A stretch of 64,000 nt of DNA, from NCBI GenBank assembly GCA_910575815.1, contig CAJTFN010000004.1, positions 186,001-250,000 of the forward strand. The letters are read 5' to 3'. The position numbers and the translations under genes are program-made. The stretch's first letter is position 1; each line of letters starts with the position of its first letter. This DNA comes from Oscillospiraceae bacterium. GTDB lineage: Bacteria; Bacillota; Clostridia; Oscillospirales; Oscillospiraceae. Shown here in pieces: positions 1 to 64,000 of the stretch. The notes below the pieces were generated by a model, which made no database searches, had not been told where the DNA came from, and saw only the letters and a list, made by a program, of their open reading frames with translations.

Positions 1-69
1 GAAGTGGACCGGCTGTATCAGGTGCTCTACGAGATTCTTTTTCAGAACGGAGGAAAGGCTTCCTCTTGA
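1..69 (+). CDS. C-terminal end of an unidentified protein
   Basis: Frame 1 is open from the first base to a TGA at 67-69 and encodes 22 residues ending in NGGKASS. The rest of the gene lies upstream of the window, so no function can be given. The intrinsic terminator at 231-268 probably ends this transcript. Between the stop and the terminator I see only a small hairpin (GGCGGGC/GCCCGCC near 124-140). Confidence 0.55.
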   Translation, partial: EVDRLYQVLYEILFQNGGKASS

Positions 70-230
70 GAGAAGAACCTGGTATATCATTTATGCGCTT
101 GAAAATCGGAAAGAGGTAATTCGGGGCGGGCTATGCCCGCCAGGGCATGAACTGCGCGGTATTGCCTCTGCGGCATAAATGCGGCAGGGGTGGAAAGGAG
201 AGTTTACTACTTTTCGACTGTGGTGACTCT

Positions 231-268
231 AAAAGCGGCAGACCGCCAAAGGGCGGTCTGCCGCTTTT
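231..268. terminator. Bidirectional intrinsic terminator
   Basis: Perfect 17-bp arms (AAAAGCGGCAGACCGCC and its complement) are separated by 4 nt, with T and A runs built into the stem ends so it can work both ways. It lies between the plus-strand gene ending at 69 and the minus-strand transporter ending at 325. Confidence 0.85.
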
Positions 269-324
269 CATGGGGTTCGGAGGACAGAGGAGCCAACACT
301 TTTTGTTGCCGCAGAAGCGCCGAT

Positions 325-1715
325 TCAGTCCTCTTTTCGGGCCTCAAGCTGTTTCAGGATGTCGTGGAAGGTGCCGCGGTCAATTTTATAGAAAAGGAAG
401 ACGATGCCGCAGCCAACAGACAGGATTCCTGGAATCAGGGTGAAAAAGTTGTTGATGGTATGGAGGACAGCGGGGGTTTGCTGGACGTTTGCCTGAAAGT
501 GCAGTGCGGCCAGAACGGCGGCTACGCCGGAGCTGCCGATGGCAATCCCGAATTTATTGCCCAAGGAAATAAAGGCGGAGAGGAAACCGTCATTTCTCAC
601 ACCGGTTTTCAGTTCACCGTATTCCACTGTATCAGGAATGACGCTGTAAATGCCGGAGGCCAGAATGCCCTCAAAAAATTTGGAGATGGCGCAGAGAAGG
701 TAGAAGGGGAGCGGCGTAGTGACAGGCGAGGTGAACCGCATGAGAATCATGGCCGCTCCGGCGCCAAGGCAGCCGTAGGCGGTAACCCGGCCCTTGTTCC
801 CGTCCTTCTGATACCAGGCTTTGAACAGGTAACACCCAGCCACTAGGGGTATGAGCCCAACCAGATTGTAAACGGACATGAGGCCCTCGTCTCCCTGCAC
901 GTACTTGAAGTAATAGCGTACATGGATCCCCGTCCGTGGATGAAGAAACCCCATAGCAACTGGCCGGCAAAGGCGATCAAAAAGGGTTTGTTGGCAAACA
1001 TGGATTTCAGCTGCAAGCCCAGAGGATATTTGTGTTTCCGAGGTGGCGCGACCACCTCCCGTTGGGTGGAGAACACCACTACCTGGCACAGGACGAAAAC
1101 GGTAACAAAGATACCAGCGGTGAGGCGATAGCCCATGGCGGCGTCTCCGCCGCCCAAAGAGGAGACCATGGGAATGACGATGATGCCGATTCCGGCGATG
1201 GAGATGTTAGCCAGGGTGATACGCATGGTGGAGAGTTTGGCCCGTTCATCGGTATTCTGGGTCAGGACGCTGGTCATTGCACTGTAGGGGATATTGACGC
1301 CGGTGTAGCAGAAAACCAACAGGCCGTAGGTGAGATACATGTAAATGATTTTCCCTGAGGTATTCCAGTCCGGATGGGCCCAGAAGGTCAGTAAGGCCAG
1401 AATGGCCGCCGGGAAAGACATAAACAGCACCCAGGGACGGTAACGGCCCCAGGGGGTCTTGGTGCGGTCCGCCCAGCCGCCAATGAGAGGGTCGTTGATG
1501 GCATCCCAGAACCGGGCGATGAGCATCAGCAGGGAAACGGCTGCCATGGGGATACCGAACACGTCGGTATAAAAGATCATCAAATAGGAGCCCACGAAGG
1601 TCCAGATGAAATTGTTGCCGAAGTCGCCCAGCCCGAAGGCGGCGGATTTCCAAAAGGAAATTTTGACGTCGGTACTAGCAGTTCCCTGGAGCTCCATGTT
1701 GGTTTGTTCGTTCAT
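325..1715 (-). pseudogene. GPH-family sugar:cation symporter, one frameshift
   Basis: A 12-TM MFS transporter of the glycoside-pentoside-hexuronide family, recognised by the N-terminal segment FGLGDFGNNFIW, the DPLIGGWADRTKT loop with GRYRPW, and GFFIHGR near residue 265. The reading frame breaks at about 920: upstream frame 843-1715 carries the N-terminal half, frame 325-1089 the rest. One extra G in the CGGGGATCC run would restore HGRGIHVRYYFKY, and the total length (1391 nt) is one base short of a multiple of three. The start at 1715 follows AGGAGAAGG. It is either a real inactivating or phase-variable frameshift or a homopolymer sequencing error. It was probably the last gene of the transketolase/dehydrogenase operon before the element at 1.7-8.1 kb inserted; substrate probably a sugar or polyol (inference). 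Confidence 0.8.
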
Positions 1716-1855
1716 TCAGCCTTCTCCTCGTATCGTAAGATTTGCCGGGGGCGAGGGATGATTTGCCGCATCAAAAGGTGATGATTCCCACACATTCAAT
1801 CCCAATTTTTAATTTTTCCTTTAATACCAACACTTTGCGGCTTCTCATTTTCTGT

Positions 1856-1911
1856 TTGTTCCGCAAATTGTTCCGCAGAATTTGAAGAAAAATCGTAGAC
1901 GTGCGGAACAA
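1856..1911. repeat. Left-end integrase arm-type repeats
   Basis: Two TTGTTCCGCA copies (1856-1865 and 1868-1877, 12 bp apart) and an inverted copy TGCGGAACAA (1902-1911). The same sequence occurs three times at the right end (8005-8048). Tn916/lambda-type integrases bind short repeats like these near both ends; that role is inferred from position and copy number. The neighbouring bases 1716-1855 hold only the transporter leader. Confidence 0.6.
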
Positions 1912-1950
1912 GCAAATTTTCGCCCTCTGTTTAACAGCGTTATATCTCTA

Positions 1951-2163
1951 TTATTTCTTTTTATCTAATGCCTTTTGTATGCTTTTTTCTAGTTTATCTG
2001 CTATTTCCTTGCCCTATTTATCAATATTATCTTCACTTTTTCTAAAATCTGTTTGAAAATTCACATCTTCATGCTATTTTCTATATAAATAGCATGATAA
2101 ACACTCTCTTTCACTAGGATTTTTAGCAATATAAGCTAGAATGTGTGCAAAATCATGTAACAT
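1951..2163 (-). pseudogene. Small decayed gene with two in-frame amber codons
   Basis: An AAAGGAG site (complement of 2171-2178) precedes ATG at 2163 by 8 nt. The frame reads 29 residues beginning MLHDFAHILAYIAKNPSER, then TAG (2074-2076). It stays open for 19 codons to a second TAG (2014-2016), then 20 more codons ending in a lysine-rich tail (KALDKKK) and TAA at 1951. The continued codon pattern suggests a 70-residue protein interrupted by two point mutations, each explicable as CAG to TAG. The first 29 residues alone could also be a real micropeptide. Function unknown. Confidence 0.5.
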
Positions 2164-2255
2164 TGTTACATCTCCTTTCAATTTTTAGGGCTTTTAATAC
2201 CATTGTAGCCGCATAGCCCCATTTAAGCGGCCTATTTCCTTTTATTCAAGTATTC

Positions 2256-2333
2256 CTGTCGCTAAACTGTTATGGGCTGACCTAGTATATTATATTATTA
2301 TTACTAGGCTTGCCCGTAACAGTTTAGCGACAG
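2256..2333. repeat. Long inverted repeat with AT-rich loop
   Basis: Arms CTGTCGCTAAACTGTTA (2256-2272) and its exact complement (2317-2333). They are followed inward by a partly matched 9-bp stretch and CTAGTA/TACTAG (2282-2287, 2302-2307) around an all-AT loop. It lies just beyond the 3' end of the 488-aa gene. It lacks a T-tract, so it is not a standard terminator. Candidates are a replication origin, a transfer origin or a recombination site of the element. Confidence 0.7.
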
Positions 2334-2360
2334 TAGAAACACGGAAAACGGCGGCGGCGG

Positions 2361-3827
2361 TTAGAAGTCTTTTAGCATAATATAGTTACCACGCAAAACG
2401 CCCTTTTGCAATATCCCATATTCTACAAGGGTATTTATTGCCTTGCCGTTATTATTCTTATATCCTCTATTCCTTAACTGCTGCGTTGTTATCTTATCAC
2501 CAGCTTTCAAACCTGTTAGCCGTTCAGCAGCTATTGTATATACTTGCTCAATAGCCTGTTGCGCTCTTGCGGCTGACTTTGTATCTACAATCATTATATC
2601 TTTTTTAAAATCAACTGTGAATTGATAAACTTCACTTTGATAATCTGGTATTGATATAGTGCTAAAGCAGTTATTAACAATGCTCGAAATATCTATTGAT
2701 TTATCACTTTTCATTTTTCTACATAAAATATCAATACAACTGCTTATCACTTCCTTTATTGGTCTTCCTATATAAGTATCAGGAAGTGCGATACGATTTC
2801 CTTTCTGACAATATAATAGCATTAAGCAATTTTTATAAATTATTTCTCTTCCTTTTATATCAGGTATATTTTCTCTAGATTGATAACGACAAAAAATTCC
2901 ATATAGTTCTACTTTTACTCCTATTATCCAATTATACAAACTCATATCAATACCAGAAATAAAAGCCTTGTCTTTTTCTGTTCTGTATTTATAACAAAAA
3001 AAATCTTCTATTGCTCCATCTACTTTTCCTGATATATCTAAATCAGCACCAAAAGCAACCATTTTTTCTAATCCATCATCCCAATTAAAGCGGCGGTAAT
3101 ATTTCTGTATTGTTTTATTCTCATAGTATTTAGAAAGAAATCTAAACAAATCTTCTTTTTCTTCTTCATCAATAATCGGCAATCCAAAATGATACGCCAA
3201 AATATCATACTTCATTTTTATACGCTGTGTAGGCCCTATCTTTAGAAGATTATCTATTGTATCTGGAAAGTATACAACGCTCTTATTTATTCGTTTATCT
3301 GGATACATAGTAATTAGAAAATCATCAAACTTATATTCTTTATTATCATAAAAAACTAAAGATACTTCTTTATCTTCTACTATCTTAATACTTAATTCTA
3401 TATGTTTTCCTCTAAACATAGGATTTTCTATTAAATATTTATATCTTGCAAGTTCTTTAATCTTTTCTGCTGGATGTTTAAGACCGCAAATATTATGTTC
3501 TATTGAAATTTTATATAATTCAATATAAATACAAAATTCAAGTATTGATATATATTTTCTATATTCTTTTTTGATACCACAATCATCACAATATCTATAA
3601 AAATTATCTATATGACAATCTTTAAAAAGTTTTATTACGGTATCATCACCATATCCATTTTGTTCATTATATATTCTATCAAGTGATAAAATGAACTCAA
3701 TTAATTCATATAATAATTTCCGCTTAGAATTATTAGTTTCTTTAATTGCAATTTCAATACACTTATATATAACATCTCTATCATCTCCATTTAATATTGT
3801 TAGTGGTTCTTGTGGGTTAAAGTCCAT
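2361..3827 (-). CDS. 488-aa element protein, candidate replication initiator
   Basis: I do not recognise a named family. The protein is acidic to neutral, rich in Lys, Ile, Tyr and Asp as expected from its very AT-rich codons, and has no signal peptide or clear membrane segment. A CDDC motif lies near residue 80. The last 60 residues (from about AAERLTGLKAGDKITTQQL to YIMLKDF) look like a winged-helix domain: a helix-turn-helix-like stretch (TQQLRNRGYKNNNGKAINTLVEYG) then a beta-wing. The start at 3827 follows AAAGGAG at good spacing. That site lies inside an interlaced repeat structure (3827-3940) that could control translation, and a long inverted repeat lies just downstream (2256-2333). 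This resembles control of plasmid replication proteins, so a Rep function is proposed but not shown. A defence or regulatory role is equally open. Confidence 0.75.
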   Translation of the reverse strand: MDFNPQEPLTILNGDDRDVIYKCIEIAIKETNNSKRKLLYELIEFILSLDRIYNEQNGYGDDTVIKLFKDCHIDNFYRYCDDCGIKKEYRKYISILEFCIYIELYKISIEHNICGLKHPAEKIKELARYKYLIENPMFRGKHIELSIKIVEDKEVSLVFYDNKEYKFDDFLITMYPDKRINKSVVYFPDTIDNLLKIGPTQRIKMKYDILAYHFGLPIIDEEEKEDLFRFLSKYYENKTIQKYYRRFNWDDGLEKMVAFGADLDISGKVDGAIEDFFCYKYRTEKDKAFISGIDMSLYNWIIGVKVELYGIFCRYQSRENIPDIKGREIIYKNCLMLLYCQKGNRIALPDTYIGRPIKEVISSCIDILCRKMKSDKSIDISSIVNNCFSTISIPDYQSEVYQFTVDFKKDIMIVDTKSAARAQQAIEQVYTIAAERLTGLKAGDKITTQQLRNRGYKNNNGKAINTLVEYGILQKGVLRGNYIMLKDF

Positions 3828-3940
3828 TTGTGGGTTACTCCTTTCTTATAAGATTAAACAAGTAGCAAGATAGCGGAAACAAAATGGAGTAACCCACAAA
3901 CCCCAATTATTTCCCATTTCCTTGCTACTTGTCTAATCTC
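3827..3940 (-). promoter_or_regulatory. Interlaced inverted repeats over the ribosome binding site
   Basis: Two inverted repeats are interleaved in the order A-B-A'-B'. A is 3827-3841 and A' is 3886-3900: 15 bp, perfect (GGAGTAACCCACAAA in A'). B is 3851-3869 and B' is 3921-3939: 19 bp, one mismatch. In the minus-strand RNA that mismatch becomes a G-U pair, which favours an RNA role on that strand. The A arm contains the GGAG of the 488-aa gene and reaches its start codon, so A:A' pairing would hide the ribosome binding site. B:B' pairing competes with it, or the two form a pseudoknot. Confidence 0.75.
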
Positions 3941-4293
3941 ACAAAAAAGAAGTTCCTTTACTACTCCTGCTCTATTATTCTTTCTTCATTTTCTGATTAT
4001 ATTATACTACAAAAATTTTTTTATTGCAACCTGCCGCAGTAGTCACCTAATACGCCTAGCCGCCATTTTAAGCCCTTGTAATGGTCTTTTCTATTGCTCC
4101 TATGGTAATAACCATACCTAGCCCATAAACGGCCCCTATCGGCTCCCTAGGCCCTAGGGGGGATAGTTACGGGAAAATACCCTTGCTCTCTGCTGGCCTA
4201 GGCTTTTTCGGCGGATTTCCCGACCGCAACCAAAACACGGCGGAAACGACCGCTTTCGGCGGCGGCGGTGGTCTGCTGGTATTCTCTACACAA
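3941..4293. other. Non-coding stretch with a GC-rich, CCTAGG-containing island
   Basis: No credible gene is seen. 3941-4030 is AT-rich leader. 4040-4290 becomes GC-rich, with two overlapping-style CCTAGG sites (4146-4151 and 4153-4158) and a GGCGGCGGCGGTGGTCTGCT tract near 4258-4277. A similar island lies at 6457-6725, sharing the CCTAGG sites and the GGCGGTGGTCT tract. Confidence 0.5.
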
Positions 4294-4331
4294 CAACGCA
4301 CAAGGACCGCTATAATGGCCCTTGTGCGTTG
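4294..4331 (-). terminator. Hairpin after the resolvase gene
   Basis: Perfect 12-bp arms CAACGCACAAGG (4294-4305) and CCTTGTGCGTTG (4320-4331) with a 14-nt loop, 7 bp after the resolvase stop. There is no strong U-tract, so it may protect the 3' end rather than terminate. Confidence 0.55.
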
Positions 4332-4338
4332 CTCTGTC

Positions 4339-4935
4339 TTATGCTCCCAGTAGCTTGTAAAATGTCGTGCGCTTTGTCCCTGTCAACTCCATTGCCTTTG
4401 TAGCGGTGATTTCCCCGGCTTTCCACTGGCCTATTACTTCTTCCCAGTTCGGCGGCTTTTGGGCTTTCGGTCTGCCTAACTCCACGCCCTTTACCTTTGC
4501 GGCGGCTATGCCCTCTGCCTGACGCTGTTTAATGCTGGCCCGTTCCTGTTCGGCTATCGTGCCTAATACCTCAATCAAGATATTGTTTACCATTTCAAAA
4601 ACCCACTCTTGCCCCTCTGGTAATTCCATCATTGTTGTGGGGAGGTCTAGCACCCTTAGCCGGATACCCTCATTCTTGAAATACTCTAACTCATTCTTAA
4701 TATCTCCTTTGTTGCGGCTCAATCGGTCAAGGGATTTAATAATCAGAGTATCGCCACGTCGCAACAAGCCGCTCTTTAATAGCTGGTAGCCTTTTCTATC
4801 TAGGTCTTTTCCGCTCTCCTTGTCTACAATGATATTTCTTTCTTCTATTCCCTGTTCGGATAGTGCTATATATTGCCTATCAAGGTTTTGCTCCTTTGTG
4901 CTTACTCTTGCGTATCCGAATACCTTGCTATCCAT
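4339..4935 (-). CDS. Serine resolvase/invertase family recombinase
   Basis: A 198-aa small serine recombinase. The N-terminal catalytic domain (about 1-140) has YARVSTKEQNLDRQ with the nucleophilic serine, then IVDKESGKDLDRKGYQLL, LIIKSLDRLSRN and the long linking helix EQERASIKQRQAEGI. A C-terminal helix-turn-helix follows (about 150-198, ending TKRTTFYKLLG). Length and order fit Tn3-type resolvases and plasmid multimer-resolution enzymes. The start at 4935 follows GGAGCGGT. A cluster of TTCGTAAA/TTTACGAA and ATTTGCG/CGCAAAT repeats just upstream (4983-5101) is a plausible res site. Its likely job is to resolve dimers of the element or invert a segment; no invertible flanks are visible. Confidence 0.9.
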   Translation of the reverse strand: MDSKVFGYARVSTKEQNLDRQYIALSEQGIEERNIIVDKESGKDLDRKGYQLLKSGLLRRGDTLIIKSLDRLSRNKGDIKNELEYFKNEGIRLRVLDLPTTMMELPEGQEWVFEMVNNILIEVLGTIAEQERASIKQRQAEGIAAAKVKGVELGRPKAQKPPNWEEVIGQWKAGEITATKAMELTGTKRTTFYKLLGA

Positions 4936-4982
4936 GCTTACCGCTCCTTTGGTTTGTTGATGGTATTAGTATAGCAAAAGTG

Positions 4983-5101
4983 TTCGTAAATGTCAAGCGT
5001 TATTTGCGAATATCCGCAAATTGTTTTGCGGCTTTTACGAATATTAAAACGGCTTGTTTTCACTAGGTTTTCTAGTGTTCGTATTTGTATACTTAAACGA
5101 A
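4983..5101. repeat. res-like cluster of inverted repeats upstream of the resolvase
   Basis: Outer arms TTCGTAAA (4983-4990) and TTTACGAA (5034-5041) enclose inner arms ATTTGCG (5002-5008) and CGCAAAT (5015-5021). A third looser pair (TTCGT 5078-5082, ACGAA 5097-5101) follows. Resolvases bind two or three such dyads next to their own gene, where binding also represses it. The role is inferred. Confidence 0.5.
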
Positions 5102-5120
5102 TAGCCGCTTTTTTCGGCTA
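5102..5120 (-). terminator. Small hairpin at the end of the Xre gene
   Basis: TAGCCG and CGGCTA arms around a 7-nt T-rich loop overlap the stop codon of the Xre gene. The stem is short, so this is a weak candidate. Confidence 0.35.
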
Positions 5121-5465
5121 CTCCTTTATAAATGGTACGCTTTCCTTTAGTATGTTCAATACAACCGCTAACTGATTATCAGTACAGTTTTCCAATAGTT
5201 CATTTATTTCTTGTAAGTAAATATTGTTTTCTTTTGTTCTCTTTTCTACTGTGCAAGGTATTGAAATTATATCATTTGCAGTAATACCAAAGTATTCTAT
5301 CAGGTCTACTAATTTATCTAGGCTAAATCTCCTTTCTCCACGTTCGCACTGTCCTAAATAGTTAGTTTCTGTTTCTAGTACCTCTGCTAATTTTTCTAGT
5401 GTTAGTCCTTTCAGCTTTCTATATTTTCTAATATTCTTTCCTATCTCAAAAGATAATTCGTCCAT
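5118..5465 (-). CDS. Xre-family transcriptional regulator
   Basis: A 115-aa protein with an N-terminal Cro/CI-type helix-turn-helix at about residues 9-65 (IGKNIRKYRKLKGLTLEKLAEVLE, then LGQCERGERRFSLDKLVDL). A short C-terminal helical region (about 85-115) probably dimerises. It is the likely repressor of the element. It is transcribed away from the 97-aa gene at 5648, and an 11-bp-arm palindrome (5537-5559) in the shared intergenic region is the best operator candidate. The start at 5465 is preceded by AGGCGG. It ends in TAG, which argues against amber recoding in this element. Confidence 0.85.
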   Translation of the reverse strand: MDELSFEIGKNIRKYRKLKGLTLEKLAEVLETETNYLGQCERGERRFSLDKLVDLIEYFGITANDIISIPCTVEKRTKENNIYLQEINELLENCTDNQLAVVLNILKESVPFIKE

Positions 5466-5536
5466 TAAATCACCGCCTTTCCTCTTGTTATTCTACAAGG
5501 TAGGCAGTCAATAGGCGAGTTACGCAATGCTTTTCA

Positions 5537-5591
5537 TTCCATTGCAATTTGCAATGGAAATCTTGACATAGCAAATCGCTTGTGTTATCAT
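5537..5591 (+). promoter_or_regulatory. Palindromic operator and sigma-A promoter
   Basis: TTCCATTGCAA (5537-5547) and its exact complement (5549-5559) form a near-perfect palindrome. Next to it are TTGACA (5563-5568), 17 bp, and TATCAT (5586-5591), pointing toward the 97-aa gene. Inferred binding site of the Xre protein. Confidence 0.65.
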
Positions 5592-5647
5592 TGCAGTAGG
5601 CAATTATTCGGCCTAAAATAAAACTAAAAGAAGGGAGGGAAAAGACA

Positions 5648-5941
5648 ATGGGATTTGTAATGCCTTTAGTATTAGGGCTTTTGGGATACATAGTCATAGC
5701 ATTTTTTGTTAGAGCGCCTGGTAGGAGTCTTCAACAAAAGTTTATAAAACTAGGAAATTTTGCTGGCATGACCTATGAGGAAATAGCAAAAAATGTAGGC
5801 CCTTGTAATTCTGAATCGCCCCAAGTAACCAAAGATGGTGAAACTATTATCGTTAGACAATGGATTAGCACAGGATATCATATTTCTCTTATATTCAAAG
5901 ATGGTATTTGTATAGCAAAGAATCATGAATCAAGTGTTTAG
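5648..5941 (+). CDS. Small membrane protein of unknown function
   Basis: 97 residues. Residues 4-21 (VMPLVLGLLGYIVIAFFV) form one hydrophobic segment. A soluble domain follows (about 25-97) with TYEEIAKNVGPCNS and a beta-rich tail (ETIIVRQWISTGYHISLIF). A strong GGGAGGG site lies 7 nt before the ATG. It has its own promoter (5563-5591) and terminator (5947-5991), so it is a single-gene unit opposite the Xre repressor. I do not recognise the family. Possible roles include superinfection exclusion or another host-altering cargo function; this is speculation. Confidence 0.65.
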   Translation: MGFVMPLVLGLLGYIVIAFFVRAPGRSLQQKFIKLGNFAGMTYEEIAKNVGPCNSESPQVTKDGETIIVRQWISTGYHISLIFKDGICIAKNHESSV

Positions 5942-5946
5942 AAACG

Positions 5947-5991
5947 AATACAAGGCGGCTAGTATAAACACAACTAGCCGCCTTGTATTTT
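5947..5991 (+). terminator. Intrinsic terminator
   Basis: Perfect 17-bp arms (AATACAAGGCGGCTAGT at 5947-5963, complement at 5973-5989) with a 9-nt loop and T run, directly after the 97-aa gene. Confidence 0.9.
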
Positions 5992-5996
5992 ACATA

Positions 5997-6025
5997 TTGA
6001 CAAATAGAATACTAGCCTATATAAT
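5997..6025 (+). promoter_or_regulatory. Full-consensus sigma-A promoter
   Basis: TTGACA (5997-6002), 17-bp spacer, TATAAT (6020-6025): an exact match to the consensus at both boxes, reading into the 111-aa gene after about 55 nt. It predicts strong expression. Confidence 0.9.
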
Positions 6026-6083
6026 ACAAGACAATAAAGCAATAATCAAAACAACAAATAATACTTGAAAGGGGATTTACAAA

Positions 6084-6419
6084 ATGGCTGGTAAAAAATC
6101 TGCTACTGAAAAGAAAGTTTACACAATCAGCGGGGAAGAAATAACAGACTTAAAGCAAATTACACTTCCAATAATCAAACGTCATGTTATGGAACTTGGA
6201 AAGAAAGACGCTAAATGGCTCATGGATTTTATGAAAACAGAGGTTGAGAAAAAGGACAAGGACGGAAAGAAAGTTATGCGTGTTCCGACCTATATTGAAG
6301 TTAGGAACGAATTTGCCCGTAAATACTTCCCCGACCTCGCACCCAAAGGGACAACAAGAAAAGCAAGCATGATGAAAGATACCCTTGCAGAGTTAGAAGC
6401 GTTCCTAGCAGAAGAATAA
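6084..6419 (+). CDS. 111-aa lysine-rich protein of unknown function
   Basis: A soluble, highly charged protein. The N-terminal 15 residues are basic (MAGKKSATEKK). A helical middle (ITLPIIKRHVMELGKKDAKWLMDFMKTEVEKKDK) and a C-terminal part (YIEVRNEFARKYFPDLAPKG) follow. It has AAAGGGG before the ATG, a consensus promoter and its own terminator (6427-6459), so it is probably the most highly expressed gene of the element. It may bind DNA, for example as a directionality or accessory factor beside the integrase, but no family is recognised. Confidence 0.7.
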   Translation: MAGKKSATEKKVYTISGEEITDLKQITLPIIKRHVMELGKKDAKWLMDFMKTEVEKKDKDGKKVMRVPTYIEVRNEFARKYFPDLAPKGTTRKASMMKDTLAELEAFLAEE

Positions 6420-6426
6420 TACAATC

Positions 6427-6459
6427 AAGCGGGAGCGGCGCAAGCCGCCCCCGCTTTCC
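6427..6459 (+). terminator. Intrinsic terminator after the 111-aa gene
   Basis: AAGCGGGAGCGGC (6427-6439) pairs with GCCGCCCCCGCTT (6444-6456), one mismatch, 4-nt loop, then a short T run. Confidence 0.8.
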
Positions 6460-6725
6460 TTATGCGCCCAGCGGAGCGGGCGCAAGGGCCGACGAGCCGC
6501 CGAAGGCGGCGAAGTCGGCCCCATCGAGCGGGAGCGGGACTTACTCGGCGGCGGTAGCTGCTGGCGGCGGTGGTCTTGTTCGGCGGCTGATAGCATAGAA
6601 CGCCCTACAAGGCCCATAGAAGCCCCTAGGAGCGTTTCTGGCCCCTAGGAAATACCCAACACTACCCACGCCGCAAAAGCCGCCTAGCGGCCCTTACAAG
6701 CGGTCTAGCGGCGGCGGTAGCAAAA
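6457..6725. other. GC-rich non-coding island
   Basis: No gene is seen. It holds a strong hairpin (GGGCCGAC 6486-6493 with GTCGGCCC 6514-6521, inner AGCCGCC/GGCGGC), GGCGGCGG tracts and CCTAGG sites at 6625-6630 and 6644-6649. It resembles the island at 4040-4290. The base composition is opposite to that of the element's genes. Confidence 0.5.
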
Positions 6726-6757
6726 AAGAGGGGGAGCGGCTAGGCCGTTCCCCCTTG
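6726..6757 (-). terminator. Terminator of the integrase gene
   Basis: AGGGGGAGCGGC and GCCGTTCCCCCTT arms with a 3-nt loop, followed on the minus strand by a run ending in TTTTTTG. It lies 22 bp after the integrase stop. Confidence 0.8.
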
Positions 6758-6778
6758 TTCCGTATTGTAATCGCTTTC

Positions 6779-7981
6779 TTACTCTCCCTTATCGCTTTCT
6801 TGTCTATCTTCCCAATAGGAAGTATTTTCCTTGAATGTGTCTGTTAGCTTAACACTTGCAAGGCTTAAAGCGTCTGCATTAGCGTCCCCATAGGTATCCA
6901 ATGTCATTGCTCTGCTTGCGTGTCCCATCATAAGGGCTAAACTTGCAATATCCATTCCAGCACGAATACCAACAGTAGCAAAATTGTGTCTTAACCCATG
7001 CGGCACTATCTTTTTTCCGTAGGCATCAACTAGATTATTTCTATCTACAAATTCACTAAATCGGCTGTTATACTGTTGTGGGCGCATAAATTGTTCTTCT
7101 TCACCTATAACAAACCAATTATCTTGTGGGGTTATAAGTGCTTTTCGCTCCTTTAGTGCCTGTTCTAATTGCGGCAACATTGGAAAAGTTCTAGTAGAAC
7201 TCTTATTTTTAGGATTTTTAGTGTAATCTCCTAATCCTTTTCCCTCACTTACTCCTACTGCCGACCTAATCCGTATAGTGTGCCTATTAAAGTCTATATC
7301 ATTCCATCTTAACCCGCAAATTTCCCCACGCCTTAACCCGGCGTAAAAGGCTAACAGTATTCCTACATACATAGGGTCTTGCGGCTCAAAGTCCAAATAG
7401 ACAGCTTCTAAAACATTGTCCATCTGTTCATTTGTCAAGTGTGTTACTTTTACATCTCCCTTTTTCGGCATTTTTACGCCTTTGAATGGGTCTTTTAACA
7501 ATTCACCGTTATTATAGAAGTAGTTATATACTTTTTTCAGTCTTGCATAGGTTGTATGTATTGTGTTTTGCGATAGTCCTAAATTATATAGCTTTGTTAG
7601 CCAACTGTTAATAACGGTATTATCAACCGTTGCAAATATGTAATCTCCTAAATACGGCTTTATATACTTGTTATATGAGTGTATGCTATTGCTATAAGTG
7701 CTTCTTTCTATTTCTCCTGTATCTAGCTGGTGCTTTAGATATTCCATAAAGGTTTTATCTACTGTACTAGCCTTTCCAGCATTTGGCATTAAATCGGCTT
7801 CTGCATTAAGAGCGTCTAACCACTCTTTTGCTATCCGTTGCGCTTCTCTCTTGCCCTTTGCGTCTGGCAACATTTTACTAAGTTCTTTCCACTTCCCTTG
7901 TGTATCTTTGTATTTTGCCCTTGCTTGCCACGGTTTGCCCTTGCGGTCTAATTGCCGAACACTAACAGCGGTGTACTTCAT
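6779..7981 (-). CDS. int: Tyrosine-type site-specific integrase
   Basis: 400 residues. The N-terminal arm-binding part (about 1-60, GKPWQARAKYKDTQGKWKELSK) is of the Tn916/phage Int type. A core-binding SAM-like domain follows (about 70-170, ERSTYSNSIHSYNKYIKPYLGDY). The catalytic domain (about 180-390) has all key residues: Arg in GLRRGEICGLRW, His-x-x-Arg in HGLRHNFATVGI, His in LMMGHAS and the nucleophile Tyr in TLDTYGDAN. The start at 7981 follows AGGAGGT. It lies at the right end of the element and reads inward, next to the repeats at 8005-8048. It carries out integration and excision; target choice seems to be the 3' end of the zinc dehydrogenase gene. Confidence 0.95.
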   Translation of the reverse strand: MKYTAVSVRQLDRKGKPWQARAKYKDTQGKWKELSKMLPDAKGKREAQRIAKEWLDALNAEADLMPNAGKASTVDKTFMEYLKHQLDTGEIERSTYSNSIHSYNKYIKPYLGDYIFATVDNTVINSWLTKLYNLGLSQNTIHTTYARLKKVYNYFYNNGELLKDPFKGVKMPKKGDVKVTHLTNEQMDNVLEAVYLDFEPQDPMYVGILLAFYAGLRRGEICGLRWNDIDFNRHTIRIRSAVGVSEGKGLGDYTKNPKNKSSTRTFPMLPQLEQALKERKALITPQDNWFVIGEEEQFMRPQQYNSRFSEFVDRNNLVDAYGKKIVPHGLRHNFATVGIRAGMDIASLALMMGHASRAMTLDTYGDANADALSLASVKLTDTFKENTSYWEDRQESDKGE

Positions 7982-8004
7982 CTGTCATACCTCCTAGGCT
8001 TGAA

Positions 8005-8048
8005 TTGTTCCGCATTTCATGCCCTGATTGTACCGCATATGTTCCGCA
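8005..8048. repeat. Right-end integrase arm-type repeats
   Basis: TTGTTCCGCA (8005-8014), TTGTACCGCA (8028-8037) and ATGTTCCGCA (8039-8048) match the three copies at the left end (1856-1911). They sit between the integrase gene and the host gene. Confidence 0.65.
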
Positions 8049-8058
8049 AAGTCAATGC

Positions 8059-9138
8059 TCATTCTGAAAATGGCAAACCCGCAAACCCTTGATTTTCAAC
8101 GGTTTGCGGGTCTTGATTTTTGCTAGTTTCTGAAAATACTATTCCCTTGAGATAGCCGGCGGGATTGGTGTCCAGCAGCCGAAAGCCTTCGCCGGTGTTC
8201 TCGAAGGGAATGCGGTGAGTGACCAGTTCGTCAGTAGGGAAGACACCCTTGGCATAGGCGTCCACGCCGATGCTCAGAATGTGCATGTATTCGTTTGTAT
8301 AATAAGGGTGGGTCACGTGAATGATGGGAGAGCGGTACATCATGTTGTAGGCCATCTCCTCTGTCCAGACCTCATTTTTGGCGTAGACCGAGGGGGCCAA
8401 AATTCTGCCCTGTCCGGCGATCTTGGCGATTGAAAGGGCCGTTTGCATGCCCCGCAAGCTGCCGGTAATCTCCACCACACAGTCAAACATCCGGCCATGG
8501 GTGAGTTCAAAAGAGGCATCCTCAATGTCCACAGCGTTGGGGTTGAGAGTCACGGTAGCGCCGTAGCGCTTTGCCAGTTCCAAGCGCTGCTCATCTAGGT
8601 CGATGGCCACAAGCTCACCAAGGGCCCGATTTTTCAGGCCTGAGAGGATCATCAGCCCCATAAAGCCGCAGCCTATCACGGCGATCCGGTCTCCCATCTT
8701 CGGCTCCGCCGCCCGTACGATATTGGAAAGACACATCATCGGTTCCCCCAGGCAGGTTTCGATAGGCTTGGAGAGACTTGGAATTTTCATCATTTGGGCG
8801 TTGGCGGCCACGTTGTAATCTGCGATGCAGGCGCTCAACACGCCGGTGGCATAGTCCCCCGGCTTAAACTGGGTCACGTTTTTGCCCACATCCGCCACGA
8901 CGCATACCGGCTCATGCCCGATGCCCATTGGGAAAGACGGGTTTTTGATCATGGCGTCGTAACCGTGCTTGTTTCCAAAACCCATGGCGCTGGTTCCATG
9001 GTAGGCGGGAATGTCGGAATGGCATAGACCCACGCTGATGGTTTTATACAGGACCTCATCTTCCCTCAAAGGCGGAATCTCCTCTTCGATCAGCTCAAAA
9101 CGTTCCGGCGCGATGAGCATGGCGCGTGTTCGTTTCAT
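8059..9138 (-). CDS. Zinc-dependent medium-chain alcohol/polyol dehydrogenase, tail altered by the element
   Basis: A 359-aa MDR-family NAD(P)-dependent oxidoreductase. Catalytic zinc ligands are in GLCHSDIPAYHG and GIGHEPVC. The Rossmann site is IAVIGCGFMGLMIL (about 153-166) with the acidic residue in VAIDLDEQRL. The structural four-cysteine zinc loop is not evident. It lies 22 bp after the transketolase C-subunit and is the third gene of a sigma-54-controlled operon, so it probably oxidises a sugar alcohol or reduces a keto-sugar. The last 24 residues (from SETSKNQDPQ) have no family counterpart I know and come from DNA with an 11-bp inverted repeat (8077-8111). They probably derive from the inserted element, which thus replaced the natural stop. 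Confidence 0.9.
   Translation of the reverse strand: MKRTRAMLIAPERFELIEEEIPPLREDEVLYKTISVGLCHSDIPAYHGTSAMGFGNKHGYDAMIKNPSFPMGIGHEPVCVVADVGKNVTQFKPGDYATGVLSACIADYNVAANAQMMKIPSLSKPIETCLGEPMMCLSNIVRAAEPKMGDRIAVIGCGFMGLMILSGLKNRALGELVAIDLDEQRLELAKRYGATVTLNPNAVDIEDASFELTHGRMFDCVVEITGSLRGMQTALSIAKIAGQGRILAPSVYAKNEVWTEEMAYNMMYRSPIIHVTHPYYTNEYMHILSIGVDAYAKGVFPTDELVTHRIPFENTGEGFRLLDTNPAGYLKGIVFSETSKNQDPQTVENQGFAGLPFSE
8077..8111. repeat. Inverted repeat at the element/host junction
   Basis: ACCCGCAAACC (8077-8087) and GGTTTGCGGGT (8101-8111) with a 13-nt loop lie inside the extended 3' end of the dehydrogenase gene. A tyrosine-recombinase core site or a terminator could look like this; the core-site role is a guess. 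Confidence 0.5.
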
Positions 9139-9160
9139 AGCGGTTGCACTCCTTTCTCCT

Positions 9161-10135
9161 TTACTTTCGGGTGATAGCTCGCTTGACGGCTTCTGCGATG
9201 TGGCGGGGAGTCAGGCCGAGGGTCTCCTTTAAATAGTCGATGGGACCGACTTCGCCAAAGCGGTCCTGCACGCCGACACGTTCCACCGGAACCGGGCAAC
9301 TGGTCCCCAGCACTTCGCAGACGGCGCTGCCAAGGCCGCCGATGACATTGTGGTTTTCCGCGGTGACAATGGCTCCGGTTTCTTTGGCACAGGCTGTCAG
9401 AAGTTCTTTGTCAATGGGTTTGATGGTGAACATATCTACCACCCGAACACGGATGCCCTGGGTGGCAAGAATGCCGGCGGCCTCCACGGCGTCGGCTACC
9501 ATCAGGCCGCTGGCTACAATGGTGGCGTCGGTTCCCTCCCGGATGACACAGCCTTTGCCGATGGTGAACTTGGAGCCTTCCACATAGATTTTCGCCATAG
9601 GCTTACGGGCCATCCGGAGATAGTATACCCCGTTCAAGCCTACCAGTTGTTCCAGCAAGTTTACCAGCATGGCACTGTCGGTGGGCTCCACAATGGTCAG
9701 GTCGGGAAAGGCCCGCACGGCGGCAATGTCCTCAAAGGGCATGTGGGTGCCGCCGTTAAAGGCCGCCATGATGCCGGGATCGGATCTGACGAGGCGGATG
9801 TTGGCACCGGCGTAACAGGCGGAGATGAAAATTTGGTCGTTGGCCCGGCGGGACAGGAAAGGGGAAAAGGTATGGCAAAAGGGAATCTTTCCCACGGCAG
9901 ACAGGCCGCAGGCGACGCCCACCATGTTGGCTTCCTGAATGCCGCAGTTGAAAAGCTGCTTTGGATAGGTTTCCTCCATCTCCCGATAACCGCCGCCCAG
10001 GATGCAGACACCCAGATCGGCTTCCAGTTCCATAACGTCTGCGTTTTCTCCCATCAGGCGCATCATGGTGTGGAAATACGTTTCGGAGAGACCGGTGCTC
10101 TCTATGATGACATTTTCAACGGTTTGGAATTCCAT
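9161..10135 (-). CDS. Transketolase-like enzyme, C-terminal subunit
   Basis: 324 residues covering the pyrimidine-binding and C-terminal domains of a split transketolase: EADLGVC near 40, FNCGIQEANMVGVACGLSAVGK with the catalytic Glu (about 67-88), HTFSPFLSRRANDQI, and a C-terminal Rossmann-like fold (ATIVASGLMVADAVEAAGIL). It acts with the N-terminal subunit encoded 19 bp upstream. Together they transfer a two-carbon ketol unit between sugars using thiamine diphosphate. The operon also has a dehydrogenase and, before the insertion, a GPH transporter, which suggests uptake, oxidation and carbon-skeleton rearrangement of an unidentified sugar or polyol. The start at 10135 follows AGAGGAGG. Confidence 0.92.
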   Translation of the reverse strand: MEFQTVENVIIESTGLSETYFHTMMRLMGENADVMELEADLGVCILGGGYREMEETYPKQLFNCGIQEANMVGVACGLSAVGKIPFCHTFSPFLSRRANDQIFISACYAGANIRLVRSDPGIMAAFNGGTHMPFEDIAAVRAFPDLTIVEPTDSAMLVNLLEQLVGLNGVYYLRMARKPMAKIYVEGSKFTIGKGCVIREGTDATIVASGLMVADAVEAAGILATQGIRVRVVDMFTIKPIDKELLTACAKETGAIVTAENHNVIGGLGSAVCEVLGTSCPVPVERVGVQDRFGEVGPIDYLKETLGLTPRHIAEAVKRAITRK

Positions 10136-10154
10136 GTTTAAGCCTCCTCTTTCT

Positions 10155-10976
10155 TTAAGCGTTCAGGGCCCGAAGGGCCTCTTCCATGTCTTCCTGGCTC
10201 ACGGCCATATGATGGCACCAATTGCGCATGGCAAAGGTACAGTCTTTGCCCTTGACCGTGTGGAGCACAATGGCGCTGGGGATACCAGAGAGGGATTTCG
10301 CGCGGACAATGGCGTCGTAGATAGCCGCGCAATCATGGCCGTCTACCTCCGACACATCCCAGTGAAAGCTGTGGAACTTGTCTGCGTAGTTCTCCATCTC
10401 TCCGATCTGGCTGACATACCCGTCGATCTGCGCCCGGTTATCGTCCACGAACAGAATCAGGTTTCCCAACCGCTGCTGGGCGGCGTAGATGATGGCCTCC
10501 CAGTTCTGACCCTCCTGGGATTCGCCGTCTCCCATGATGCAGTAGACGGTATTGCTTTTTCCGTTTAGCAGATGGCCGTGGGCAATACCGCAGGCAATGG
10601 AGAGGCCCTGTCCCAAGGAGCCGGTGGTCATGTCGATGCCCGGTGTTTTCCGGCGGTCACAATGGCTGGGCAGATTCGTACCGGGCTGATTCAGGGTTTC
10701 CAACCACTCCTTGGGAAAGAAGCCACGAAGGGCCAGGGCGGCGTAAATTGCTGGACCCGCATGCCCCTTGGAGCAGACCAGCCAGTCCCGATCCTCCCAA
10801 AGGGGATTTTCAGGATTGTGCTTCAGCTGGCCTCCGTACAACACACTGAGCAAGTCTGCGATGGACATGCAGCCGCCGATGTGCCCAAAGCCCCGCAGTC
10901 CGACCTGACGAATGGTGTGAATTCGAATTTGCCTTGCGAACTCCCGTAGTTCCAATTCTTTTACTTGGGTTAACAT
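10155..10976 (-). CDS. Transketolase-like enzyme, N-terminal subunit
   Basis: 273 residues forming the thiamine-diphosphate-binding domain. GHIGGCMSIADLLSVLY near 33-49, SKGHAGPAIYAALALRG, the GSLGQGLSIACGIAHG loop and the TPP motif GDGESQEGQNWEA near 150-162 are all present. It is the first gene of the operon, preceded by a sigma-54 promoter (11031-11044) with an AAGGAGAG ribosome site before the ATG at 10976. Split transketolases of this kind are common in Firmicutes accessory sugar operons. Substrate not determined. Confidence 0.93.
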   Translation of the reverse strand: MLTQVKELELREFARQIRIHTIRQVGLRGFGHIGGCMSIADLLSVLYGGQLKHNPENPLWEDRDWLVCSKGHAGPAIYAALALRGFFPKEWLETLNQPGTNLPSHCDRRKTPGIDMTTGSLGQGLSIACGIAHGHLLNGKSNTVYCIMGDGESQEGQNWEAIIYAAQQRLGNLILFVDDNRAQIDGYVSQIGEMENYADKFHSFHWDVSEVDGHDCAAIYDAIVRAKSLSGIPSAIVLHTVKGKDCTFAMRNWCHHMAVSQEDMEEALRALNA

Positions 10977-11030
10977 AAGGTCTCACTCTCCTTGTCGTTT
11001 TCACGCTGTTGCGTGTTGGCCATTAATAAA

Positions 11031-11044
11031 GCATTTTTTGTGCC
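11031..11044 (-). promoter_or_regulatory. Sigma-54 promoter of the transketolase operon
   Basis: On the minus strand TTGGCAC precedes ATGCTT with exactly GG-N10-GC (GG complement at 11043-11044, GC complement at 11031-11032). It lies 55 bp before the transketolase start. The mirror-image gene at 11402 has the same type of promoter. Confidence 0.8.
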
Positions 11045-11184
11045 AATATAGGATAAAACCACCTTTGTATTTCTAATAAAAAATAGAAAGATTTTTGGGC
11101 ATACCTCCACAAAAACCGAGAATCTTAATGGAAAAATCCAAATCTTTATTCAGGTAATCTCTTTGTTTGAGAATTCTTGAGAAA

Positions 11185-11217
11185 TTTTGTGCGACTTTTG
11201 TGAGAATTCGCACGAAA
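11185..11217. promoter_or_regulatory. Dyad, candidate enhancer for the sigma-54 activator
   Basis: TTTTGTGCGA (11185-11194) and TCGCACGAAA (11208-11217) form a dyad about 155 bp from the minus-strand and 130 bp from the plus-strand -24 element, the usual distance for an upstream activating site. Binding by the protein encoded at 12779 is inferred. Confidence 0.55.
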
Positions 11218-11332
11218 AAAAGCAGCGGAATGGGAGCTTGAAGGGAGAGGGAACGACGGAATAAGAACGGTTACAGGGACATCTAAAGAACACAAAAATA
11301 GGATTTTGGCAGATTTTTGAAATAACAAGAGA

Positions 11333-11348
11333 TGGCATGTAAATTGCT
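11333..11348 (+). promoter_or_regulatory. Sigma-54 promoter of the iron alcohol dehydrogenase gene
   Basis: TGGCATGTAAATTGCT has GG (11334-11335) and GC (11346-11347) exactly 10 bp apart, a close match to the -24/-12 consensus. It lies 54 bp upstream of the ATG at 11402. Confidence 0.88.
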
Positions 11349-11401
11349 TTTATATTTATTTCGAGGGACACCTCGCTATTCTTAAAATGGAGGTAAGCAA
11401 A

Positions 11402-12571
11402 ATGTTGACTCAATTCTCTTTCCATGCGCCATCTTTTGTACTGGCGGAACGAAACGGGTGCGCAAAAACGGGGGGTCTGCTGAAAAGCTACGGCGCGGCG
11501 GGCAACGTACTGCTGGTGTGCGGCAGCAAGACGTCGGAGCTGGGGTTGCTGGTTCCAGTGATTGACAGTATCCGGGCGGAGGGCCTGAAGCCGGTGGTGT
11601 TTGATAAGTCGCAGCCAGACGCCCCGGTGGAGGTTGTACGGGAAGGCATCCGCATCGCCCAAAAGGAGGGTGTCTCCGCAGTGGTGGCCTTTGGCGGCGG
11701 AAGTGCCATGGACACGGCCAAGGCCATTGCCTGTATGGTGCATCTGGAAGGGGATGTACTGGAGTATTGCCGGGGCAGTCTGGCGCCGTCTCCCAGAAAA
11801 TGCTTGCTCTTTGCCATTCCCACCACCTGCGGGACCGGGTCGGAGGCTACGGATATCGGCGTGGTATTGGATCGCCATGGCCCCTACAAATATATTTTCG
11901 CGAATCCCTTCGCTGGGCCGGACGTGGCGATTTTGGATCCGCTGCTGCTGCGGTCCCTATCCCCGCAGATGATCGCGGCCACGGCTATGGATGCTTTTTC
12001 CCACAGTGCCGAGGCGTACACTTGCCGTGGAGCGAATGTAATGATGGAACCCCTGGCCCTGTGCTCCATGCGGGATATCTTGACCTTTTTGCCTAAAGCA
12101 CTCGCGGCTGCTGATGAGGAGAGACTGGATGCAGTCGAACGACTGCTCATCGCCTCTTGCATGGCGGGACAGGCCTTTACACAGGTGGGTCTGCATTTAG
12201 GACACGCCATTGCCCACGGCATAGGTGTTCATGGGCATGTGCACCATGGCGCCGCCTGCGCACTGGCACTCCCCTATGCCTTAGCGTCGGTTAGTGGGGA
12301 GATACCGAACCGTATTCGCACGGTAGGAGAGCTGCTGGGAGTGACCTTCCCTTCCGGTTGTGCTGCTTCGGAGATTGGCCGCTTGGTGGGAGAGGAACTG
12401 CTGCGGTTTAATCGTTCCGTCGGAATCAATTCCCTGAGCCAATATGGGGTAACGGAGGATATGCTGGACGCAATAGCGGAGTATGCCGTCCATGAAGAGG
12501 GGACCCAAGGGAATGCCTATCGTCCCTCTCACAAAGAGGAATTAGTTGCCTATCTGCGGGGAATTATGTAA
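11402..12571 (+). CDS. Iron-containing alcohol dehydrogenase
   Basis: 389 residues, family III metal-dependent alcohol dehydrogenase. The nucleotide-binding motif is AFGGGSAMDTAKAIA near 90-104, followed by PTTCGTGSEATDIGV. The metal-binding Asp/His set lies in DVAILDP, MDAFSHSAEAY, GLHLGHAIAHGIG and HVHHGAA. An ATG at 11387 is also in frame, but GGAGG (11389-11393) precedes the ATG at 11402 by 8 nt, so the latter is chosen. Its sigma-54 promoter mirrors that of the transketolase operon, and the activator is encoded next. It probably reduces an aldehyde or keto end product, or oxidises the incoming alcohol. Confidence 0.93.
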   Translation: MLTQFSFHAPSFVLAERNGCAKTGGLLKSYGAAGNVLLVCGSKTSELGLLVPVIDSIRAEGLKPVVFDKSQPDAPVEVVREGIRIAQKEGVSAVVAFGGGSAMDTAKAIACMVHLEGDVLEYCRGSLAPSPRKCLLFAIPTTCGTGSEATDIGVVLDRHGPYKYIFANPFAGPDVAILDPLLLRSLSPQMIAATAMDAFSHSAEAYTCRGANVMMEPLALCSMRDILTFLPKALAAADEERLDAVERLLIASCMAGQAFTQVGLHLGHAIAHGIGVHGHVHHGAACALALPYALASVSGEIPNRIRTVGELLGVTFPSGCAASEIGRLVGEELLRFNRSVGINSLSQYGVTEDMLDAIAEYAVHEEGTQGNAYRPSHKEELVAYLRGIM

Positions 12572-12723
12572 ATTTCAGCAGATGGTGTGCCGAAAAGTGG
12601 CGGGTTCATCTATGAATTCTCTGGCAAACCTGTAAGTTCATTTGATCTATGGACCCGAGGGCGGATTTCCGTCCCCGGGTTCCTGGTTATAGAGGGTATG
12701 AGATTCCCCTAGTGAATCCCCGG

Positions 12724-12752
12724 TTGCGGGCTCGGAACAATTTCTGTATAAT
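12724..12752 (+). promoter_or_regulatory. Sigma-A promoter of the sigma-54 activator gene
   Basis: TTGCGG (12724-12729), 17-bp spacer, TATAAT (12747-12752), 26 bp before the ATG. The activator is therefore made by housekeeping polymerase. Confidence 0.8.
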
Positions 12753-12778
12753 GGGGCCAGGAGAGAGGAGGCTTTTTC

Positions 12779-14731
12779 ATGCAGATCAACCATACCTTTT
12801 ACCAGCATCTGACTGAACAGTGGCAGCGGTTCGCGGATACTGGAGAAATTCCGTCTGGGGTTCGTCCTGAGATTGCCGAGTCCTGGAGGCGGAGCCGTGC
12901 TTACGGAGTGGATATGGAGTGGCCGGTAATTTCCACTCTGTCGGATGTGGACTTCCAGTGCCTTTGTGAGGAGAACCGCTCTTTAATCGACTTTGTAATG
13001 CCGGTGATGAAACGAATCCACGCTCTGGTCAGCGGCACCAAAAACCTGATTTCCCTTCACACGCCGGAGGGGTACATGCTGGCTTACTGCGGCGACGAAT
13101 ACTATCATAACGGCCAGGGGGGATCCTCCTTCCGGATTGGGGTCAAATGGGACGAGGAGAGCATTGGGACTAACGGCGTGACGTTGGCGCTGCGCCTGCG
13201 AAAGCCGGTCCAGGTTTATGGTGCGGAGCACTACTGTCGGTTTCAGCAGGACGGCACTTGTTCGGCGGCTCCGATTTTTGGGGAGGATGGTGCCGTACTG
13301 GGGATTATCAACATGGCGGGAGAGAACACGACGGGCTCCCTTCATACCATGGGGCTGGTGGCACTGGGAGCATTTTCTGTGGAAAAACAGCTGGGATTGG
13401 CCCACTCCTATCAGCTGCTGGATGACACCTTTGCCACAATTTTTGAGGGCTTAATCGTTCTGGATCAGGACCTTTGCATCAGCCGGGTCAGCCGGAGCGT
13501 CACGCAGATGTTTCAAGTCCGGGAGGAAATGCTGCTGAAGACGTCCTTTTTAAAGCTAGTCGGTTCCCTGGAGCCGGAGTTTGAACAATCGCTTCGATGC
13601 AGCGCCCAGCCGCAATCCTATCCGGAGATGGAGCTTGACATTTTCGGAAAGCACGTTTCTTGCAATGTATCATGTACCCCCACCATAATCAATGATCGGT
13701 TTCGGGGAGCGCTGCTATTAATCCGGGAGAGTAAGACTGTGAATACCCTGGTCAACCATCTAGCGGGAAATACGGCACACTATACCTTTGACTCCATTGT
13801 CACCCGGGACAAGACCATCCTGCAGGCGATGGAGATTATGAAAAGTGTAGCCTCCACCGACTGCACGATTTTACTGGAAGGGGAGAGCGGCACCGGCAAG
13901 GAGCTCTTTGCCCACGCGATTCACAGTGTGAGCCATCGGAAAAGCGGACCCTTCATTGCGGTAAATTGCGCGTCGCTGCCGCATTCCCTGGTGGAGAGCG
14001 AGCTGTTTGGTTATGAAAAGGGTGCATTTTCTGGGGCGTTGGGACAGGGGAATCCAGGGAAATTTGAGCTGGCCGACGGAGGCACGATATTTTTGGATGA
14101 GATAGGAGAGCTACCGTTAGAGATTCAAGCGAAACTGTTGCGGGTGCTGGATACGCATCGGGCTTACCGTCTGGGTGGAAAACGGGAGAAGACGCTGAAT
14201 ATCCGGGTGATCGCGGCCACGAACCGGAATCTTGCAAAAGAAATTCAAAACTACAATTTTCGGGCGGACCTCTATTACCGGCTCAATGTGCTGTCGTTTT
14301 ACATTCCTCCGCTCCGGGAGAGAGCCGGCGACACGGTCTTGCTGGCGGAGTATTTCCTCCGTGATCTCAACCGAAAAAATCTCCGGGAGGGAAGCGGCTT
14401 TCACAAAGAATTCTCCGGAGATTTTTTGGAGCGAATGCAGAACTATTCCTGGCCAGGCAATGTCCGGGAGCTTCAAAATGTGGTTCTGCGGGCCTATTAT
14501 TGCAGCGGAAGTGACCGCATCATTACGGTGGACCATTTGCCCGATGCACTCCGGCCGACGGAGGGGACTCCGCTGGCCTCTCACCCTGAAGAATATGAGC
14601 AGATGACCCGGCTCATGGCCCGCTGCGGCGGCGACACGGAAATGGCGGCCCGGGAACTGGGAATGAGCCGTGCGACCTGCTACCGCCGTTTGAAAGAGCT
14701 GGGGATTCGCCCTAAGGATTTCCGGCGGTAA
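12779..14731 (+). CDS. Sigma-54-dependent activator (GAF-PAS-AAA+-Fis)
   Basis: 650 residues, AcoR-like architecture. An N-terminal sensory region contains a GAF domain (about 60-205), then a PAS-like domain (about 215-325, YQLLDDTFATIFEGLIVLDQD). The AAA+ domain is at about 330-565 with Walker A GESGTGKE near 368, the sigma-54 contact loop as GAFSGA (usually GAFTGA) near 416, Walker B GGTIFLDEIGELP and arginine-finger region LYYRLNVL. A Fis-type helix-turn-helix ends the protein (about 615-645, MAARELGMSRATCYRRLKELG). It is very likely the activator of the two divergent sigma-54 promoters upstream, binding the dyad at 11185-11217. The GAF domain would sense a metabolite of the pathway; no receiver domain is present. 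It ends at the strong terminator at 14826. Confidence 0.95.
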   Translation: MQINHTFYQHLTEQWQRFADTGEIPSGVRPEIAESWRRSRAYGVDMEWPVISTLSDVDFQCLCEENRSLIDFVMPVMKRIHALVSGTKNLISLHTPEGYMLAYCGDEYYHNGQGGSSFRIGVKWDEESIGTNGVTLALRLRKPVQVYGAEHYCRFQQDGTCSAAPIFGEDGAVLGIINMAGENTTGSLHTMGLVALGAFSVEKQLGLAHSYQLLDDTFATIFEGLIVLDQDLCISRVSRSVTQMFQVREEMLLKTSFLKLVGSLEPEFEQSLRCSAQPQSYPEMELDIFGKHVSCNVSCTPTIINDRFRGALLLIRESKTVNTLVNHLAGNTAHYTFDSIVTRDKTILQAMEIMKSVASTDCTILLEGESGTGKELFAHAIHSVSHRKSGPFIAVNCASLPHSLVESELFGYEKGAFSGALGQGNPGKFELADGGTIFLDEIGELPLEIQAKLLRVLDTHRAYRLGGKREKTLNIRVIAATNRNLAKEIQNYNFRADLYYRLNVLSFYIPPLRERAGDTVLLAEYFLRDLNRKNLREGSGFHKEFSGDFLERMQNYSWPGNVRELQNVVLRAYYCSGSDRIITVDHLPDALRPTEGTPLASHPEEYEQMTRLMARCGGDTEMAARELGMSRATCYRRLKELGIRPKDFRR

Positions 14732-14825
14732 TCGAGGCTTCGACACAGAGGGGCGGGGGGAGCGTGCGCGGAGTCCTTAGAAAAAGAACCGAGCATTTAA
14801 TAGCGGAATTACAAAACACCAAAAT

Positions 14826-14881
14826 ACCGCGCGGCAGAGTTCGGGTGCTTTCGAAGGAAAGCCCAGTCCCTGCCGCGCGGT
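14826..14881. terminator. Large hairpin terminator between convergent genes
   Basis: Perfect 11-bp outer arms ACCGCGCGGCA (14826-14836) and TGCCGCGCGGT (14871-14881) enclose an inner hairpin (GCTTTC/GAAAGC). A-run before and TTTTG after allow use from both sides. Confidence 0.8.
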
Positions 14882-14962
14882 GGTTTTGATGATGGATCAC
14901 AAAATACCGAACCAATTTAGACGGAAAAAAATCTCTCGTGACCTGAGGGGACGAAAACCCGA

Positions 14963-16432
14963 TCAGACGCCGGAAGAGGTGCGTTCCCGCTGATTCAGTT
15001 CTTCCCACATCTGGTTTTCCGCGCCCCGGATGCCCAACTGTTCCGGATGGAATTTCAGGCGGGAGCCCCCGGCTTTACATTGTGCCTCATAATCCCTCAA
15101 GGCGCGCAGAGCCGGTTTTACCAGAAGCAAAATGGCGATGATATTGACCCAGGACATCAGGCCAAGACCGATATCCACAATGCTCCAGACGAGCTCCGAG
15201 TAGGTCAGGCCGCCGTAGAAGATGGCGAACAGCACAATTCCCTTGACCACGTTCATTGGGACATGGGTTCTGTCTCCGCAGAGGAACACGATATTGGTTT
15301 CCGCATAGTAATAGGTCGCCATAATGGAGGTGAAGCAGAAGAAGGAGACACACACCGCGATGATGGGAGAGCCAAAACCGGCGAAGGTTACATTGATGGC
15401 CTCCTGGGCGTAAAGTACACCGGCGCTGATGCCTTCCAGATTGGTCACAATGGCGCTGCCGTCCGGGGCAACCACGTTGTAGCTGGACGTCACCAGCATC
15501 ATCAGCGCACCCACCGTGCAAATGAGCAGGGTATCGAAATAGACGGCCAAGGCCTGGGTCAAGCCCTCCTGACAGGGATGGTCAACATCCGAGGCACCCG
15601 CGGTGTGGGTAGCGTTGCCCTGCCCAGCCTCGTTGGAGTAGATACCGCGTTTGATGCCCCACATCACCGCCAGACCGGCCACGCCGCCAAAACCCGATTC
15701 TAGATTGAACGCACATTTCACCACCAGTGCCACGGCGTTGGGGAGTTGTCCAATGTGGAGAAGAATGATGATCATGCAGGCGCCGACGTAGATTAGGGAC
15801 ATCAGGGGGACCATCTTTTCCGCCCATACGCCGATCCGCTTGACGCCGCCGAAGACAATGAAGGCGAACAGAACCGCCACAACCGCCGTAGTCCCCAATC
15901 TGGGAACATGAAAGGCGCTCTCTACAGAGTCCACCAGGGTGGAGATGTTGGGCAGGTGGAGGCAGAATGTAGTGGCAAACAGGGCGATGGCGCTGAAGAG
16001 AACCGCCAGCCATTTGAGCCCCAGGCCCTTGCTCATGTAGTAGGAAGGACCGCCGCGAAATTCGGTCCCATCACTGCTTCGGACTTTGTAAATCTGTGCC
16101 AGGGTGCACTCCACAAAGGAGGTGGCTCCTCCGATCAGCGCTACCAGCCACATCCAGAAAATCGCGCCCGGACCGCCGAAGGTGATCGCCGTGGCGACGC
16201 CGGCAATGTTGCCGGTGCCTACCCGCCCGGCGGCAGAGATCATAAAGGCCTGGACAGAGGAGACGCCGGTCTCACTCTTTTTTCCGTCCAGCATAATGCG
16301 GAACATGTCTTTGAGCTTTCGGAATTGAACGCCCTTTGTTACGACCGTGAAAAAAATACCGGCTCCCAGGATCAGGAAGAGCATGGGGGTGCTCCAGATC
16401 AAATCGTTTAGTTTGGTAGTAAATTCCAGCAT
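14963..16432 (-). CDS. Sodium:alanine/glycine symporter, AGCS family
   Basis: 489 residues with about 11 membrane segments. Family signatures include GTGNIAGVATAITFGGPGAIFWMWL, the ECTLAQIYK loop with GGPSYYMSKGLG, and MWGIKRGIYSNEAGQGNATHTAGA. The ATG at 16432 is chosen over an in-frame start 84 bp upstream because AGGAGG precedes it by 7 nt and the protein then begins at the usual family position. Last gene of a minus-strand set with the D-threonine-aldolase-like enzyme and RidA, suggesting import of alanine, glycine, serine or their D-forms. Confidence 0.93.
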   Translation of the reverse strand: MLEFTTKLNDLIWSTPMLFLILGAGIFFTVVTKGVQFRKLKDMFRIMLDGKKSETGVSSVQAFMISAAGRVGTGNIAGVATAITFGGPGAIFWMWLVALIGGATSFVECTLAQIYKVRSSDGTEFRGGPSYYMSKGLGLKWLAVLFSAIALFATTFCLHLPNISTLVDSVESAFHVPRLGTTAVVAVLFAFIVFGGVKRIGVWAEKMVPLMSLIYVGACMIIILLHIGQLPNAVALVVKCAFNLESGFGGVAGLAVMWGIKRGIYSNEAGQGNATHTAGASDVDHPCQEGLTQALAVYFDTLLICTVGALMMLVTSSYNVVAPDGSAIVTNLEGISAGVLYAQEAINVTFAGFGSPIIAVCVSFFCFTSIMATYYYAETNIVFLCGDRTHVPMNVVKGIVLFAIFYGGLTYSELVWSIVDIGLGLMSWVNIIAILLLVKPALRALRDYEAQCKAGGSRLKFHPEQLGIRGAENQMWEELNQRERTSSGV

Positions 16433-16559
16433 AATGTTCCTCCTAACACAGCCTGTGGTACGTGTGGACAACATACTTGAAAACGCAGTTTCCGCTCTTC
16501 CTCCGAAGGGCTGCACCTACGGACGGCGCGGGCTGCGCATATGGGTTTTGATATGCGGA

Positions 16560-17663
16560 TCAGGTGTTCCGACCCCGCGCCGCCACTTCATACTTTCCGT
16601 AGATCTCCTGATCCCGCATGAGGTATACGTAATCGTACAGGTTAACAGTGGGGCAGATATGATTGGGAATGATCTTCAGAATATCACCTGTGCGGATGGA
16701 GGAATCGGGCTGGTCCAAATCCAGCATACCGTGCTCCTCGCTCAGGCGGGTCAGGCACAGCTCCGGGTGACCAACAACGGAGCCATAGCTCTGGAGGGAG
16801 TAAGGAAACTTCCCCGGTGCGGCGTCGGTGGAAAGACTCTTGCAGCCGCTGTCCACCACGATCACCTCCGGCTTGCAATGACTGACCACCTGGGTCCAGA
16901 CGGTTGCGGCGACCGAGTCCACTGTGCTCTCACAAGCGTGTGTATTGACCTGCATCATATCCTGGAAGATGTAGGTTCCCGGACGGATTTCCGTAACGCC
17001 GGGGACTTCCGCGCAGAATTCACCGGTGGGCGTAGAGCCCACGCTGACGTCCTGGAGGGGAATGCCGCCGGCTCGGATCTTTTCCGCTAGAGCCACCATG
17101 ATCTCTCCTTCTTGGAGACCGCATTTCCGGAGGTCGAGGTCCGTCTTTCCGTCGTATATCATTCCGCGGAACGTGAAAATTCCCTGTAGGCAGATACCAG
17201 GAAGTGCCGCGACAGCGTCTGCTTCTTCAGGAGCGCGGTCATATGGGATCCCGGTGCGGCGCATTCCGGTGTCCACCTCCAGACGGAGTTCCAGAGTCAT
17301 GCCTTCCGCCACGCAGGCTCGGGAGATGGCCTCCGCGCTCTCGTAGCAATCGGTGGCGCAGATCAGACGGATTTTTTTAGCCAGCTCCAGGGCGCGGCGG
17401 ATGCGGGATTCCCCAACCAGAGGATACGCCATAAAAATGTCGGTGATGCCGTGGGCAGCCATCACCTCCGCCTCGGACAGCTTGGCTACCGTAATGCCGG
17501 CGGCGCCGTATTCCAGCTGCAGCTTTGCCAGCTGGGGAATTTTGTGGGTTTTGGTATGGGGACGAAGAGCGCAGTGGTTCCGTTTGCAGATGTCCGCCAT
17601 TCGCTGGAGATTTTGGTGGACCTTCTCCATATCCAAAACCAAACACGGGGTTTCCACACGCAT
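16560..17663 (-). CDS. D-threonine aldolase / D-serine dehydratase-like PLP enzyme
   Basis: 367 residues, fold-type III (alanine racemase N-terminal domain plus C-terminal metal-binding domain). The start MRVETPCLVLDMEKVHQN and the segment LRPHTKTHK, with the PLP lysine, are typical of the D-TA/DSD1 family. The metal pair His-x-Cys appears as PNHICPTVNLYD near residue 345. Members cleave D-threonine/D-allo-threonine to glycine plus acetaldehyde or dehydrate D-serine; the two cannot be separated by eye. It starts 17 bp after RidA. With RidA to clear enamines and a DauR-like regulator upstream, a D-hydroxy-amino acid catabolic role is likely. Confidence 0.88.
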   Translation of the reverse strand: MRVETPCLVLDMEKVHQNLQRMADICKRNHCALRPHTKTHKIPQLAKLQLEYGAAGITVAKLSEAEVMAAHGITDIFMAYPLVGESRIRRALELAKKIRLICATDCYESAEAISRACVAEGMTLELRLEVDTGMRRTGIPYDRAPEEADAVAALPGICLQGIFTFRGMIYDGKTDLDLRKCGLQEGEIMVALAEKIRAGGIPLQDVSVGSTPTGEFCAEVPGVTEIRPGTYIFQDMMQVNTHACESTVDSVAATVWTQVVSHCKPEVIVVDSGCKSLSTDAAPGKFPYSLQSYGSVVGHPELCLTRLSEEHGMLDLDQPDSSIRTGDILKIIPNHICPTVNLYDYVYLMRDQEIYGKYEVAARGRNT

Positions 17664-17680
17664 GCTGTTTTCCTCCTCTC

Positions 17681-18145
17681 CTACTCGACCTCAAAAATGG
17701 ACTCGATCTCCACCGTCAAACCCAGGGGCAGGCTATGGGCGCCGATAGCGGAACGGGCGTGCCGTCCCTCTTCTTCGCCGAACACATCCATCAGAACCTG
17801 AGACGCGGCGTTGATTACCTCTGCCTGGCCAGTGAACTCCTCGGTTCCCGCCACAAATCCCAGGAGCTTTACCGGCCTGCGGATGCGCTCCAGAGAACCA
17901 AGATGCCGCTCCAGGGCCGCAAGGGTATTCCACATGCAGATTCCGGCTCTGCGGGCCGCCTCCTGAAGGGAAACCTCCTTTCCAGCGCGCCCTGTCAAAG
18001 GCTTTCCCTGTTCGATGCACCCTTGTCCTGAGACAAAGGCCAGCTTCCCGCTGGTCTGAACCGGGAGATATAGTCCCACCGGTTCCAGGGCCTCTGGCAG
18101 AACCAGATTTCTCTCCCGCATGCGGTCGTATACGGTTTGTACCAT
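17681..18145 (-). CDS. RidA-family enamine/imine deaminase
   Basis: 154 residues, YjgF/YER057c/UK114 fold. FVSGQG near 37-42, a variant of the usual SGQ motif, and the C-terminal LPLGLTVEIESIFEVE strand fit the family. It is slightly longer than the usual 128 residues, matching the RidA-like subgroup found beside amino acid genes. These proteins hydrolyse reactive enamines released by PLP dehydratases, consistent with the next gene. GGAGGG precedes the ATG at 18145. A promoter (18439-18467) and a leader of about 290 nt precede it. Confidence 0.88.
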   Translation of the reverse strand: MVQTVYDRMRERNLVLPEALEPVGLYLPVQTSGKLAFVSGQGCIEQGKPLTGRAGKEVSLQEAARRAGICMWNTLAALERHLGSLERIRRPVKLLGFVAGTEEFTGQAEVINAASQVLMDVFGEEEGRHARSAIGAHSLPLGLTVEIESIFEVE

Positions 18146-18172
18146 GCGCTCCCTCCTTTCACATCAGGAAAC

Positions 18173-18202
18173 ATAACTGACTGTTTGTAAGAATAACTGA
18201 CT
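18173..18202. promoter_or_regulatory. Tandem direct repeats upstream of RidA
   Basis: ATAACTGACT occurs at 18173-18182 and again at 18193-18202, exactly 20 bp apart, so on the same face of the helix. Position in the leader suggests binding by a regulator, perhaps the YheO-like protein, but this is inferred. Confidence 0.45.
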
Positions 18203-18438
18203 TTTAGTCTTTTCGCTGGGTAAAAAAAGAAACCAAGGTCTGCTCTGCCGGAACCAAAGAAATAAGCGGGAAGAAGGGCTTCCGGACAGTTTTCCGGTTG
18301 CCAGCCGGACTGGCCACGCCTCCGGATCTGCTGAGAAGCGTCATCGTACCCTCACGGAAGAAGAGAAGACGCCCGAAAGCGGACTCAGGTCCGAAAACGG
18401 CCCTTTTGACAACTGTGTCTATGGTATCCCGCATATTT

Positions 18439-18467
18439 ACTATAGCATAGGGCTCGCATGGTGTCAA
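18439..18467 (-). promoter_or_regulatory. Sigma-A promoter for RidA, aldolase and transporter genes
   Basis: Minus-strand TTGACA (complement 18462-18467), 17-bp spacer, TATAGT (complement 18439-18444). It gives a leader of about 290 nt before RidA. The leader (18146-18432) has several small hairpins but no riboswitch class that I recognise. Confidence 0.75.
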
Positions 18468-18468
18468 A

Positions 18469-19179
18469 CTATTTTTCTGATTTTTGCAAATAATCTCCCG
18501 TTTTGTCTGTTTCCAACAAAGGTAGCCCCTGCTTTTTTCGCACAATATCCAGATAATTGTAAAATGTATATTTTGAGATACCCAGCAGGGAGCAGATTCG
18601 TTTGCTGGAGTTGGTAATGATGAAAACATCCTTTGCCTCCAGCTCCGCAATGAATTGAATTTTTTCTTCTTTGCTGAGAGTCTGCGGCGCGTGGCCAAAT
18701 TTTTTGACGGTCCGGTCGATGAGAATATCCAGCAGATCGTTCACATTTTCCGTGAAAAATTCCTTAGGGGACTCCTCGTCGTTCTCGCAGGATTCGGAAC
18801 AGTTGTAGGCGTTCAGAAATTTCTCAAATTGAATCGTCTCCGTAATGTCCAGATTGAGGCACATGGAACCGATGGGAGTTCCGGAGGAATCTTTGAAGTA
18901 GATGGAGGAGGAACGCAGAATCTTACCGTTGGAGGAATAGGTCAGGTAGTTGAACTCATCCTTAGCCTCTACGGTTCCCTTCATGATTTCAAAACCGATG
19001 TTGGTGTTGTGCCCTCCAACTGCCCGGCCGGTCACGTGGCCGTTGCGGATATCCACAATGCTGTGCATCGGTCCCTTTGTGTAGTCATGAAGGATGATTT
19101 CGCAGGAGGGGCCGAAGTGGTGCTCCAGTAAATCCATAACCTTTTGCAGCAGTTCCATGCTTTCAGAAATATGTTCCAT
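18469..19179 (-). CDS. YheO/DauR-like PAS-HTH transcriptional regulator
   Basis: 236 residues. The N-terminal YheO-like PAS domain (about 8-120) is recognised by FGPSCEIILHDYT, HSIVDIRNGHVTGRAVGG and SSIYFKDSSGTPIGSMCLNLDIT. The C-terminal DauR-type helix-turn-helix (about 170-225) has LSKEEKIQFIAELEAKDVFIIT and LGISKYTFYNYLD. Several in-frame starts exist; ATG 19179 is chosen because GGGAGAG lies 6 nt upstream and the family begins near here. DauR of Pseudomonas controls D-arginine catabolism. Next to RidA and the D-threonine-aldolase-like gene, this one probably senses a D-amino acid. Confidence 0.88.
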   Translation of the reverse strand: MEHISESMELLQKVMDLLEHHFGPSCEIILHDYTKGPMHSIVDIRNGHVTGRAVGGHNTNIGFEIMKGTVEAKDEFNYLTYSSNGKILRSSSIYFKDSSGTPIGSMCLNLDITETIQFEKFLNAYNCSESCENDEESPKEFFTENVNDLLDILIDRTVKKFGHAPQTLSKEEKIQFIAELEAKDVFIITNSSKRICSLLGISKYTFYNYLDIVRKKQGLPLLETDKTGDYLQKSEK

Positions 19180-19467
19180 TTGTCTCTCCCTCATCTTGTA
19201 GATTACAAGAAGGTATTTGTATAATGGTAAAATCCATACCGTAGATTCTGTAATTATATAATGATTTTCCAGCTTATGCAAGAGCTTGTTTGACAGCCGA
19301 CGAACGGGATCCCGTTTCCAGGCGGCCGTTCTTCGAGAAATCATCGTGAAATTTACATTGGCCTTCGAAAGAGAAGAACGCGAAAGCGGGATGTCCCGGC
19401 CCTAGGACCGGGACATCCCGCGCGATTTCTGCTTGCTCCGGGGAGGGGAGCGGGAACTTGGGAGACG

Positions 19468-19695
19468 CTAGAGAAATTCCCCCAAAACATCCAATAGATG
19501 GAAGGGGTCCAGCTGTTTGGTGGTAAAAAGACTGGCCAGCCGCAGTGTGAAGGCAAAGTCAGTCGATATGTCCGGCAGGATCATGACTTCTTCTTCCCCA
19601 TTCCCCTTGGTTCGCAGAACGCGGAGGCCGAAGGTTTGGTAGAAACCAAGATAGGGAGAAAAAGCCTTACTTTCGATTGGCAGGTACCGGTACAA
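19468..19695 (-). CDS. DUF6514-like small protein
   Basis: 75 residues starting with TTG, with a strong GGAGGAGGT site about 8 nt upstream. The pattern YGFYQTFGLRV-like core, EEVMILPDISTDFAFTLRLASLF and QLDPFHLLDVLGEFL matches the small DUF6514 proteins of Clostridia. Function unknown. It overlaps the end of the Xre gene by 29 bp and is co-transcribed with it, suggesting a two-gene unit. Confidence 0.7.
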   Translation of the reverse strand: MYRYLPIESKAFSPYLGFYQTFGLRVLRTKGNGEEEVMILPDISTDFAFTLRLASLFTTKQLDPFHLLDVLGEFL

Positions 19696-19933
19696 GAATA
19701 CCCACCTCCTCCGCCAGCGATTTGGGATTCAGTTCCAATTCGATTAGCAGGTTAATTGTGTCTACCCAGTTTGGGCTGCTCTTGCCGTTTTCGATGTTGT
19801 TGATCCAATGTGGAGAACAGCTTAGCCGTTCTGAAAGTTCCTCCTGTGTAAGATTCTTCTGAATTCGTGCTTCTCGAAGAACTCGACCGAAACTTTCTTG
19901 TTGCTCTTGCGTTGCGGATCGGCGATGAAACAT
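19667..19933 (-). CDS. Xre-family regulator
   Basis: 88 residues, nearly all helix-turn-helix: FGRVLREARIQKNLTQEELSERLSCSPHWINNIENGKSSPNWVD (about 15-58), then LLIELELNPKSLAEE. GGAGGAG precedes the ATG. An imperfect dyad TAATCT...AGATTA flanks the ribosome site and a nearby upstream segment, so it may regulate itself. It is paired with a DUF6514-like gene; target unknown. Confidence 0.85.
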   Translation of the reverse strand: MFHRRSATQEQQESFGRVLREARIQKNLTQEELSERLSCSPHWINNIENGKSSPNWVDTINLLIELELNPKSLAEEVGILVPVPANRK

Positions 19934-20253
19934 GGTAATCTCCTCCTATCATTTAGTTCATAATAGGAAGATTATTCCAAAAACATCGGGCAGTCTATGC
20001 ATGCCGCATGCACAAAGAGGAAATTTGTCAAGTTTTGTCGAGCGCAGTGAGATAAAACAACAAAGTGTATGTGGAATTTGCTGCCTGGTTGTATCATTAG
20101 CACACCTGAAAAGGACTATCCGTCTTTTTTCCCGGAGGCCGCGACATGTCGGAGAGAGTCGTCCAATTCCAAAGAACGGGGTGCAGAGGGGGGAAGCAGA
20201 GGGTTCACTCTGGCCTCAGCTGGAATCTTCTTTTACTGGAAAGCCCAGCGCGG
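19934..20253. other. Non-coding stretch
   Basis: I see no gene with a ribosome site or a recognised protein on either strand. The first 60 bp are the Xre gene leader; the rest shows no strong repeat. Confidence 0.5.
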
Positions 20254-20292
20254 AAAACGAGAGAAACCCACTTAGGGATTTCTCTCGTTTTT
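20254..20292. terminator. Terminator after the FtsW/RodA-like gene
   Basis: Arms AAAACGAGAGAAA (20254-20266) and TTTCTCTCGTTTT (20279-20291) with A and T runs, usable from both sides. It lies about 70 bp after the stop of the gene at 20361. Confidence 0.85.
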
Positions 20293-20360
20293 CATCCGTA
20301 GCTTTTCAGGGCTTAGGAAAATCTGAAAATAAAGTTGGGTTTGTTCTTCAAAACGTTTTC

Positions 20361-21710
20361 CTATAGAAGCTCAAAGCGAATTCGAAATCTGCGCCAAGGG
20401 GAAGCGGAAGGCTCTTCCCGAGCAATTGAGTCCCCCCGAAATACCGACAGGGCCAAGCCAATAAGGGCCATGTCCATAACGGTTTGAAGATTTCCCACTA
20501 CCAAGGGCAAACTGGCGGTGAACAGCACGAATCCAACATTCAGCGCCGCGCTGAACAGTGTCTGAAGACCGAGGATAATGACGACCGCCAGCACCACCAT
20601 GCGCCCTGGAAGGTAGCTTTGCCGAAGGGCCTTTGCCAACAGCCAAAGCAGGAGAACCGTCAGCGCCGCCAGCAGAAGCAGCAGAGGAATCCAGCCCCAT
20701 TGCACCGCCAGGGACGCTGGAAGAAAGTCGTGGGAGAGGTCGATGGGCCGCACTTGCCGTCCTTCACTGTAAAGCCGCATGCCGGAATTGATTCCGATGG
20801 AGACCTCCCCCTGCCGCAGAGGGGGCGTGTCCATCCAGAACATTCGAAGAATATAGCCCATAAAGCCTTTGTCCATTTTGTACTGCTCCGGGTGAAGGGC
20901 AATTTGCACCCTGGCAAGGAAGGAGTTGAGGTAGCCCTGGGAAATCAGACAGGCCAGCGCGGCGGCTGGGACTGCCAGGACCGCGCAAAGTCCCTTCCAC
21001 CGGCCCACGCCGAACCAGTTCCGCCCCGCGGCCCAGAGGGTCTGCACCAGGCCGGAAAACAGGAGGAGAAACAATCCCATTGAGGAAGGGGCATGGGCGC
21101 AGACCAGCGCCAGGGGAACGCCGCCGAGAATGGCGAGCACAAGCCCCCGCCAGCCCTTGCCCCGGAAACTGTAGAGCCAAAGGGTGTAGGCAACGGGGTA
21201 GAGCGTCACCACATAACGGGTGTAGTACGAGACAGCAACACGGGTCAGAGGCAGCGTCAGCACCCCCAGCGCCAAGGCTCCGATGTACATGGCCCGGGTG
21301 TGCCGGACCAGCCGGGAGACGTCGAAAAAGTAGACGCCCAGCAGTGCCCCCGTTCCCAGAAACAGGGAAAGCAGGGCCTTTCCCAGGAGGATAGCCGGGT
21401 CGACGGGTTCGCAATGGAAGATCACCCGCAGTACCGCCCCCGCTGCCGCCAAGGCGATGGTCAGCCCCAGCAGCCCCCACTGGGGCCGGGGCCGGTGGAC
21501 GGCGTCCAGCTCCGTTCCAACGATTACTGGGTCCCCCATGTCCTGAATCGCCAGCCGTTCCGCCTCCTCCGGGGATTTGCCCTCTTTGAGGAAGGCCTCT
21601 TTCTGGTCCTCCAGATGCCGTTCCAGCTCTTGAATCAGCACGGGTCTCGCCCGCTTCCAGCGAATTTCCTCCCGAACCGCCTCCAGATAGGCCTGCGTCG
21701 TCTCAGGCAA
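20361..21710 (-). CDS. Permease-prefix-domain protein fused to an FtsW/RodA-like membrane domain
   Basis: 449 residues. Residues 1-65 form a soluble three-helix permease prefix domain (AYLEAVREEIRWKRARPVLIQELERHLEDQ, EAERLAIQDMGDPVIVG), the type paired with PadR regulators. The rest has about 10 membrane segments. The order of segments, the long extracytoplasmic loop (about 280-330, FLARVQIALHPEQYKMDKGFMG, then LSHDFLPASLAVQWGWIP) and the last helices resemble the SEDS family (FtsW/RodA/SpoVE). The HDF segment corresponds to the conserved SEDS D-F region. It overlaps the PadR gene by 8 bp. It may be a specialised peptidoglycan glycosyltransferase, or a transport-like membrane protein of the same fold. 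Confidence 0.78.
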   Translation of the reverse strand: MPETTQAYLEAVREEIRWKRARPVLIQELERHLEDQKEAFLKEGKSPEEAERLAIQDMGDPVIVGTELDAVHRPRPQWGLLGLTIALAAAGAVLRVIFHCEPVDPAILLGKALLSLFLGTGALLGVYFFDVSRLVRHTRAMYIGALALGVLTLPLTRVAVSYYTRYVVTLYPVAYTLWLYSFRGKGWRGLVLAILGGVPLALVCAHAPSSMGLFLLLFSGLVQTLWAAGRNWFGVGRWKGLCAVLAVPAAALACLISQGYLNSFLARVQIALHPEQYKMDKGFMGYILRMFWMDTPPLRQGEVSIGINSGMRLYSEGRQVRPIDLSHDFLPASLAVQWGWIPLLLLLAALTVLLLWLLAKALRQSYLPGRMVVLAVVIILGLQTLFSAALNVGFVLFTASLPLVVGNLQTVMDMALIGLALSVFRGDSIAREEPSASPWRRFRIRFELL

Positions 21711-22044
21711 GGCACGCGCCCCCTTTCAAAACCCGGCCCATGGCCTGGGCGTAGGCGTTCCAGGCGTCCTCCTTTTCCCGGAGGGCGTTCCGTCCCTGGC
21801 GGGTCAGGTGGTAGTAGCGGCGGGACTTGCCGGACTCCGCCGTCTGTTCGTAAGCTTGGACAAGTCCCTTTTCCTCCAGACTGTGGAGAAGGGGGTACAG
21901 CGTCCCCGCCCGGAGACGAAAGGCGTCTTCGCTCCGCCGCCGGAGTTCTTCGATCATCTGATAGCCGTACAGGTCCCCGTCCTCCAGCAGTTTTAAAGTC
22001 AGCAGGGACATGCTGCCGCTGACCAGACTTTTTTCTAGCACCAT
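21703..22044 (-). CDS. PadR-family transcriptional repressor
   Basis: 113 residues, winged helix with MSLLTLKLLEDGDLYGYQMIEELRRR, RAGTLYPLLHSLEEKGLV and the SRRYYHLTRQGR wing, then a C-terminal dimer helix. Its promoter region holds a large dyad overlapping the -10 and spacer (22060-22114), so it probably represses itself and the FtsW/RodA-like gene. AGGAGGC precedes the ATG. PadR members respond to phenolics, antibiotics or envelope stress; the ligand here is unknown. Confidence 0.92.
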   Translation of the reverse strand: MVLEKSLVSGSMSLLTLKLLEDGDLYGYQMIEELRRRSEDAFRLRAGTLYPLLHSLEEKGLVQAYEQTAESGKSRRYYHLTRQGRNALREKEDAWNAYAQAMGRVLKGGACLA

Positions 22045-22059
22045 AGATGGCCTCCTCTT

Positions 22060-22120
22060 TATATAGATTACCGATATATCAGCTGTTCGGAATTATATAT
22101 CGAAAATCTATATATGTCAA
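22060..22120 (-). promoter_or_regulatory. PadR operator and promoter
   Basis: Minus-strand TTGACA (complement 22115-22120), 17-bp spacer, TATAAT (complement 22092-22097). Two 21-bp half sites, 22060-22080 and 22094-22114, are inverted copies of each other at 18 of 21 positions (core GATATATCG/AATCTATATA). One covers the spacer between the -35 and -10 boxes, the other lies just downstream of the start point. Confidence 0.8.
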
Positions 22121-22276
22121 GGACAACTTTTCCGGGGAGCGTTCCGTTATGCGTCTCCAACAGGCGGAAGTTCGCCGCGGCGGCAAATCTTCCCTCCGAA
22201 CAATTCGCCTCCCAGCGGAAACGCTTTCTAAAATGGAAACTTTTTGTATCATTCTTCTAAATCCGGCAATGTATGG

Positions 22277-22306
22277 TTGACGAAAGGGCGGTGAGAGCGG
22301 TATAAT
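22277..22306 (+). promoter_or_regulatory. Sigma-A promoter for the methyltransferase operon
   Basis: TTGACG (22277-22282), 18-bp spacer, TATAAT (22301-22306). The leader of about 125 nt contains a GGAGCG/CGCTCC-like hairpin but no recognised riboswitch. Confidence 0.7.
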
Positions 22307-22439
22307 AACTTGGTTTATTACCTTCGATGAACAAGGGGAGAAGGGCCCTGATTTTGCCCGCCGGAAGGAAGCTGGGAGCGTTTGCTCCGGAACCCGGACC
22401 CCCTGGAGGATCGGAGACACAAATGAGGGAGGATTGGCG

Positions 22440-23303
22440 ATGTGGATTGCGGACCGATGGGAAGATTATGAGCTGCTGGACTGCGGCGGCGGAGAGCGAC
22501 TGGAGCGCTGGGACCGCCAGGTACTGGTCCGCCCGGATCCCCAGGCCATTTGGGAGACGCCCCGGGAGCACCCCGCCTGGAAGAAAGCCGGAGGGCGCTA
22601 CCTCCGCTCCTCTACCGGCGGCGGCCACTGGGAGAAGAAGGCCCTGCCGGAGAGTTGGAAAATCGCCTATCGGGATTTGACCTTCCAGGTAAAGCCCATG
22701 AACTTTAAGCACACCGGCCTCTTCCCGGAGCAGGCGGTGAACTGGGACTTTATGGCGGAGAAAATCCGGAACGCCGGCCGGCCTGTCCGGATGCTGAACC
22801 TCTTCGCCTATACCGGCGGGGCTACCGTGGCCTGCGCCAAGGCCGGGGCCAGCGTCTGCCACGTTGACGCAGCCAAGGGCATGGTGGCCTGGGCCCGGGA
22901 GAACGCCAGACTCTCCGGCTTGTCGGAGGCTCCCATCCGCTGGATTGTGGACGACTGCGCGAAGTTTGTGGAGCGGGAGATCCGCCGGGGGAAGACCTAC
23001 GACGCCATTGTTATGGATCCCCCCAGCTATGGCCGGGGCCCTGGGGGCGAGGTCTGGAAGCTGGAGGAAAACCTGTATCCCTTTGTGAAGCTCTGCGCCG
23101 GGGCGCTGTCGGACAAGCCTCTGTTTGTGCTGATCAACTCCTACACCACGGGCCTGGCCCCGTCGGTGCTGGGGTATCTCCTGAACCTCCTGGTGAAGGA
23201 GAAGTACGGCGGGAAGTGCTCCTGGGACGAGCTGGGCCTTCCCGTGACACAGACCGGCCTGGCCCTGCCCTGCGGGGCCACGGGAAGGTGGTTCAGCGAA
23301 TAG
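22440..23303 (+). CDS. SAM-dependent RNA methyltransferase, RlmI-like
   Basis: 287 residues, class I methyltransferase of the RlmI/RlmK-like family without the N-terminal PUA domain. Motif I is MLNLFAYTGGATVACAKAGA near 120-139. The acidic residue of motif II is in HVDAAKGMVAWARENA. Motif IV is MDPPSYGRGPGGEVWKL near 192-208. FKHTGLFPEQAVNWDF precedes motif I as in this family. The ATG at 22440 is chosen over an in-frame TTG 6 bp upstream because GGAGG lies 8 nt before it. Probably modifies a cytosine in rRNA; the exact base is not predictable. Confidence 0.87.
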   Translation: MWIADRWEDYELLDCGGGERLERWDRQVLVRPDPQAIWETPREHPAWKKAGGRYLRSSTGGGHWEKKALPESWKIAYRDLTFQVKPMNFKHTGLFPEQAVNWDFMAEKIRNAGRPVRMLNLFAYTGGATVACAKAGASVCHVDAAKGMVAWARENARLSGLSEAPIRWIVDDCAKFVEREIRRGKTYDAIVMDPPSYGRGPGGEVWKLEENLYPFVKLCAGALSDKPLFVLINSYTTGLAPSVLGYLLNLLVKEKYGGKCSWDELGLPVTQTGLALPCGATGRWFSE

Positions 23304-23314
23304 GGGGGCAGGTA

Positions 23315-23881
23315 ATGCGGCTGAAGGAACAATTTGGAGAAACTCTTTTAGAGGAATGGGCGCTCCGCTTTCCACCGGCGGACGTCACGCTCTGCAATTC
23401 CAGAACTGGAGAGCGGACGCGGGAGATTTCTCTGGTCGCCGTTAAGGTCAGGACGGAAAAGACTCAGGGAAAAGACCTCCGCACCGGAGAAGAGAAAACG
23501 GTGGTTCGCACGCTGGCGCAAAGGTATCTGGCCGCCGGAACGGCTGCGTTGGCGTATGAGGACGCTCCGGATGCCGCGGTCTTTTCCCCCTTTCGCCGGG
23601 GACAGATTGCCAACTACGGCGCGGCGGAATATCTCTTTAAAGAATTTTTGAAGCGGCTTTCCCCTGGGCTCCATCTTCTGAAACCGATTTTGTGTATCCA
23701 TGAACAGGAGCGGACCACAGAGGTGGAGGAACGGGCTCTGACAGAGGCCGGAATGCAGGCGGGAGCCCGTAAGGTGTTCTTGTATCAGGAGCCGCTGTCC
23801 ATATTTCTTGAATCGGCGCCTCTTTACAAGGAGCTCCGCGGCGGCCTGGTGATCCATTTGGACCCCCGTGAGGAAGCGTGA
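23315..23881 (+). CDS. Truncated MreB-like actin-fold protein
   Basis: 188 residues that match only the middle of MreB/Mbl. The segment RRGQIANYGAAEYLFKEFLKRLSP corresponds to the MreB GVIADFxxAExML region. LKPILCIHEQERTTEVEERALTEAGMQAGARKVFLYQEPLSIFL corresponds to the PSGVTEVExRAVxDAAxxAGAxxVxLIEEPxAAA block. The DLGTAN phosphate-1 loop is missing, and the protein stops at GGLVIHLDPRE, where MreB has the phosphate-2 loop DIGGGT. Nucleotide binding is therefore unlikely. It has GGCAGG before the ATG, follows the methyltransferase by 11 bp and is followed by the ECF genes. Either a decayed mreB paralogue or a deliberate actin-like adaptor. Confidence 0.75.
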   Translation: MRLKEQFGETLLEEWALRFPPADVTLCNSRTGERTREISLVAVKVRTEKTQGKDLRTGEEKTVVRTLAQRYLAAGTAALAYEDAPDAAVFSPFRRGQIANYGAAEYLFKEFLKRLSPGLHLLKPILCIHEQERTTEVEERALTEAGMQAGARKVFLYQEPLSIFLESAPLYKELRGGLVIHLDPREEA

Positions 23882-23901
23882 AAACGAAAGAGAGACTTTT
23901 T

Positions 23902-24753
23902 ATGTCAACCATGATTGAAACTGAGAGCCTCCGCTTTGCCTATCCGGCGGACGAGGGGCAAAAGCCCGTCTACGCCCTCCGGGGCGTGGACCTGACCATT
24001 GAAAAAGGCAGCTTTGTCGTGATATTGGGTCACAACGGCTCCGGGAAATCCACCCTGGCCAAGACCTTCAACGCCGTGCTCCTCCCCGCCGGGGGGAAGG
24101 TCTATGTGGAGGGCCGGGACACCCTGGACCAGGAGTTTCTCCTGGCCATCCGCCAGCGGGTGGGCATGGTGTTCCAAAACCCGGACAACCAGATCGTGGC
24201 CAATGTGGTGGAGGAGGACGTGGCCTTCGCCCCGGAGAACCTGGGGGTGCCCACAGAGGAGATTCGCCGCCGGGTGGACAACGCTCTGAGGGCCGTGGGC
24301 ATGGACGAATTCGTCACCCACGCACCCCATCTCCTCTCCGGCGGGCAGAAGCAGCGCATCGCCATTGCCGGCGTCATCGCCATGGAGCCCGCCTGCGTCG
24401 TGCTGGACGAGGCCACGGCCATGCTGGACCCCTTGGGGCGGCGGGAGGTCCTCTCCACCGTGCACCGGCTGAACCGGGAGAAGGGAATCACCGTGGTTTT
24501 AATTACCCACCATATGGATGAGGCGGAGAAGGCGGACCGGGTGATCGTTATGAACGACGGCCGGGTGGATTTGGACGGCACGCCTCAGGAGGTCTTCGGC
24601 CAGGTGGCTCGCCTCCGGCACCTGGGCTTGACGGTGCCGGACACGGTGGATTTGCTGGACCGGCTGCGGCAAAAGGGGCTGGATGTGCCCCTGGACGCAC
24701 TGAGCGTGGAGACCTGCGCTCAGGCGGTGGCCGGAGCGCTGAGAAAATCGTGA
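23902..24753 (+). CDS. ecfA1: ECF transporter ATPase subunit EcfA1
   Basis: 283 residues, ABC ATPase. Walker A GHNGSGKST near 44-52, Q-loop VFQNPDNQIVANVVEEDVAF as in EcfA proteins, signature LSGGQKQR, Walker B CVVLDEATAMLDP and switch ITHHMDEA. The ATG at 23902 (GAGAGAC upstream) is preferred over a GTG at 23878. With EcfA2 and EcfT it forms the shared energising module; no S component is encoded nearby, so it probably serves several vitamin-binding S proteins (group II arrangement). Confidence 0.95.
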   Translation: MSTMIETESLRFAYPADEGQKPVYALRGVDLTIEKGSFVVILGHNGSGKSTLAKTFNAVLLPAGGKVYVEGRDTLDQEFLLAIRQRVGMVFQNPDNQIVANVVEEDVAFAPENLGVPTEEIRRRVDNALRAVGMDEFVTHAPHLLSGGQKQRIAIAGVIAMEPACVVLDEATAMLDPLGRREVLSTVHRLNREKGITVVLITHHMDEAEKADRVIVMNDGRVDLDGTPQEVFGQVARLRHLGLTVPDTVDLLDRLRQKGLDVPLDALSVETCAQAVAGALRKS

Positions 24754-24768
24754 CGGAGGGAACTTGCT

Positions 24769-25632
24769 TTGCCTATCCTGGAAATCAAGCATTTGACCCA
24801 TACCTACAGCGTCGGGACGCCCTTCCAGCGCAACGCCGTGGAGGACATCAGCTTTTCCGTGGAGCCCGGGGAGTTCCTGGGCATCATCGGCCACACCGGC
24901 TCCGGAAAATCCACCCTGATTCAGCACCTGAACGGCCTCCTCCGGCCCACGGAGGGGGAGATTTTGCTGAACGGGAAAGACATCTGGGCGGAGCCGAAAA
25001 AGATACGAGCCGTCCGCTTTCAGGTGGGACTGGTGTTTCAATACCCGGAGTACCAGCTCTTTGAGGAGACCGTCTACAAGGACATTGCCTTCGGCCCCAA
25101 AAACCAGGGGAAGACGGGGGACGAGCTGGACCACGCAGTCCGGGAGGCGGCGCGGCTGGTAGGCCTTCGGGACGAGCAGCTGGAGAAGTCCCCCTTTGAG
25201 CTCTCCGGCGGGCAGAAGCGCCGGGTGGCCTTGGCCGGAGTGCTGGCCATGGAGCCCAAGGTATTGGTGCTGGACGAGCCCACGGCGGGCTTGGACCCGG
25301 CGGGCCGGGAGAATCTGATGGCGAACATCCGGGAGTATCACCGGCACAAGGACGCCACCATTTTGCTGGTCAGCCACAGCATGGATGAGATCGCCCGGAA
25401 CGCGGACCGGATTCTGGTGCTGAAATCGGGCCATATTCTCATGAGCGGTCCGCCGTCGGAGGTGTTTGCCCGGGCGGAGGAGCTTTTGACCGCTGGACTG
25501 GATGTGCCCCAGATTACCCGGGTGGCCATGGCCCTTCGGGACCAGGGGATTCCCATCGACCCCGCCGTCTACACGGTGGAGGCTTTGGAGAAACAGATTC
25601 TGGCCTTGCGGAGGGGAGGGGGCCTATGCTGA
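24769..25632 (+). CDS. ecfA2: ECF transporter ATPase subunit EcfA2
   Basis: 287 residues, second ABC ATPase. Walker A GHTGSGKST, Q-loop VFQYPEYQLFEETVYKDIAFGPKN typical of EcfA', signature LSGGQKRR, Walker B VLVLDEPTAGLDP and VSHSMDEI. It starts at TTG 24769 with GGAGGG 7 nt upstream, 15 bp after EcfA1. It overlaps EcfT by 7 bp. The EcfA1-EcfA2-EcfT-(phosphoesterase)-TruA order is close to the usual Firmicutes arrangement beside truA. Confidence 0.95.
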   Translation: MPILEIKHLTHTYSVGTPFQRNAVEDISFSVEPGEFLGIIGHTGSGKSTLIQHLNGLLRPTEGEILLNGKDIWAEPKKIRAVRFQVGLVFQYPEYQLFEETVYKDIAFGPKNQGKTGDELDHAVREAARLVGLRDEQLEKSPFELSGGQKRRVALAGVLAMEPKVLVLDEPTAGLDPAGRENLMANIREYHRHKDATILLVSHSMDEIARNADRILVLKSGHILMSGPPSEVFARAEELLTAGLDVPQITRVAMALRDQGIPIDPAVYTVEALEKQILALRRGGGLC

Positions 25633-26432
25633 AGGATATCACGCTGGGGCAGTATTTTCCGGGAAATACCCCGGCTCACCGGCTGGATCCCCGGACGAAA
25701 ATTTTGCTGGTGGTGCTGTACATCACCGCCCTGTTTACCGCCGGAAGCTTTCTGGCCTATGGCCTGATGGCGGTGGTTTTGGCGGTGTGCGTACGCGTCT
25801 CGAAGGTCGGCTTGAAGGCCCTGGTAAAGGGATTGAAGCCGGTGCTGTTCATCATTGTGTTCACCGGGATATTGAACCTCTTTTTCACCCCCGGGGAGAA
25901 TGTGCTCTGGGCTTTGGGGCCGCTGCAAATCACCGCCGGAGGACTGCGGAACGCGGCGTTTATGGTTCTGAGGATTATGCTTCTCATCATGGGCACCTTC
26001 CTCATGACCTACACCACCAGCCCCATCAGCCTCACGGACGGCCTGGAGCGACTGCTGAACGGCTTGAAGCGTTTTCATGTCCCGGTTCATGAGCTGACCA
26101 TGATTATGTCCATCGCCCTGCGGTTCATCCCCACCTTGATTGAGGAGACGGACAAGATCATGTCCGCCCAGAAAGCCCGGGGGGCGGACTTTGAGAGCGG
26201 AAATCTGATGGAGAAGGCCAGGGCTTTGGTGCCCATTCTGGTGCCGCTGTTCATCAGCGCCTTCCGAAGGGCGGACGAGCTGGCCACGGCCATGGAGTGC
26301 CGCTGTTACCATGGCGGCGAGGGCCGGACGAAGCTCCATGTGCTGCGGTATGAGCGGCGGGACTACGTGGCGCTGAGCCTGGGCGTGCTGATTTTGGCGG
26401 GGGTGATCGCCCTGCGGGTCTTTGGTAAATAG
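25626..26432 (+). CDS. ecfT: ECF transporter membrane subunit EcfT
   Basis: 268 residues with about five or six membrane helices. It has DPRTKILLVVLYI at the N-terminus, a long cytoplasmic coupling region and the two conserved Ala-Arg-Gly-type motifs, seen as AQKARGAD and the following LIPLF-like segment (LVPILVPLFISAFRRADELATAMECR). It couples ATP hydrolysis to substrate-binding S subunits. Stop overlaps nothing; GGAGGG precedes the ATG inside the EcfA2 gene. Confidence 0.94.
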   Translation: MLKDITLGQYFPGNTPAHRLDPRTKILLVVLYITALFTAGSFLAYGLMAVVLAVCVRVSKVGLKALVKGLKPVLFIIVFTGILNLFFTPGENVLWALGPLQITAGGLRNAAFMVLRIMLLIMGTFLMTYTTSPISLTDGLERLLNGLKRFHVPVHELTMIMSIALRFIPTLIEETDKIMSAQKARGADFESGNLMEKARALVPILVPLFISAFRRADELATAMECRCYHGGEGRTKLHVLRYERRDYVALSLGVLILAGVIALRVFGK

Positions 26433-26566
26433 GAGACGGAATCGGATGGGGAAGAAGATTCCCGGCGGCGGACAGCGCCGTTCTGCTGGGGTTGAAGCCC
26501 CGGCAGGGATGGCGGCTTGCTGCGGATTTGTGACAAGAAGATTTTTAACGGCAGGAGGAAGAGCTG

Positions 26567-27382
26567 GTGAAGGTCTCGAAACGAACGCGGCGGGTGCTGG
26601 CGGCGGTCTGCGCGGTGACGGCTGCGGCTGCCTTGGATGTGCGGCTGCGGACGGTAACCTATACCGTTGTCACGGACAAGGTCACCGCGCCGGTGCGGCT
26701 GGCGGTGCTGGCGGACCTCCACAGCTGTGCCTATGGTCCGGGGCAGCGGACGCTGCTGGAGGCTGTGGCGGCGGCGGAGCCGGACGGGGTGCTGCTGGCT
26801 GGGGATATCGTGGACGACGCCATGCCGGAAGAGCCCGCCTGGACGGCGATGGAGGCCCTGGCGGCGGAGTATCCCTGCTTTTACGTCACTGGCAATCATG
26901 AGTGGCGGACCGGCGAGGTGGAACGCATTTGCCGCCGGATGGAGGCGCTGGGCGTCCAGGTGCTGCGAGGCGGCGGAGTCCCGGTGGAATGGAACGGGCA
27001 GCGCCTGCGCCTCTGCGGAGTGGACGATCCGGACTCCGGAGTCCTGGAGGCGGAGCTGGAGCGGGCGGGAATGGAGGCCTGGAAGGACGGTTTTTCCGTC
27101 CTGGTTGCCCACCGTCCCGAGAAGCTTCCGCTCTATCTGCGCTCCCCCTTTGACCTGGTAGTGTCCGGCCATGCGCACGGCGGGCAGTGGCGGCTCCCTG
27201 GACTTGTGAACGGCGTTCTCGCGCCGGGGCAGGGGCTTTTTCCCGCCTATGCCGGAGGCTGTTACGGCTTTGAGGAGGCGTCGCTGGTGGTCAGCCGGGG
27301 GCTGGCCCGGGAGAGTACCCGGATTCCCAGGCTGTTCAACCGCCCGGAGGTGGTGGTGGTGAACATCGTGGCCGGAACGTGA
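26567..27382 (+). CDS. Membrane-anchored metallophosphoesterase, YkuE-like
   Basis: 271 residues. A short N-terminal hydrophobic stretch (about 8-20) may anchor it. All metal-binding blocks of the calcineurin-like family are present: LADLHSC near 48, LLAGDIVDD near 74, VTGNHEW near 107 and SGHAHGGQWRLP near 200. GTG start at 26567 with AGGAGGAAG upstream. YkuE-type enzymes act on phospholipid or phosphodiester substrates at the membrane. It lies between the ECF genes and truA. The 134 bp before it contain no clear promoter. Confidence 0.88.
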   Translation: MKVSKRTRRVLAAVCAVTAAAALDVRLRTVTYTVVTDKVTAPVRLAVLADLHSCAYGPGQRTLLEAVAAAEPDGVLLAGDIVDDAMPEEPAWTAMEALAAEYPCFYVTGNHEWRTGEVERICRRMEALGVQVLRGGGVPVEWNGQRLRLCGVDDPDSGVLEAELERAGMEAWKDGFSVLVAHRPEKLPLYLRSPFDLVVSGHAHGGQWRLPGLVNGVLAPGQGLFPAYAGGCYGFEEASLVVSRGLARESTRIPRLFNRPEVVVVNIVAGT

Positions 27383-27422
27383 GCCGGATACGGCGATTAG
27401 ACCTGAAGGAGAGGAGACGGTT

Positions 27423-28178
27423 ATGCGGAATATTGCCTTGAAGCTTACTTACAACGGCACGGCCTACCATGGCTGGCAGGTGCAGAAAAACGCCGCCTCC
27501 GTCTGCGAGACCCTGCAAAAGGCCATCTCCAGAGTCTGCGGCGAGCCCGTCCGCCTCACCGGCTGCGGCCGGACGGACGCAGGGGTCCACGCGGAGCGCT
27601 ATGTGGCCAATTTCCGCACGGAGAGCCGGATTCCCATTGACCGGATGCCCTACGCCATCAACACCCACACCCCGGAGGACATTGCCGTCCGGGAGGCGGT
27701 GGAGGTTCCGGAGGATTTTAACGCCATCGGCTCCTGCGTCAAGAAGGAATATACCTATCGAATCTACAATTCCCGTTTCAAAAATCCCTTCTACGTGAAC
27801 CGGGCCTATTTCTATCCCAAACGCCTGGATGAGGACTTTTTGAACCGGGCCGCCCATATGTTTGTGGGGACCCACGATTTTCGCGCCGTCCGCAGCGTGG
27901 GCACGGAGACCCGCACCACGGTGCGGACGGTCTACTGGTGCGACGTGACCAGGAACGGGGATTTGCTGGAGCTACGGGTCTGCGCCGACGGATTTTTGTA
28001 CAACATGGTCCGGGCCATTACCGGCACAGTGCTCTACGCCGCCGAGGGCAAGTTTGCCCCGGAGGACATCCCCACCATTTTAGAGAGCGGGGACCGGACG
28101 CTGGCCGGGCCTACTGTGCCCCCGGGAGGGCTGTACCTGACAAGAATTTGGTATGAGGATGAGCGCCTGAATGAGTGA
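27423..28178 (+). CDS. truA: tRNA pseudouridine(38-40) synthase TruA
   Basis: 251 residues. The N-terminal LKLTYNGTAYHGWQVQ, the catalytic aspartate in CGRTDAGVHAERYVANF near 55 and the KKEYTYRIYNS, HDFRAVRS and NMVRAITG blocks define TruA. It isomerises uridines 38-40 of the tRNA anticodon stem. GGAGAGGAG precedes the ATG. The stop overlaps the next gene by 8 bp. Placement after ECF genes is the usual Firmicutes context. Confidence 0.96.
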   Translation: MRNIALKLTYNGTAYHGWQVQKNAASVCETLQKAISRVCGEPVRLTGCGRTDAGVHAERYVANFRTESRIPIDRMPYAINTHTPEDIAVREAVEVPEDFNAIGSCVKKEYTYRIYNSRFKNPFYVNRAYFYPKRLDEDFLNRAAHMFVGTHDFRAVRSVGTETRTTVRTVYWCDVTRNGDLLELRVCADGFLYNMVRAITGTVLYAAEGKFAPEDIPTILESGDRTLAGPTVPPGGLYLTRIWYEDERLNE

Positions 28179-29343
28179 AAAACGGATGGACAAATCCAAA
28201 GAGGGGGAGAAGCGCCACCCGGTCCGAAGCTTTTTGAGCTTTGCGGCGCTGCTGGCGGCGGTGCTGCTGGTGGTGCTTGTCGCGGCCTATCGGGACGGAA
28301 CGGGCTTTGACATTCTTCGCCGCTACCTTCACTATGGCCGTCCGGAGCAGGTGGGCGGCGAGGCGGTGTACCACTACGACGCCTCTTCCAAAAACCGTTT
28401 CGCCCTGCTGGGGGACCATCTGGTGGTGCTGTCCGACGCCGCCCTGCGCCTCTTTAACGGCGCCGGGGAAGAGGTTTGGTCCGCCCGGATAACCATGACG
28501 TCCCCGGCCCTGGCCACCGGCGGGGGACGGGCGGTGGCCTATGACGTGGGGGGCACAGCGCTGTACGTGCTGGACCAGACGGGACTGCTGCTGGAGCTCA
28601 CCGCCGAAGAGGAGGAGCCCTACATAGCCGCCGCGCTGAACAAGAACGGAACCCTGGCGGTGACGTCTCAGAAGAAGGGATACAAGGGCAGTGTCAAGGT
28701 CTACGATCCGTCCCTGGGTCCGGAGGCGGCCTTTGAATTCAAGTCTTCCCAGCGCTTTGTGCTGGACGGCTATGTCTTAGGGGACAGCCTGGCGGCGGTG
28801 ACCCTGGGCCAGGAGAACGGCGTGTTCGTTAGCAGCATCGGCCTCTATGACATCTCCAAGGACGCGAAGGAGCCCGTGGCAAGCTTCAACATCTCTGGCG
28901 GGCTGGTGGCCGCCATCGGGGAGAAGGAGGGCCGCATGGTCACCGTTTCCGACACCGTATTGTCCTTCGCCAATTCCAATGGGGAGATTACCGGATCCTA
29001 TTCCTATAAAGAAGCCTACCTCCGGGCCTACGACCTGGGGGGCACGGGGTTCACCACCTTGCTGCTGAACCGCTACCGCTCCGGCAGCGTGGGGCGGCTG
29101 GTCACGGTGGACCGGGACGGGGAGGAGCTGGCCTCCCTGGACGTGCGGGAGGAAGTGCTGAGCGTCTCCGCCTCCGGCCGGTACCTGGCGGTGCTTTACG
29201 CCGACCGGCTGGCGGTCTATAACCAGGACCTTCAGCTCTACGCCACCCTCCGGGGAACCGGGAACGTGCGGGAGGCCCTGATGCGCCCGGACGGGACGGT
29301 GCTGCTGGTATCCGCCGGTTCCGCCAGCCTGTTTTTGCCTTGA
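28171..29343 (+). CDS. DUF5711 membrane-anchored beta-propeller-like protein
   Basis: 390 residues. A charged N-terminus (about 1-18) is followed by one membrane helix (about 20-42, FLSFAALLAAVLLVVLVAA) and a long repetitive beta-sheet ectodomain resembling a PQQ/WD-type propeller, matching the DUF5711 proteins of Clostridia. Repeats of the form LVVLSDAALRLFNGAGEEVW and LAVLYADRLAVYNQDLQLY recur. It overlaps truA by 8 bp and is followed by cvpA. Function unknown; probably an envelope protein displayed outside the membrane. Confidence 0.82.
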   Translation: MSEKRMDKSKEGEKRHPVRSFLSFAALLAAVLLVVLVAAYRDGTGFDILRRYLHYGRPEQVGGEAVYHYDASSKNRFALLGDHLVVLSDAALRLFNGAGEEVWSARITMTSPALATGGGRAVAYDVGGTALYVLDQTGLLLELTAEEEEPYIAAALNKNGTLAVTSQKKGYKGSVKVYDPSLGPEAAFEFKSSQRFVLDGYVLGDSLAAVTLGQENGVFVSSIGLYDISKDAKEPVASFNISGGLVAAIGEKEGRMVTVSDTVLSFANSNGEITGSYSYKEAYLRAYDLGGTGFTTLLLNRYRSGSVGRLVTVDRDGEELASLDVREEVLSVSASGRYLAVLYADRLAVYNQDLQLYATLRGTGNVREALMRPDGTVLLVSAGSASLFLP

Positions 29344-29400
29344 TTGTATGAAAATAAGCCGGTGTTCACAAAACGTTTACAGGAGAAGAGGTAGGAAAGC

Positions 29401-30087
29401 TTGACGACACCTGTTATAATAGATGCCATCGCCGTGGCGGTGCTGGCGGGCTTCGCGGTTTGGGGGGCTTGGAAGGGGCTGCTGCGGACGCTGGCGGGAC
29501 TGCTGGTGCTGGCCCTGTCTCTGGCGGGGGCGGGGATCGTGGCCTCGGCCTTGTCGGTCCCGGCGGCAAAACTGGTGGCCCCAGTCATTGAGAAGCGAAT
29601 TGAGTCCCGGCTGGACGAGGCCATTCAAGAGCGGTATTCCGGCGGGATACCTGAGGAGGACCGCTTGTCCGTTCCGGATATGCTGGAGATGCTGGGCATC
29701 GACGAGAGCCGGTGGGACGCTCTGACGTTTCGGGCCGGAGACGTGGTCCGGAACACCGGCGTTCAGCTGATGGCCGCCGTGATTGAGAGCGTGGCCCAGT
29801 CCATGCTCTATGGCGTGCTGTATATGCTCTCTTTCCTGCTGCTGAGCGTCGCGCTGCACCTGCTGGTGCGGATGCTGGACGCGGTTTTGAGGCTGCCGGG
29901 CCTCCATGGGCTCAACGCCTTTGCCGGAGGGATGATTGGCCTTGCGGAGGGCGCGCTGCTGCTGTTTTTGACGGTGTGGGTGCTGCGCCTGCTGGGCGTC
30001 TCCTTCGACGGGGAGGAGCGCAGCCAAATTTTCCGGTTTTTCACTACCTATACGCCGCTGGACGCATTGAAGTTCCTGGGCGCGTAA
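29401..30087 (+). CDS. CvpA-family membrane protein
   Basis: 228 residues. The start (IIDAIAVAVLAGFAVWGAWKG-LLRTLAGLL) is typical of CvpA, with about four helices and a middle extracytoplasmic part. TTG start at 29401, with GAGGTAGG 7 nt upstream. In other bacteria CvpA is linked to colicin V production and envelope integrity. Downstream 30088-30315 has no gene start in frame and only a weak leader for the Clp gene. Confidence 0.85.
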   Translation: MTTPVIIDAIAVAVLAGFAVWGAWKGLLRTLAGLLVLALSLAGAGIVASALSVPAAKLVAPVIEKRIESRLDEAIQERYSGGIPEEDRLSVPDMLEMLGIDESRWDALTFRAGDVVRNTGVQLMAAVIESVAQSMLYGVLYMLSFLLLSVALHLLVRMLDAVLRLPGLHGLNAFAGGMIGLAEGALLLFLTVWVLRLLGVSFDGEERSQIFRFFTTYTPLDALKFLGA

Positions 30088-30315
30088 GGGGTTCTTAAGG
30101 GCTTTCGGAAGGCCCGTTTCCGTCAGGCTGAACTGGCGGAATTCAGAAATGCTGCCAATCGCCGGTCCAGGCGGATCCGGGGGGATTCCGATCGCCTGGG
30201 GAGCGCCGGGAATTTCTTTGGATTTTCCGGGGACCGTTCCTCATTCCTCCGCCTGCTGCGGCGGTTGGTAAAGCGAAACAATTGACGCCTGCGGGCGCGT
30301 GGAGGTTTAATCAAT

Positions 30316-32613
<2,298 letters not shown>

Positions 32614-32643
32614 TTCCATTCCGAAAAGGAGAGGTAGCGTCCC

Positions 32644-32853
32644 ATGCTGTTTCGAAAAGACATTGATCCCCGCTGTGTCTACTGCCAGTGGGGCCAGCAG
32701 CTGAACGAACGGGAGGTGGCCTGTGTGAAAAAAGGCGTGGTCCCGGTGGAGCACTCCTGCCGCTCGTTCCGCTACGACCCTATGAAGCGGGTGCCTCCCC
32801 GCCCGGCGACACTGGACACGAAAAAGCTTCGAAAAGAGGATTTTTCCCTTTAA
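32644..32853 (+). CDS. Small cysteine-containing protein, probable metal binder
   Basis: 69 residues. CVYCQWG (Cys-x2-Cys) is followed by AVACVKKGVV-like and EHSCRSFRYDPMKRVPP, giving four cysteines that could bind zinc. Strong GGAGAGG ribosome site. Similar short proteins occur in Oscillospiraceae, but I know no function. It lies 30 bp after the Clp gene and 16 bp before the ferredoxin, so it is co-transcribed with both. Confidence 0.72.
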   Translation: MLFRKDIDPRCVYCQWGQQLNEREVACVKKGVVPVEHSCRSFRYDPMKRVPPRPATLDTKKLRKEDFSL

Positions 32854-32869
32854 GATTGGAGGAACTCCT

Positions 32870-33694
32870 ATGGAAGTGAAACAGATACACGGCCTTTGCT
32901 ACAGCGCAACCGGCGTGACGGAAAAGGTGGTTCGGGCCCTGATGGCGGGGCTGGAAGAGGCGCTGGGGCTGTCTGGAGCAGAGTTCCACAGCTTCCGGAA
33001 GCCCGGCGAACGGGCGGTGGACTACGCCTTCGGCCCCGGGGACCTGGTGGTGGTGGGGTCGCCGACTTACGCGGGCCGGATGCCCAATAAGATCATGCCG
33101 GATTATCAAGACCGGCTCCAGGGAAACGGCGCTCTGGCCGTGGCGGCGGTGACCTTTGGAAACCGGGCCTTTGACAACGCCTTGGCGGAGCTCTGTGCCC
33201 TGCTGGAGGCCAAGGAATTTCACACCTTGGCGGCGGGGGCATTTCCTGGCCGTCACGCCTTTACCGACGCCCTGGGAGAGGGCCGCCCCGACTGGGACGA
33301 TCAGCGGGGGATCCGGACCTTTGCCGGACAAATTGCCGGGAAGCTCCGTGGGTTGGACCGGCTCCCACCGCCGGTGGCGGTGCCGGGGGACCCGAAGGCG
33401 TCCTACTACGTGCCCAAGGGCTTGGACGGCGAGCCGGTGAACTTCCTGAAGGTGAAGCCCCGAACGGACATGGGGAAGTGCTGCAATTGCGGCGTCTGTG
33501 CCCGGCTTTGTCCCATGGGGGCCATTGATGCAAAGAACGTGGCGGAGGTGCCGGGGACCTGTATCAAATGCCAGACCTGCGTGCGGAAGTGCACACATCA
33601 CGCCAAGTTTTTTGACGATCCGGCGTTCTTATCCCATGTGGCCATGCTGGAGGAGCATTTCCAAGAGCCAAAGGAGCAGGCGCTCTTTCTATAA
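32870..33694 (+). CDS. EFR1-type flavodoxin-like/ferredoxin fusion
   Basis: 274 residues. The N-terminal flavodoxin-like domain (about 1-160) starts CYSATGVTEKVVRAL and has VVGSPTYAGRMPNKI. The C-terminal two [4Fe-4S] ferredoxin motifs are CCNCGVCARLCPMGAI near 204 and CIKCQTCVRKCTHH near 225. This is the EFR1-family layout of Clostridia. It may move electrons between flavin and iron-sulfur proteins. Good GGAGG site before ATG. Transcription stops at the hairpin at 33708. Confidence 0.9.
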   Translation: MEVKQIHGLCYSATGVTEKVVRALMAGLEEALGLSGAEFHSFRKPGERAVDYAFGPGDLVVVGSPTYAGRMPNKIMPDYQDRLQGNGALAVAAVTFGNRAFDNALAELCALLEAKEFHTLAAGAFPGRHAFTDALGEGRPDWDDQRGIRTFAGQIAGKLRGLDRLPPPVAVPGDPKASYYVPKGLDGEPVNFLKVKPRTDMGKCCNCGVCARLCPMGAIDAKNVAEVPGTCIKCQTCVRKCTHHAKFFDDPAFLSHVAMLEEHFQEPKEQALFL

Positions 33695-33707
33695 AAAAGC
33701 AAAAAAT

Positions 33708-33749
33708 GGCTGGGGAAAACCGCAAAATTGCGATTTTCCCCAGCCGTTT
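33708..33749. terminator. Bidirectional terminator
   Basis: GGCTGGGGAAAA (33708-33719) and TTTTCCCCAGCC (33734-33745), with an A run before and TTTT after, between the converging ferredoxin and GntR genes. Confidence 0.9.
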
Positions 33750-33755
33750 TAATAT

Positions 33756-34466
33756 CTAGGGCTCAGGGGTTTCCTGGTCGGTCTCCTCCTGGCGCAGCAG
33801 GGCTTGGTTCACGCAGAGAAGCTCCTGCATGGCCTGCTTGGCCTCCGCCGCGTCGTGAGCAGATATGGCATCGCGGATGCGGTGGTGCAGGGAGCGGGCC
33901 AGCTGGGAGCTGCTGTTGTTCGTGGCGGACATGAACTGCTGGATGCCTTCAATGATGATGGGCATCAATTTACTGATGACCACATTGTTGCAGGCGTCGG
34001 ACAGGGCGCGGTGAAACTCAATGTCCGATTTCAGGTGAGCATCGGCGTTGGCGATGTCCTGATCGACCCGGTTGTCCCAATAGGTAATGCGCTGGATGTC
34101 TTCCTCCGTGGCGTGAATCGCGGCCAGCTCCGCGATGGCAGGCTCAATAATCAGCCGGACGGTGCCCCAGTCCATGGCCAGCTTGGCCCGGTCCTTAACG
34201 AAGTTAAGGCCCAGGGGATCCTCCACAGCGCCGGGGGCCTGGCACAGGAACGTACCGCAGCCCCGGCGGACCTCCACGATGTTTCGGCTTTTCAGGATGG
34301 TCAGTGCCTCGCGGACGCTGCTGCGTCCCATGCCCAGGATTTGCGTCAGCTCCAGCTCCGTTGGGATTTTGTCTCCGGGCTGCAGGCCGTGCTCATTGAT
34401 CCATTTGATGAGATAGTCTGCGACGCGGTTGGAGAGTGGGTAGCTATCGTAAATAAAATCATCCAT
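33756..34466 (-). CDS. FadR/GntR-family regulator with FCD domain
   Basis: 236 residues. N-terminal winged helix (about 8-75): LSNRVADYLIKWINEHGLQPGDKIPTELELTQILGMGRSSVREAL. C-terminal FCD domain (about 95-225) with metal/ligand-type residues in DIEFHRALSDACNN and LHHRIRDAI. It ends the unit that starts with the hydroxyacid dehydrogenase gene (27 bp upstream). It probably controls the adjacent sugar-acid genes; the dyad CATCAG/CTGATG at 46061-46076 before the TRAP operon is a candidate target. FCD regulators commonly bind hexuronates or related acids. Confidence 0.9.
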   Translation of the reverse strand: MDDFIYDSYPLSNRVADYLIKWINEHGLQPGDKIPTELELTQILGMGRSSVREALTILKSRNIVEVRRGCGTFLCQAPGAVEDPLGLNFVKDRAKLAMDWGTVRLIIEPAIAELAAIHATEEDIQRITYWDNRVDQDIANADAHLKSDIEFHRALSDACNNVVISKLMPIIIEGIQQFMSATNNSSSQLARSLHHRIRDAISAHDAAEAKQAMQELLCVNQALLRQEETDQETPEP

Positions 34467-34493
34467 TTGACAGGTTCCTTTTGAAAAGATTTG

Positions 34494-35459
34494 TCACTGA
34501 GCAAATTTACGATACCCCGTCTTTGGGTCCACCGGGTTTTCCAGGGGCTCTCCGGAGGCGTAGTGCCCAAGGTTTCGAATGAAGAGTGCCACAATGTAGT
34601 CCAGGGTTTCCTGGAGGTGGTAGTCGCCGGAGATGTGGGGGGTCAGCAACAGGTTCTCACAGTTCCAGAGGGGGTGAGAGACCGGCAGGGGTTCCGGGTC
34701 CGTCACATCCACGGCGGCCGCCATCAGGGGACCGCTAAGCAGGGCTTGACAGAGGGCGTCGGTGTCGACGCTGGTGCCCCGGCCCACGTTGAGAAGGATG
34801 CTCCCGGGCTTCATCATGGAGAGACGGCGAGCGTCGAACAGATGGAAGGTTTGCGGAGTGTTGGGCAGGGCCACCGCCACGATATCGGCCAGGGGAAGCC
34901 AGGCGTCCAGGTCATCAAAGGTGCCCACGGCCTGGAGGTAGTCCGGAGCGGCGGTCTTGTTGCGGCGGATGCCGTAGACCTTGCTGCCCAGAAGAGACAT
35001 TTTCCGGGCGTAATCGCCGCCAATGCTGCCCAGGCCCACCACCAGGGTGGTGCTGTCCTGAATGGCGGTTACCCGGCCTTCATCCTGCCAGCGCTTGTTC
35101 AGCTGGTTGCGGTGGTAAAGGCCGAGCTTCTTTTTCAGGAAAAAGGTCTGGGCCAGGAGATGCTCGCTGATGGCCAAACCGTAAGCGCCGGTGGAGTTGG
35201 TCAGCCGGGCCCCTGGGGCCAGTACGCCCGGCGCGGCGTAGGCATCGGCGCCGGAGGAGTTCAACTGCATCCACTCCAGGTGGGTCGCCAGAGGGACTCG
35301 CTCGGGAGGAAGGTTGCCAAGGATAATATCCGCGGCGGCGATCTGCCCATTGGTCACATCGCCGGCGGGGGAATATGTATAGACCGCGTTGGGAAGCTGC
35401 TGCTCCAGCCGGGTCTTTTGGTCCGCTTCCAGCGGCAGGGTTACCAGAACGTTCTTCAC
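34494..35459 (-). CDS. D-2-hydroxyacid dehydrogenase, NAD(P)-dependent
   Basis: 321 residues. The Rossmann motif VVGLGSIGGDYARKM is near 143-157. The catalytic Arg lies in ILLNVGRGTSVDTDAL, the Glu in AAVDVTDPEPLP and the His in LLLTPHISGDY. The family normally begins near MKNVLVTLP, and GGAGG lies 8 nt before a GTG at 35459, so that start is used rather than the ATG at 35480. Reduces a 2-oxo acid or oxidises a D-2-hydroxy acid (glyoxylate, hydroxypyruvate or similar). It has its own promoter (35534-35562) and is followed by GntR. Confidence 0.9.
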   Translation of the reverse strand: MKNVLVTLPLEADQKTRLEQQLPNAVYTYSPAGDVTNGQIAAADIILGNLPPERVPLATHLEWMQLNSSGADAYAAPGVLAPGARLTNSTGAYGLAISEHLLAQTFFLKKKLGLYHRNQLNKRWQDEGRVTAIQDSTTLVVGLGSIGGDYARKMSLLGSKVYGIRRNKTAAPDYLQAVGTFDDLDAWLPLADIVAVALPNTPQTFHLFDARRLSMMKPGSILLNVGRGTSVDTDALCQALLSGPLMAAAVDVTDPEPLPVSHPLWNCENLLLTPHISGDYHLQETLDYIVALFIRNLGHYASGEPLENPVDPKTGYRKFAQ

Positions 35460-35533
35460 AATCAATGCCTCCATAGCCATTTGAAGCTGGTTTTAAAAAA
35501 GGATCTCCACGGAATAATAGAGATACCTTTTCT

Positions 35534-35562
35534 ATTTTACAAGGTTTTCGAAATCATGTCAA
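35534..35562 (-). promoter_or_regulatory. Sigma-A promoter of the hydroxyacid dehydrogenase-GntR unit
   Basis: Minus-strand TTGACA (complement 35557-35562), 17-bp spacer, TAAAAT (complement 35534-35539). Just downstream an imperfect dyad (GGTATCTC with GAGATCC, about 35505-35528) could be an operator. Confidence 0.75.
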
Positions 35563-35603
35563 GTTTTATAACCGCCCCAGGGGAAAAGAATCCGGGGACC
35601 GGA

Positions 35604-36629
35604 TCAGGGATGAATGACGATTTTCACCGTCTCCCGCTTCCGCTCCATGGCGGTTTCCAGAGCCTCACCCAGCCGGTCTAGGGGGAAGGTGTGGGAGATC
35701 AGCGATTTCAAGGGGATCGACGCGGCGGCGGCAATGGCCCTGGGGAAGTCGTGGCAGTAGCTTTGAGTTCCAAGGATGCTGAGCTTCCGGGTGATCAGGC
35801 GGCTGATGTCCATGCGGATATGGGGCTCCTCGTAAATCCCAGCAATGACGGCGACGCCGCCGGGGCGAAGGGCCCGGGTCGCCTGTTCGAAGCAGCCTTC
35901 GGAACCGACGCACTCGAAGGACTTGGCCACGCCGCCGGTGGTATCCAGAACCCACTCGGCGCTTTCCCGGTCATGGGCGTTCAGAGTCTCCGTGGCCCCG
36001 AAGGATTTTGCCAGGGCCAGCCGAGCCGGGCTGTGTCCCGCCAGGAGAATCCGCTCCGCTCCCGCCAAACGGCAGGCCGCGGCAGTCAGGATGCCGATGG
36101 GGCCGTCCCCCAGGATGAAAACGGAGTCGCCGGAGGAGACGCCGCCCCGGCGTACCGCGTGAATGGATACGCTCAGAGGTTCCATCAGCGCGCCTTCGTC
36201 ATAGCTCATGGCGTCCGGCAGGGGGAAGAGGGAGGACTCGTTCACAAGGATGTAGTCGGCCATGGCCCCGTCGCCGTCACGGTAGAGGAACCGCAGCTTC
36301 CCGCATAGGTCGTAGCGCCCGCTCCGGCAGGACTCGCAGGTCCCGCAAGCGGTACAGGGCTCCACGGTGACCCGCTGGCCCAGCCGGGCGGGGGAGACCG
36401 CTTCGCCAATGGCCACCACGTCACCGCTGAACTCGTGGCCGATGGTGGACGGGAGGGAGACGGAGGGATGCTTTCCCCGGACGGTGTGAAGATCGCTGCC
36501 GCACAGGGCGCTGGCCCGGATTTGAATCAGCACCTCATGGGGGGCAAGGGGACGTATGTCCCGCTGGCGGATTTCCACGGTATGGGGGGCGGTGACCCAG
36601 GCGATCCGGCCGGTGGATGGGTACTCCAT
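35604..36629 (-). CDS. Zinc-dependent medium-chain dehydrogenase (polyol/threonine dehydrogenase-like)
   Basis: 341 residues. Catalytic zinc ligands lie in ALCGSDLHTVRG and IGHEFSGDV. The structural zinc is bound by four cysteines in EPCTACGTCESCRSGRYDLC (about 90-109). The Rossmann motif is FILGDGPIGILTAAACRLAG near 162. The ATG at 36629 follows AGAGGTG. Fits L-threonine, sorbitol, L-idonate or galactitol-phosphate dehydrogenase groups. Located after the dehydratase gene (58 bp), it probably oxidises a sugar acid or its product in the same pathway. Confidence 0.9.
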   Translation of the reverse strand: MEYPSTGRIAWVTAPHTVEIRQRDIRPLAPHEVLIQIRASALCGSDLHTVRGKHPSVSLPSTIGHEFSGDVVAIGEAVSPARLGQRVTVEPCTACGTCESCRSGRYDLCGKLRFLYRDGDGAMADYILVNESSLFPLPDAMSYDEGALMEPLSVSIHAVRRGGVSSGDSVFILGDGPIGILTAAACRLAGAERILLAGHSPARLALAKSFGATETLNAHDRESAEWVLDTTGGVAKSFECVGSEGCFEQATRALRPGGVAVIAGIYEEPHIRMDISRLITRKLSILGTQSYCHDFPRAIAAAASIPLKSLISHTFPLDRLGEALETAMERKRETVKIVIHP

Positions 36630-36687
36630 AGACACCTCTTTCCAGCGCCGCCCGCTCTCCAAGGAGGAGCGGGCGGCGCTATGAAAT

Positions 36688-38361
36688 TTACTCGTTGTCC
36701 CAGTAGACAGTGGCGCCGCGGTGGGCGCTGGTGCAGTGCTTGCGGTACAGCTGAAGCCATCCGGAGGCGGGCTTCTTCAGGGGGGTCCACTCCTTCCGCC
36801 GCCGGGCGAACTCCTCTTCGCTGACGTCCACCGTCAGCGTCCGGGCCTCTACATCGATGTGGATGACGTCGCCGTCCCGGATCAGGGCGATGTTGCCTCC
36901 TTCATAGGCCTCCGGGCTGACGTGGCCCACGGCCAGGCCGCCGGTGGCGCCGCTGAAGCGCCCGTCGGAGACCAGGGCCAGCTTGCTGCCCATTTTCTTG
37001 CCCAGAACGGCGGCCATGAAGGTCTCCATATGAGGCATGCCGGGGCTGCCCTTGGGGCCCTCGTAGCGGATGACCACCACTTCACCCTCGTGGATTTTGT
37101 CTTTCAGCAGGGCCTCCCAGGCCTCGTCCTGACTGTCGTAGCATTTGGCGGGGCCGGAGTAGGTCCAGACCTCCTTGGCCACGGCGCTGAATTTCACAAC
37201 GGCGCTGTCGGTGCCGATGTTGCCCTTCAGGACCGCCAGGCCGCCCTGGTCATGGATGGGGTCGGCGACGGGGCGGATGATGGCGTGGTCCACCGTCTCT
37301 GCGGCGGCGGCCTTCTCTCCCAGGGTGCCGAAGAGCCCCTTGGAGGCGGGGTCCAGTTTCCCGCCGTCGATGAGCTCCTTTACCACGCCGGGCAGGCCTC
37401 CGGCGGCATCGAACTCCTCCATGGTATGGGAGGGGTGGTTGGGGTAGATGGCGTTGAGGACGGGAACCTCCCGGCTGATGCGGTCGAAGGTCTCCGGCGT
37501 GATGTCGCAGCCCATTTGACGGGCGATGGCGGGGAGATGGAGGAGACTGTTGGTGCTGCCTCCGGTAGCCATCATGTAGCGGATCACGTTCTCGAAGCTC
37601 TGCTGGCTGATGAAGTCTCGGGGACGGACGTTTTCCTTCCAGGCGTCCATGACCTTTTGGGCGGCCTGCCGTGCCAGGGCGTGCCACGCCTCGCTTTGGC
37701 TGCGCACGCTGGCGTTGCCGTGGGGAGAGAGGCCCAGCATCTCCGCCATGCCGCACATGGTCAGGGCGGTGCCCATGAAGGGGCAGGCCCCGGGGGTGGG
37801 ACAGGAGTTCCGAATGACCTCCTTGTAGTCCGCCTCGCTCATGCTGCCCTCCACATAGGACGCGTAGGCCTGCTTGCCGTGGGTCAGCGTGATCATTCTC
37901 CCAGTGTGGGTGTGGCCTGCCGCCATGTAGCCGCCGGTGAACATCACCGTGGGAATGTTCACCCGCAGGGCGCCCATGACCATGCCCGGAACCACCTTAT
38001 CACAGGTGGCCATGATAATCATGCCCTCCAGGCAGTTGAGCTCCGCCACGGTTTCCACCTCGCTGCTGACCAGGTCCCGGGCGGGAAGGGTGTAGCGGTC
38101 GCCGGGGGTGTTGCTGCAAATGCCGTCGCAGATGCCACTGATGGGAAGCTCCAGGGCCAGGCCGCCGGCGGCGTAGACGACCTCTTTCATCTCCCGGATC
38201 AAATCCTTGTCAAAAGGAAAGTGGCCGGGGTTCATCTCGTTCCAGGTATTGATGAGGCCGATGACCGGACGCTTGGCGTCCTCCTCCGAGATGCCCATGG
38301 CATAGAGCAGGGCGTTCCGGTGGTCCAGGGATTCCTCGTTCCAGGGATAGCGCAGATTCAT
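36688..38361 (-). CDS. IlvD/Edd-family dehydratase, probable sugar-acid dehydratase
   Basis: 557 residues. Iron-sulfur ligands are in [13 protein letters not shown] near 115 and [13 protein letters not shown] near 187. Metal and substrate residues appear in SGICDGI and [21 protein letters not shown]. Both true dihydroxy-acid dehydratase and aldonate dehydratases (xylonate, gluconate type) share these. The neighbourhood (dehydrogenases, GntR, TRAP transporter, no other ilv genes) favours dehydration of an aldonic acid to a 2-keto-3-deoxy acid. The ATG at 38361 is chosen over an upstream in-frame start because AAAGGAG precedes it. Confidence 0.9.
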
Positions 38362-38496
38362 AACATGTCTCCTTTCCCGCGCCTTGGGCGAAGTGCGCCG
38401 GGGCGCGACAGCGAAGTGAAACTTCATCAAAATCGAAATAGGAAATAAGCGGCGGAGGGCCTTTTGGAAATTTCCAAAGCAGGACATGGAGCCAAT

Positions 38497-40431
38497 TTAC
38501 CCAGGAATCTGCTGAAAGCCTCCCAAGCTCTCCTGATAGGCGCGCCAGACGTTTTCAAACCACTGTTCCCGTTCCGGCAGAGGACGCACCGGCCGCCAGG
38601 AGGGATGCAGCTCGCCGCCGGCCCACTGAATCTCCAGAATCCGGTCCCGGTGTGCGCCCTGGTCCAGGGGCATGTCCTCCAGCAGATAGGAGCCGCGGCT
38701 TCCGCCGCCGCCGTCGGCATAGGCTTGGATGCTCCGGGTGAGGGCCATGGCGGTGAGAAGCAGATCCCTCAGCCGGAAGGCCCCGGCTACTTCCTCCGGA
38801 GACCCGGCGGAGGCCTCCGTCTCCAGCCGCCGCTCCAGGTCTGTCAGTCCCGCCCAGGCCAGGGCGGTTTTTTCCCGGCTGCGGATGTGAGCGCAGTGTT
38901 CGCTCATCAGCCCCGTCAGCTGGCGGCGCAGCTCCTGGGGCCGGGGACCGCCGCTGCCGCAAAGCCGTTCCGCAAAGCGGAGGCTTTCCTCCAGAACCGG
39001 CTGTGCCACATTCCAAAAGGCCGCCTCGTCCATGGGAGCCTGGGTATAGGCCCCGGCGATTTTCAGGGCGGCCCGCAGGGCGCCCACCTGCCCGGCGTTC
39101 AGGGCGCAGCCGCCAGGGCGGTAGACGCCGTGGCTGCCGTTGACCTCTCCCACGGGGAAAAAGTGGGGCAGATTGCTCTCCCACCAGAGGTCGCCGCTGA
39201 GACCGCCGTTGTTGTGCTGGGCGCAGACAGAAATCTCCAGCATTTCGGTGCGGAGATCGATACCGTGGTTCCGGTACAGGGCGGCGGCGTTGGGATTCAT
39301 GTGCTCCAGCCGTTCGATGGGGGTGGGGAGGAGGCAGCCGCTGTTCTCCAGGTAGGCCCGGGCCGCCGGACGCAGGGCGGAGAAGGCCTCCGGGCCTTGG
39401 ACGGCGAGGCCTGAGGGGTTCTGGCGGTAGTCCAGCCATACCCGGCGGTTTCGGTGGTTGATCTCACGGTACACCAGAATATCCAGCAGGGAGGAGCCGC
39501 CCGCGTCCGCCTTGCGGGGGTCGAAGGGCCATTGGTAGCCCTTTAAAAACTGGGCGTTCAGCATCTCCGAAACGGAGGCGAAGCCCGCCTCCAGAAACTC
39601 CTGGGGATCGCTTCCGTCCAGCTGCGTGCTGACGTAGCGGGGAAGAACCTGCTGATAGCTTCCGGACACGTTCCAGCGGAAGGAGACGGAGGTCAGGCCG
39701 TATTGCCACTCCATGAGATTCTTGGCCGTGACCCCCGCCCGCAGCGCCGCACCGGTGCCGCCGGTCTGGCTGGACGGGTAGACGGAGTCCCGGTAAATCC
39801 CGGCGGGGCCGCCGGTGGCGTAGACGACGTTGGTGGCGTTGACCAGAACCCAGCCTCCGGTGGCCGGATTCAGACCCAGCAGCCCGCAGCAGCGGTCCTC
39901 CGTTCGGAGAACGGCGGTAATCTGAACGGGCTCCACCAGGGTCAGTCCCCGGGAGAGGGCCCGGCGCTCCAGACACTCGGTCATGTATTTGCTGGTCAGG
40001 GGGCCGGCGGAGGTGGCCCGAGCCGCAGGGTCGTGGTCCGTTTTGTATCCGGCGAATTCGCCGTAGCCGTTGAAAGGGAAGGGGACGCCGGCTTCACAGA
40101 GGTAGAAAAAGCATCGGGCGCTGTTGGCGGCTTCGCACAGGGCCAGATCGCCGTCCATACTCTCGCCGGAGAACAGCGTGCCGGCCATCTCCTGGACAGA
40201 GTCCGGTGTCTCTCCGCAGAGATTCAGCTTGTAATAGGTCTGCTTGTCGCTTCCCGTATTCCGGGAGGTTCCGACGCGGCGGGCCTCGGTCAACAGCAGG
40301 ATGTCCGGCTGTCCCAGGTCCAGCAGGCGGTTGGCGGCGGCAAATCCGGCGGCCCCGCTGCCGGCAATGACGGTGTTGCAGCTGTAATATTGTACGGGTT
40401 GCCCGCAGAGGTTCCGCAGTTCGTGAATCAT
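38497..40431 (-). CDS. FAD-dependent oxidoreductase of the fumarate reductase/aspartate oxidase flavoprotein group
   Basis: 644 residues. The FAD-binding dinucleotide motif is NTVIAGSGAAGFAAANRLLDLG near 19-40, with the LLLTEARRVGTSRNTGSDKQTYY loop. The second FAD contact is YATGGPAGIYRDS near 210, and the C-terminal flavin region is PVGEVNGSHGVYRPGGCALNAGQVGALRAA near 432. A helical C-terminal domain follows as in SdhA/FrdA. No FMN domain, signal peptide or Fe-S subunit gene is present, so it is a soluble single-subunit enzyme. It sits 135 bp before the dehydratase gene; a perfect palindrome TTTGGAAATTTCCAAA lies in that gap (38463-38478). Substrate unknown. Confidence 0.85.
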   Translation of the reverse strand: MIHELRNLCGQPVQYYSCNTVIAGSGAAGFAAANRLLDLGQPDILLLTEARRVGTSRNTGSDKQTYYKLNLCGETPDSVQEMAGTLFSGESMDGDLALCEAANSARCFFYLCEAGVPFPFNGYGEFAGYKTDHDPAARATSAGPLTSKYMTECLERRALSRGLTLVEPVQITAVLRTEDRCCGLLGLNPATGGWVLVNATNVVYATGGPAGIYRDSVYPSSQTGGTGAALRAGVTAKNLMEWQYGLTSVSFRWNVSGSYQQVLPRYVSTQLDGSDPQEFLEAGFASVSEMLNAQFLKGYQWPFDPRKADAGGSSLLDILVYREINHRNRRVWLDYRQNPSGLAVQGPEAFSALRPAARAYLENSGCLLPTPIERLEHMNPNAAALYRNHGIDLRTEMLEISVCAQHNNGGLSGDLWWESNLPHFFPVGEVNGSHGVYRPGGCALNAGQVGALRAALKIAGAYTQAPMDEAAFWNVAQPVLEESLRFAERLCGSGGPRPQELRRQLTGLMSEHCAHIRSREKTALAWAGLTDLERRLETEASAGSPEEVAGAFRLRDLLLTAMALTRSIQAYADGGGGSRGSYLLEDMPLDQGAHRDRILEIQWAGGELHPSWRPVRPLPEREQWFENVWRAYQESLGGFQQIPG

Positions 40432-40512
40432 GCTGTCCCTCCTGATTGACGTGTTTTGGATGGATGTAAAGCGGTATGCAGAATCCGGTCTCGCCGAAGA
40501 CGGTAGCAGGGC

Positions 40513-40932
40513 TTATTTCAGGATTTCCGCCCGGAGGGCCTCGACCATTTCCCCGTACTCCCCGTCGGAGAGCAGCTGCTTGGGCAGCGTGTCGTCGAAG
40601 GGAGCGCCCCAGTTCAACCCGTTCTGGTATTTGGGGACGATGTGGACATGGACGTGTGGAACGCCATCGCCGTAGGTGGCGTAATTGATCTTGTCCGGGT
40701 GGTACAGGTCAAAGATGGCCATGGCGACTTTGGAGACCTCGGCGAAGTAACCGGCGTTTTCCTCCGGCGTCAGCTGGAAATACTCGGTTTTGTGGGCTTT
40801 CAGGGCAACGATGCAGCGTCCCCGGTGCTTTTGGTCCCGGTTGAGATAGACCTTGCTGTAGGGCAATTCGCAGATTTCGATCATAAGACTCCGGAGCTTC
40901 TCTCCGTTTTCGCAGTAAAAGCAGGTGTTCAT
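40513..40932 (-). CDS. HIT-family nucleotide hydrolase
   Basis: 139 residues. The histidine triad HVHVHIVPKY is near 93-102, and YLNRDQKHRGRCIVALKAHK fits the N-terminal HIT sheet. Hydrolyses nucleoside phosphoramidates or dinucleotide polyphosphates. GGAGG precedes the ATG at 40932. It is upstream of the FAD gene by 81 bp; a link to the pathway is not evident. Confidence 0.92.
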   Translation of the reverse strand: MNTCFYCENGEKLRSLMIEICELPYSKVYLNRDQKHRGRCIVALKAHKTEYFQLTPEENAGYFAEVSKVAMAIFDLYHPDKINYATYGDGVPHVHVHIVPKYQNGLNWGAPFDDTLPKQLLSDGEYGEMVEALRAEILK

Positions 40933-41168
40933 GGTAAACCTCCTAATTGAGTTTGGAATTGTTCGCGGGAATCCGGTTTCCGGCAGACCGGGAAGGGGAG
41001 GCAGGGCGCGGATTTTTGTCCGTGCCGCGCAGTAACTGAGAGAGAAACGTGGGAAAGGGGATGTATTTTTCCCTGGGATATGTTACAATGCATCCAGAAC
41101 ACCGGAACGCGTCCCGTTCGGCGGAGAGAACCGCGGCGGCCCCGGTGAAACCGAAAAGGAGGATGGAT

Positions 41169-41729
41169 ATGAAGCGGGTACGAATCACCATGGAGCATAC
41201 GGAAGAGAGTGTCCGGCGGTTGGCCAAGGTGCAGTACGACACCTTTTCCTTCTCCGTCAAGCTGCTTTGGTACGCGGTTTGCCTGCTGGCGATTCTCGTG
41301 GGCTTCGGACTGATTGTGGATCTGGGAAAACCGCTGCGGTACATTCCCCTGGCCTTTGGCTGCATGGCCATTGTGAACATCGGAGCCTCTGGCCGGCTGC
41401 GGGCCGGCAAGACCCTGGACGCGATGCGGCGGCAGGGCGGCTTTCCCTGTACCGCCATGACGTTTACGGAGCGAGAAATTCAGATTGTGGAACGGACAGG
41501 CGGGGAGAACACGCTGGAATACGGCGGCCTGTTCCGCTTGGTGGAGGATGGGGAATACCTGTACCTCTTTATCAACCAGAACGCCGCCTACATGGTCCCC
41601 AAGGAGCAGTTGGAGGACGAGGAGTCCTTCCGGCGTTTCCTGGAGGAGAAGAGCGGACGGAGTTTCCAGCGGCCGGCCAGCTTGCTGAATTTCCGGCTCT
41701 CCACTCTTCGGGGGCAGAGGAAGAGATAA
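41169..41729 (+). CDS. YcxB-like membrane protein
   Basis: 186 residues. Two close membrane helices (about 30-75, LLWYAVCLLAILVGFGLIV and PLAFGCMAIVNIGA) are followed by a cytoplasmic YcxB C-terminal domain (FTEREIQIVERTG..YGGLFRLVEDGEYLYLFINQNAAYMVPKEQL, about 100-160). GGAGG lies 6 nt before the ATG at 41169, preferred over starts farther upstream. Function unknown. Ends at a strong terminator. Confidence 0.82.
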   Translation: MKRVRITMEHTEESVRRLAKVQYDTFSFSVKLLWYAVCLLAILVGFGLIVDLGKPLRYIPLAFGCMAIVNIGASGRLRAGKTLDAMRRQGGFPCTAMTFTEREIQIVERTGGENTLEYGGLFRLVEDGEYLYLFINQNAAYMVPKEQLEDEESFRRFLEEKSGRSFQRPASLLNFRLSTLRGQRKR

Positions 41730-41742
41730 AGCTTTAGACAGA

Positions 41743-41775
41743 GGGGCCCGACAGTGGTGACTGCCGGGCCCTTTT
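41743..41775 (+). terminator. Intrinsic terminator
   Basis: GGGGCCCGACAG (41743-41754) with CTGCCGGGCCC (41761-41771) followed by CTTTT, between the YcxB-like gene and the converging TRAP operon. Confidence 0.88.
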
Positions 41776-41817
41776 CCGGTGATTTGCCGGATAGAAGGGT
41801 CTTCTCGCCGGCCAAAG

Positions 41818-43098
41818 TTAACCCATCAGCAGATTCGGCAGGAACATGACGAGGGGTTCGCAGTACGTAATCAAGAGAAGAACCGCAAGCATAGAGAGGA
41901 AATAGGGGATAAAGGCTTTGATGGTGTCTGTAATGGAGACCTTTGCAATGCCGCAGGCCAGGAAGAGGCAAACGCCGACGGGGGGCGTAAAGAGGCCGAT
42001 GGCCAGATTGATGACCATGATGACGCCAAAGTGAACAGAATCCATGCCCAGGGCCGTGACAATGGGCAGCAGGATGGGGCAGAAGATCATAACGGCGGGG
42101 CTCAGGTCCATCCAGGTGCCCACAAACAGCAGAAGAAGGTTGATGAGTAGCAGCAATACGTATTTATTTGTAGTCAGGCTCAGCACCGCGCTGGAGATGA
42201 TGGCGGGGACGTTTTGCTGCGCGAAGACCCAGCCCAGGGCGGAGGCTGTGGCGATCATCAGCACCACCTGGCCGGTGGTGACGGAGACCTCCAGCATGAT
42301 GCCGGGGATGTCCTTGAGCTTCAATTCATGGTACATGAACCGGCCCAGCAGGAAGGTGTACAGGGAGGCCACGCCGGCGACCTCGGTGGGGGTGAAGAAG
42401 CCGGTGGTGATGCCGCCCAGGATGATGAGCACCGTCATTAGGGCGGGAACACCCTTGAAAATTGCCTGGAAGGTCTCCTTCGAGGTCATGGAGGCCTCGG
42501 CGGGGTAATTCCGCTTCCTGGCGAACACCCAGCTGACCAGCAGCAATGCTCCGCCCACCAGGATACCGGGAATGATGCCGCCCATGAACAGCTTGCCAAT
42601 GGAGGCGCTGGCGGCGACGCCGAAGACCACCATGGGGATACTGGGGGGAATCATGACGCCGATGGTGGAGCTGGTAGCGGTGACGGCCACGGTCACGTCC
42701 TTGTCAAAGCCCTTATCCACCATGGCGGGAATCAGGATGCCGCCCACAGAGGCGGTGTCCGCCGCCGCGCTGCCGGTGATTCCGGCGAAGAACATGCTGG
42801 CTACGATGTTTACGTAAGCAAGGCCGCCCTTGAACCGGCCTACCAGGGCGTTGGACAGGCCGATCAGGTCTTTGGTGATGCCGCCGATGGCCATAAAGCG
42901 CCCGCAGAGCATGAACAGCGGGACGGCGATGAGGGTGAAGGAGTCCATGCCCACATACATGCGTTGGACGAAGGTCATGTAGCTGATGCCGTCGCTCATA
43001 ACGATGCCTACGATGGCGGCAAAGCCGGTGCACACGGCGATGGGGATGTTGAAGAGCATCAGGCCGATCATAACCAGAAACGACACGATGGCAATCAT
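41818..43098 (-). CDS. TRAP transporter large permease (DctM)
   Basis: 426 residues, about 12 membrane segments. Family motifs: FNIPIAVCTGFAAIVGI, the FFAGITGSAAADTASVGGILIPAM block and PPSIPMVVFGVAASASIGKLFMGG. It is the main sodium-coupled channel of the tripartite system. The ATG at 43098 overlaps the DctQ stop by 4 bp, showing translational coupling; an upstream in-frame start would bury it in DctQ. Last gene of the operon DctP-Fe-ADH-DctQ-DctM. Confidence 0.95.
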   Translation of the reverse strand: MIAIVSFLVMIGLMLFNIPIAVCTGFAAIVGIVMSDGISYMTFVQRMYVGMDSFTLIAVPLFMLCGRFMAIGGITKDLIGLSNALVGRFKGGLAYVNIVASMFFAGITGSAAADTASVGGILIPAMVDKGFDKDVTVAVTATSSTIGVMIPPSIPMVVFGVAASASIGKLFMGGIIPGILVGGALLLVSWVFARKRNYPAEASMTSKETFQAIFKGVPALMTVLIILGGITTGFFTPTEVAGVASLYTFLLGRFMYHELKLKDIPGIMLEVSVTTGQVVLMIATASALGWVFAQQNVPAIISSAVLSLTTNKYVLLLLINLLLLFVGTWMDLSPAVMIFCPILLPIVTALGMDSVHFGVIMVINLAIGLFTPPVGVCLFLACGIAKVSITDTIKAFIPYFLSMLAVLLLITYCEPLVMFLPNLLMG

Positions 43099-43589
43099 TC
43101 CGCGAAGCCCTCCTTTTTGATCTTGTTCGCCCGGACCAGTTCCTCCAGGTGCTCCGCCGCGATGAGGATGAAGAGCACGCCCATAATGGGGAGAATCAGA
43201 TAGAAGTATGTCATGCTCCACCCGGAGATGGGGGCCTTGCGCTTGGCGACGATGGAGAGAAGCTGCACCCCGTAAAAGGCGATGTAGGCGCCGAAGCCCA
43301 GAACGAGAATCTGAATGACATAGTCCAGAATGTGCCGGAACCCGGGGTTAAACTTGCGGTAAAAGTAATCCAGGCCCAGGTGCTGCTTGGCCCGCAGGGT
43401 GACGGCGCAGGCCAGGAAGCTGTACCACAGGAAGAAGAACCGGCTCATCTCTTCCGTCCAGCTGGGCGGGGTGGACATAAATGTCCGGCCGAAGATTTGC
43501 AGCATAATGACCAGCAGCAGCAACACGCCGGTGATTTTGACGGCCGGCTCCAGAAGAAACTTGAACAGCAGGTCGTTTACCTTTTTCAT
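43095..43589 (-). CDS. TRAP transporter small permease (DctQ)
   Basis: 164 residues, four membrane segments, with the family pattern VMLQIFGRTFMSTPPSWTEEMSRFFFLWYSFLACAVTLRAKQHLGLDYFYRKF. The ATG at 43589 follows GGAAAAGGAGCAAGCG. Works with DctM. It lies 22 bp after the iron dehydrogenase, so the transporter genes are split by an enzyme gene. Confidence 0.93.
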   Translation of the reverse strand: MKKVNDLLFKFLLEPAVKITGVLLLLVIMLQIFGRTFMSTPPSWTEEMSRFFFLWYSFLACAVTLRAKQHLGLDYFYRKFNPGFRHILDYVIQILVLGFGAYIAFYGVQLLSIVAKRKAPISGWSMTYFYLILPIMGVLFILIAAEHLEELVRANKIKKEGFAE

Positions 43590-43611
43590 CGCTTGCTCCT
43601 TTTCCACCTGT

Positions 43612-44775
43612 TTACAGGACCATGTTGAAAATCGTCCACATCAGGTCTTCCGTCAACGGCCGGGGATTGCAGGTGATGTGACCGGTGGTACGCTTCACCA
43701 CGTCCACCAGCTCCTCCCGGCTGGGAAGCTCGCCGGGGATATAGGGCCGCAGGGATTTGGGAGATCCGGTCCGGTCCTGGAGGGTCCGGACGGCCTGAAT
43801 GGCGGCCAGGGCGTTTTCCCGGGTGTCCTTTCCGGCGTCGTACACGCCGAAGGCCTTGGCAATGTCGGCATAGGCCTCTGCGGCGTAATCCAGATTCAGC
43901 TCCATGGCGGCGGGGAGGAAGATGGAGCAGGCGTCCCCGTGGGGGATGTGGTATTGACCGCCCAGGGGCTGGGCCATGATGTGGTCGATGCCGATGCCCG
44001 CCGTGATGGCCACGCCGCCCATGTAGCTGGCCAGCATCATCTGGCCCCGGGCCTCCGCGTCGCCGGGATTTTCAATGACGGCGGGGAGAGCGTCCTTGAT
44101 GAGCTCGATGACTTTCAGGCCGTACATCCGGGTGATGGGGGTGGCGTTGAGGGAGACGTAGCTTTCGATGGCGTGGCTCAGGGCGTCCATGCCGGTGGCG
44201 CTGGTAATCTTGGCGGGGAGGTCCATGGTCAAATCGGGGTCCAGGATGGTGATCTCCGCAATCATGGTGTTGTGGTACAGGCTCTTTTTCAGGCCGTTGT
44301 AGTTGTTCACCACCACGCTGGTCTTGGTGGCCTCGGCACCGGTGCCGCTGGTGGTGGGCACCGCCACGAACAGGGGGGGAACCGTGGTGGCCTGGCGGCC
44401 CTCCATCTGGTACTCCTCCACCAGTCCGCCGTTGACGGCCAGCATGCCAATGGCCTTGGTGGCGTCGATAACGCTGCCGCCGCCCACGGCGACGCCACAG
44501 TCACAGCCGTGCTCCAGGAATACGTCCCGGCCCTTGTTGATGACGTGGAGGTCCGGCTCGCCGGAGATCTCGTTGTAGAGGTAGTAGCCGATGCCCGCCT
44601 CGTCCAGCATCCGGCAGAGCTCCTCCCGGACGGGAGCGCCGTTGCTGCGGACGGATTTGGACGCCGCCAGAAAGACCTTTTTCTTCTGGTACCAGCTCAG
44701 GATGCCGGGAAGCTCCGCCAGCCTGCCGCCGCCGAAAATAACTCTTCTGTTTTGTACGATTTCCCAAGAATTCAT
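43612..44775 (-). CDS. Iron-containing alcohol dehydrogenase
   Basis: 387 residues. VFGGG-like start (RRVIFGGGRLAELPGILSWYQKKKVFL), nucleotide site AVGGGSVIDATKAIG near 92, VPTTSGTGAEATKTSVVV, and metal ligands in MDALSHAIESYVS and GIDHIMAQPLGGQYHIPHG. The ATG at 44775 with AGGAGT upstream fits the family start. Encoded between the TRAP binding protein and permease, it probably acts on the transported substrate, for example reducing a uronate or oxidising a hydroxy acid (fructuronate reductase or lactaldehyde/hydroxybutyrate type). Confidence 0.93.
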   Translation of the reverse strand: MNSWEIVQNRRVIFGGGRLAELPGILSWYQKKKVFLAASKSVRSNGAPVREELCRMLDEAGIGYYLYNEISGEPDLHVINKGRDVFLEHGCDCGVAVGGGSVIDATKAIGMLAVNGGLVEEYQMEGRQATTVPPLFVAVPTTSGTGAEATKTSVVVNNYNGLKKSLYHNTMIAEITILDPDLTMDLPAKITSATGMDALSHAIESYVSLNATPITRMYGLKVIELIKDALPAVIENPGDAEARGQMMLASYMGGVAITAGIGIDHIMAQPLGGQYHIPHGDACSIFLPAAMELNLDYAAEAYADIAKAFGVYDAGKDTRENALAAIQAVRTLQDRTGSPKSLRPYIPGELPSREELVDVVKRTTGHITCNPRPLTEDLMWTIFNMVL

Positions 44776-44825
44776 AGTTGCCCATACTCCTTTCTGAAAT
44801 AGAGAACTGCGCCGTGGGATGGAAG

Positions 44826-44856
44826 AGCGGGGAGGAGTGACACCCCCTCCCCGCTT
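44826..44856 (-). promoter_or_regulatory. Hairpin between the binding-protein and dehydrogenase genes
   Basis: AGCGGGGAGG (44826-44835) and CCTCCCCGCT (44847-44856) form a perfect 10-bp stem in the 120-bp gap after the DctP gene. Such hairpins commonly stabilise the upstream mRNA segment, giving more binding protein than enzyme and permease. Confidence 0.65.
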
Positions 44857-44895
44857 CCCTTGCGAATGACGTTGCACTTGCTCTGAATGGTTCGA

Positions 44896-45966
44896 TTACT
44901 TTCCGAAATAGTCGTAAATATCCTGGCCAATGGAGTTGCGGTATTCGTCGTACAGAGGGGCCACGGCCTCCATAAACTCAGTCTTGTCGGCGATCTCGCA
45001 GATGGTCATGCCGTATTCGTTCTCCAGCTGCTTCAGAGCGTCCTCCAGGCTTTCCTTATCCAGCTGAGCGGAATAAGCGCCGGCCTCCGCGCCGCACTCC
45101 TCCACAATGGCCTTGAGATCGTCGGGCAGGCTGTTGAAGTAATCCAGGTCCATGGCCATGAGGTTGGGGGTGCAGAAGTGCTCGGTGAGGACCACGTACT
45201 TGGTGACCTCGTACTCGGCCTGGGTGATAATCAGGGGCACGCTGTTCTCCGCGGCGTCCACGGTGCCGGTCTGCAGGGCCATGTAGCGCTCCGTGGCGGC
45301 CAGGGGGACGGGCACCATGCCCAGCAGCTCCATGGCCTTGCTCATGATGGCGGACTCCATGATACGGATCTTGGTGCCCTTCATGTCGGCCAGATTGCTG
45401 ACGGGGCCCTTATTGGTGTAAACGCTGCGGGGGCTGCGGACGAACCAGCCCACAATCTTCAAATTGGCGGAATCCTGGAGCCGCTGGTCCAGAACCTCGT
45501 GGAGGCCGGAGTTCAGCACTTCCATCAGACCGTCCATACCGTCGGTGAGGTAGGGGAGGTCGAAGATGGAGAAGGCGGGATCCAGATTGCCCAGGACGCT
45601 GGTGTTGACCTCGGCGGCCTGGAGGCTGTGCATTTGCATGCTGTCCACGCAGTCGGCGTGGCCGCCCAGCTGGCCGGAGTCATAGACCTGCACGTCGATG
45701 CGGCCGTTGGAGCGCTCTTCCACCAGCTCCTCGAAGTGGTAGAAGGCCTTGACCACGTTGTCCTCGGGGTTGGAGGGATTCGCCAGCTTGATGACGTACT
45801 CCGCCTGGGCGGAAGCATCCGATCCCTGAGAAGAGCCGGAGTCTGCGGGCGGGGGAGTGGCGGCGTTTCCGCCGGAATCGCCGCTGGAGCTGTCATTGGA
45901 GCCGCCGCAGGCCGCCAGGCTGAGCATCATAATGAGGACGAGTAGCAAAGAGAGCGTTTTTTTCAT
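44896..45966 (-). CDS. TRAP transporter substrate-binding lipoprotein (DctP)
   Basis: 356 residues. Lipoprotein signal MKKTLSLLLVLIMMLSLAAC with lipobox LAAC (Cys20). A Ser/Gly/Pro linker follows (about 21-55), then the DctP fold: KLANPSNPEDNVVKAFYHFEEL, DLPYL, KIVGWFVRSPRSVYTNKGPV, GTKIRIMESAIM with the substrate-binding Arg, and QTGTVDAAENSVPL. Captures a carboxylic acid outside the membrane for DctQM. First gene of the operon, expressed from the promoter at 46085-46113. The substrate is probably a sugar acid. Confidence 0.94.
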   Translation of the reverse strand: MKKTLSLLLVLIMMLSLAACGGSNDSSSGDSGGNAATPPPADSGSSQGSDASAQAEYVIKLANPSNPEDNVVKAFYHFEELVEERSNGRIDVQVYDSGQLGGHADCVDSMQMHSLQAAEVNTSVLGNLDPAFSIFDLPYLTDGMDGLMEVLNSGLHEVLDQRLQDSANLKIVGWFVRSPRSVYTNKGPVSNLADMKGTKIRIMESAIMSKAMELLGMVPVPLAATERYMALQTGTVDAAENSVPLIITQAEYEVTKYVVLTEHFCTPNLMAMDLDYFNSLPDDLKAIVEECGAEAGAYSAQLDKESLEDALKQLENEYGMTICEIADKTEFMEAVAPLYDEYRNSIGQDIYDYFGK

Positions 45967-46060
45967 AATGTACCCCTTTCTATTGTGTCTGTGCCGGTTC
46001 GCGAGAGGCGCGCCGGCCCCTCTGTCGAAGAAGGACGATGGCCAGCCCTTAAAACGCAGA

Positions 46061-46113
46061 CATCAGACAACTGATGATGTTTGGATTGTACATGACTACC
46101 CGATGTTTGTCAA
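46061..46113 (-). promoter_or_regulatory. Promoter and operator of the TRAP operon
   Basis: Minus-strand TTGACA (complement 46108-46113), 17-bp spacer, TACAAT (complement 46085-46090). Immediately downstream CATCAG-N4-CTGATG (46061-46076) spans about +1 to +17, ideal for repression by a GntR/FCD protein. The leader to the ATG is about 110 nt; the rest of 45967-46300 holds nothing else I can identify. Confidence 0.78.
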
Positions 46114-46300
46114 GGGAGAAGATAGAATTCTACTTTTTCGATAAAAAAATCAAGCCGAATTTAAAACATACTCCAAAATTTTCGCCGCGCTGTCCCCAGG
46201 CCTCTCTCCGGAGCAGGGGAGAAAGGCCGCTGGGGGCCGGATATAAGGGGGGAGAGAACCGGGCATGGGAGGCCGCTGCGGCCAGATAGGCGGCCCGGGA

Positions 46301-46624
46301 TTATGGGGTGCGGGACAGGTATTCCTCGCCCCAGATTCGCATGGCGTTCAGCACAGGTTCCAGGCTGTAGCCCAGCTCGGTCAAGGTGTACTCCACCCTC
46401 GGCGGTACCTCCGGATAGACTGTCCGGGTCAGCAGGCCGCTGTGTTCCATCTGCCGGAGCTGGGCGGTTAATACCTTTTGGCTCACGCCGCCGATGGATC
46501 TTTTGAGCAGGCTAAAGCGCTTGGGCCCTGGCAGCAGATCCCGCAGAATCAGCACCTTCCATTTGTCGCTGATGAGGGACAGCGTCGTCTCTACCGGGCA
46601 GACGGGCAGCGGGTTGGCGTCCAT
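46301..46624 (-). CDS. HxlR-family transcriptional regulator
   Basis: 107 residues, winged helix. CPVETTLSLISDKWKVLILRDLL with the N-terminal Cys9 typical of redox- or aldehyde-sensing members, then KRSIGGVSQKVLTAQLRQMEHSGLLTRTVYPEVPPRVEYTLTELG. Promoter TTGACC-17-ATAAAC (complement 46696-46724) lies upstream. Divergent from the NAD(P)-binding protein gene, the usual arrangement for regulator and target. Confidence 0.92.
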   Translation of the reverse strand: MDANPLPVCPVETTLSLISDKWKVLILRDLLPGPKRFSLLKRSIGGVSQKVLTAQLRQMEHSGLLTRTVYPEVPPRVEYTLTELGYSLEPVLNAMRIWGEEYLSRTP

Positions 46625-46920
46625 GATCGCGTCCTCCTTTTCTTAATAGCGGCATAAATTTTGGAGAAACAGCCGCGTGCTGGATTTGGATTTCAGTTTA
46701 TCGTATTTGTCATTGGAAGGTCAAGGCGGGAGCGGAAAATTTCGAAAAAACGACTCAGATACAAACAAAATGGTTTTCCGGGGAGATGGAATGGTTACCT
46801 GCCGGTGCCTGAGCCACAAATTTGTGCGTACTTCACAAAGGCGAAAGGGCCAGTTATGATGAAAACAGCGAAGGGGAAATCCCCGGAGTTCAAACGCAAG
46901 ATTCTATGGAGGAACACAAC

Positions 46921-47550
46921 ATGAAAATCGCTGTTATCTGCGCCAATGGCAAAGCCGGCCGCCTGATTGTCCGGGAGGCCTTGGACCGGGGCTTGGACGT
47001 AACCGCCGTGGTCCGTGGGGAGAACAGATCTGCCGCGGCAAAGGCCGTGACAAAGGATTTGTTTGCCCTGACGGCCGAGGACCTGAAGGACTTCGACGTG
47101 GTGGTGAATGCCTTTGGCGCCTGGACGCCGGATACCGTCGGGGAAATTCCCGAGGCGGTTCGGCACCTCTGCGACGCGCTCGCCCATACGAAGACCCGGC
47201 TGCTTGTTGTGGGCGGCGCAGGAAGCCTCTATGTCAATCCGGAGCACACCCGCACGGTGGCGGAGGGACCCGATTTTCCCGATGCGCTCAAGCCTCTGGC
47301 CGCGGCCCACGACAAAGCGCTGCGGCATCTCCGGGGGCGGAGGGATGTGAAGTGGACGTATGTCAGTCCCGCCGGAGACTTTCAGGCGGATGGCCCCCGC
47401 ACTGGCGCGTATCTCCTGGGCGGTGAGGAGCTGACCCTGAACAGCCGGGGAGAGAGCGTGGTCAGCTACGCCGATTATGCCATCGCCATGGTGGATGAGG
47501 CCGTTGGGGGAGAGCATGTTCAGGAGAGAATTTCCGTAGTGGGGAAATAG
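46921..47550 (+). CDS. NAD(P)H-binding atypical short-chain dehydrogenase (YwnB-like)
   Basis: 209 residues. Begins MKIAVICANGKAGRLIVREALDRG, a variant nucleotide site of the NAD(P)H-binding NmrA/YwnB group, with VVVNAFGAW, LLVVGGAGSLYV and WTYVSPAGDF following. The ATG at 46921 is preceded by GGAGG at 8 nt. Probably a quinone or aldehyde reductase or redox sensor controlled by the divergent HxlR regulator. Confidence 0.88.
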   Translation: MKIAVICANGKAGRLIVREALDRGLDVTAVVRGENRSAAAKAVTKDLFALTAEDLKDFDVVVNAFGAWTPDTVGEIPEAVRHLCDALAHTKTRLLVVGGAGSLYVNPEHTRTVAEGPDFPDALKPLAAAHDKALRHLRGRRDVKWTYVSPAGDFQADGPRTGAYLLGGEELTLNSRGESVVSYADYAIAMVDEAVGGEHVQERISVVGK

Positions 47551-47562
47551 GCGGTTAGAGAG

Positions 47563-47602
47563 GGGCCGTTCCGTTTGATGGCGGGGCGGCCCTTTTGTTT
47601 TT
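47563..47602 (+). terminator. Intrinsic terminator
   Basis: GGGCCGTTCCG (47563-47573) pairs with CGGGGCGGCCC (47582-47592) using two G-U pairs, followed by TTTTGTTTTT. Confidence 0.85.
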
Positions 47603-47777
47603 GCGAAGGAGTCCCCGGTATTGCCGGAGGTTTTAAAACGCAAAAACCATACTTTTTAGACATGGTAAAGGATAGAAACAAAGTATTTTACATTTTTAAA
47701 AGCGCCAGGTAAAATGGGGACTGTCAAACAGGCAGCTTCCACGTTTTTATTTCGTGCCGGTAGAAAGGAAGATTGTT

Positions 47778-49292
47778 ATGAAACCGATGAAAATCTGCGG
47801 CTATGTTTTGGCCTTGTGCATGGCTCTGCCCCTGGCGCTTACGGCCTTTGCTGCGGACGGGGCGTCCTTTTCCGATGTGGACGCCGGCGCCTCTTATGCC
47901 CGCGCGGTCCGGTGGGCGGCGGACAACGGCTATGTCAACGGCTACAGCGACGGGCGTTTCGGCGTGGATGAGGTGGTGACCCGGGCGCAGCTCTCCGCCA
48001 TATTCCACCGGGCCGCAGGGAGTCCCGCCGCCTCGGGGGAACTCCGCTTTTCCGATGTGGCGGCGACGGCCTATTATAGGAGTGCGGCCGGCTGGGCGGC
48101 GGACGGCGGCCTGATCAACGGCTATGCGGATGGGCGCTTTTGTGTGAACGATCCGGTGACCCGCCAGCAGTTGGCCGCCATCCTCTGGTGCTGGGCGGGC
48201 AGTCCGGCGGCCTCCGGAGAGGATTACGCAGACGAAGCAGACATCGCCGCTTACGCGCGGACCGCAGTGGATTGGAGTCGTTCCAACGGTATCCTTTCCG
48301 GACGGGCGGACGGACGCTTCGCCCCGGCGGACGGCGCCACGCGGGCGGAGGTGGTTTCCGCCCTGTATCAATACCGGCGGCTGCCGGGCGGCAGTGAACT
48401 CCCTGAAGTACCCGGGTCCTCCGATGTTTCCGATAGTTCCCGGATTCTGGTGGCCTATTTTTCCGCCACGAACCAAACGGGGAATCTGGCCAATCGCTTG
48501 GCCGGTATTCTGCATGCGGATCTTTACGAGATTATTCCCGCTCAGCCTTACACCTCCGCCGATCTGAATTACACAGATTCCGGCTGCCGGGCCAACCGGG
48601 AGCAAAACGACCCCGCCGCCCGTCCTGCCATCGCTGGTTCGGCGGAGAATCTGGCGGACTATGATACCGTGTTCCTGGGTTACCCCATCTGGCACGGACA
48701 GGCCCCAAGGATCATCTGCACCTTTCTGGAAAGTGGCGATTTCGCCGGAAAGTCCATCGTGCCGTTCTGCACCTCCGGCAGCAGCGGAATTGGCTCCAGC
48801 GCGGACCATCTTCAGGTCCTGACGCCGGACGCCCATTGGCTGGAAGGACGGCGTTTCAGCGGCGGTGCTTCCCAAGGCACCGTGGAAGAATGGGTGAACA
48901 GCCTGAAACTAGCGGAGTCCGGAGCAGCCGCGGAAGAGGAGACTCTGGAAATCCAGGTCAACGGAACCACGATCGCCGCCCGTCTGGCGAAGAACTCCTC
49001 CGCCCAGGCTTTGGCGGAACTGCTGGCGGAGGGACCCCGTACGATTGAGATGCGTGACTATGGCGGCATGGAGAAGGTGGGGCCTCTGGGGCAAACCCTT
49101 CCCACAAACAACGAGCGAATTACTACCCAGGCGGGAGACCTGGCGTTGTATCAGGGGAATCAGCTGGTCATTTACTACGCCGCTAATACCTGGAGTCTCA
49201 CCCGCCTGGGCAAGATCCAAGGGGTGACCGCCCAGGAGCTGCGGGACATTCTGGGCGGGGGGGATGTCAGCGTTACACTGTCCTTGCGCTGA
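47778..49292 (+). CDS. Secreted SLH-flavodoxin-cyclophilin-like fusion protein
   Basis: 504 residues. A signal peptide is at 1-27 (KICGYVLALCMALPLALTAFA). Three S-layer homology repeats follow (about 30-195), each with FSDV/YA..AV.WA..NG...GY.DGRF.....TR.Q and the ITRAE-like TR motif. After a Pro/Ser linker comes a flavodoxin domain (about 217-385): RILVAYFSATNQTGNLANRLA, with the FMN phosphate loop as SATNQTGN, and FLGYPIWHGQAPRII near 297. The C-terminal domain (about 400-504: EIQVNGTTIAARLAKNSSAQALAEL, MEKVGPLGQTLP, LVIYYAANTWSLTRLGKI) is a cyclophilin-like fold usually found fused to such flavodoxins in cytoplasmic proteins. SLH repeats bind cell-wall polymers, so this flavodoxin should sit outside the cell. 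GGAAG precedes the ATG at 47778. Confidence 0.9.
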   Translation: MKPMKICGYVLALCMALPLALTAFAADGASFSDVDAGASYARAVRWAADNGYVNGYSDGRFGVDEVVTRAQLSAIFHRAAGSPAASGELRFSDVAATAYYRSAAGWAADGGLINGYADGRFCVNDPVTRQQLAAILWCWAGSPAASGEDYADEADIAAYARTAVDWSRSNGILSGRADGRFAPADGATRAEVVSALYQYRRLPGGSELPEVPGSSDVSDSSRILVAYFSATNQTGNLANRLAGILHADLYEIIPAQPYTSADLNYTDSGCRANREQNDPAARPAIAGSAENLADYDTVFLGYPIWHGQAPRIICTFLESGDFAGKSIVPFCTSGSSGIGSSADHLQVLTPDAHWLEGRRFSGGASQGTVEEWVNSLKLAESGAAAEEETLEIQVNGTTIAARLAKNSSAQALAELLAEGPRTIEMRDYGGMEKVGPLGQTLPTNNERITTQAGDLALYQGNQLVIYYAANTWSLTRLGKIQGVTAQELRDILGGGDVSVTLSLR

Positions 49293-49379
49293 GGAACCGG
49301 GTCGGGGAGGCCTGTTGCCTGCGCCCCGGTTTCTGTAATAGAATGTTTCCTTTGAAGGGCCCAATTCCAAAGGCCCGCG

Positions 49380-49451
49380 TATAAAATGGCCTCATCTAGA
49401 CGACAGGTCCCAAGGGACCTATCCGGACTGGGTGAGGCTGTGCCTTTTATA
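49380..49451. ncRNA. Long imperfect hairpin, possible structured RNA
   Basis: Outer arms TATAAAA (49380-49386) with TTTTATA (49445-49451). Then GGCCTCA (49388-49394) pairs with TGAGGC (49433-49438) around an inner perfect hairpin AGGTCCC/GGGACCT (49405-49411, 49414-49420). It lies between the SLH gene and the LysR-type box of the next operon. It may end transcription of the SLH gene or be a structured RNA. No known family matches by eye. Confidence 0.4.
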
Positions 49452-49515
49452 TGAGAATCTCTCACAGTAGTTGTATGCAGTCGCGTTTTTATTTTCAGGC
49501 GCCGTCTGTTAAACT
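49451..49515 (+). promoter_or_regulatory. LysR-type box and promoter of the DUF554/TyrA-like operon
   Basis: ATGAGAATCTCTCAC (49451-49465) matches GTGAGAGTTTCTCAC at 54793-54807. Similarity continues through GTATG to the -35 (TTTTAT, 49487-49492) and -10 (TAAACT, 49510-49515) with identical spacing. The box centre is at about -64, the normal activation site of LysR proteins. Confidence 0.65.
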
Positions 49516-49578
49516 GAACTTACGCTCCCCCGAATTGCCTGCTTATTGGGGAGAGATTTTACAGCTGGTGACAAGAAA

Positions 49579-50112
49579 ATGAGGTGTGACGGTGCGCGCA
49601 TTGGAAAATTATTGGAATACATAGAAAAATCCCGCTTTTTACTGATTTCTGAGTCAGGGGAAGATCCCCGTGTCATCCACCACCTGGAGCCGGAAAACGG
49701 TTGCCTTTTCGTAAGCTGGGTGCTCCGCCGTTCACTGGAGAGGTCTCTCCTTTACGGAAGTATTCCCTTTACCCGAGGCAGGGAGGGATGTCCGCTGCGA
49801 GGGGTTCTGGTTTGTGATCTACGGCTCAGCCCAGGCAGCGCCATCTGGAGCGCGCAGGTGTCGATGGCACGGTTCACCGCGGGGAAGCCGCTGATTTTCG
49901 TCGTACCGGACCGAAAAGCCTATCCGACCTTCGAGGGTCTGGTTCCATCGTCTCTGGAGGAACTGCGGGTGACTGCGGCCGCCTTCGCGAAGTCTCATCT
50001 GGAGGAAGCTTCTTCGGATGTGGAGATTGGCGGGAGGGAACAGGCGGAGTCCCTACTGGAGAAAGGCCTTCTGGCCTATAAGCTGCATAGACACTTCCAG
50101 TACCAGCGATAA
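49579..50112 (+). CDS. Unknown 177-aa protein, first gene of the aromatic operon
   Basis: I do not recognise a family. It is soluble and mixed alpha/beta: KLLEYIEKSRFLLISESGEDPRVIHH, a central SLLYGSIPFTRGREGCPLRG segment, KPLIFVVPDRKAYPTFEGLVP and a helical C-terminus ending LLAYKLHRHFQYQR. Cysteines are few. No membrane segment. The ATG at 49579 lacks a strong ribosome site; a TTG at 49546 is also in frame. Followed by DUF554, TyrA-like, MFS and B3/B4 genes, all plus strand with short gaps, under a LysR-type box shared with the iorAB operon. A role in aromatic amino acid or oxo-acid handling is suggested only by context. Confidence 0.62.
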   Translation: MRCDGARIGKLLEYIEKSRFLLISESGEDPRVIHHLEPENGCLFVSWVLRRSLERSLLYGSIPFTRGREGCPLRGVLVCDLRLSPGSAIWSAQVSMARFTAGKPLIFVVPDRKAYPTFEGLVPSSLEELRVTAAAFAKSHLEEASSDVEIGGREQAESLLEKGLLAYKLHRHFQYQR

Positions 50113-50143
50113 GGAGAGCCTTTGCGCAGGGGAGGAATTACGA

Positions 50144-50839
50144 ATGTTTGGAGTCATTGTCAACACCTATACGGTTATTCTGGGCAGTGCCGCGGGGCTG
50201 CTGTTCAAACGGGGGATTCCGCCCAGGATCTCGCAGACGATTATCTTTTCCATCGGCCTTTGCTCCGCGGTGATTGGCGTCCGGGGCTGCGTGGAGAGCG
50301 GCGGGTCTCTGGTGCTGGTGCTTTCATTGGTCACCGGCACGGCCATGGGAGCCGATCTGGACATCCAGGGGAAGCTGAGCCATCTGGGGGAGATGTTCGG
50401 AAAGGAAGGGGAGAACGCACAGGTATTCCTTTCAGAGGGCTTTGTATCCGCCTGCCTAATGTTCTGCGTGGGGGCCATGACCATCACAGGGGCCTTGAAC
50501 GCGGGATTGAACCACGACAACAGCATGCTGTATACCAAATCCCTGATGGACCTGATTTGCTCCTGCATGCTGACGGTGAGCCTGGGCAGGGGAGTTCTGC
50601 TGTCGTCGGGATTTGTACTTGTGTATGAGGGCGCTCTGGTGCTGCTGGCCGGGACGCTGGCCCCGGTTTTGACGGGGCCGATGGTCGCGGAGATCACCGG
50701 CGTGGGCTCCGCGTTCATTATCGCTTTGGGGCTGAATGTGATGGATTTTGAAAAATTGCACGTGGCAAATTTCCTTCCCGCCGTGCTGCTTGCCCCGTTT
50801 TTCTGTTGGGCGATTTCCCTGCTGCCCGCCGGTTTTTAA
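50144..50839 (+). CDS. DUF554 membrane protein
   Basis: 231 residues, about seven hydrophobic segments. Begins MFGVIVNTYTVILGSAAGLLFKRGIP, the classic DUF554 (YdfK-like) start, with LVTGTAMGADLDIQGKL and LSEGFVSACLMFCVGAMTITGAL. Probably a transporter or channel; known members have no settled substrate. GGAGGAA precedes ATG 50144, chosen over an upstream start inside the previous gene. Confidence 0.9.
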   Translation: MFGVIVNTYTVILGSAAGLLFKRGIPPRISQTIIFSIGLCSAVIGVRGCVESGGSLVLVLSLVTGTAMGADLDIQGKLSHLGEMFGKEGENAQVFLSEGFVSACLMFCVGAMTITGALNAGLNHDNSMLYTKSLMDLICSCMLTVSLGRGVLLSSGFVLVYEGALVLLAGTLAPVLTGPMVAEITGVGSAFIIALGLNVMDFEKLHVANFLPAVLLAPFFCWAISLLPAGF

Positions 50840-50889
50840 AACCGGGCTGATGAGAGAACAGGGAAGCGGATTGAAAGGAGAGAGGAGAT

Positions 50890-51753
50890 ATGGGTAACGT
50901 CGCTGTGGTTGCGGGCCTGGGACTGATCGGCGGTTCCATGGCCAAGGCTTTGAAAACATACGGCGGCTATAGGGTCTACAGCTGGAACCGCACGCAGTCG
51001 GTGGCGGAAAAGGCCCTTGCCGAGGGCGCCATTGAGGGCGTCGCCGACGAGGAGATGTTGTCTCAGTGCGATCTGCTGCTGCCGGCGCTGTATCCCCAGG
51101 CCACGGTGGCATTCCTGCAAAACGTCATTCCCCGGATGAAAGCCGGAGCGCAGGTGGTGGACCTGGCGGGCGTCAAGGGGTTCGTTGTGGAGGCGGTGAC
51201 CCCCGTCGCCCGGCGCTTTGGCGTCCGCTATACCGGGGGACACCCCATGGCGGGACTGGAAAAAGGCGGTTATGAGCGCTCGGCTCCCGATCTGTTCCAG
51301 GGGGCCAGTATGATTTTGGTTCCTACCGCCGCCACGGAGGTGGGAGATTTGATGGAATTGGGGGCGCTGTTCCGGAAAATTGGCTTTGGGAAGATCAAAT
51401 TCTGTACCCCCCAGACCCATGACCGTATGATCGCCTATACCTCTCAGCTTCCCCACGTAATCTCCAACTCCTACGTGAAGAGTCCGGTGGCCGGAGGGCT
51501 GGAAGGCTTTGCCGGGGGAAGCTGCCGGGACATGTCCCGGACGGCGTGCTTAAACGAAACGATATGGACGGAGCTGTTTCTGCTGAACAGGAAACATTTG
51601 CTTCCGGAGATTGACCAGCTGCTCTCCGCCGTCTCGGAGCTCCGGGCGGCCTTGGAAGAAGGGGACGCGGCGGGCCTGGAGCGGCTCTTGCGCCGGGGAC
51701 GGGAGGATAAGGAGCGCATGGAAGCGCCGCTGTCGGAGCGGCCGGGCGCATAA
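50890..51753 (+). CDS. Prephenate/arogenate dehydrogenase-like protein (TyrA family)
   Basis: 287 residues. Rossmann motif VVAGLGLIGGSMAKALKTYG, then SWNRTQSVAEKALAEG, VDLAGVKGFVVEAV, TGGHPMAGLEKGGYERSA (TyrA GxHPMxG with catalytic His) and THDRMIAYTSQLPHVISN. All are standard for TyrA. In normal cells it makes hydroxyphenylpyruvate from prephenate, but no other shikimate genes are present here. It is in an operon that shares its LysR box with indolepyruvate oxidoreductase genes. It may supply or recycle aromatic oxo acids. GGAGAGAGGAG precedes the ATG. Confidence 0.9.
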   Translation: MGNVAVVAGLGLIGGSMAKALKTYGGYRVYSWNRTQSVAEKALAEGAIEGVADEEMLSQCDLLLPALYPQATVAFLQNVIPRMKAGAQVVDLAGVKGFVVEAVTPVARRFGVRYTGGHPMAGLEKGGYERSAPDLFQGASMILVPTAATEVGDLMELGALFRKIGFGKIKFCTPQTHDRMIAYTSQLPHVISNSYVKSPVAGGLEGFAGGSCRDMSRTACLNETIWTELFLLNRKHLLPEIDQLLSAVSELRAALEEGDAAGLERLLRRGREDKERMEAPLSERPGA

Positions 51754-51764
51754 AGAAGGAAGGG

Positions 51765-52982
51765 ATGATGACGTTGACAAGGGATTTGAAACAGAGGGTT
51801 TGGTATTTGGCGGCAGGCACAGGTCTGCTTTTGCTGGTGGGCATTGTGTACGCTTGGTCCATTCTCTCCGCGCCTCTGGCGGAGGCCTTCGGCTGGAACA
51901 GCCAGGATTTGAGCTTGAACTTTACGGTAATGATGAGCTTTTTCTGCCTCAGCGGGATTCTGGGCGGCGTCCTCTGCGCGCGGACAGGTTCTCCGAAGCT
52001 GTCTTTGCTGCTGGCGGCGGCCTGCTCTCTGGGAGGCTTTTTGTGCACGGCTTATTGTACCGGGGGACAGCTCTTCCGGCTATACCTGTTTTATGGCGTT
52101 TTGGTGGGCGCAGGTGCGGGCTTTGCCTATAACGCCGTGATCGGATGTGTCTCTGCCTGGTTCCCGGAAAAGAGGGGCTTTGCCTCCGGCGTTCTGCTTA
52201 TGGGTTTTGGCTCCAGCACGCTGCTGCTGGGCGGCGGGGCCTCCGCGCTGATGGAAGCGGGAACACTGTCTTGGCAGAGCGCCTACCTGGCCATTGGCGT
52301 GCTTCTCTGCCTGGGCCTGGTTTTGGGGAGCTTGATCCTGGGCCATCCTGGCCCGGGAGCGTTCCTGCCGGCCCCCGCCGCGACGGAAAAGGCGGCGGAA
52401 AGCCTCTCCACCGGGAAGATGGTCCAGACCAGGGCCTTTTGGCTGTTCTTTCTGTTCGCGGTGGCGGGGGGAGGTATTGGCTCCGGCGTCATAGCCCATG
52501 CCGGGCCGATTGCCGCGTCCTCCGGGGTGGCCGGAGCCACGGCGGTCTACGTGGGCTTGCTGTCCGTGTCCAACGGCGTGGGCCGGGTGATCTTCGGAAT
52601 GTTATACGACCGTCTGGGCAGAAAGGCGCCGATGCTGCTCGCCGTGGTCTTCTTCGGCGGCGCGCTGGCCCTGCTGGCTTGTTCGCTGCAAGCCCGGATT
52701 CCGGCGCTGGTGGTTCCGTCTTATCTGCTGATCGGCGCGTCCTACGGAGCCGTCCCCACTATGGCGGCGGCCTATACCGCCGCCCGCTTCGGGCCGAAGT
52801 TCTATTCCACCAATTTCAGCGTCATGAATCTGACGCTGATGTGCTCCTCCTTCTCCTCGGTGGTCAGCGGAACGCTGTATATGGCCTCCGGTACCTATCT
52901 CTCCGCCCTGGGCTTTTACGCCGCCCTCTGCGGCTGTATGGCGGTGATGTGCCTGCTGCTGAACGGCGGGCGTAGAAAATAG
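51765..52982 (+). CDS. MFS transporter, OFA (oxalate/formate antiporter) family
   Basis: 405 residues, 12 membrane segments. The start GTGLLLLVGIVYAWSILSAPLAEAFGW and the loop SAWFPEKRGFASGVLLMGFGSS are signatures of the OFA group. GRVIFGMLYDRLGRKAPM is the second-half MFS loop. OFA members exchange mono- or dicarboxylates. In this operon the cargo could be an aromatic acid such as phenylacetate, indoleacetate or an aryl pyruvate (inference). Confidence 0.92.
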   Translation: MMTLTRDLKQRVWYLAAGTGLLLLVGIVYAWSILSAPLAEAFGWNSQDLSLNFTVMMSFFCLSGILGGVLCARTGSPKLSLLLAAACSLGGFLCTAYCTGGQLFRLYLFYGVLVGAGAGFAYNAVIGCVSAWFPEKRGFASGVLLMGFGSSTLLLGGGASALMEAGTLSWQSAYLAIGVLLCLGLVLGSLILGHPGPGAFLPAPAATEKAAESLSTGKMVQTRAFWLFFLFAVAGGGIGSGVIAHAGPIAASSGVAGATAVYVGLLSVSNGVGRVIFGMLYDRLGRKAPMLLAVVFFGGALALLACSLQARIPALVVPSYLLIGASYGAVPTMAAAYTAARFGPKFYSTNFSVMNLTLMCSSFSSVVSGTLYMASGTYLSALGFYAALCGCMAVMCLLLNGGRRK

Positions 52983-52999
52983 AAAGCGAGGCGTTTCTC

Positions 53000-53707
53000 A
53001 TGTTTTACAGCGTAGCGAAGGAACTGTTTGAAAAGCTGCCCCAGGCCTGCTTTGGCGTGGTGGCCGTGAGGGGTGTGGACAACCACACCGGCAACCCGGA
53101 GATCCGCGCGTTTCTTCAGGAGGGAATCTCCCGCCAGGAGGCGTACTTCGAGGGCAAACCCGTCAAAACCGATCCCCATATTGAGCCATACCGGGAGGCC
53201 TTCCGGACCTTGCAGATCAATCCCAACAAGTACCTCTGCTCCATTGAAGCCCTGTTGAGCCGGATTGCCAAAAAGAAGGGCTTTCCCACCATCAATCCCA
53301 TTGTGGACCTGGGCAACGCCGTTTCTCTGCGCCACTTTCTCCCCATCGGCGCCCACGATCTAGGCACCATTTCGGAGGGGCTGGAGGTCCGGCCCGCCGT
53401 GGAGGGGGATCTCTTCGTACCCTTCGGCGGCGAGGGGACGGAGACGCCGGACATCGGGGAGATCGTCTATGTGTCGGAGCATCAGGTCCGCACCCGCCGC
53501 TGGACCTGGCGGCAGAGTGAGATTGGGAAGATTACGGAGGAGACCTCGTCGGTGTTGTTTCCCATAGATGGCTTTTCGGACATTAACGGGGAGGAGGTCC
53601 GGCGGGCCGCCGCGGAGCTGGCGGAGTGTGTGGAGTGGTTTTTCCATGTGTCCTGTGAGGTGGGATTTGTGGACGCGGATCATCCCCGGGTTGACTTCTT
53701 CATGTAA
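53000..53707 (+). CDS. B3/B4 tRNA-editing-domain protein
   Basis: 235 residues forming only the B3/B4 fold of phenylalanyl-tRNA synthetase beta: FGVVAVRGVDNHTGNPEI, YREAFRTLQINPNKYLCSIEALLSRIAKKKGFPTINPIVDLGNAVSLRH and DGFSDINGEEVRRAAAEL. Free-standing B3/B4 proteins hydrolyse mischarged aminoacyl-tRNA or act on related substrates. In a set of aromatic amino acid genes it could clear Tyr or m-Tyr from tRNA-Phe. Last gene of its operon; terminator at 53761. Confidence 0.9.
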   Translation: MFYSVAKELFEKLPQACFGVVAVRGVDNHTGNPEIRAFLQEGISRQEAYFEGKPVKTDPHIEPYREAFRTLQINPNKYLCSIEALLSRIAKKKGFPTINPIVDLGNAVSLRHFLPIGAHDLGTISEGLEVRPAVEGDLFVPFGGEGTETPDIGEIVYVSEHQVRTRRWTWRQSEIGKITEETSSVLFPIDGFSDINGEEVRRAAAELAECVEWFFHVSCEVGFVDADHPRVDFFM

Positions 53708-53760
53708 AGTAAATATCATTGACGATGGCGTTTGCGAGATGCTTTGAGCGGAAACCATGC

Positions 53761-53794
53761 GGCCCCACGGAGCGTAATTTTGCTCTGTGGGGCC
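53761..53794 (+). terminator. Intrinsic terminator
   Basis: GGCCCCACGGAGC (53761-53773) and GCTCTGTGGGGCC (53782-53794), nearly perfect, followed by GTGTTTG, after the B3/B4 gene. Confidence 0.82.
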
Positions 53795-53895
53795 GTGTTT
53801 GTGTCCTGGGAAGAGACTGATGGGAGAGGTCGCCTTTTTTCGTCCTTTAAAAATCGTCGGAGGCCCGATTGGCAGGCCTGCGGAGGTGTGTGTTG

Positions 53896-54752
53896 CTAGA
53901 GTTTTTTATTCTTGACGTAGGCGATGAATTCCGCTTGGGTAGGGCGGATGTCCCGCAATGTCATAACCGCCATACCCAGCACCCGGCAGGAGGGCGGTGA
54001 GAGGGGCAGCATCTGAATATTTTCCATATTTCCGTCCAGAACCAGCTGGCTGAATACGCTGACCCCCAAGCCGCTGGCGACCATGGAGAGAATGGTGGAA
54101 TCGTCGGCGTTGACCGTATGCTTTCGGGGGACCACGCCGTTTTCGTCCAGAACGGTCTGCACATCCCGGTTGCCGCCAAAGGAGGGCATGATGAAAGGGA
54201 GGTCCCCCAGGTCTTTGACGGGGAAGGTGGTTTTGCCCTCCAGGGGAAAGGTGGAGGGGAAGACGGCGAAATTAGGGTCCTCCGCCAGGGGAATGAAATC
54301 GCAGGAAAACTTCTTGCTCCGGCTGAGAAAGCCGATGTCAATGACCCCAGTGTACAGCCAGTTGTAAATCTCCTCCATGCCGCCCACCTTCACATCCAGT
54401 ACGATGCCCGGCTCCCGCTCCCGGAATTCCCGGATGAACACGGGAATCCAGCTCCGGGCGATGCTGGCGTAAACGCCGATGCGAATACGGTCCTCCCGGC
54501 TGGAGTGAATGGTTTCGATTTCCGATTCGATTTGCCGATCCACGTCCACCAGCTTCTGAAACAGTGGCAGCAGCTTTTGTCCCTCCGGCGTCAGCCGAAC
54601 GCCGAAGCGGCCCCGCTCCAGTAGCTTAAAGCCTCCAGAGCGTCCATCATGTGGGTGATGCCGGAGGGCGTATATCCCAGGGCGTCCGCCGCCCGAAGAA
54701 AGCTGCCTGCCTCCACGGCGCTGAGAAGAACCTTGATTTTTTGCGTGTCCAT
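53896..54752 (-). pseudogene. LysR-family regulator with a frameshift in the DNA-binding domain
   Basis: Reading from ATG 54752 gives a normal LysR start, MDTQKIKVLLSAVEAGSFLRAADALGYTPSGITHMMDALE. At about 54640 the frame changes and resumes as GFKLLERGRFGVRLTPEG. The usual linker of about three residues (E-E-L type) before GF is missing, so a deletion of 1 or 10 bp fits; 857 nt is not a multiple of three. The effector-binding domain (about 90-285) is intact. Divergent from iorA, it is the likely regulator of both LysR-type boxes. If the frameshift is real the protein could start only from an unnatural upstream frame and would lack its DNA-reading head. Confidence 0.82.
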
Positions 54753-54792
54753 GGTCCGTCATCCCTTTCACCTGTTTTGTCACATTTCTTCT

Positions 54793-54857
54793 GTGAGAGT
54801 TTCTCACAATACTAGTATGGAATATCGTTTTATCTTTGTCATGACCTTCTGTATGAT
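54793..54857 (+). promoter_or_regulatory. LysR-type box and promoter of the iorAB operon
   Basis: GTGAGAGTTTCTCAC (54793-54807) is a perfect dyad with a 3-bp centre, at about -64. -35 TTTATC (54829-54834), 17 bp, -10 TATGAT (54852-54857). About 21 of 26 bases from the box to GTATG match the region at 49452-49477. Confidence 0.72.
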
Positions 54858-54920
54858 AGGGACATCGGAACACAAGAGGCCGAAGGGAACGCAACGACAT
54901 TTGGAAAGGGATGGAATGTG

Positions 54921-56699
54921 ATGAGCAAAGTGATCATGACCGGCAACGAAGCCGTTGCCCGGGGCGCGTATGAAGCGGGCTGCTATGTGGCCGCCGCGTA
55001 TCCTGGTACCCCCAGTACCGAAATCCTGGAGAATGTGGGAGAGCACTATTCCGCCGACATTTACAGCCAGTGGGCGTGCAACGAGAAAGTGGCGGCGGAG
55101 ATCGTCTCCGGCGCGTCCATCGGCGGCGCGCGGGCCCTGTGCGCCATGAAGCACGTGGGCATGAACGTGGCTATGGACCCCATTTTCACCATGGCCTATG
55201 CCGGTGTGAACGGCGGTCTGGTCATCGTCACCGCCGACGATCCCGGCTGCCACAGCTCCCAGAACGAGCAGGACAACCGCCTTTACGCGCCGCACGCCAA
55301 GCTGGCGATGCTGGAGCCCTCGGACTCTGAGGAATGCAAGGAGTTCACCAAGGCGGCCTTCGCCCTCAGCGAGCGCTTTGATATTCCTGTGCTCCTCCGC
55401 ATGACCACCCGGGTCTGCCACTCCAAGGGCCTGGTGGAGCTGGAGGAACGGGAGAATGTGCCGGTGCGGAAATATGAGCGCAGGGCCGATAAGTTTGCCA
55501 TGCTGCCTGCCGTGGCCAGGGTGCGCCACATGATCCGGGAGGAGTCCCTGGCGGACATGGAGAATTACAGCAACGCCTGTTCCTACAACCGGGTGGAGAA
55601 CACCGGCGGAAGCAAAGTGGGCGTCATCACCTCTGGAATCTCCTATCAGTATGCCAAAGAGGTGTTTGGCGATACGGTGAATTACCTGAAGCTGGGCCTG
55701 ACGTTCCCCCTGCCCCGGAACCTGATCCGGGAGTTTGCCGCCCGGATGGACACCCTGTACATCATCGAGGAGAACGAGCCCTACTTGGAAAACGCGGTTC
55801 GCGCCATGGGCTTTGCCTGCATCGGCAAGGACAAGATTCCCGTCTGCGGCGAGCTGAACACCGAGATTGTCCGCCGCTGCCTGCTGGGGGACAGTAGCGG
55901 CGCCGGCTATGAGGTTTCGGCCCAGGCTCCGGCCCGGCCACCGGTGATGTGCGCGGGCTGCCCTCACCGCGGCTTCTTCTACACGGTAAGCAAGAATTTG
56001 AAGAAGGTCGTTTCCGCCGGAGACATCGGCTGCTATGCGCTGGGCATCAACGAGCCCCTCAACGGCTTCGATTACTCCATTTGCATGGGCGCGGGCCTGT
56101 CCTCCATCATCGGTCTGGCCAAGGCTCTGGAGCTCCAGGGGGACAGCCGGAAGGCCCTGGGCATGGTAGGAGATTCCACCTTCTTCCACTCCGGCATGAA
56201 CTCTTTGGTCGACGTGGTGAGCGCGGATGCCAACGTCATCGCCTGCGTTCTGGACAACTCCATCACCGCGATGACCGGCCACCAGCAGAACCCCGGCACG
56301 GCGAGAAACCTGATGGGCCTGCCCTCTCCCCAGGTGGATCTGGTGACGCTGATTCGGGCCACCGGCATCGGCGAGGACCGGATCCGGGTGGTGGATCCCA
56401 TGGATCTGGAGGCGCTGCAGGCCGCCATCGACGCGGGTCTGGCCGTCACCGGCCCCTTTGTGATTGTCACCAAGAGCCCCTGCGCCCTGCTGAAGGAAGT
56501 GATCAAGGCCAACGCCGGGAAGCACTGTGTTATTCACAGCGACAGGTGCAAGGGCTGCAAAATGTGCATGAAGGTCGCCTGCCCCGCCATCGCCTTTGAG
56601 AACGGGAAGGCCGTCATTGCGGACGTGGCCTCCTGCAACGGCTGCGGACTGTGCAAGCAGATGTGCAAATTCGACGCTATCGAAAGGATCGGTGAGTAA
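54921..56699 (+). CDS. iorA: Indolepyruvate ferredoxin oxidoreductase, alpha subunit
   Basis: 592 residues. N-terminal pyruvate-ferredoxin-like domain (GNEAVARGAYEAGCYVAAAYPGTPSTEI), TPP-binding domain with GDSTFFHSGMNSLVDVV and DNSITAMTGHQQNPGT near 440-460, and two C-terminal [4Fe-4S] clusters CKGCKMCMKVACP and CNGCGLCKQMC near 540-575. With IorB it oxidatively decarboxylates aryl pyruvates from Trp, Tyr and Phe to aryl-acetyl-CoA, reducing ferredoxin. ATG 54921 is used; a GTG lies just before it. First gene of the operon under the LysR-type box. Confidence 0.96.
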   Translation: MSKVIMTGNEAVARGAYEAGCYVAAAYPGTPSTEILENVGEHYSADIYSQWACNEKVAAEIVSGASIGGARALCAMKHVGMNVAMDPIFTMAYAGVNGGLVIVTADDPGCHSSQNEQDNRLYAPHAKLAMLEPSDSEECKEFTKAAFALSERFDIPVLLRMTTRVCHSKGLVELEERENVPVRKYERRADKFAMLPAVARVRHMIREESLADMENYSNACSYNRVENTGGSKVGVITSGISYQYAKEVFGDTVNYLKLGLTFPLPRNLIREFAARMDTLYIIEENEPYLENAVRAMGFACIGKDKIPVCGELNTEIVRRCLLGDSSGAGYEVSAQAPARPPVMCAGCPHRGFFYTVSKNLKKVVSAGDIGCYALGINEPLNGFDYSICMGAGLSSIIGLAKALELQGDSRKALGMVGDSTFFHSGMNSLVDVVSADANVIACVLDNSITAMTGHQQNPGTARNLMGLPSPQVDLVTLIRATGIGEDRIRVVDPMDLEALQAAIDAGLAVTGPFVIVTKSPCALLKEVIKANAGKHCVIHSDRCKGCKMCMKVACPAIAFENGKAVIADVASCNGCGLCKQMCKFDAIERIGE

Positions 56700-56701
56700 C
56701 C

Positions 56702-57271
56702 ATGACAAAAAGTATTCTTCTGGTTGGCGTTGGCGGCCAGGGTACCATTTTGATCTCCAAGATTCTCAGCGAGGGCCTGGCCCAGATGGGCTATGACGTG
56801 AAGATGAGTGAGATTCACGGCATGAGCCAGCGGGGCGGCAGCGTGACCACGCAGGTAAAATACGGCGAGAAGGTCTATGCGCCCAATATCGGCGTGGGGG
56901 AGGCCGACCTGATTATCTCCTCCGAGAAATCCGAGACCCTTCGGGCCCTGTCCTATCTGAAAAAGGGCGGTGCCATTATTACGGACGACCACGAAATTTA
57001 TCCCATGCCGGTGCTCACCGGCGCGGCGTCCTATCCCCACGACGCCATTGAGCAGCTTAGCGCTGTGGTGCCCAATGTGCGGACGGTCCGGGCCGGCGCG
57101 GTGGCTGGCTCCCTAGGCAACGTTCGGGCTCAAAACATTGTGCTGCTGGGGGCGCTGGTGAAGAGCATGGGGCTGACCGGCGTGGACTGGGAAGAGCTGG
57201 TGGCCCGTTATGTGCCCGCCAAGGCGAAGGACCTGAACCTGGCTGCCTTCCGGGCCGGCTTCGAGATGTGA
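56702..57271 (+). CDS. iorB: Indolepyruvate ferredoxin oxidoreductase, beta subunit
   Basis: 189 residues. LLVGVGGQGTILISKILSEGLAQMG, SEIHGMSQRGGSVTTQVKYGEKV and NIVLLGALVKSMGL are the family blocks of the gamma-type 2-oxoacid oxidoreductase domain. It starts 2 bp after iorA and completes the enzyme. Confidence 0.96.
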   Translation: MTKSILLVGVGGQGTILISKILSEGLAQMGYDVKMSEIHGMSQRGGSVTTQVKYGEKVYAPNIGVGEADLIISSEKSETLRALSYLKKGGAIITDDHEIYPMPVLTGAASYPHDAIEQLSAVVPNVRTVRAGAVAGSLGNVRAQNIVLLGALVKSMGLTGVDWEELVARYVPAKAKDLNLAAFRAGFEM

Positions 57272-57281
57272 GGGGCGGAGC

Positions 57282-58616
57282 ATGAACATACAGCAGGAAT
57301 ATCAGCGCAAGCTGAAAACGCCGGAAGAGGCGGTCCGGGTCGTCCAAAGCGGCGACTGGGTGGACTACGGCCACACCCTCTCCTTTCCGGAGGCCCTGGA
57401 CAGGGCCCTGGCACAGCGGCGGGACGAGCTGGAGGATGTGAAAATCCGCAGCGCCATTTCCCTGCGCCCGGTGCAGGTGGTGGAGCAGGACCCGGAGCAC
57501 AAGGCGTTTACCTTCAATGTCTGGCACGCCTCCGCCCGGGACCGCCGCTACATCGACCAGGGCATGGCGTGGTTTACACCCATGCTGTTCCGACACAACG
57601 GGTCCTATTATGAGAGGGGCTTTGCCCCGGTGAACGTAGCCATGGTGACCATGAGCCCCATGGACAGCCACGGAAATTTCAACTACGGCCTCTCCAACTG
57701 CTGCCAGCAGGAGACCCTGGACGCGGCGGATTACATCATTGTAGAGGTCAACCGGCACATGCCCTTTATCGCCGGTACGGAGGGAGATCACATTCACGTC
57801 TCCCAGGTGGACGCCATCGTGGAGAACGACAGTCCTCTGCCCACCAATCTGCCGGCGGAAGTATCAGAGCTGGACCGGAAGATCGCGGAGCACATTTTCC
57901 CCTATCTCTCCAGCGGCGTGACCTTGCAGCTGGGCATCGGCGGTATGCCGAATTCCGTGGGAAAGCTGATCGCGGATTCGGACCTGACGGACATCGGCAT
58001 GCATACGGAGATGTTGTCGGAGGGATATTTGCAGCTCTATAAGTGTGGCAAGATTACAAACCGGAAAAAAGAGGTCCTCCGGGGGAAGGGCACCTTCTCC
58101 ATCTGTTCCGGGTCTCAGGAGCTGTACGACTTCCTGGATCACAACCAGGGCATCCTCTCCACGCCCATGCGGTGGGCCAACGATCCCCAGGTATTGAAGC
58201 AGTTTAGCAACTTTGTCTCCATCAATAGCTGTATCGCCTGTGACCTCTATGGACAGGTCTGCTCGGAGACCTCCGGCACCCGCCACATCAGCGGCACCGG
58301 CGGCCAGCTGGATTTTGTCACCGGCGCTTACGAGGCGGGGGGGAAGTCCTTCCTGGCCATGACCTCTACCTTCCGAAATAAGCAGGGCGAGATTCTCTCC
58401 CGGATTCTTCCCAAGTTCACCCAGGGCGATGTCATCACCACCCCCCGGACGCAGACCGCTTATCTGGTGACGGAATACGGCGTGGCCCATCTTCCCGGTC
58501 TGCCCACCTGGCAGCGGGCGGAGCGGATAATCTCCATTGCCCACCCGGATTTCCGGGAGGAATTGATTGCCGCCGCGGAGGAGCAGAAAATCTGGCGCAA
58601 ATCCAACAAGCGCTGA
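57282..58616 (+). CDS. CoA-transferase (butyryl/4-hydroxybutyrate-type, acetyl-CoA hydrolase/transferase family)
   Basis: 444 residues. Signature blocks: VQSGDWVDYGHTLSFPEALDRAL, TMSPMDSHGNFNYGLSN, LQLGIGGMPNSVGKLI and DIGMHTEMLSEG, where the Glu is the catalytic residue that forms the acyl-glutamate. FVTGAYEAGGKSFLAM and YGVAHLPG close the fold. It fits butyryl-CoA:acetate or 4-hydroxybutyrate CoA-transferases. In this operon it probably moves CoA from aryl-acetyl-CoA to acetate, releasing phenylacetate or indoleacetate and saving the energy as acetyl-CoA. It begins 10 bp after iorB. Confidence 0.9.
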   Translation: MNIQQEYQRKLKTPEEAVRVVQSGDWVDYGHTLSFPEALDRALAQRRDELEDVKIRSAISLRPVQVVEQDPEHKAFTFNVWHASARDRRYIDQGMAWFTPMLFRHNGSYYERGFAPVNVAMVTMSPMDSHGNFNYGLSNCCQQETLDAADYIIVEVNRHMPFIAGTEGDHIHVSQVDAIVENDSPLPTNLPAEVSELDRKIAEHIFPYLSSGVTLQLGIGGMPNSVGKLIADSDLTDIGMHTEMLSEGYLQLYKCGKITNRKKEVLRGKGTFSICSGSQELYDFLDHNQGILSTPMRWANDPQVLKQFSNFVSINSCIACDLYGQVCSETSGTRHISGTGGQLDFVTGAYEAGGKSFLAMTSTFRNKQGEILSRILPKFTQGDVITTPRTQTAYLVTEYGVAHLPGLPTWQRAERIISIAHPDFREELIAAAEEQKIWRKSNKR

Positions 58617-58646
58617 CCGTGAGAAACAGAAAGGAACATGGTTTTT

Positions 58647-59996
58647 ATGAACGCCTATCTTTCCAGCGTAATCGACCACGTCAAGACCCGTCACGCCAAC
58701 GAGCCGGAATTTGTCCAGACGGTGGAGGAGGTCCTCTCCTCTCTGGAGCCCGTCATCGAAAAGCACCCGGAGTATGAAAAGGCGGACCTGCTGACCCGCA
58801 TGGTGGAGCCCGAGCGGATGTTCACCTTCCGGGTCTGCTGGATGGCGGACGACGGGACGTGGCACACCAACATCGGCTACCGCTGCCAGTTCAACGGCGC
58901 CATCGGCCCCTATAAGGGCGGCCTCCGCTTCCAGCCCAACGTCTATCCCGGCATCATCAAATTCCTGGGCTTCGAGCAGGTCTTCAAGAACAGCCTTACC
59001 GGCCTGCCCATCGGCGGCGGCAAGGGCGGCAGCGACTTTGACCCCGCCGGGAAGTCCGACGCGGAGATCATGCGCTTTTGCCAGAGCTTCATGCAGGCGC
59101 TGTACCGCTACATCGGGCCCGACGTGGACGTGCCCGCCGGCGACATGGGCGTGGGCGCCCGGGAGATTGGCTATCTGTACGGCGAGTACCGCCGTCTGAA
59201 GGGCGCGTTTGAGAACGGCGTCCTCACCGGCAAGGGCTTCAGCTACGGCGGGTCTCTGATCCGGCCCGAGGCCACGGGCTTTGGCGCGGTGTACTACCTG
59301 GAGAATGTCCTCAAGCACGAGGGCGAGAGCATCCAGGGCAAGACCATCGCCTGCGCGGGCTTCGGCAACGTGACCTGGGGCATCTGCAAGAAGGCGGCCC
59401 AGCTGGGCGCGAAGGTCGTGACCCTCTCTGGCCCCGACGGCTACATCTACGACCCCGACGGCGTGACCACCGAGGAGAAGATCGACTATCTGCTGGAAAT
59501 GCGGAACAGCGGCCGGAACCGGGTCCAGGACTACGCGGAGAAGTTCGGCGTAGAGTTCCACCCCGGCGAGAAGCCCTGGGGCGTGAAGGTGGATATCTGC
59601 ATGCCCTCCGCCATGCAAAACGACGTACATATGGAGCATGCGAAAAAGATTTCTCAGGCCGGTGTGAAATATTACATTGAAGTCGCCAACATGCCCACCA
59701 CCAACGACGCGCTGAAATTCCTCCTGGAGCAGCCCGGAATGATCGTAGCTCCCAGCAAGGCGGTGAACGCCGGCGGCGTGGCCACCTCCGCCCTGGAGAT
59801 GGCCCAGAACAGCGAGCGGCTGGTCTGGACCGAGGAGGAGGTCGACAAGCAGCTCCACCAGATCATGGACACCATCTACAACATGAGCGTCGAGGCTGCG
59901 GAGACCTATGGCCTGGGCTACAATCTGGTTGCCGGAGCCAATATCGCCGGCTTCCAGCGGGTGGCCGACGCCATGATGGCACAGGGTGTGTTCTGA
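58647..59996 (+). CDS. gdhA: Glutamate dehydrogenase, NADP-type
   Basis: 449 residues. YKGGLRFQPNV, PIGGGKGGSDFDPAGKSDAEIMRFCQSFM with the substrate-binding Lys, PAGDMGVGAREIGYL and the nucleotide fold ACAGFGNVTWG. This is the typical hexameric bacterial GdhA. It regenerates 2-oxoglutarate for the aminotransferase encoded next, so that aromatic amino acids can be fed into IorAB. ATG 58647 is preferred over ATG 58638 because of ribosome-site distance (AAAGGA). Confidence 0.95.
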   Translation: MNAYLSSVIDHVKTRHANEPEFVQTVEEVLSSLEPVIEKHPEYEKADLLTRMVEPERMFTFRVCWMADDGTWHTNIGYRCQFNGAIGPYKGGLRFQPNVYPGIIKFLGFEQVFKNSLTGLPIGGGKGGSDFDPAGKSDAEIMRFCQSFMQALYRYIGPDVDVPAGDMGVGAREIGYLYGEYRRLKGAFENGVLTGKGFSYGGSLIRPEATGFGAVYYLENVLKHEGESIQGKTIACAGFGNVTWGICKKAAQLGAKVVTLSGPDGYIYDPDGVTTEEKIDYLLEMRNSGRNRVQDYAEKFGVEFHPGEKPWGVKVDICMPSAMQNDVHMEHAKKISQAGVKYYIEVANMPTTNDALKFLLEQPGMIVAPSKAVNAGGVATSALEMAQNSERLVWTEEEVDKQLHQIMDTIYNMSVEAAETYGLGYNLVAGANIAGFQRVADAMMAQGVF

Positions 59997-60105
59997 TTTC
60001 GCTCTCTCAAGATACCTTCTGTCTAGCTCCAGAAGCGGGAGATGTCCGGTATATCACCGGGCATTTTCCGCAGGAGCGGAAATTATGTTGAAAGGACGTA
60101 TGACT

Positions 60106-61290
60106 ATGGTTTCCCAAAAAATGCTGGCTCTGGGAACGACGCGTTCCTGTATTCGTGAGCTGTTTGAATATGGACTGCAGCAGGCGGCCATTGTGGGCAA
60201 GGAGAATGTGTATGACTTTTCCATTGGCAATCCCTCCGTGCCCGCCCCGAAAGAGGTGAATCAGGCCATTGTGGACATTGTGACCCAGGAGGACAGCGTG
60301 GAAATCCACGGCTACACGCCAGCCCCCGGATATATGGGCGTCCGAGAGGCGGTGGCCACCGATTTGAACCAGCGCTATGGGACGAAGATTCGTCCCCAGA
60401 ATCTGTATTTTACCTGCGGCGCGGCTCCGGCGCTGGTGTCTGTGATTCGGGCTCTGGCCGTTGACGATGCGGAATTTGTGACCATTGCTCCTCATTTTGT
60501 GGAGTACCGTCCCTTTGTGGAGTGCAATGGAGGCAAGTTAGTGGTAGTGCCCGCGGATATGGACACCTTCCAGATTTCCTTCCCCGCTTTGGAGCGGCGG
60601 CTGAACGCCCACACACAGGCGGTCATCATCAACTCGCCCAACAATCCCTCCGGCGTCATTTATACCGGGGAGACCCTCCGGCAGCTGGCGGAGCTCCTGA
60701 CCCGAAAGAGCCGGGAGGCGGGTCACCCCATTTACCTGATTGCCGACGAGCCCTATCGGGAGCTGGTCTACGAGCAGGGAGAGGTTCCCTTCGTTCCGAC
60801 CATCTATAAAGATACCATTGTCTGCTACTCCTACTCAAAATCCCTGTCTCTTCCCGGCGAGCGCATTGGCTACATCTGCGTGCCCGACGAGGCGGAGGAC
60901 AGCGACCAGGTGTTCGCGGCCATCGCCGGAGCGGCCCGGGCCATCGGCCACGTGTGCCCGCCGTCCCTGTTGCAGCAGGTGGTTGCCCGTTGCGCCCACC
61001 TGCGCCCCGATATCGGAGCTTATGACCGAAACCGGACAACGCTGTATGAGGCCCTGACGTCTTACGGCTATTCCTGCGCCAAGGCCAACGGCGCGTTCTA
61101 TCTCTTTGTCAAGGCTCCCGGCGGCAGTTCGAAGGCCTTTTCGGAGCGGGCGAAGGCGAAAAACCTGCTGATCGTGCCCGGCGACGACTTCGGCTGCCCG
61201 GAGTTCTTTCGCATCAGCACCTGCGTGTCCTATGACATGATCCTCAGAAGCCTTCCGGTGTTTGAGGCCCTCATCCAGGAATACGCCTGA
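60106..61290 (+). CDS. PLP-dependent aminotransferase, class I/II
   Basis: 394 residues. SIGNPSVPAPKEV near 43, the glycine-rich loop GAAPALVSVI, NSPNNPSGVIYTGETLRQL near 180 with the substrate Asn, ADEPYRELVY and SYSKSLSLPGERIGYI near 245-260 with the PLP lysine. Fits the aromatic/branched fold-I group of Clostridia often found beside oxidoreductase genes. Probably converts Phe, Tyr or Trp to aryl pyruvates. Start ATG 60106 chosen, AAAGGA at 9 nt. Gene ends at the terminator at 61326. Confidence 0.92.
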   Translation: MVSQKMLALGTTRSCIRELFEYGLQQAAIVGKENVYDFSIGNPSVPAPKEVNQAIVDIVTQEDSVEIHGYTPAPGYMGVREAVATDLNQRYGTKIRPQNLYFTCGAAPALVSVIRALAVDDAEFVTIAPHFVEYRPFVECNGGKLVVVPADMDTFQISFPALERRLNAHTQAVIINSPNNPSGVIYTGETLRQLAELLTRKSREAGHPIYLIADEPYRELVYEQGEVPFVPTIYKDTIVCYSYSKSLSLPGERIGYICVPDEAEDSDQVFAAIAGAARAIGHVCPPSLLQQVVARCAHLRPDIGAYDRNRTTLYEALTSYGYSCAKANGAFYLFVKAPGGSSKAFSERAKAKNLLIVPGDDFGCPEFFRISTCVSYDMILRSLPVFEALIQEYA

Positions 61291-61325
61291 GGCGGCTCCG
61301 GCGGTTGGTCTGCATCGAATTGAAC

Positions 61326-61363
61326 AAAAGGCATTCCCGGCTGCCGGCCGGGAATGCCTTTTT
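61326..61363 (+). terminator. Intrinsic terminator
   Basis: AAAAGGCATTCCCGGC (61326-61341) and GCCGGGAATGCC (61347-61358) then TTTTT; it ends the iorAB-CoA-transferase-gdhA-aminotransferase operon. Confidence 0.92.
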
Positions 61364-61407
61364 CTTGTGAAGAACGCATAAAGTTTTTTGTGATTTCTCA
61401 TTTGAGG

Positions 61408-61436
61408 TTGACAATGTAAAATCCATTATGCATAAT
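61408..61436 (+). promoter_or_regulatory. Promoter and operator of the GntR gene
   Basis: TTGACA (61408-61413), 17 bp, CATAAT (61431-61436). The palindrome ATTATGCATAAT (61425-61436) covers the -10, so the bound protein would block polymerase. A similar site occurs at 62363-62374. Confidence 0.8.
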
Positions 61437-61492
61437 ATGTTGAGGCTTCCATTGACATGGGCAGGAGTCAACAAGAGAAAGGGGACGCCGCG

Positions 61493-62131
61493 ATGCTGCA
61501 AAATAAAAAAGAGCAGGCCTATGAGATCATCAAGCGCAAAATTCTTTCTGAAGAGTATCCCCTGGGTTTTCGTCTGAACATTGGCCAGCTTTCCACAGAG
61601 CTGGGCGTCAGCAACTCGCCCATCCGGGAGGCGTTGAATCTGCTGGAGAAGGAGGGGCTGGTGGTTAACTCGGTGAACAGCGGGCCCCGGGTTGTGGACA
61701 TGTCGGAGCAGGACTGGTTTGAGCTGGCTCAAACCCGGTTCTTCTGGACGATCAGCGCCTATCGCTTCTGCGCCACCTTGGGCTATGACGAGGCCATGTG
61801 CGAAGACATGGAGCAGGTTTTGGCCCAGCAGAAGCGCGCGTATGAGGAGAAGGACATGTTTCAGTTTACCCACCTGGCCAACCTGTTTGACCGCTGCATC
61901 ATCGTGGCCACCCGGAATAAATGGCTTTTAAAACAATATGACGCCATGTTCTCCCTGGCCTTTCTGGGAACGCTGTATGCCTTGAAGCGGGAGGACCCGG
62001 AGATCGACATCCGCCAGCACGAGAACATCCTGTCTCTGATGCGGCAAAAGCGCGTGCGGGACGCCGTGGACGCCCTGGCGGAGCATTACTATAAGCCCAT
62101 GTGGACGCCGGAGGGCATGGTTCCGGGCTGA
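61493..62131 (+). CDS. GntR-family regulator with FCD-like domain
   Basis: 212 residues. N-terminal winged helix KEQAYEIIKRKILSEEYPLGFRLNIGQLSTELGVSNSPIREALNLLEKEGLV, then an all-helical effector domain with FTHLANLFDRCIIVATRNKWLLKQYDA and a C-terminal QHENILSLMRQKRVRDAVDALAEHYY. ATG 61493 follows AAGGGGACG at fair spacing. It probably represses itself and the transporter gene at 62606 through the shared ATTATGCATAAT-type sites. Confidence 0.9.
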   Translation: MLQNKKEQAYEIIKRKILSEEYPLGFRLNIGQLSTELGVSNSPIREALNLLEKEGLVVNSVNSGPRVVDMSEQDWFELAQTRFFWTISAYRFCATLGYDEAMCEDMEQVLAQQKRAYEEKDMFQFTHLANLFDRCIIVATRNKWLLKQYDAMFSLAFLGTLYALKREDPEIDIRQHENILSLMRQKRVRDAVDALAEHYYKPMWTPEGMVPG

Positions 62132-62240
62132 GAAGGAACGGGGGAGAGGGGCGCTTCCTGGGGCTCCGGCGGCAGCGGCTCTCGTGAAAACACGGACGTC
62201 TCGTTTCCGTTTTCCCCTTACATAGAGTGGTATTTGCCAC

Positions 62241-62275
62241 AGGGAGGCCCGTCTTTTGGGACGGGTCTCCTTATT
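62241..62275 (+). terminator. Intrinsic terminator after the GntR gene
   Basis: AGGGAGGCCCGTC (62241-62253) pairs with GACGGGTCTCC (62260-62270), then TTATTTAT. Confidence 0.85.
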
Positions 62276-62324
62276 TATGTAGGAACCGTACAGAAACACT
62301 GGGAAAATTTCACAAGGTTGTCAA

Positions 62325-62374
62325 TTGCCAAATCGTGCATTCTCTTTTATAATGGATTTAGCATAATGCATAAT
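62325..62374 (+). promoter_or_regulatory. Promoter and GntR operator before the GPH transporter
   Basis: TTGCCA (62325-62330), 17 bp, TATAAT (62348-62353). ATAATGCATAAT (62363-62374) lies at about +5, 11 of 12 bases equal to the site at 61425-61436, with extra ATGCAT half sites around it. Confidence 0.78.
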
Positions 62375-62392
62375 GCATCATTCTAGAACGCG

Positions 62393-62410
62393 AAGCTGTG
62401 CGCACAGCTT
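62393..62410. repeat. 18-bp perfect palindrome in the transporter leader
   Basis: AAGCTGTGC followed directly by GCACAGCTT; 24 bp with one mismatch if the flanks are included. It sits in the leader of about 245 nt before the transporter start. The rest of the leader (62411-62605) shows no other structure and no convincing gene. Confidence 0.5.
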
Positions 62411-62605
62411 TGCAAGACCGAAAGCGGCAATGGCAGCGGAGGCCCGGAAAGCGGAACGCGGCGCCACTGCCGGAAAAGAACCGTTCCTTTGGAAGGCCTC
62501 CTTTGCCCGCGGTGTCCTCGAGGCGGTTTTTCAGGGGAATCAGCGGTGCTTTTCCGCGCTATGACAGCGGAAAGGCATCCTCAAAAAGAGAATGGGGAGG
62601 AAAAC

Positions 62606-63983
62606 ATGGAACAGTCATCGAAGAAAAGCACCATAAGCTGGAGTACCATCATTTCTTACGGCATCGGCGGCGTGCTCATCAACATGACCCTGATGAGCCA
62701 GGAATTTGGCTTCTACTTTTTCTCAGACATCGCCAAGGTGCCCGCCAAGGCCCTGGGCAACATCTTGTTTATCACCACGCTGATCGGCGCGATCATGGAC
62801 CCCATCGTCGGCAACTGGGCCGACAACACGGAGACCCGGTTCGGCAAGTACCGGCCCTTCCTGATCTTCGGCGGCATTGGCACCGCCGTTTTGCTGGTGA
62901 TGCAGTTCACCGTGGTTCCCTTTGGTGACACCGGCAAAATTATTTACTATGGACTGTACTGGTGGCGTTTTACATCATCTTTGCGGCCACCGTGGTGCCC
63001 TGGCAGGGCATGATGTCCGTTCTGTCCGACGACTACAATGACCGCAACCGCCTCCTGACCTCCCGAACGGTCATCGGCGGCCTGGTGGGCAGCGGCATCG
63101 GCATCATCCTTCTCCCCGGCGTGGAAGCGCTGGGCGGCGGCGGTGTGGGCTGGCAGCGCTTTGCCATGTGCGGCATGGGCGTGGGACTGGTCTGCATGTA
63201 TTTCTGCCAGCGGAGCATGCGGGAAGTGGACCGCCCCGGCGCCATGGCCGCCGGAGAGAAGCGCCCGGTCTTCACAGCCCTGTTCGGCATGCTGAAGAAC
63301 AAGCCCGTCATGTGTGTGGCCCTGGCCATGCTGCTCAATCAGGTGTTCATCAGCATCGGTGCCCAGGTGTCCATGCACTACTATGAGCACGTGCTCCACG
63401 ATACCTCCGTTCTGCAAAAGACCTCCGCTCTGGGGCTGCCCATCAACATCCTCTGCTCCATGGTCACGCCGTTTATCCTCCGGAAGCTGGATAAACGGGT
63501 GCTGGTCACCATCGGAACCATTCTCCACGCCATTCGCCCCCTGGTGATTTTGGTGGGCGGGACTTCCGTCACCCCGGACATGGTGGTGATCCTGACGGTG
63601 GTGCAGCGAGTGGGCAGCGCTTTCTATGGCGGCGCGCTGTACTCCCTCATCCCGGACTGCGTGGACTTCAACCGCTGGCAGACCGGCGTGGGCACGGCGG
63701 CTCTGGTCAGCGCCACCATCACCTTCGCCCAAAAGCTGGGCCCTCTCTGGGCAGCGCCTCCGCGGGCTGGCTGCTGGCGGGCTCCGGCTATGTGGCCGGC
63801 GAGACGATCACCGACTCCATCACCAGCGCGATTCTGAATATGAACGGCTTCTATCAGGTAATCGGCTTTGCGATAACCGCCGTTCCCATTTTGCTGTTCC
63901 CCATCTCCCGGAAGCGGGGTGACGAGATCCGCGCCGAGCTGGCCCTTCGGGACAGTCAGGCTTCGGATAGCCAAAAGGCGTAA
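62606..63983 (+). pseudogene. GPH-family sugar:cation symporter, two frameshifts
   Basis: MFS transporter of the glycoside-pentoside-hexuronide family: ISYGIGGVLINMTLMSQEFGFYFFSDI, MDPIVGNWADNTETRFGKYRPF, VPWQGMMSVLSDDYNDRNRLLTSR. The frame breaks at about 62960 (GLYW then VAFYIIFAA in the next frame) and at about 63745 (AQKLGP then SLGSASAGWLLAGSG). Each is explained by one base missing from a GGG or CCC run; the total (1378 nt) is two bases short of a multiple of three. GGGGAGGAAAAC precedes the ATG at 62606. Under control of the GntR protein encoded upstream. If intact it would be about 459 residues. Frameshifts may be sequencing errors or real. Confidence 0.82.
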
Positions 63984-64000
63984 CATACCTTGCCGCAGGT

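Follow-up and report, generated by a model that had tools for sequence, protein, structure and literature searches.

The window, a stretch of 64,000 nucleotides covering positions 186001-250000 of a contig in a 4.56-Mb Oscillospiraceae genome, carries an apparent small integrated element of approximately 6 kb that spans roughly positions 1785 to 8060. Its left end was taken as the point where identity to a related locus, L002 (contig CAOJPS010000256.1, uncultured Eubacteriaceae bacterium), ceases, and its right end was guessed from the genes present and from TGTTCCGCA repeats close to either end. Repeats of this type lie at 1857-1878 and 8003-8050 and may serve as integrase arm sites. Along with the gene for a 488-aa protein, whose leader is the subject of this analysis, the element encodes a tyrosine integrase, a serine recombinase, and an Xre-type protein; two further short ORFs have no convincing family match, and no packaging or capsid-interference genes were recognized in it. 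A 21-nt inverted repeat (86%) at 4288-4337, directly downstream of the serine recombinase gene, is possibly a terminator. Additionally, a sugar-transporter-like gene at 325-1715 on the minus strand appears to be divided between the overlapping frames 325-1089 and 843-1715, as though by a frameshift.

Family searches with the 488-aa product returned no family above the cut-off. In its relatives, the shared central and C-terminal part is fused to or lies beside primase-like sequence: a weak PriCT_2 match was obtained in L055 (E 0.02), and the ORF adjoining the shared part in L058 matches DNA primase families. From this setting, we infer that the 488-aa protein is a probable replication protein. 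Its predicted structure, built from a two-row alignment, had a mean pLDDT of 38.9 and was left unused. Searching with the protein itself yielded matches in 8 of 250 family genomes, its own genome counted, and an alignment of the shared part located 14 places in 13 of 400 family genomes. At the order level, the same alignment matched 7 of 394 genomes (three already known and four weak new ones), and within three genera, 3 of 20, 1 of 10, and 2 of 11 genomes gave matches, none of them new. Neither the 488-aa protein nor its relatives were found in plasmids, phages, or IMG/VR. The features of the leader and its surroundings are listed in the table.

Table. Features of the leader region and neighboring sequences, in window coordinates
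Feature	Position	Strand	Remarks
Small ORF, 70 codons	1951..2163	minus	two in-frame TAG codons (2076-2074 and 2016-2014), read with TAG = Gln; both TAG codons common to L002
Long near-perfect hairpin	2254..2335	minus	separates the small ORF from the 488-aa gene; may be a terminator, origin, or recombination site; present in L002 as well; Rfam match at chance level
488-aa gene	2361..3827	minus	central and C-terminal part common to primase-linked genes of related elements
Third partial A' copy	3810..3819	minus	AACCCACA (TAACCCACAA); just inside the 488-aa gene
A'	3827..3841	minus	from the Shine-Dalgarno sequence to the first base of the start codon
B'	3837..3869	minus	3' arm of the long helix; ends in GGAGT; core 3851-3869
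Shine-Dalgarno sequence (SD)	3838..3844	minus	AAAGGAG; 17 nt 5' of ATG; predicted fully paired with the far 5' arm
A	3886..3900	minus	loop segment complementary to the SD-start region
B	3921..3953	minus	5' arm of the 33-bp helix; core 3921-3939
Leader promoter	4001..4029	minus	TTGCAA, 17-nt spacer with A7T5, TATAAT; phAss-1 type; scan score 10/12

The first-pass annotation had described two interleaved inverted repeats in front of the 488-aa gene, one of 15 bp and perfect, the other of 19 bp. Both are present, and on the minus strand their arms follow one another in the order B, A, B', A'. The perfect 15-bp repeat is formed by A and A' (TTTGTGGGTTACTCC and GGAGTAACCCACAAA); as had been claimed, one of its arms covers GGAG and the region up to the start, its last base being the A of ATG. 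B and B' form the 19-bp repeat, whose sole mismatch becomes a G-U pair in the minus-strand RNA, again as annotated. This repeat is real, but it is only the core of a longer structure, an unbroken helix of 33 pairs between ACTTCTTTTTTGTGAGATTAGACAAGTAGCAAG and CTTGCTACTTGTTTAATCTTATAAGAAAGGAGT with 28 Watson-Crick and 5 G-U pairs. Since B' runs to GGAGT, B' and A' overlap on these bases, and both helices cover the SD. All five non-Watson-Crick positions of the window helix are G-U in the mRNA strand, as are all four (of 25 positions) in the related leader L039. Furthermore, the third A' copy is retained in L002, in which the neighboring codons are different.

Fifteen leaders were examined, nine with a long hairpin (the window, L002, L039, which is the L013 locus, L054, L055, L057, L059, L061, and L078) and six short leaders with the same promoter type (L058, L062, L063, L056 via L017, L060, and L015); L064 and L065, which are gene fragments only, were left out of the set. 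For the nine long-hairpin leaders, B and B' were placed in one 24-column register, hand-set and guided by shared sequence such as ACAAG. The long helix covaries among these related leaders: 10 of the 24 columns differ in both arms yet still pair, 4 differ in one arm, and 9 are invariant, changes that represent differences among three sequence groups and not nine independent events, six of the nine leaders being closely related. Mispairs were A-C at column 13 and C-A at column 8, in the same six leaders, such that 12 of 216 cells were unpaired. The first-pass annotation had looked to homologues for compensatory changes, and B:B' provides them. Between the window and L002, all 90 arm positions are identical, against 62 of 77 positions elsewhere (p 4e-6). 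Rfam searches of positions 1700-8200 of the window and of seven loci yielded only matches below the gathering scores, with E up to 1.

The predicted folding energy of the 191-nt stretch of the window is -66.7 kcal/mol; shuffles average -37.9 (z -6.7), and none of 200 was as good. For the window leader, the antisense strand folds at -34.9 kcal/mol versus -63.7 for the sense strand, 29 kcal/mol worse; the antisense strand also folds far worse in L002 and L039, but not in the other six leaders. Energies of the nested B:B' fold and of A:A' alone were compared in five leaders (the window, L002, L055, L057, and L078; L039 and L054 were left out), and B:B' was preferred in all five: -66.7 versus -41.5 kcal/mol in the window, -65.7 versus -50.1 in L002, -69.2 versus -64.8 in L055, -71.5 versus -60.1 in L057, and -71.7 versus -53.9 in L078. 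The first-pass annotation had offered a long pseudoknot as an alternative. Summed before any penalty, its parts reach -73.0 in the window, against -66.7 for the nested fold, and -75.0 in L002, -81.4 in L055, -82.1 in L057, and -82.9 in L078. These sums lie 6 to 12 kcal/mol below the nested fold, a gain that the customary pseudoknot penalty would about cancel.

The predicted pairing of the SD with the far 5' arm is 1.0 in the window and L002 and 0.78 in L039, and the earlier claim that the ribosome binding site of the 488-aa ORF is hidden agrees with this prediction. The corresponding values are 0.24-0.56 in the other six long leaders and 0 in four short leaders. With A:A' disregarded, the SD is predicted to be unpaired at 0.43-0.72 in those six versus 0.20-0.64 in the four short-leader relatives; since exposure in the six is not below that in the short leaders, B:B' alone would cover the SD no better there. 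We conclude from these models that a window-type leader would act as a lock, and that an L055-type leader would be a lock requiring A:A'. For the window, a balanced switch was discarded as the principal model, since A:A' alone is 25 kcal/mol weaker and the SD is hidden in both forms. Hence, of the RNA switch proposed by the first-pass annotation, the structured transcribed strand that hides the SD is supported, but balanced, mutually exclusive stems are not supported for the window. By the predicted energies, a switch is less improbable in L055, the difference there being 4.4 kcal/mol.

The loop of these hairpins is complementary to the start region. For each leader, the best duplex that the loop region forms with the 47 nt surrounding the start was compared with 500 dinucleotide shuffles. 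It was equaled by 1, 0, 0, 0, 0, 0, 0, and 5 of them in eight leaders, the loop region here including the innermost helix bases in the window and L002; in L078, it was equaled by 1 of 500. Control windows of the same gene scored as well in 0 of 83 cases each in the window, L002, and L039, and in 13 of 83 in L054, 1 of 83 in L055, 7 of 83 in L057, 4 of 83 in L059, 13 of 83 in L061, and 19 of 81 in L078. Loop pairing is clearly start-specific in only three of the nine leaders, namely, the window, L002, and L039. The sequence of A and A' depends on the group, with TTTGTGGGTTACTCC in the window, TTCCATGAT and TTCCTCC in L039, and CCATCTTGT and GCGCTTCC in L055. Uncompensated loss of pairing in homologues, which the first-pass annotation had named as evidence against its reading, gives a mixed picture: A:A' has two mismatches each in L054 and L061 and is partly gone in L078, and for B:B' the losses amount to the two unpaired columns in six leaders.

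A consensus scan of positions 3700-4100 listed four promoter-like sites against a shuffle mean of 1.6, which is weak by itself; all were on the minus strand, and no plus-strand (antisense) promoter was listed in this single scan. When the leader DNA was used as a query, matches elsewhere fell chiefly on the promoter part. The sole matching record for the promoter among 50,697 phage records was phAss-1 (OQ749652), a code-15 phage of 136 kb with three tRNA-Sup-CTA genes. A strict form of the promoter pattern has 19 copies in the 136 kb of phAss-1 (reversed control, 0), and a looser form has 26. In 400 host-family genomes, the strict pattern has 11 copies in 10 genomes (reversed control, 0), all preceding element-type genes. 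Downstream of eight copies lie relatives of the replication gene, and downstream of another lies the L078 gene, which begins with primase-like sequence. The remaining two copies are followed by the small ORF, which in L086 is intact when TAG is read as Gln and in L085 is degraded. Two IMG/VR contigs match a longer promoter form, each with a primase-like ORF. By these sequence matches, the elements and phAss-1 share a promoter type. The leader promoter is sigma-70-like in appearance, which was counted against dependence on a phage. For 17 of the 26 phAss-1 promoters, an SD-and-start match lies at most 30 nt from the assumed transcript start, so the phAss-1 leaders would be short. The longest stretch common to the window leader and phAss-1 is 15 nt, versus 12-14 nt in five simple shuffles. 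Regarding the A7T5-spacer promoter, the word "promoter" has no match in the accessible part of the text on phAss-1 (PMC10607447).

The primases provide a further link between the elements and this phage. For the L058 primase, phAss-1 was the best of 123 phage records, with 44.8% identity over 93%, the next among the matches listed being 28.2%. In alignments of at least 130 residues, with the phAss-1 primase outside the comparison, element primases share 43-54% identity with the primases found on the two IMG/VR contigs and are 49-54% identical among themselves. According to the phAss-1 report, a relative of its primase occurs in an Oscillospiraceae genome (section 2.5), and its hosts are predicted in Eubacteriales (PMC10607447). 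No report of satellites using a phage's alternative code was found among the open-licence papers listed.

Amber codons recur in the coding sequences of these elements. In-frame TAG occurs at 10 of 14 matched places, one of which also has TGA, and TAA occurs at none. In the aligned domain (12 rows; L062 unaligned), TAG falls on six columns, of which two are otherwise always Gln, two are partly Gln (5 of 11, and 2 of the rest), and two are without Gln; the otherwise invariant Gln columns carry TAG in L002, L059, and L039. The alignment suggests that TAG is placed at Gln positions. TAG is codon 4 of the main (replication or primase) gene in L054, L055, L057, L059, L061, and L078, and the window 488-aa gene is itself free of TAG. 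Outside the element in the window, 9 of 38 long frames, picked by length and some maybe spurious, end in TAG, so the host uses TAG as a stop. No CUA suppressor tRNA was detected in the window, in 14 loci, or, by pattern search, in 14 element genomes, although each pattern catches two of the three phAss-1 suppressor tRNAs, so some could escape. Four host candidates, one in each of four genomes, were rejected as tRNA-Arg UCU, and two further candidates were not tRNAs by ARAGORN.

We consider it probable that the leader acts in cis as an RNA lock, holding back the translation of a phage-wired, probable replication gene. The host polymerase, or a phage-altered one, would transcribe the leader from the phAss-1-type promoter. 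During transcription, B:B' would close, up to 33 bp, with its 3' arm taking the SD, and A in the loop would act as a second cover, pairing with A' as a pseudoknot or once the long helix opens. Since every predicted form of the window leader covers the SD, the default state would be OFF, and the leader would repress translation of the 488-aa protein. In many relatives, with or without the leader, an in-frame TAG would be a second brake, requiring an amber-suppressing Gln tRNA. Two brakes would be sensible if the sigma-70-like promoter leaks in the uninfected host. When a phage of that group enters, some phage-dependent event would open the leader. This arrangement suggests that the element is silent until such a code-15 phage arrives, the phage presumably being its trigger. 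More tentatively, the elements may be code-15 phage satellites with the genetic code itself as their lock, combining the helper's promoter with amber codons readable only by the helper's suppressor tRNA; the hairpin lock would be additional or alternative. A host in which TAG is a stop could not make the proteins, and infection by a recoded phage would turn the elements on.

Other readings of the leader have to be weighed. In IncI-alpha/IncB plasmids, a leader peptide acts such that translation of an upstream frame opens the structure, and in a true switch of this kind, a ribosome would translate a short upstream frame that crosses A and B', melting both helices and allowing the main gene to start. 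The window does contain such a frame, of 23 codons, from a loop ATG through A and B' to a TAA just 5' of the SD; L039 has a similar one, and in L055, L057, and L059 the loop frame continues into the main gene if TAG is read. However, L002 has AGG in place of the window ATG, and L078 has ATA and a shifted frame. With starts and frames unconserved, and a stop-free run of this length not unusual by chance, we regard the true switch as quite unlikely. An equally slim chance is given to the repeats acting as DNA, either as sites bound by the replication protein or by a different regulator, or as a single-strand origin hairpin. They do adjoin the probable replication gene, and three TTGTGGGTTA copies, direct and inverted, occur in the window and L002. 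A role as RNA is nevertheless favored by the G-U identity of every non-Watson-Crick position in the mRNA strand (5 in the window, 4 of 25 in L039), by the far poorer antisense folding, seen in the window, L002, and L039 but absent from the remaining six leaders, by the helix end falling on the SD, and by the constant place of A and A' while their sequence varies between groups.

It is also unlikely that these are decayed copies, their TAG codons being ordinary nonsense mutations and their leader a remnant. Decay would be in line with the failure to find a suppressor tRNA in the 14 element-bearing genomes, with the TGA at one matched place, and with the small ORF of L085, which has a TAA and has lost its frame. 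Past the first TAG of the small ORF, the window and L002 differ at only 3 of 40 codons, a low divergence that argues against decay, although two of the three differences are nonsynonymous. The skew of the stops (TAG at 10 of 14 matched places, TGA at one, TAA at none) and the TAG codons on invariant Gln columns of L002, L059, and L039 point away from random nonsense mutation, as does the small ORF of the window and L086, in which TAG and Gln codons are swapped reciprocally at matching positions. Moreover, the leader arms show no drift between the window and L002 (90 of 90 identical). The RNA lock remains our preferred reading. As an RNA, the leader is without a match at gathering score in Rfam for the stretches searched: the SD is predicted to be buried by a long hairpin, the loop is antisense to the start region, and the helix covaries in relatives. 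If the phage link is true, the element would offer a testable case of a small element using a phage's alternative genetic code as an activation signal, with a bearing on what TAG recoding does for, and to, the gut phages that use it.

In IncI-alpha/IncB plasmids, translation is activated by a pseudoknot, in a mechanism that also involves a leader peptide and an antisense RNA. The leader resembles that of the ColIb-P9 repZ gene of this group in that a structured leader precedes a probable replication gene, with the SD in a stem in the window, L002, and L039, and in that loop-to-downstream pairing is possible. The first-pass annotation had drawn this comparison, which holds as an analogy only. 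Unlike the activating pseudoknot, which forms upstream of the SD, the loop here pairs with the SD and start themselves; no leader frame is conserved, the loop ATG being missing in L002 and L078, and one scan of 3700-4100 listed no antisense promoter. As in riboswitches, RNA thermometers, and autoregulatory pseudoknots, a default-off hairpin would lie over the ribosome-binding site. SD-sequestering leaders generally differ from the present one, which has an unusually long helix of 33 pairs and an antisense copy of the start in its loop. The element is also comparable to phage-inducible chromosomal islands and phage satellites, being small and apparently integrated, with an integrase, a regulator, a probable replication gene, and phage-shared signals; unlike them, it has no recognized packaging or capsid-interference gene. 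To our knowledge, phage satellites are not known to be gated by the genetic code of their helper. Compared with phAss-1, a 136-kb phage with three tRNA-Sup-CTA genes and probably mostly short leaders (17 of 26 promoters), the element measures only about 6 kb, and no such tRNA was found in it; the two are alike in promoter type, in TAG apparently read as Gln, and in a related primase.
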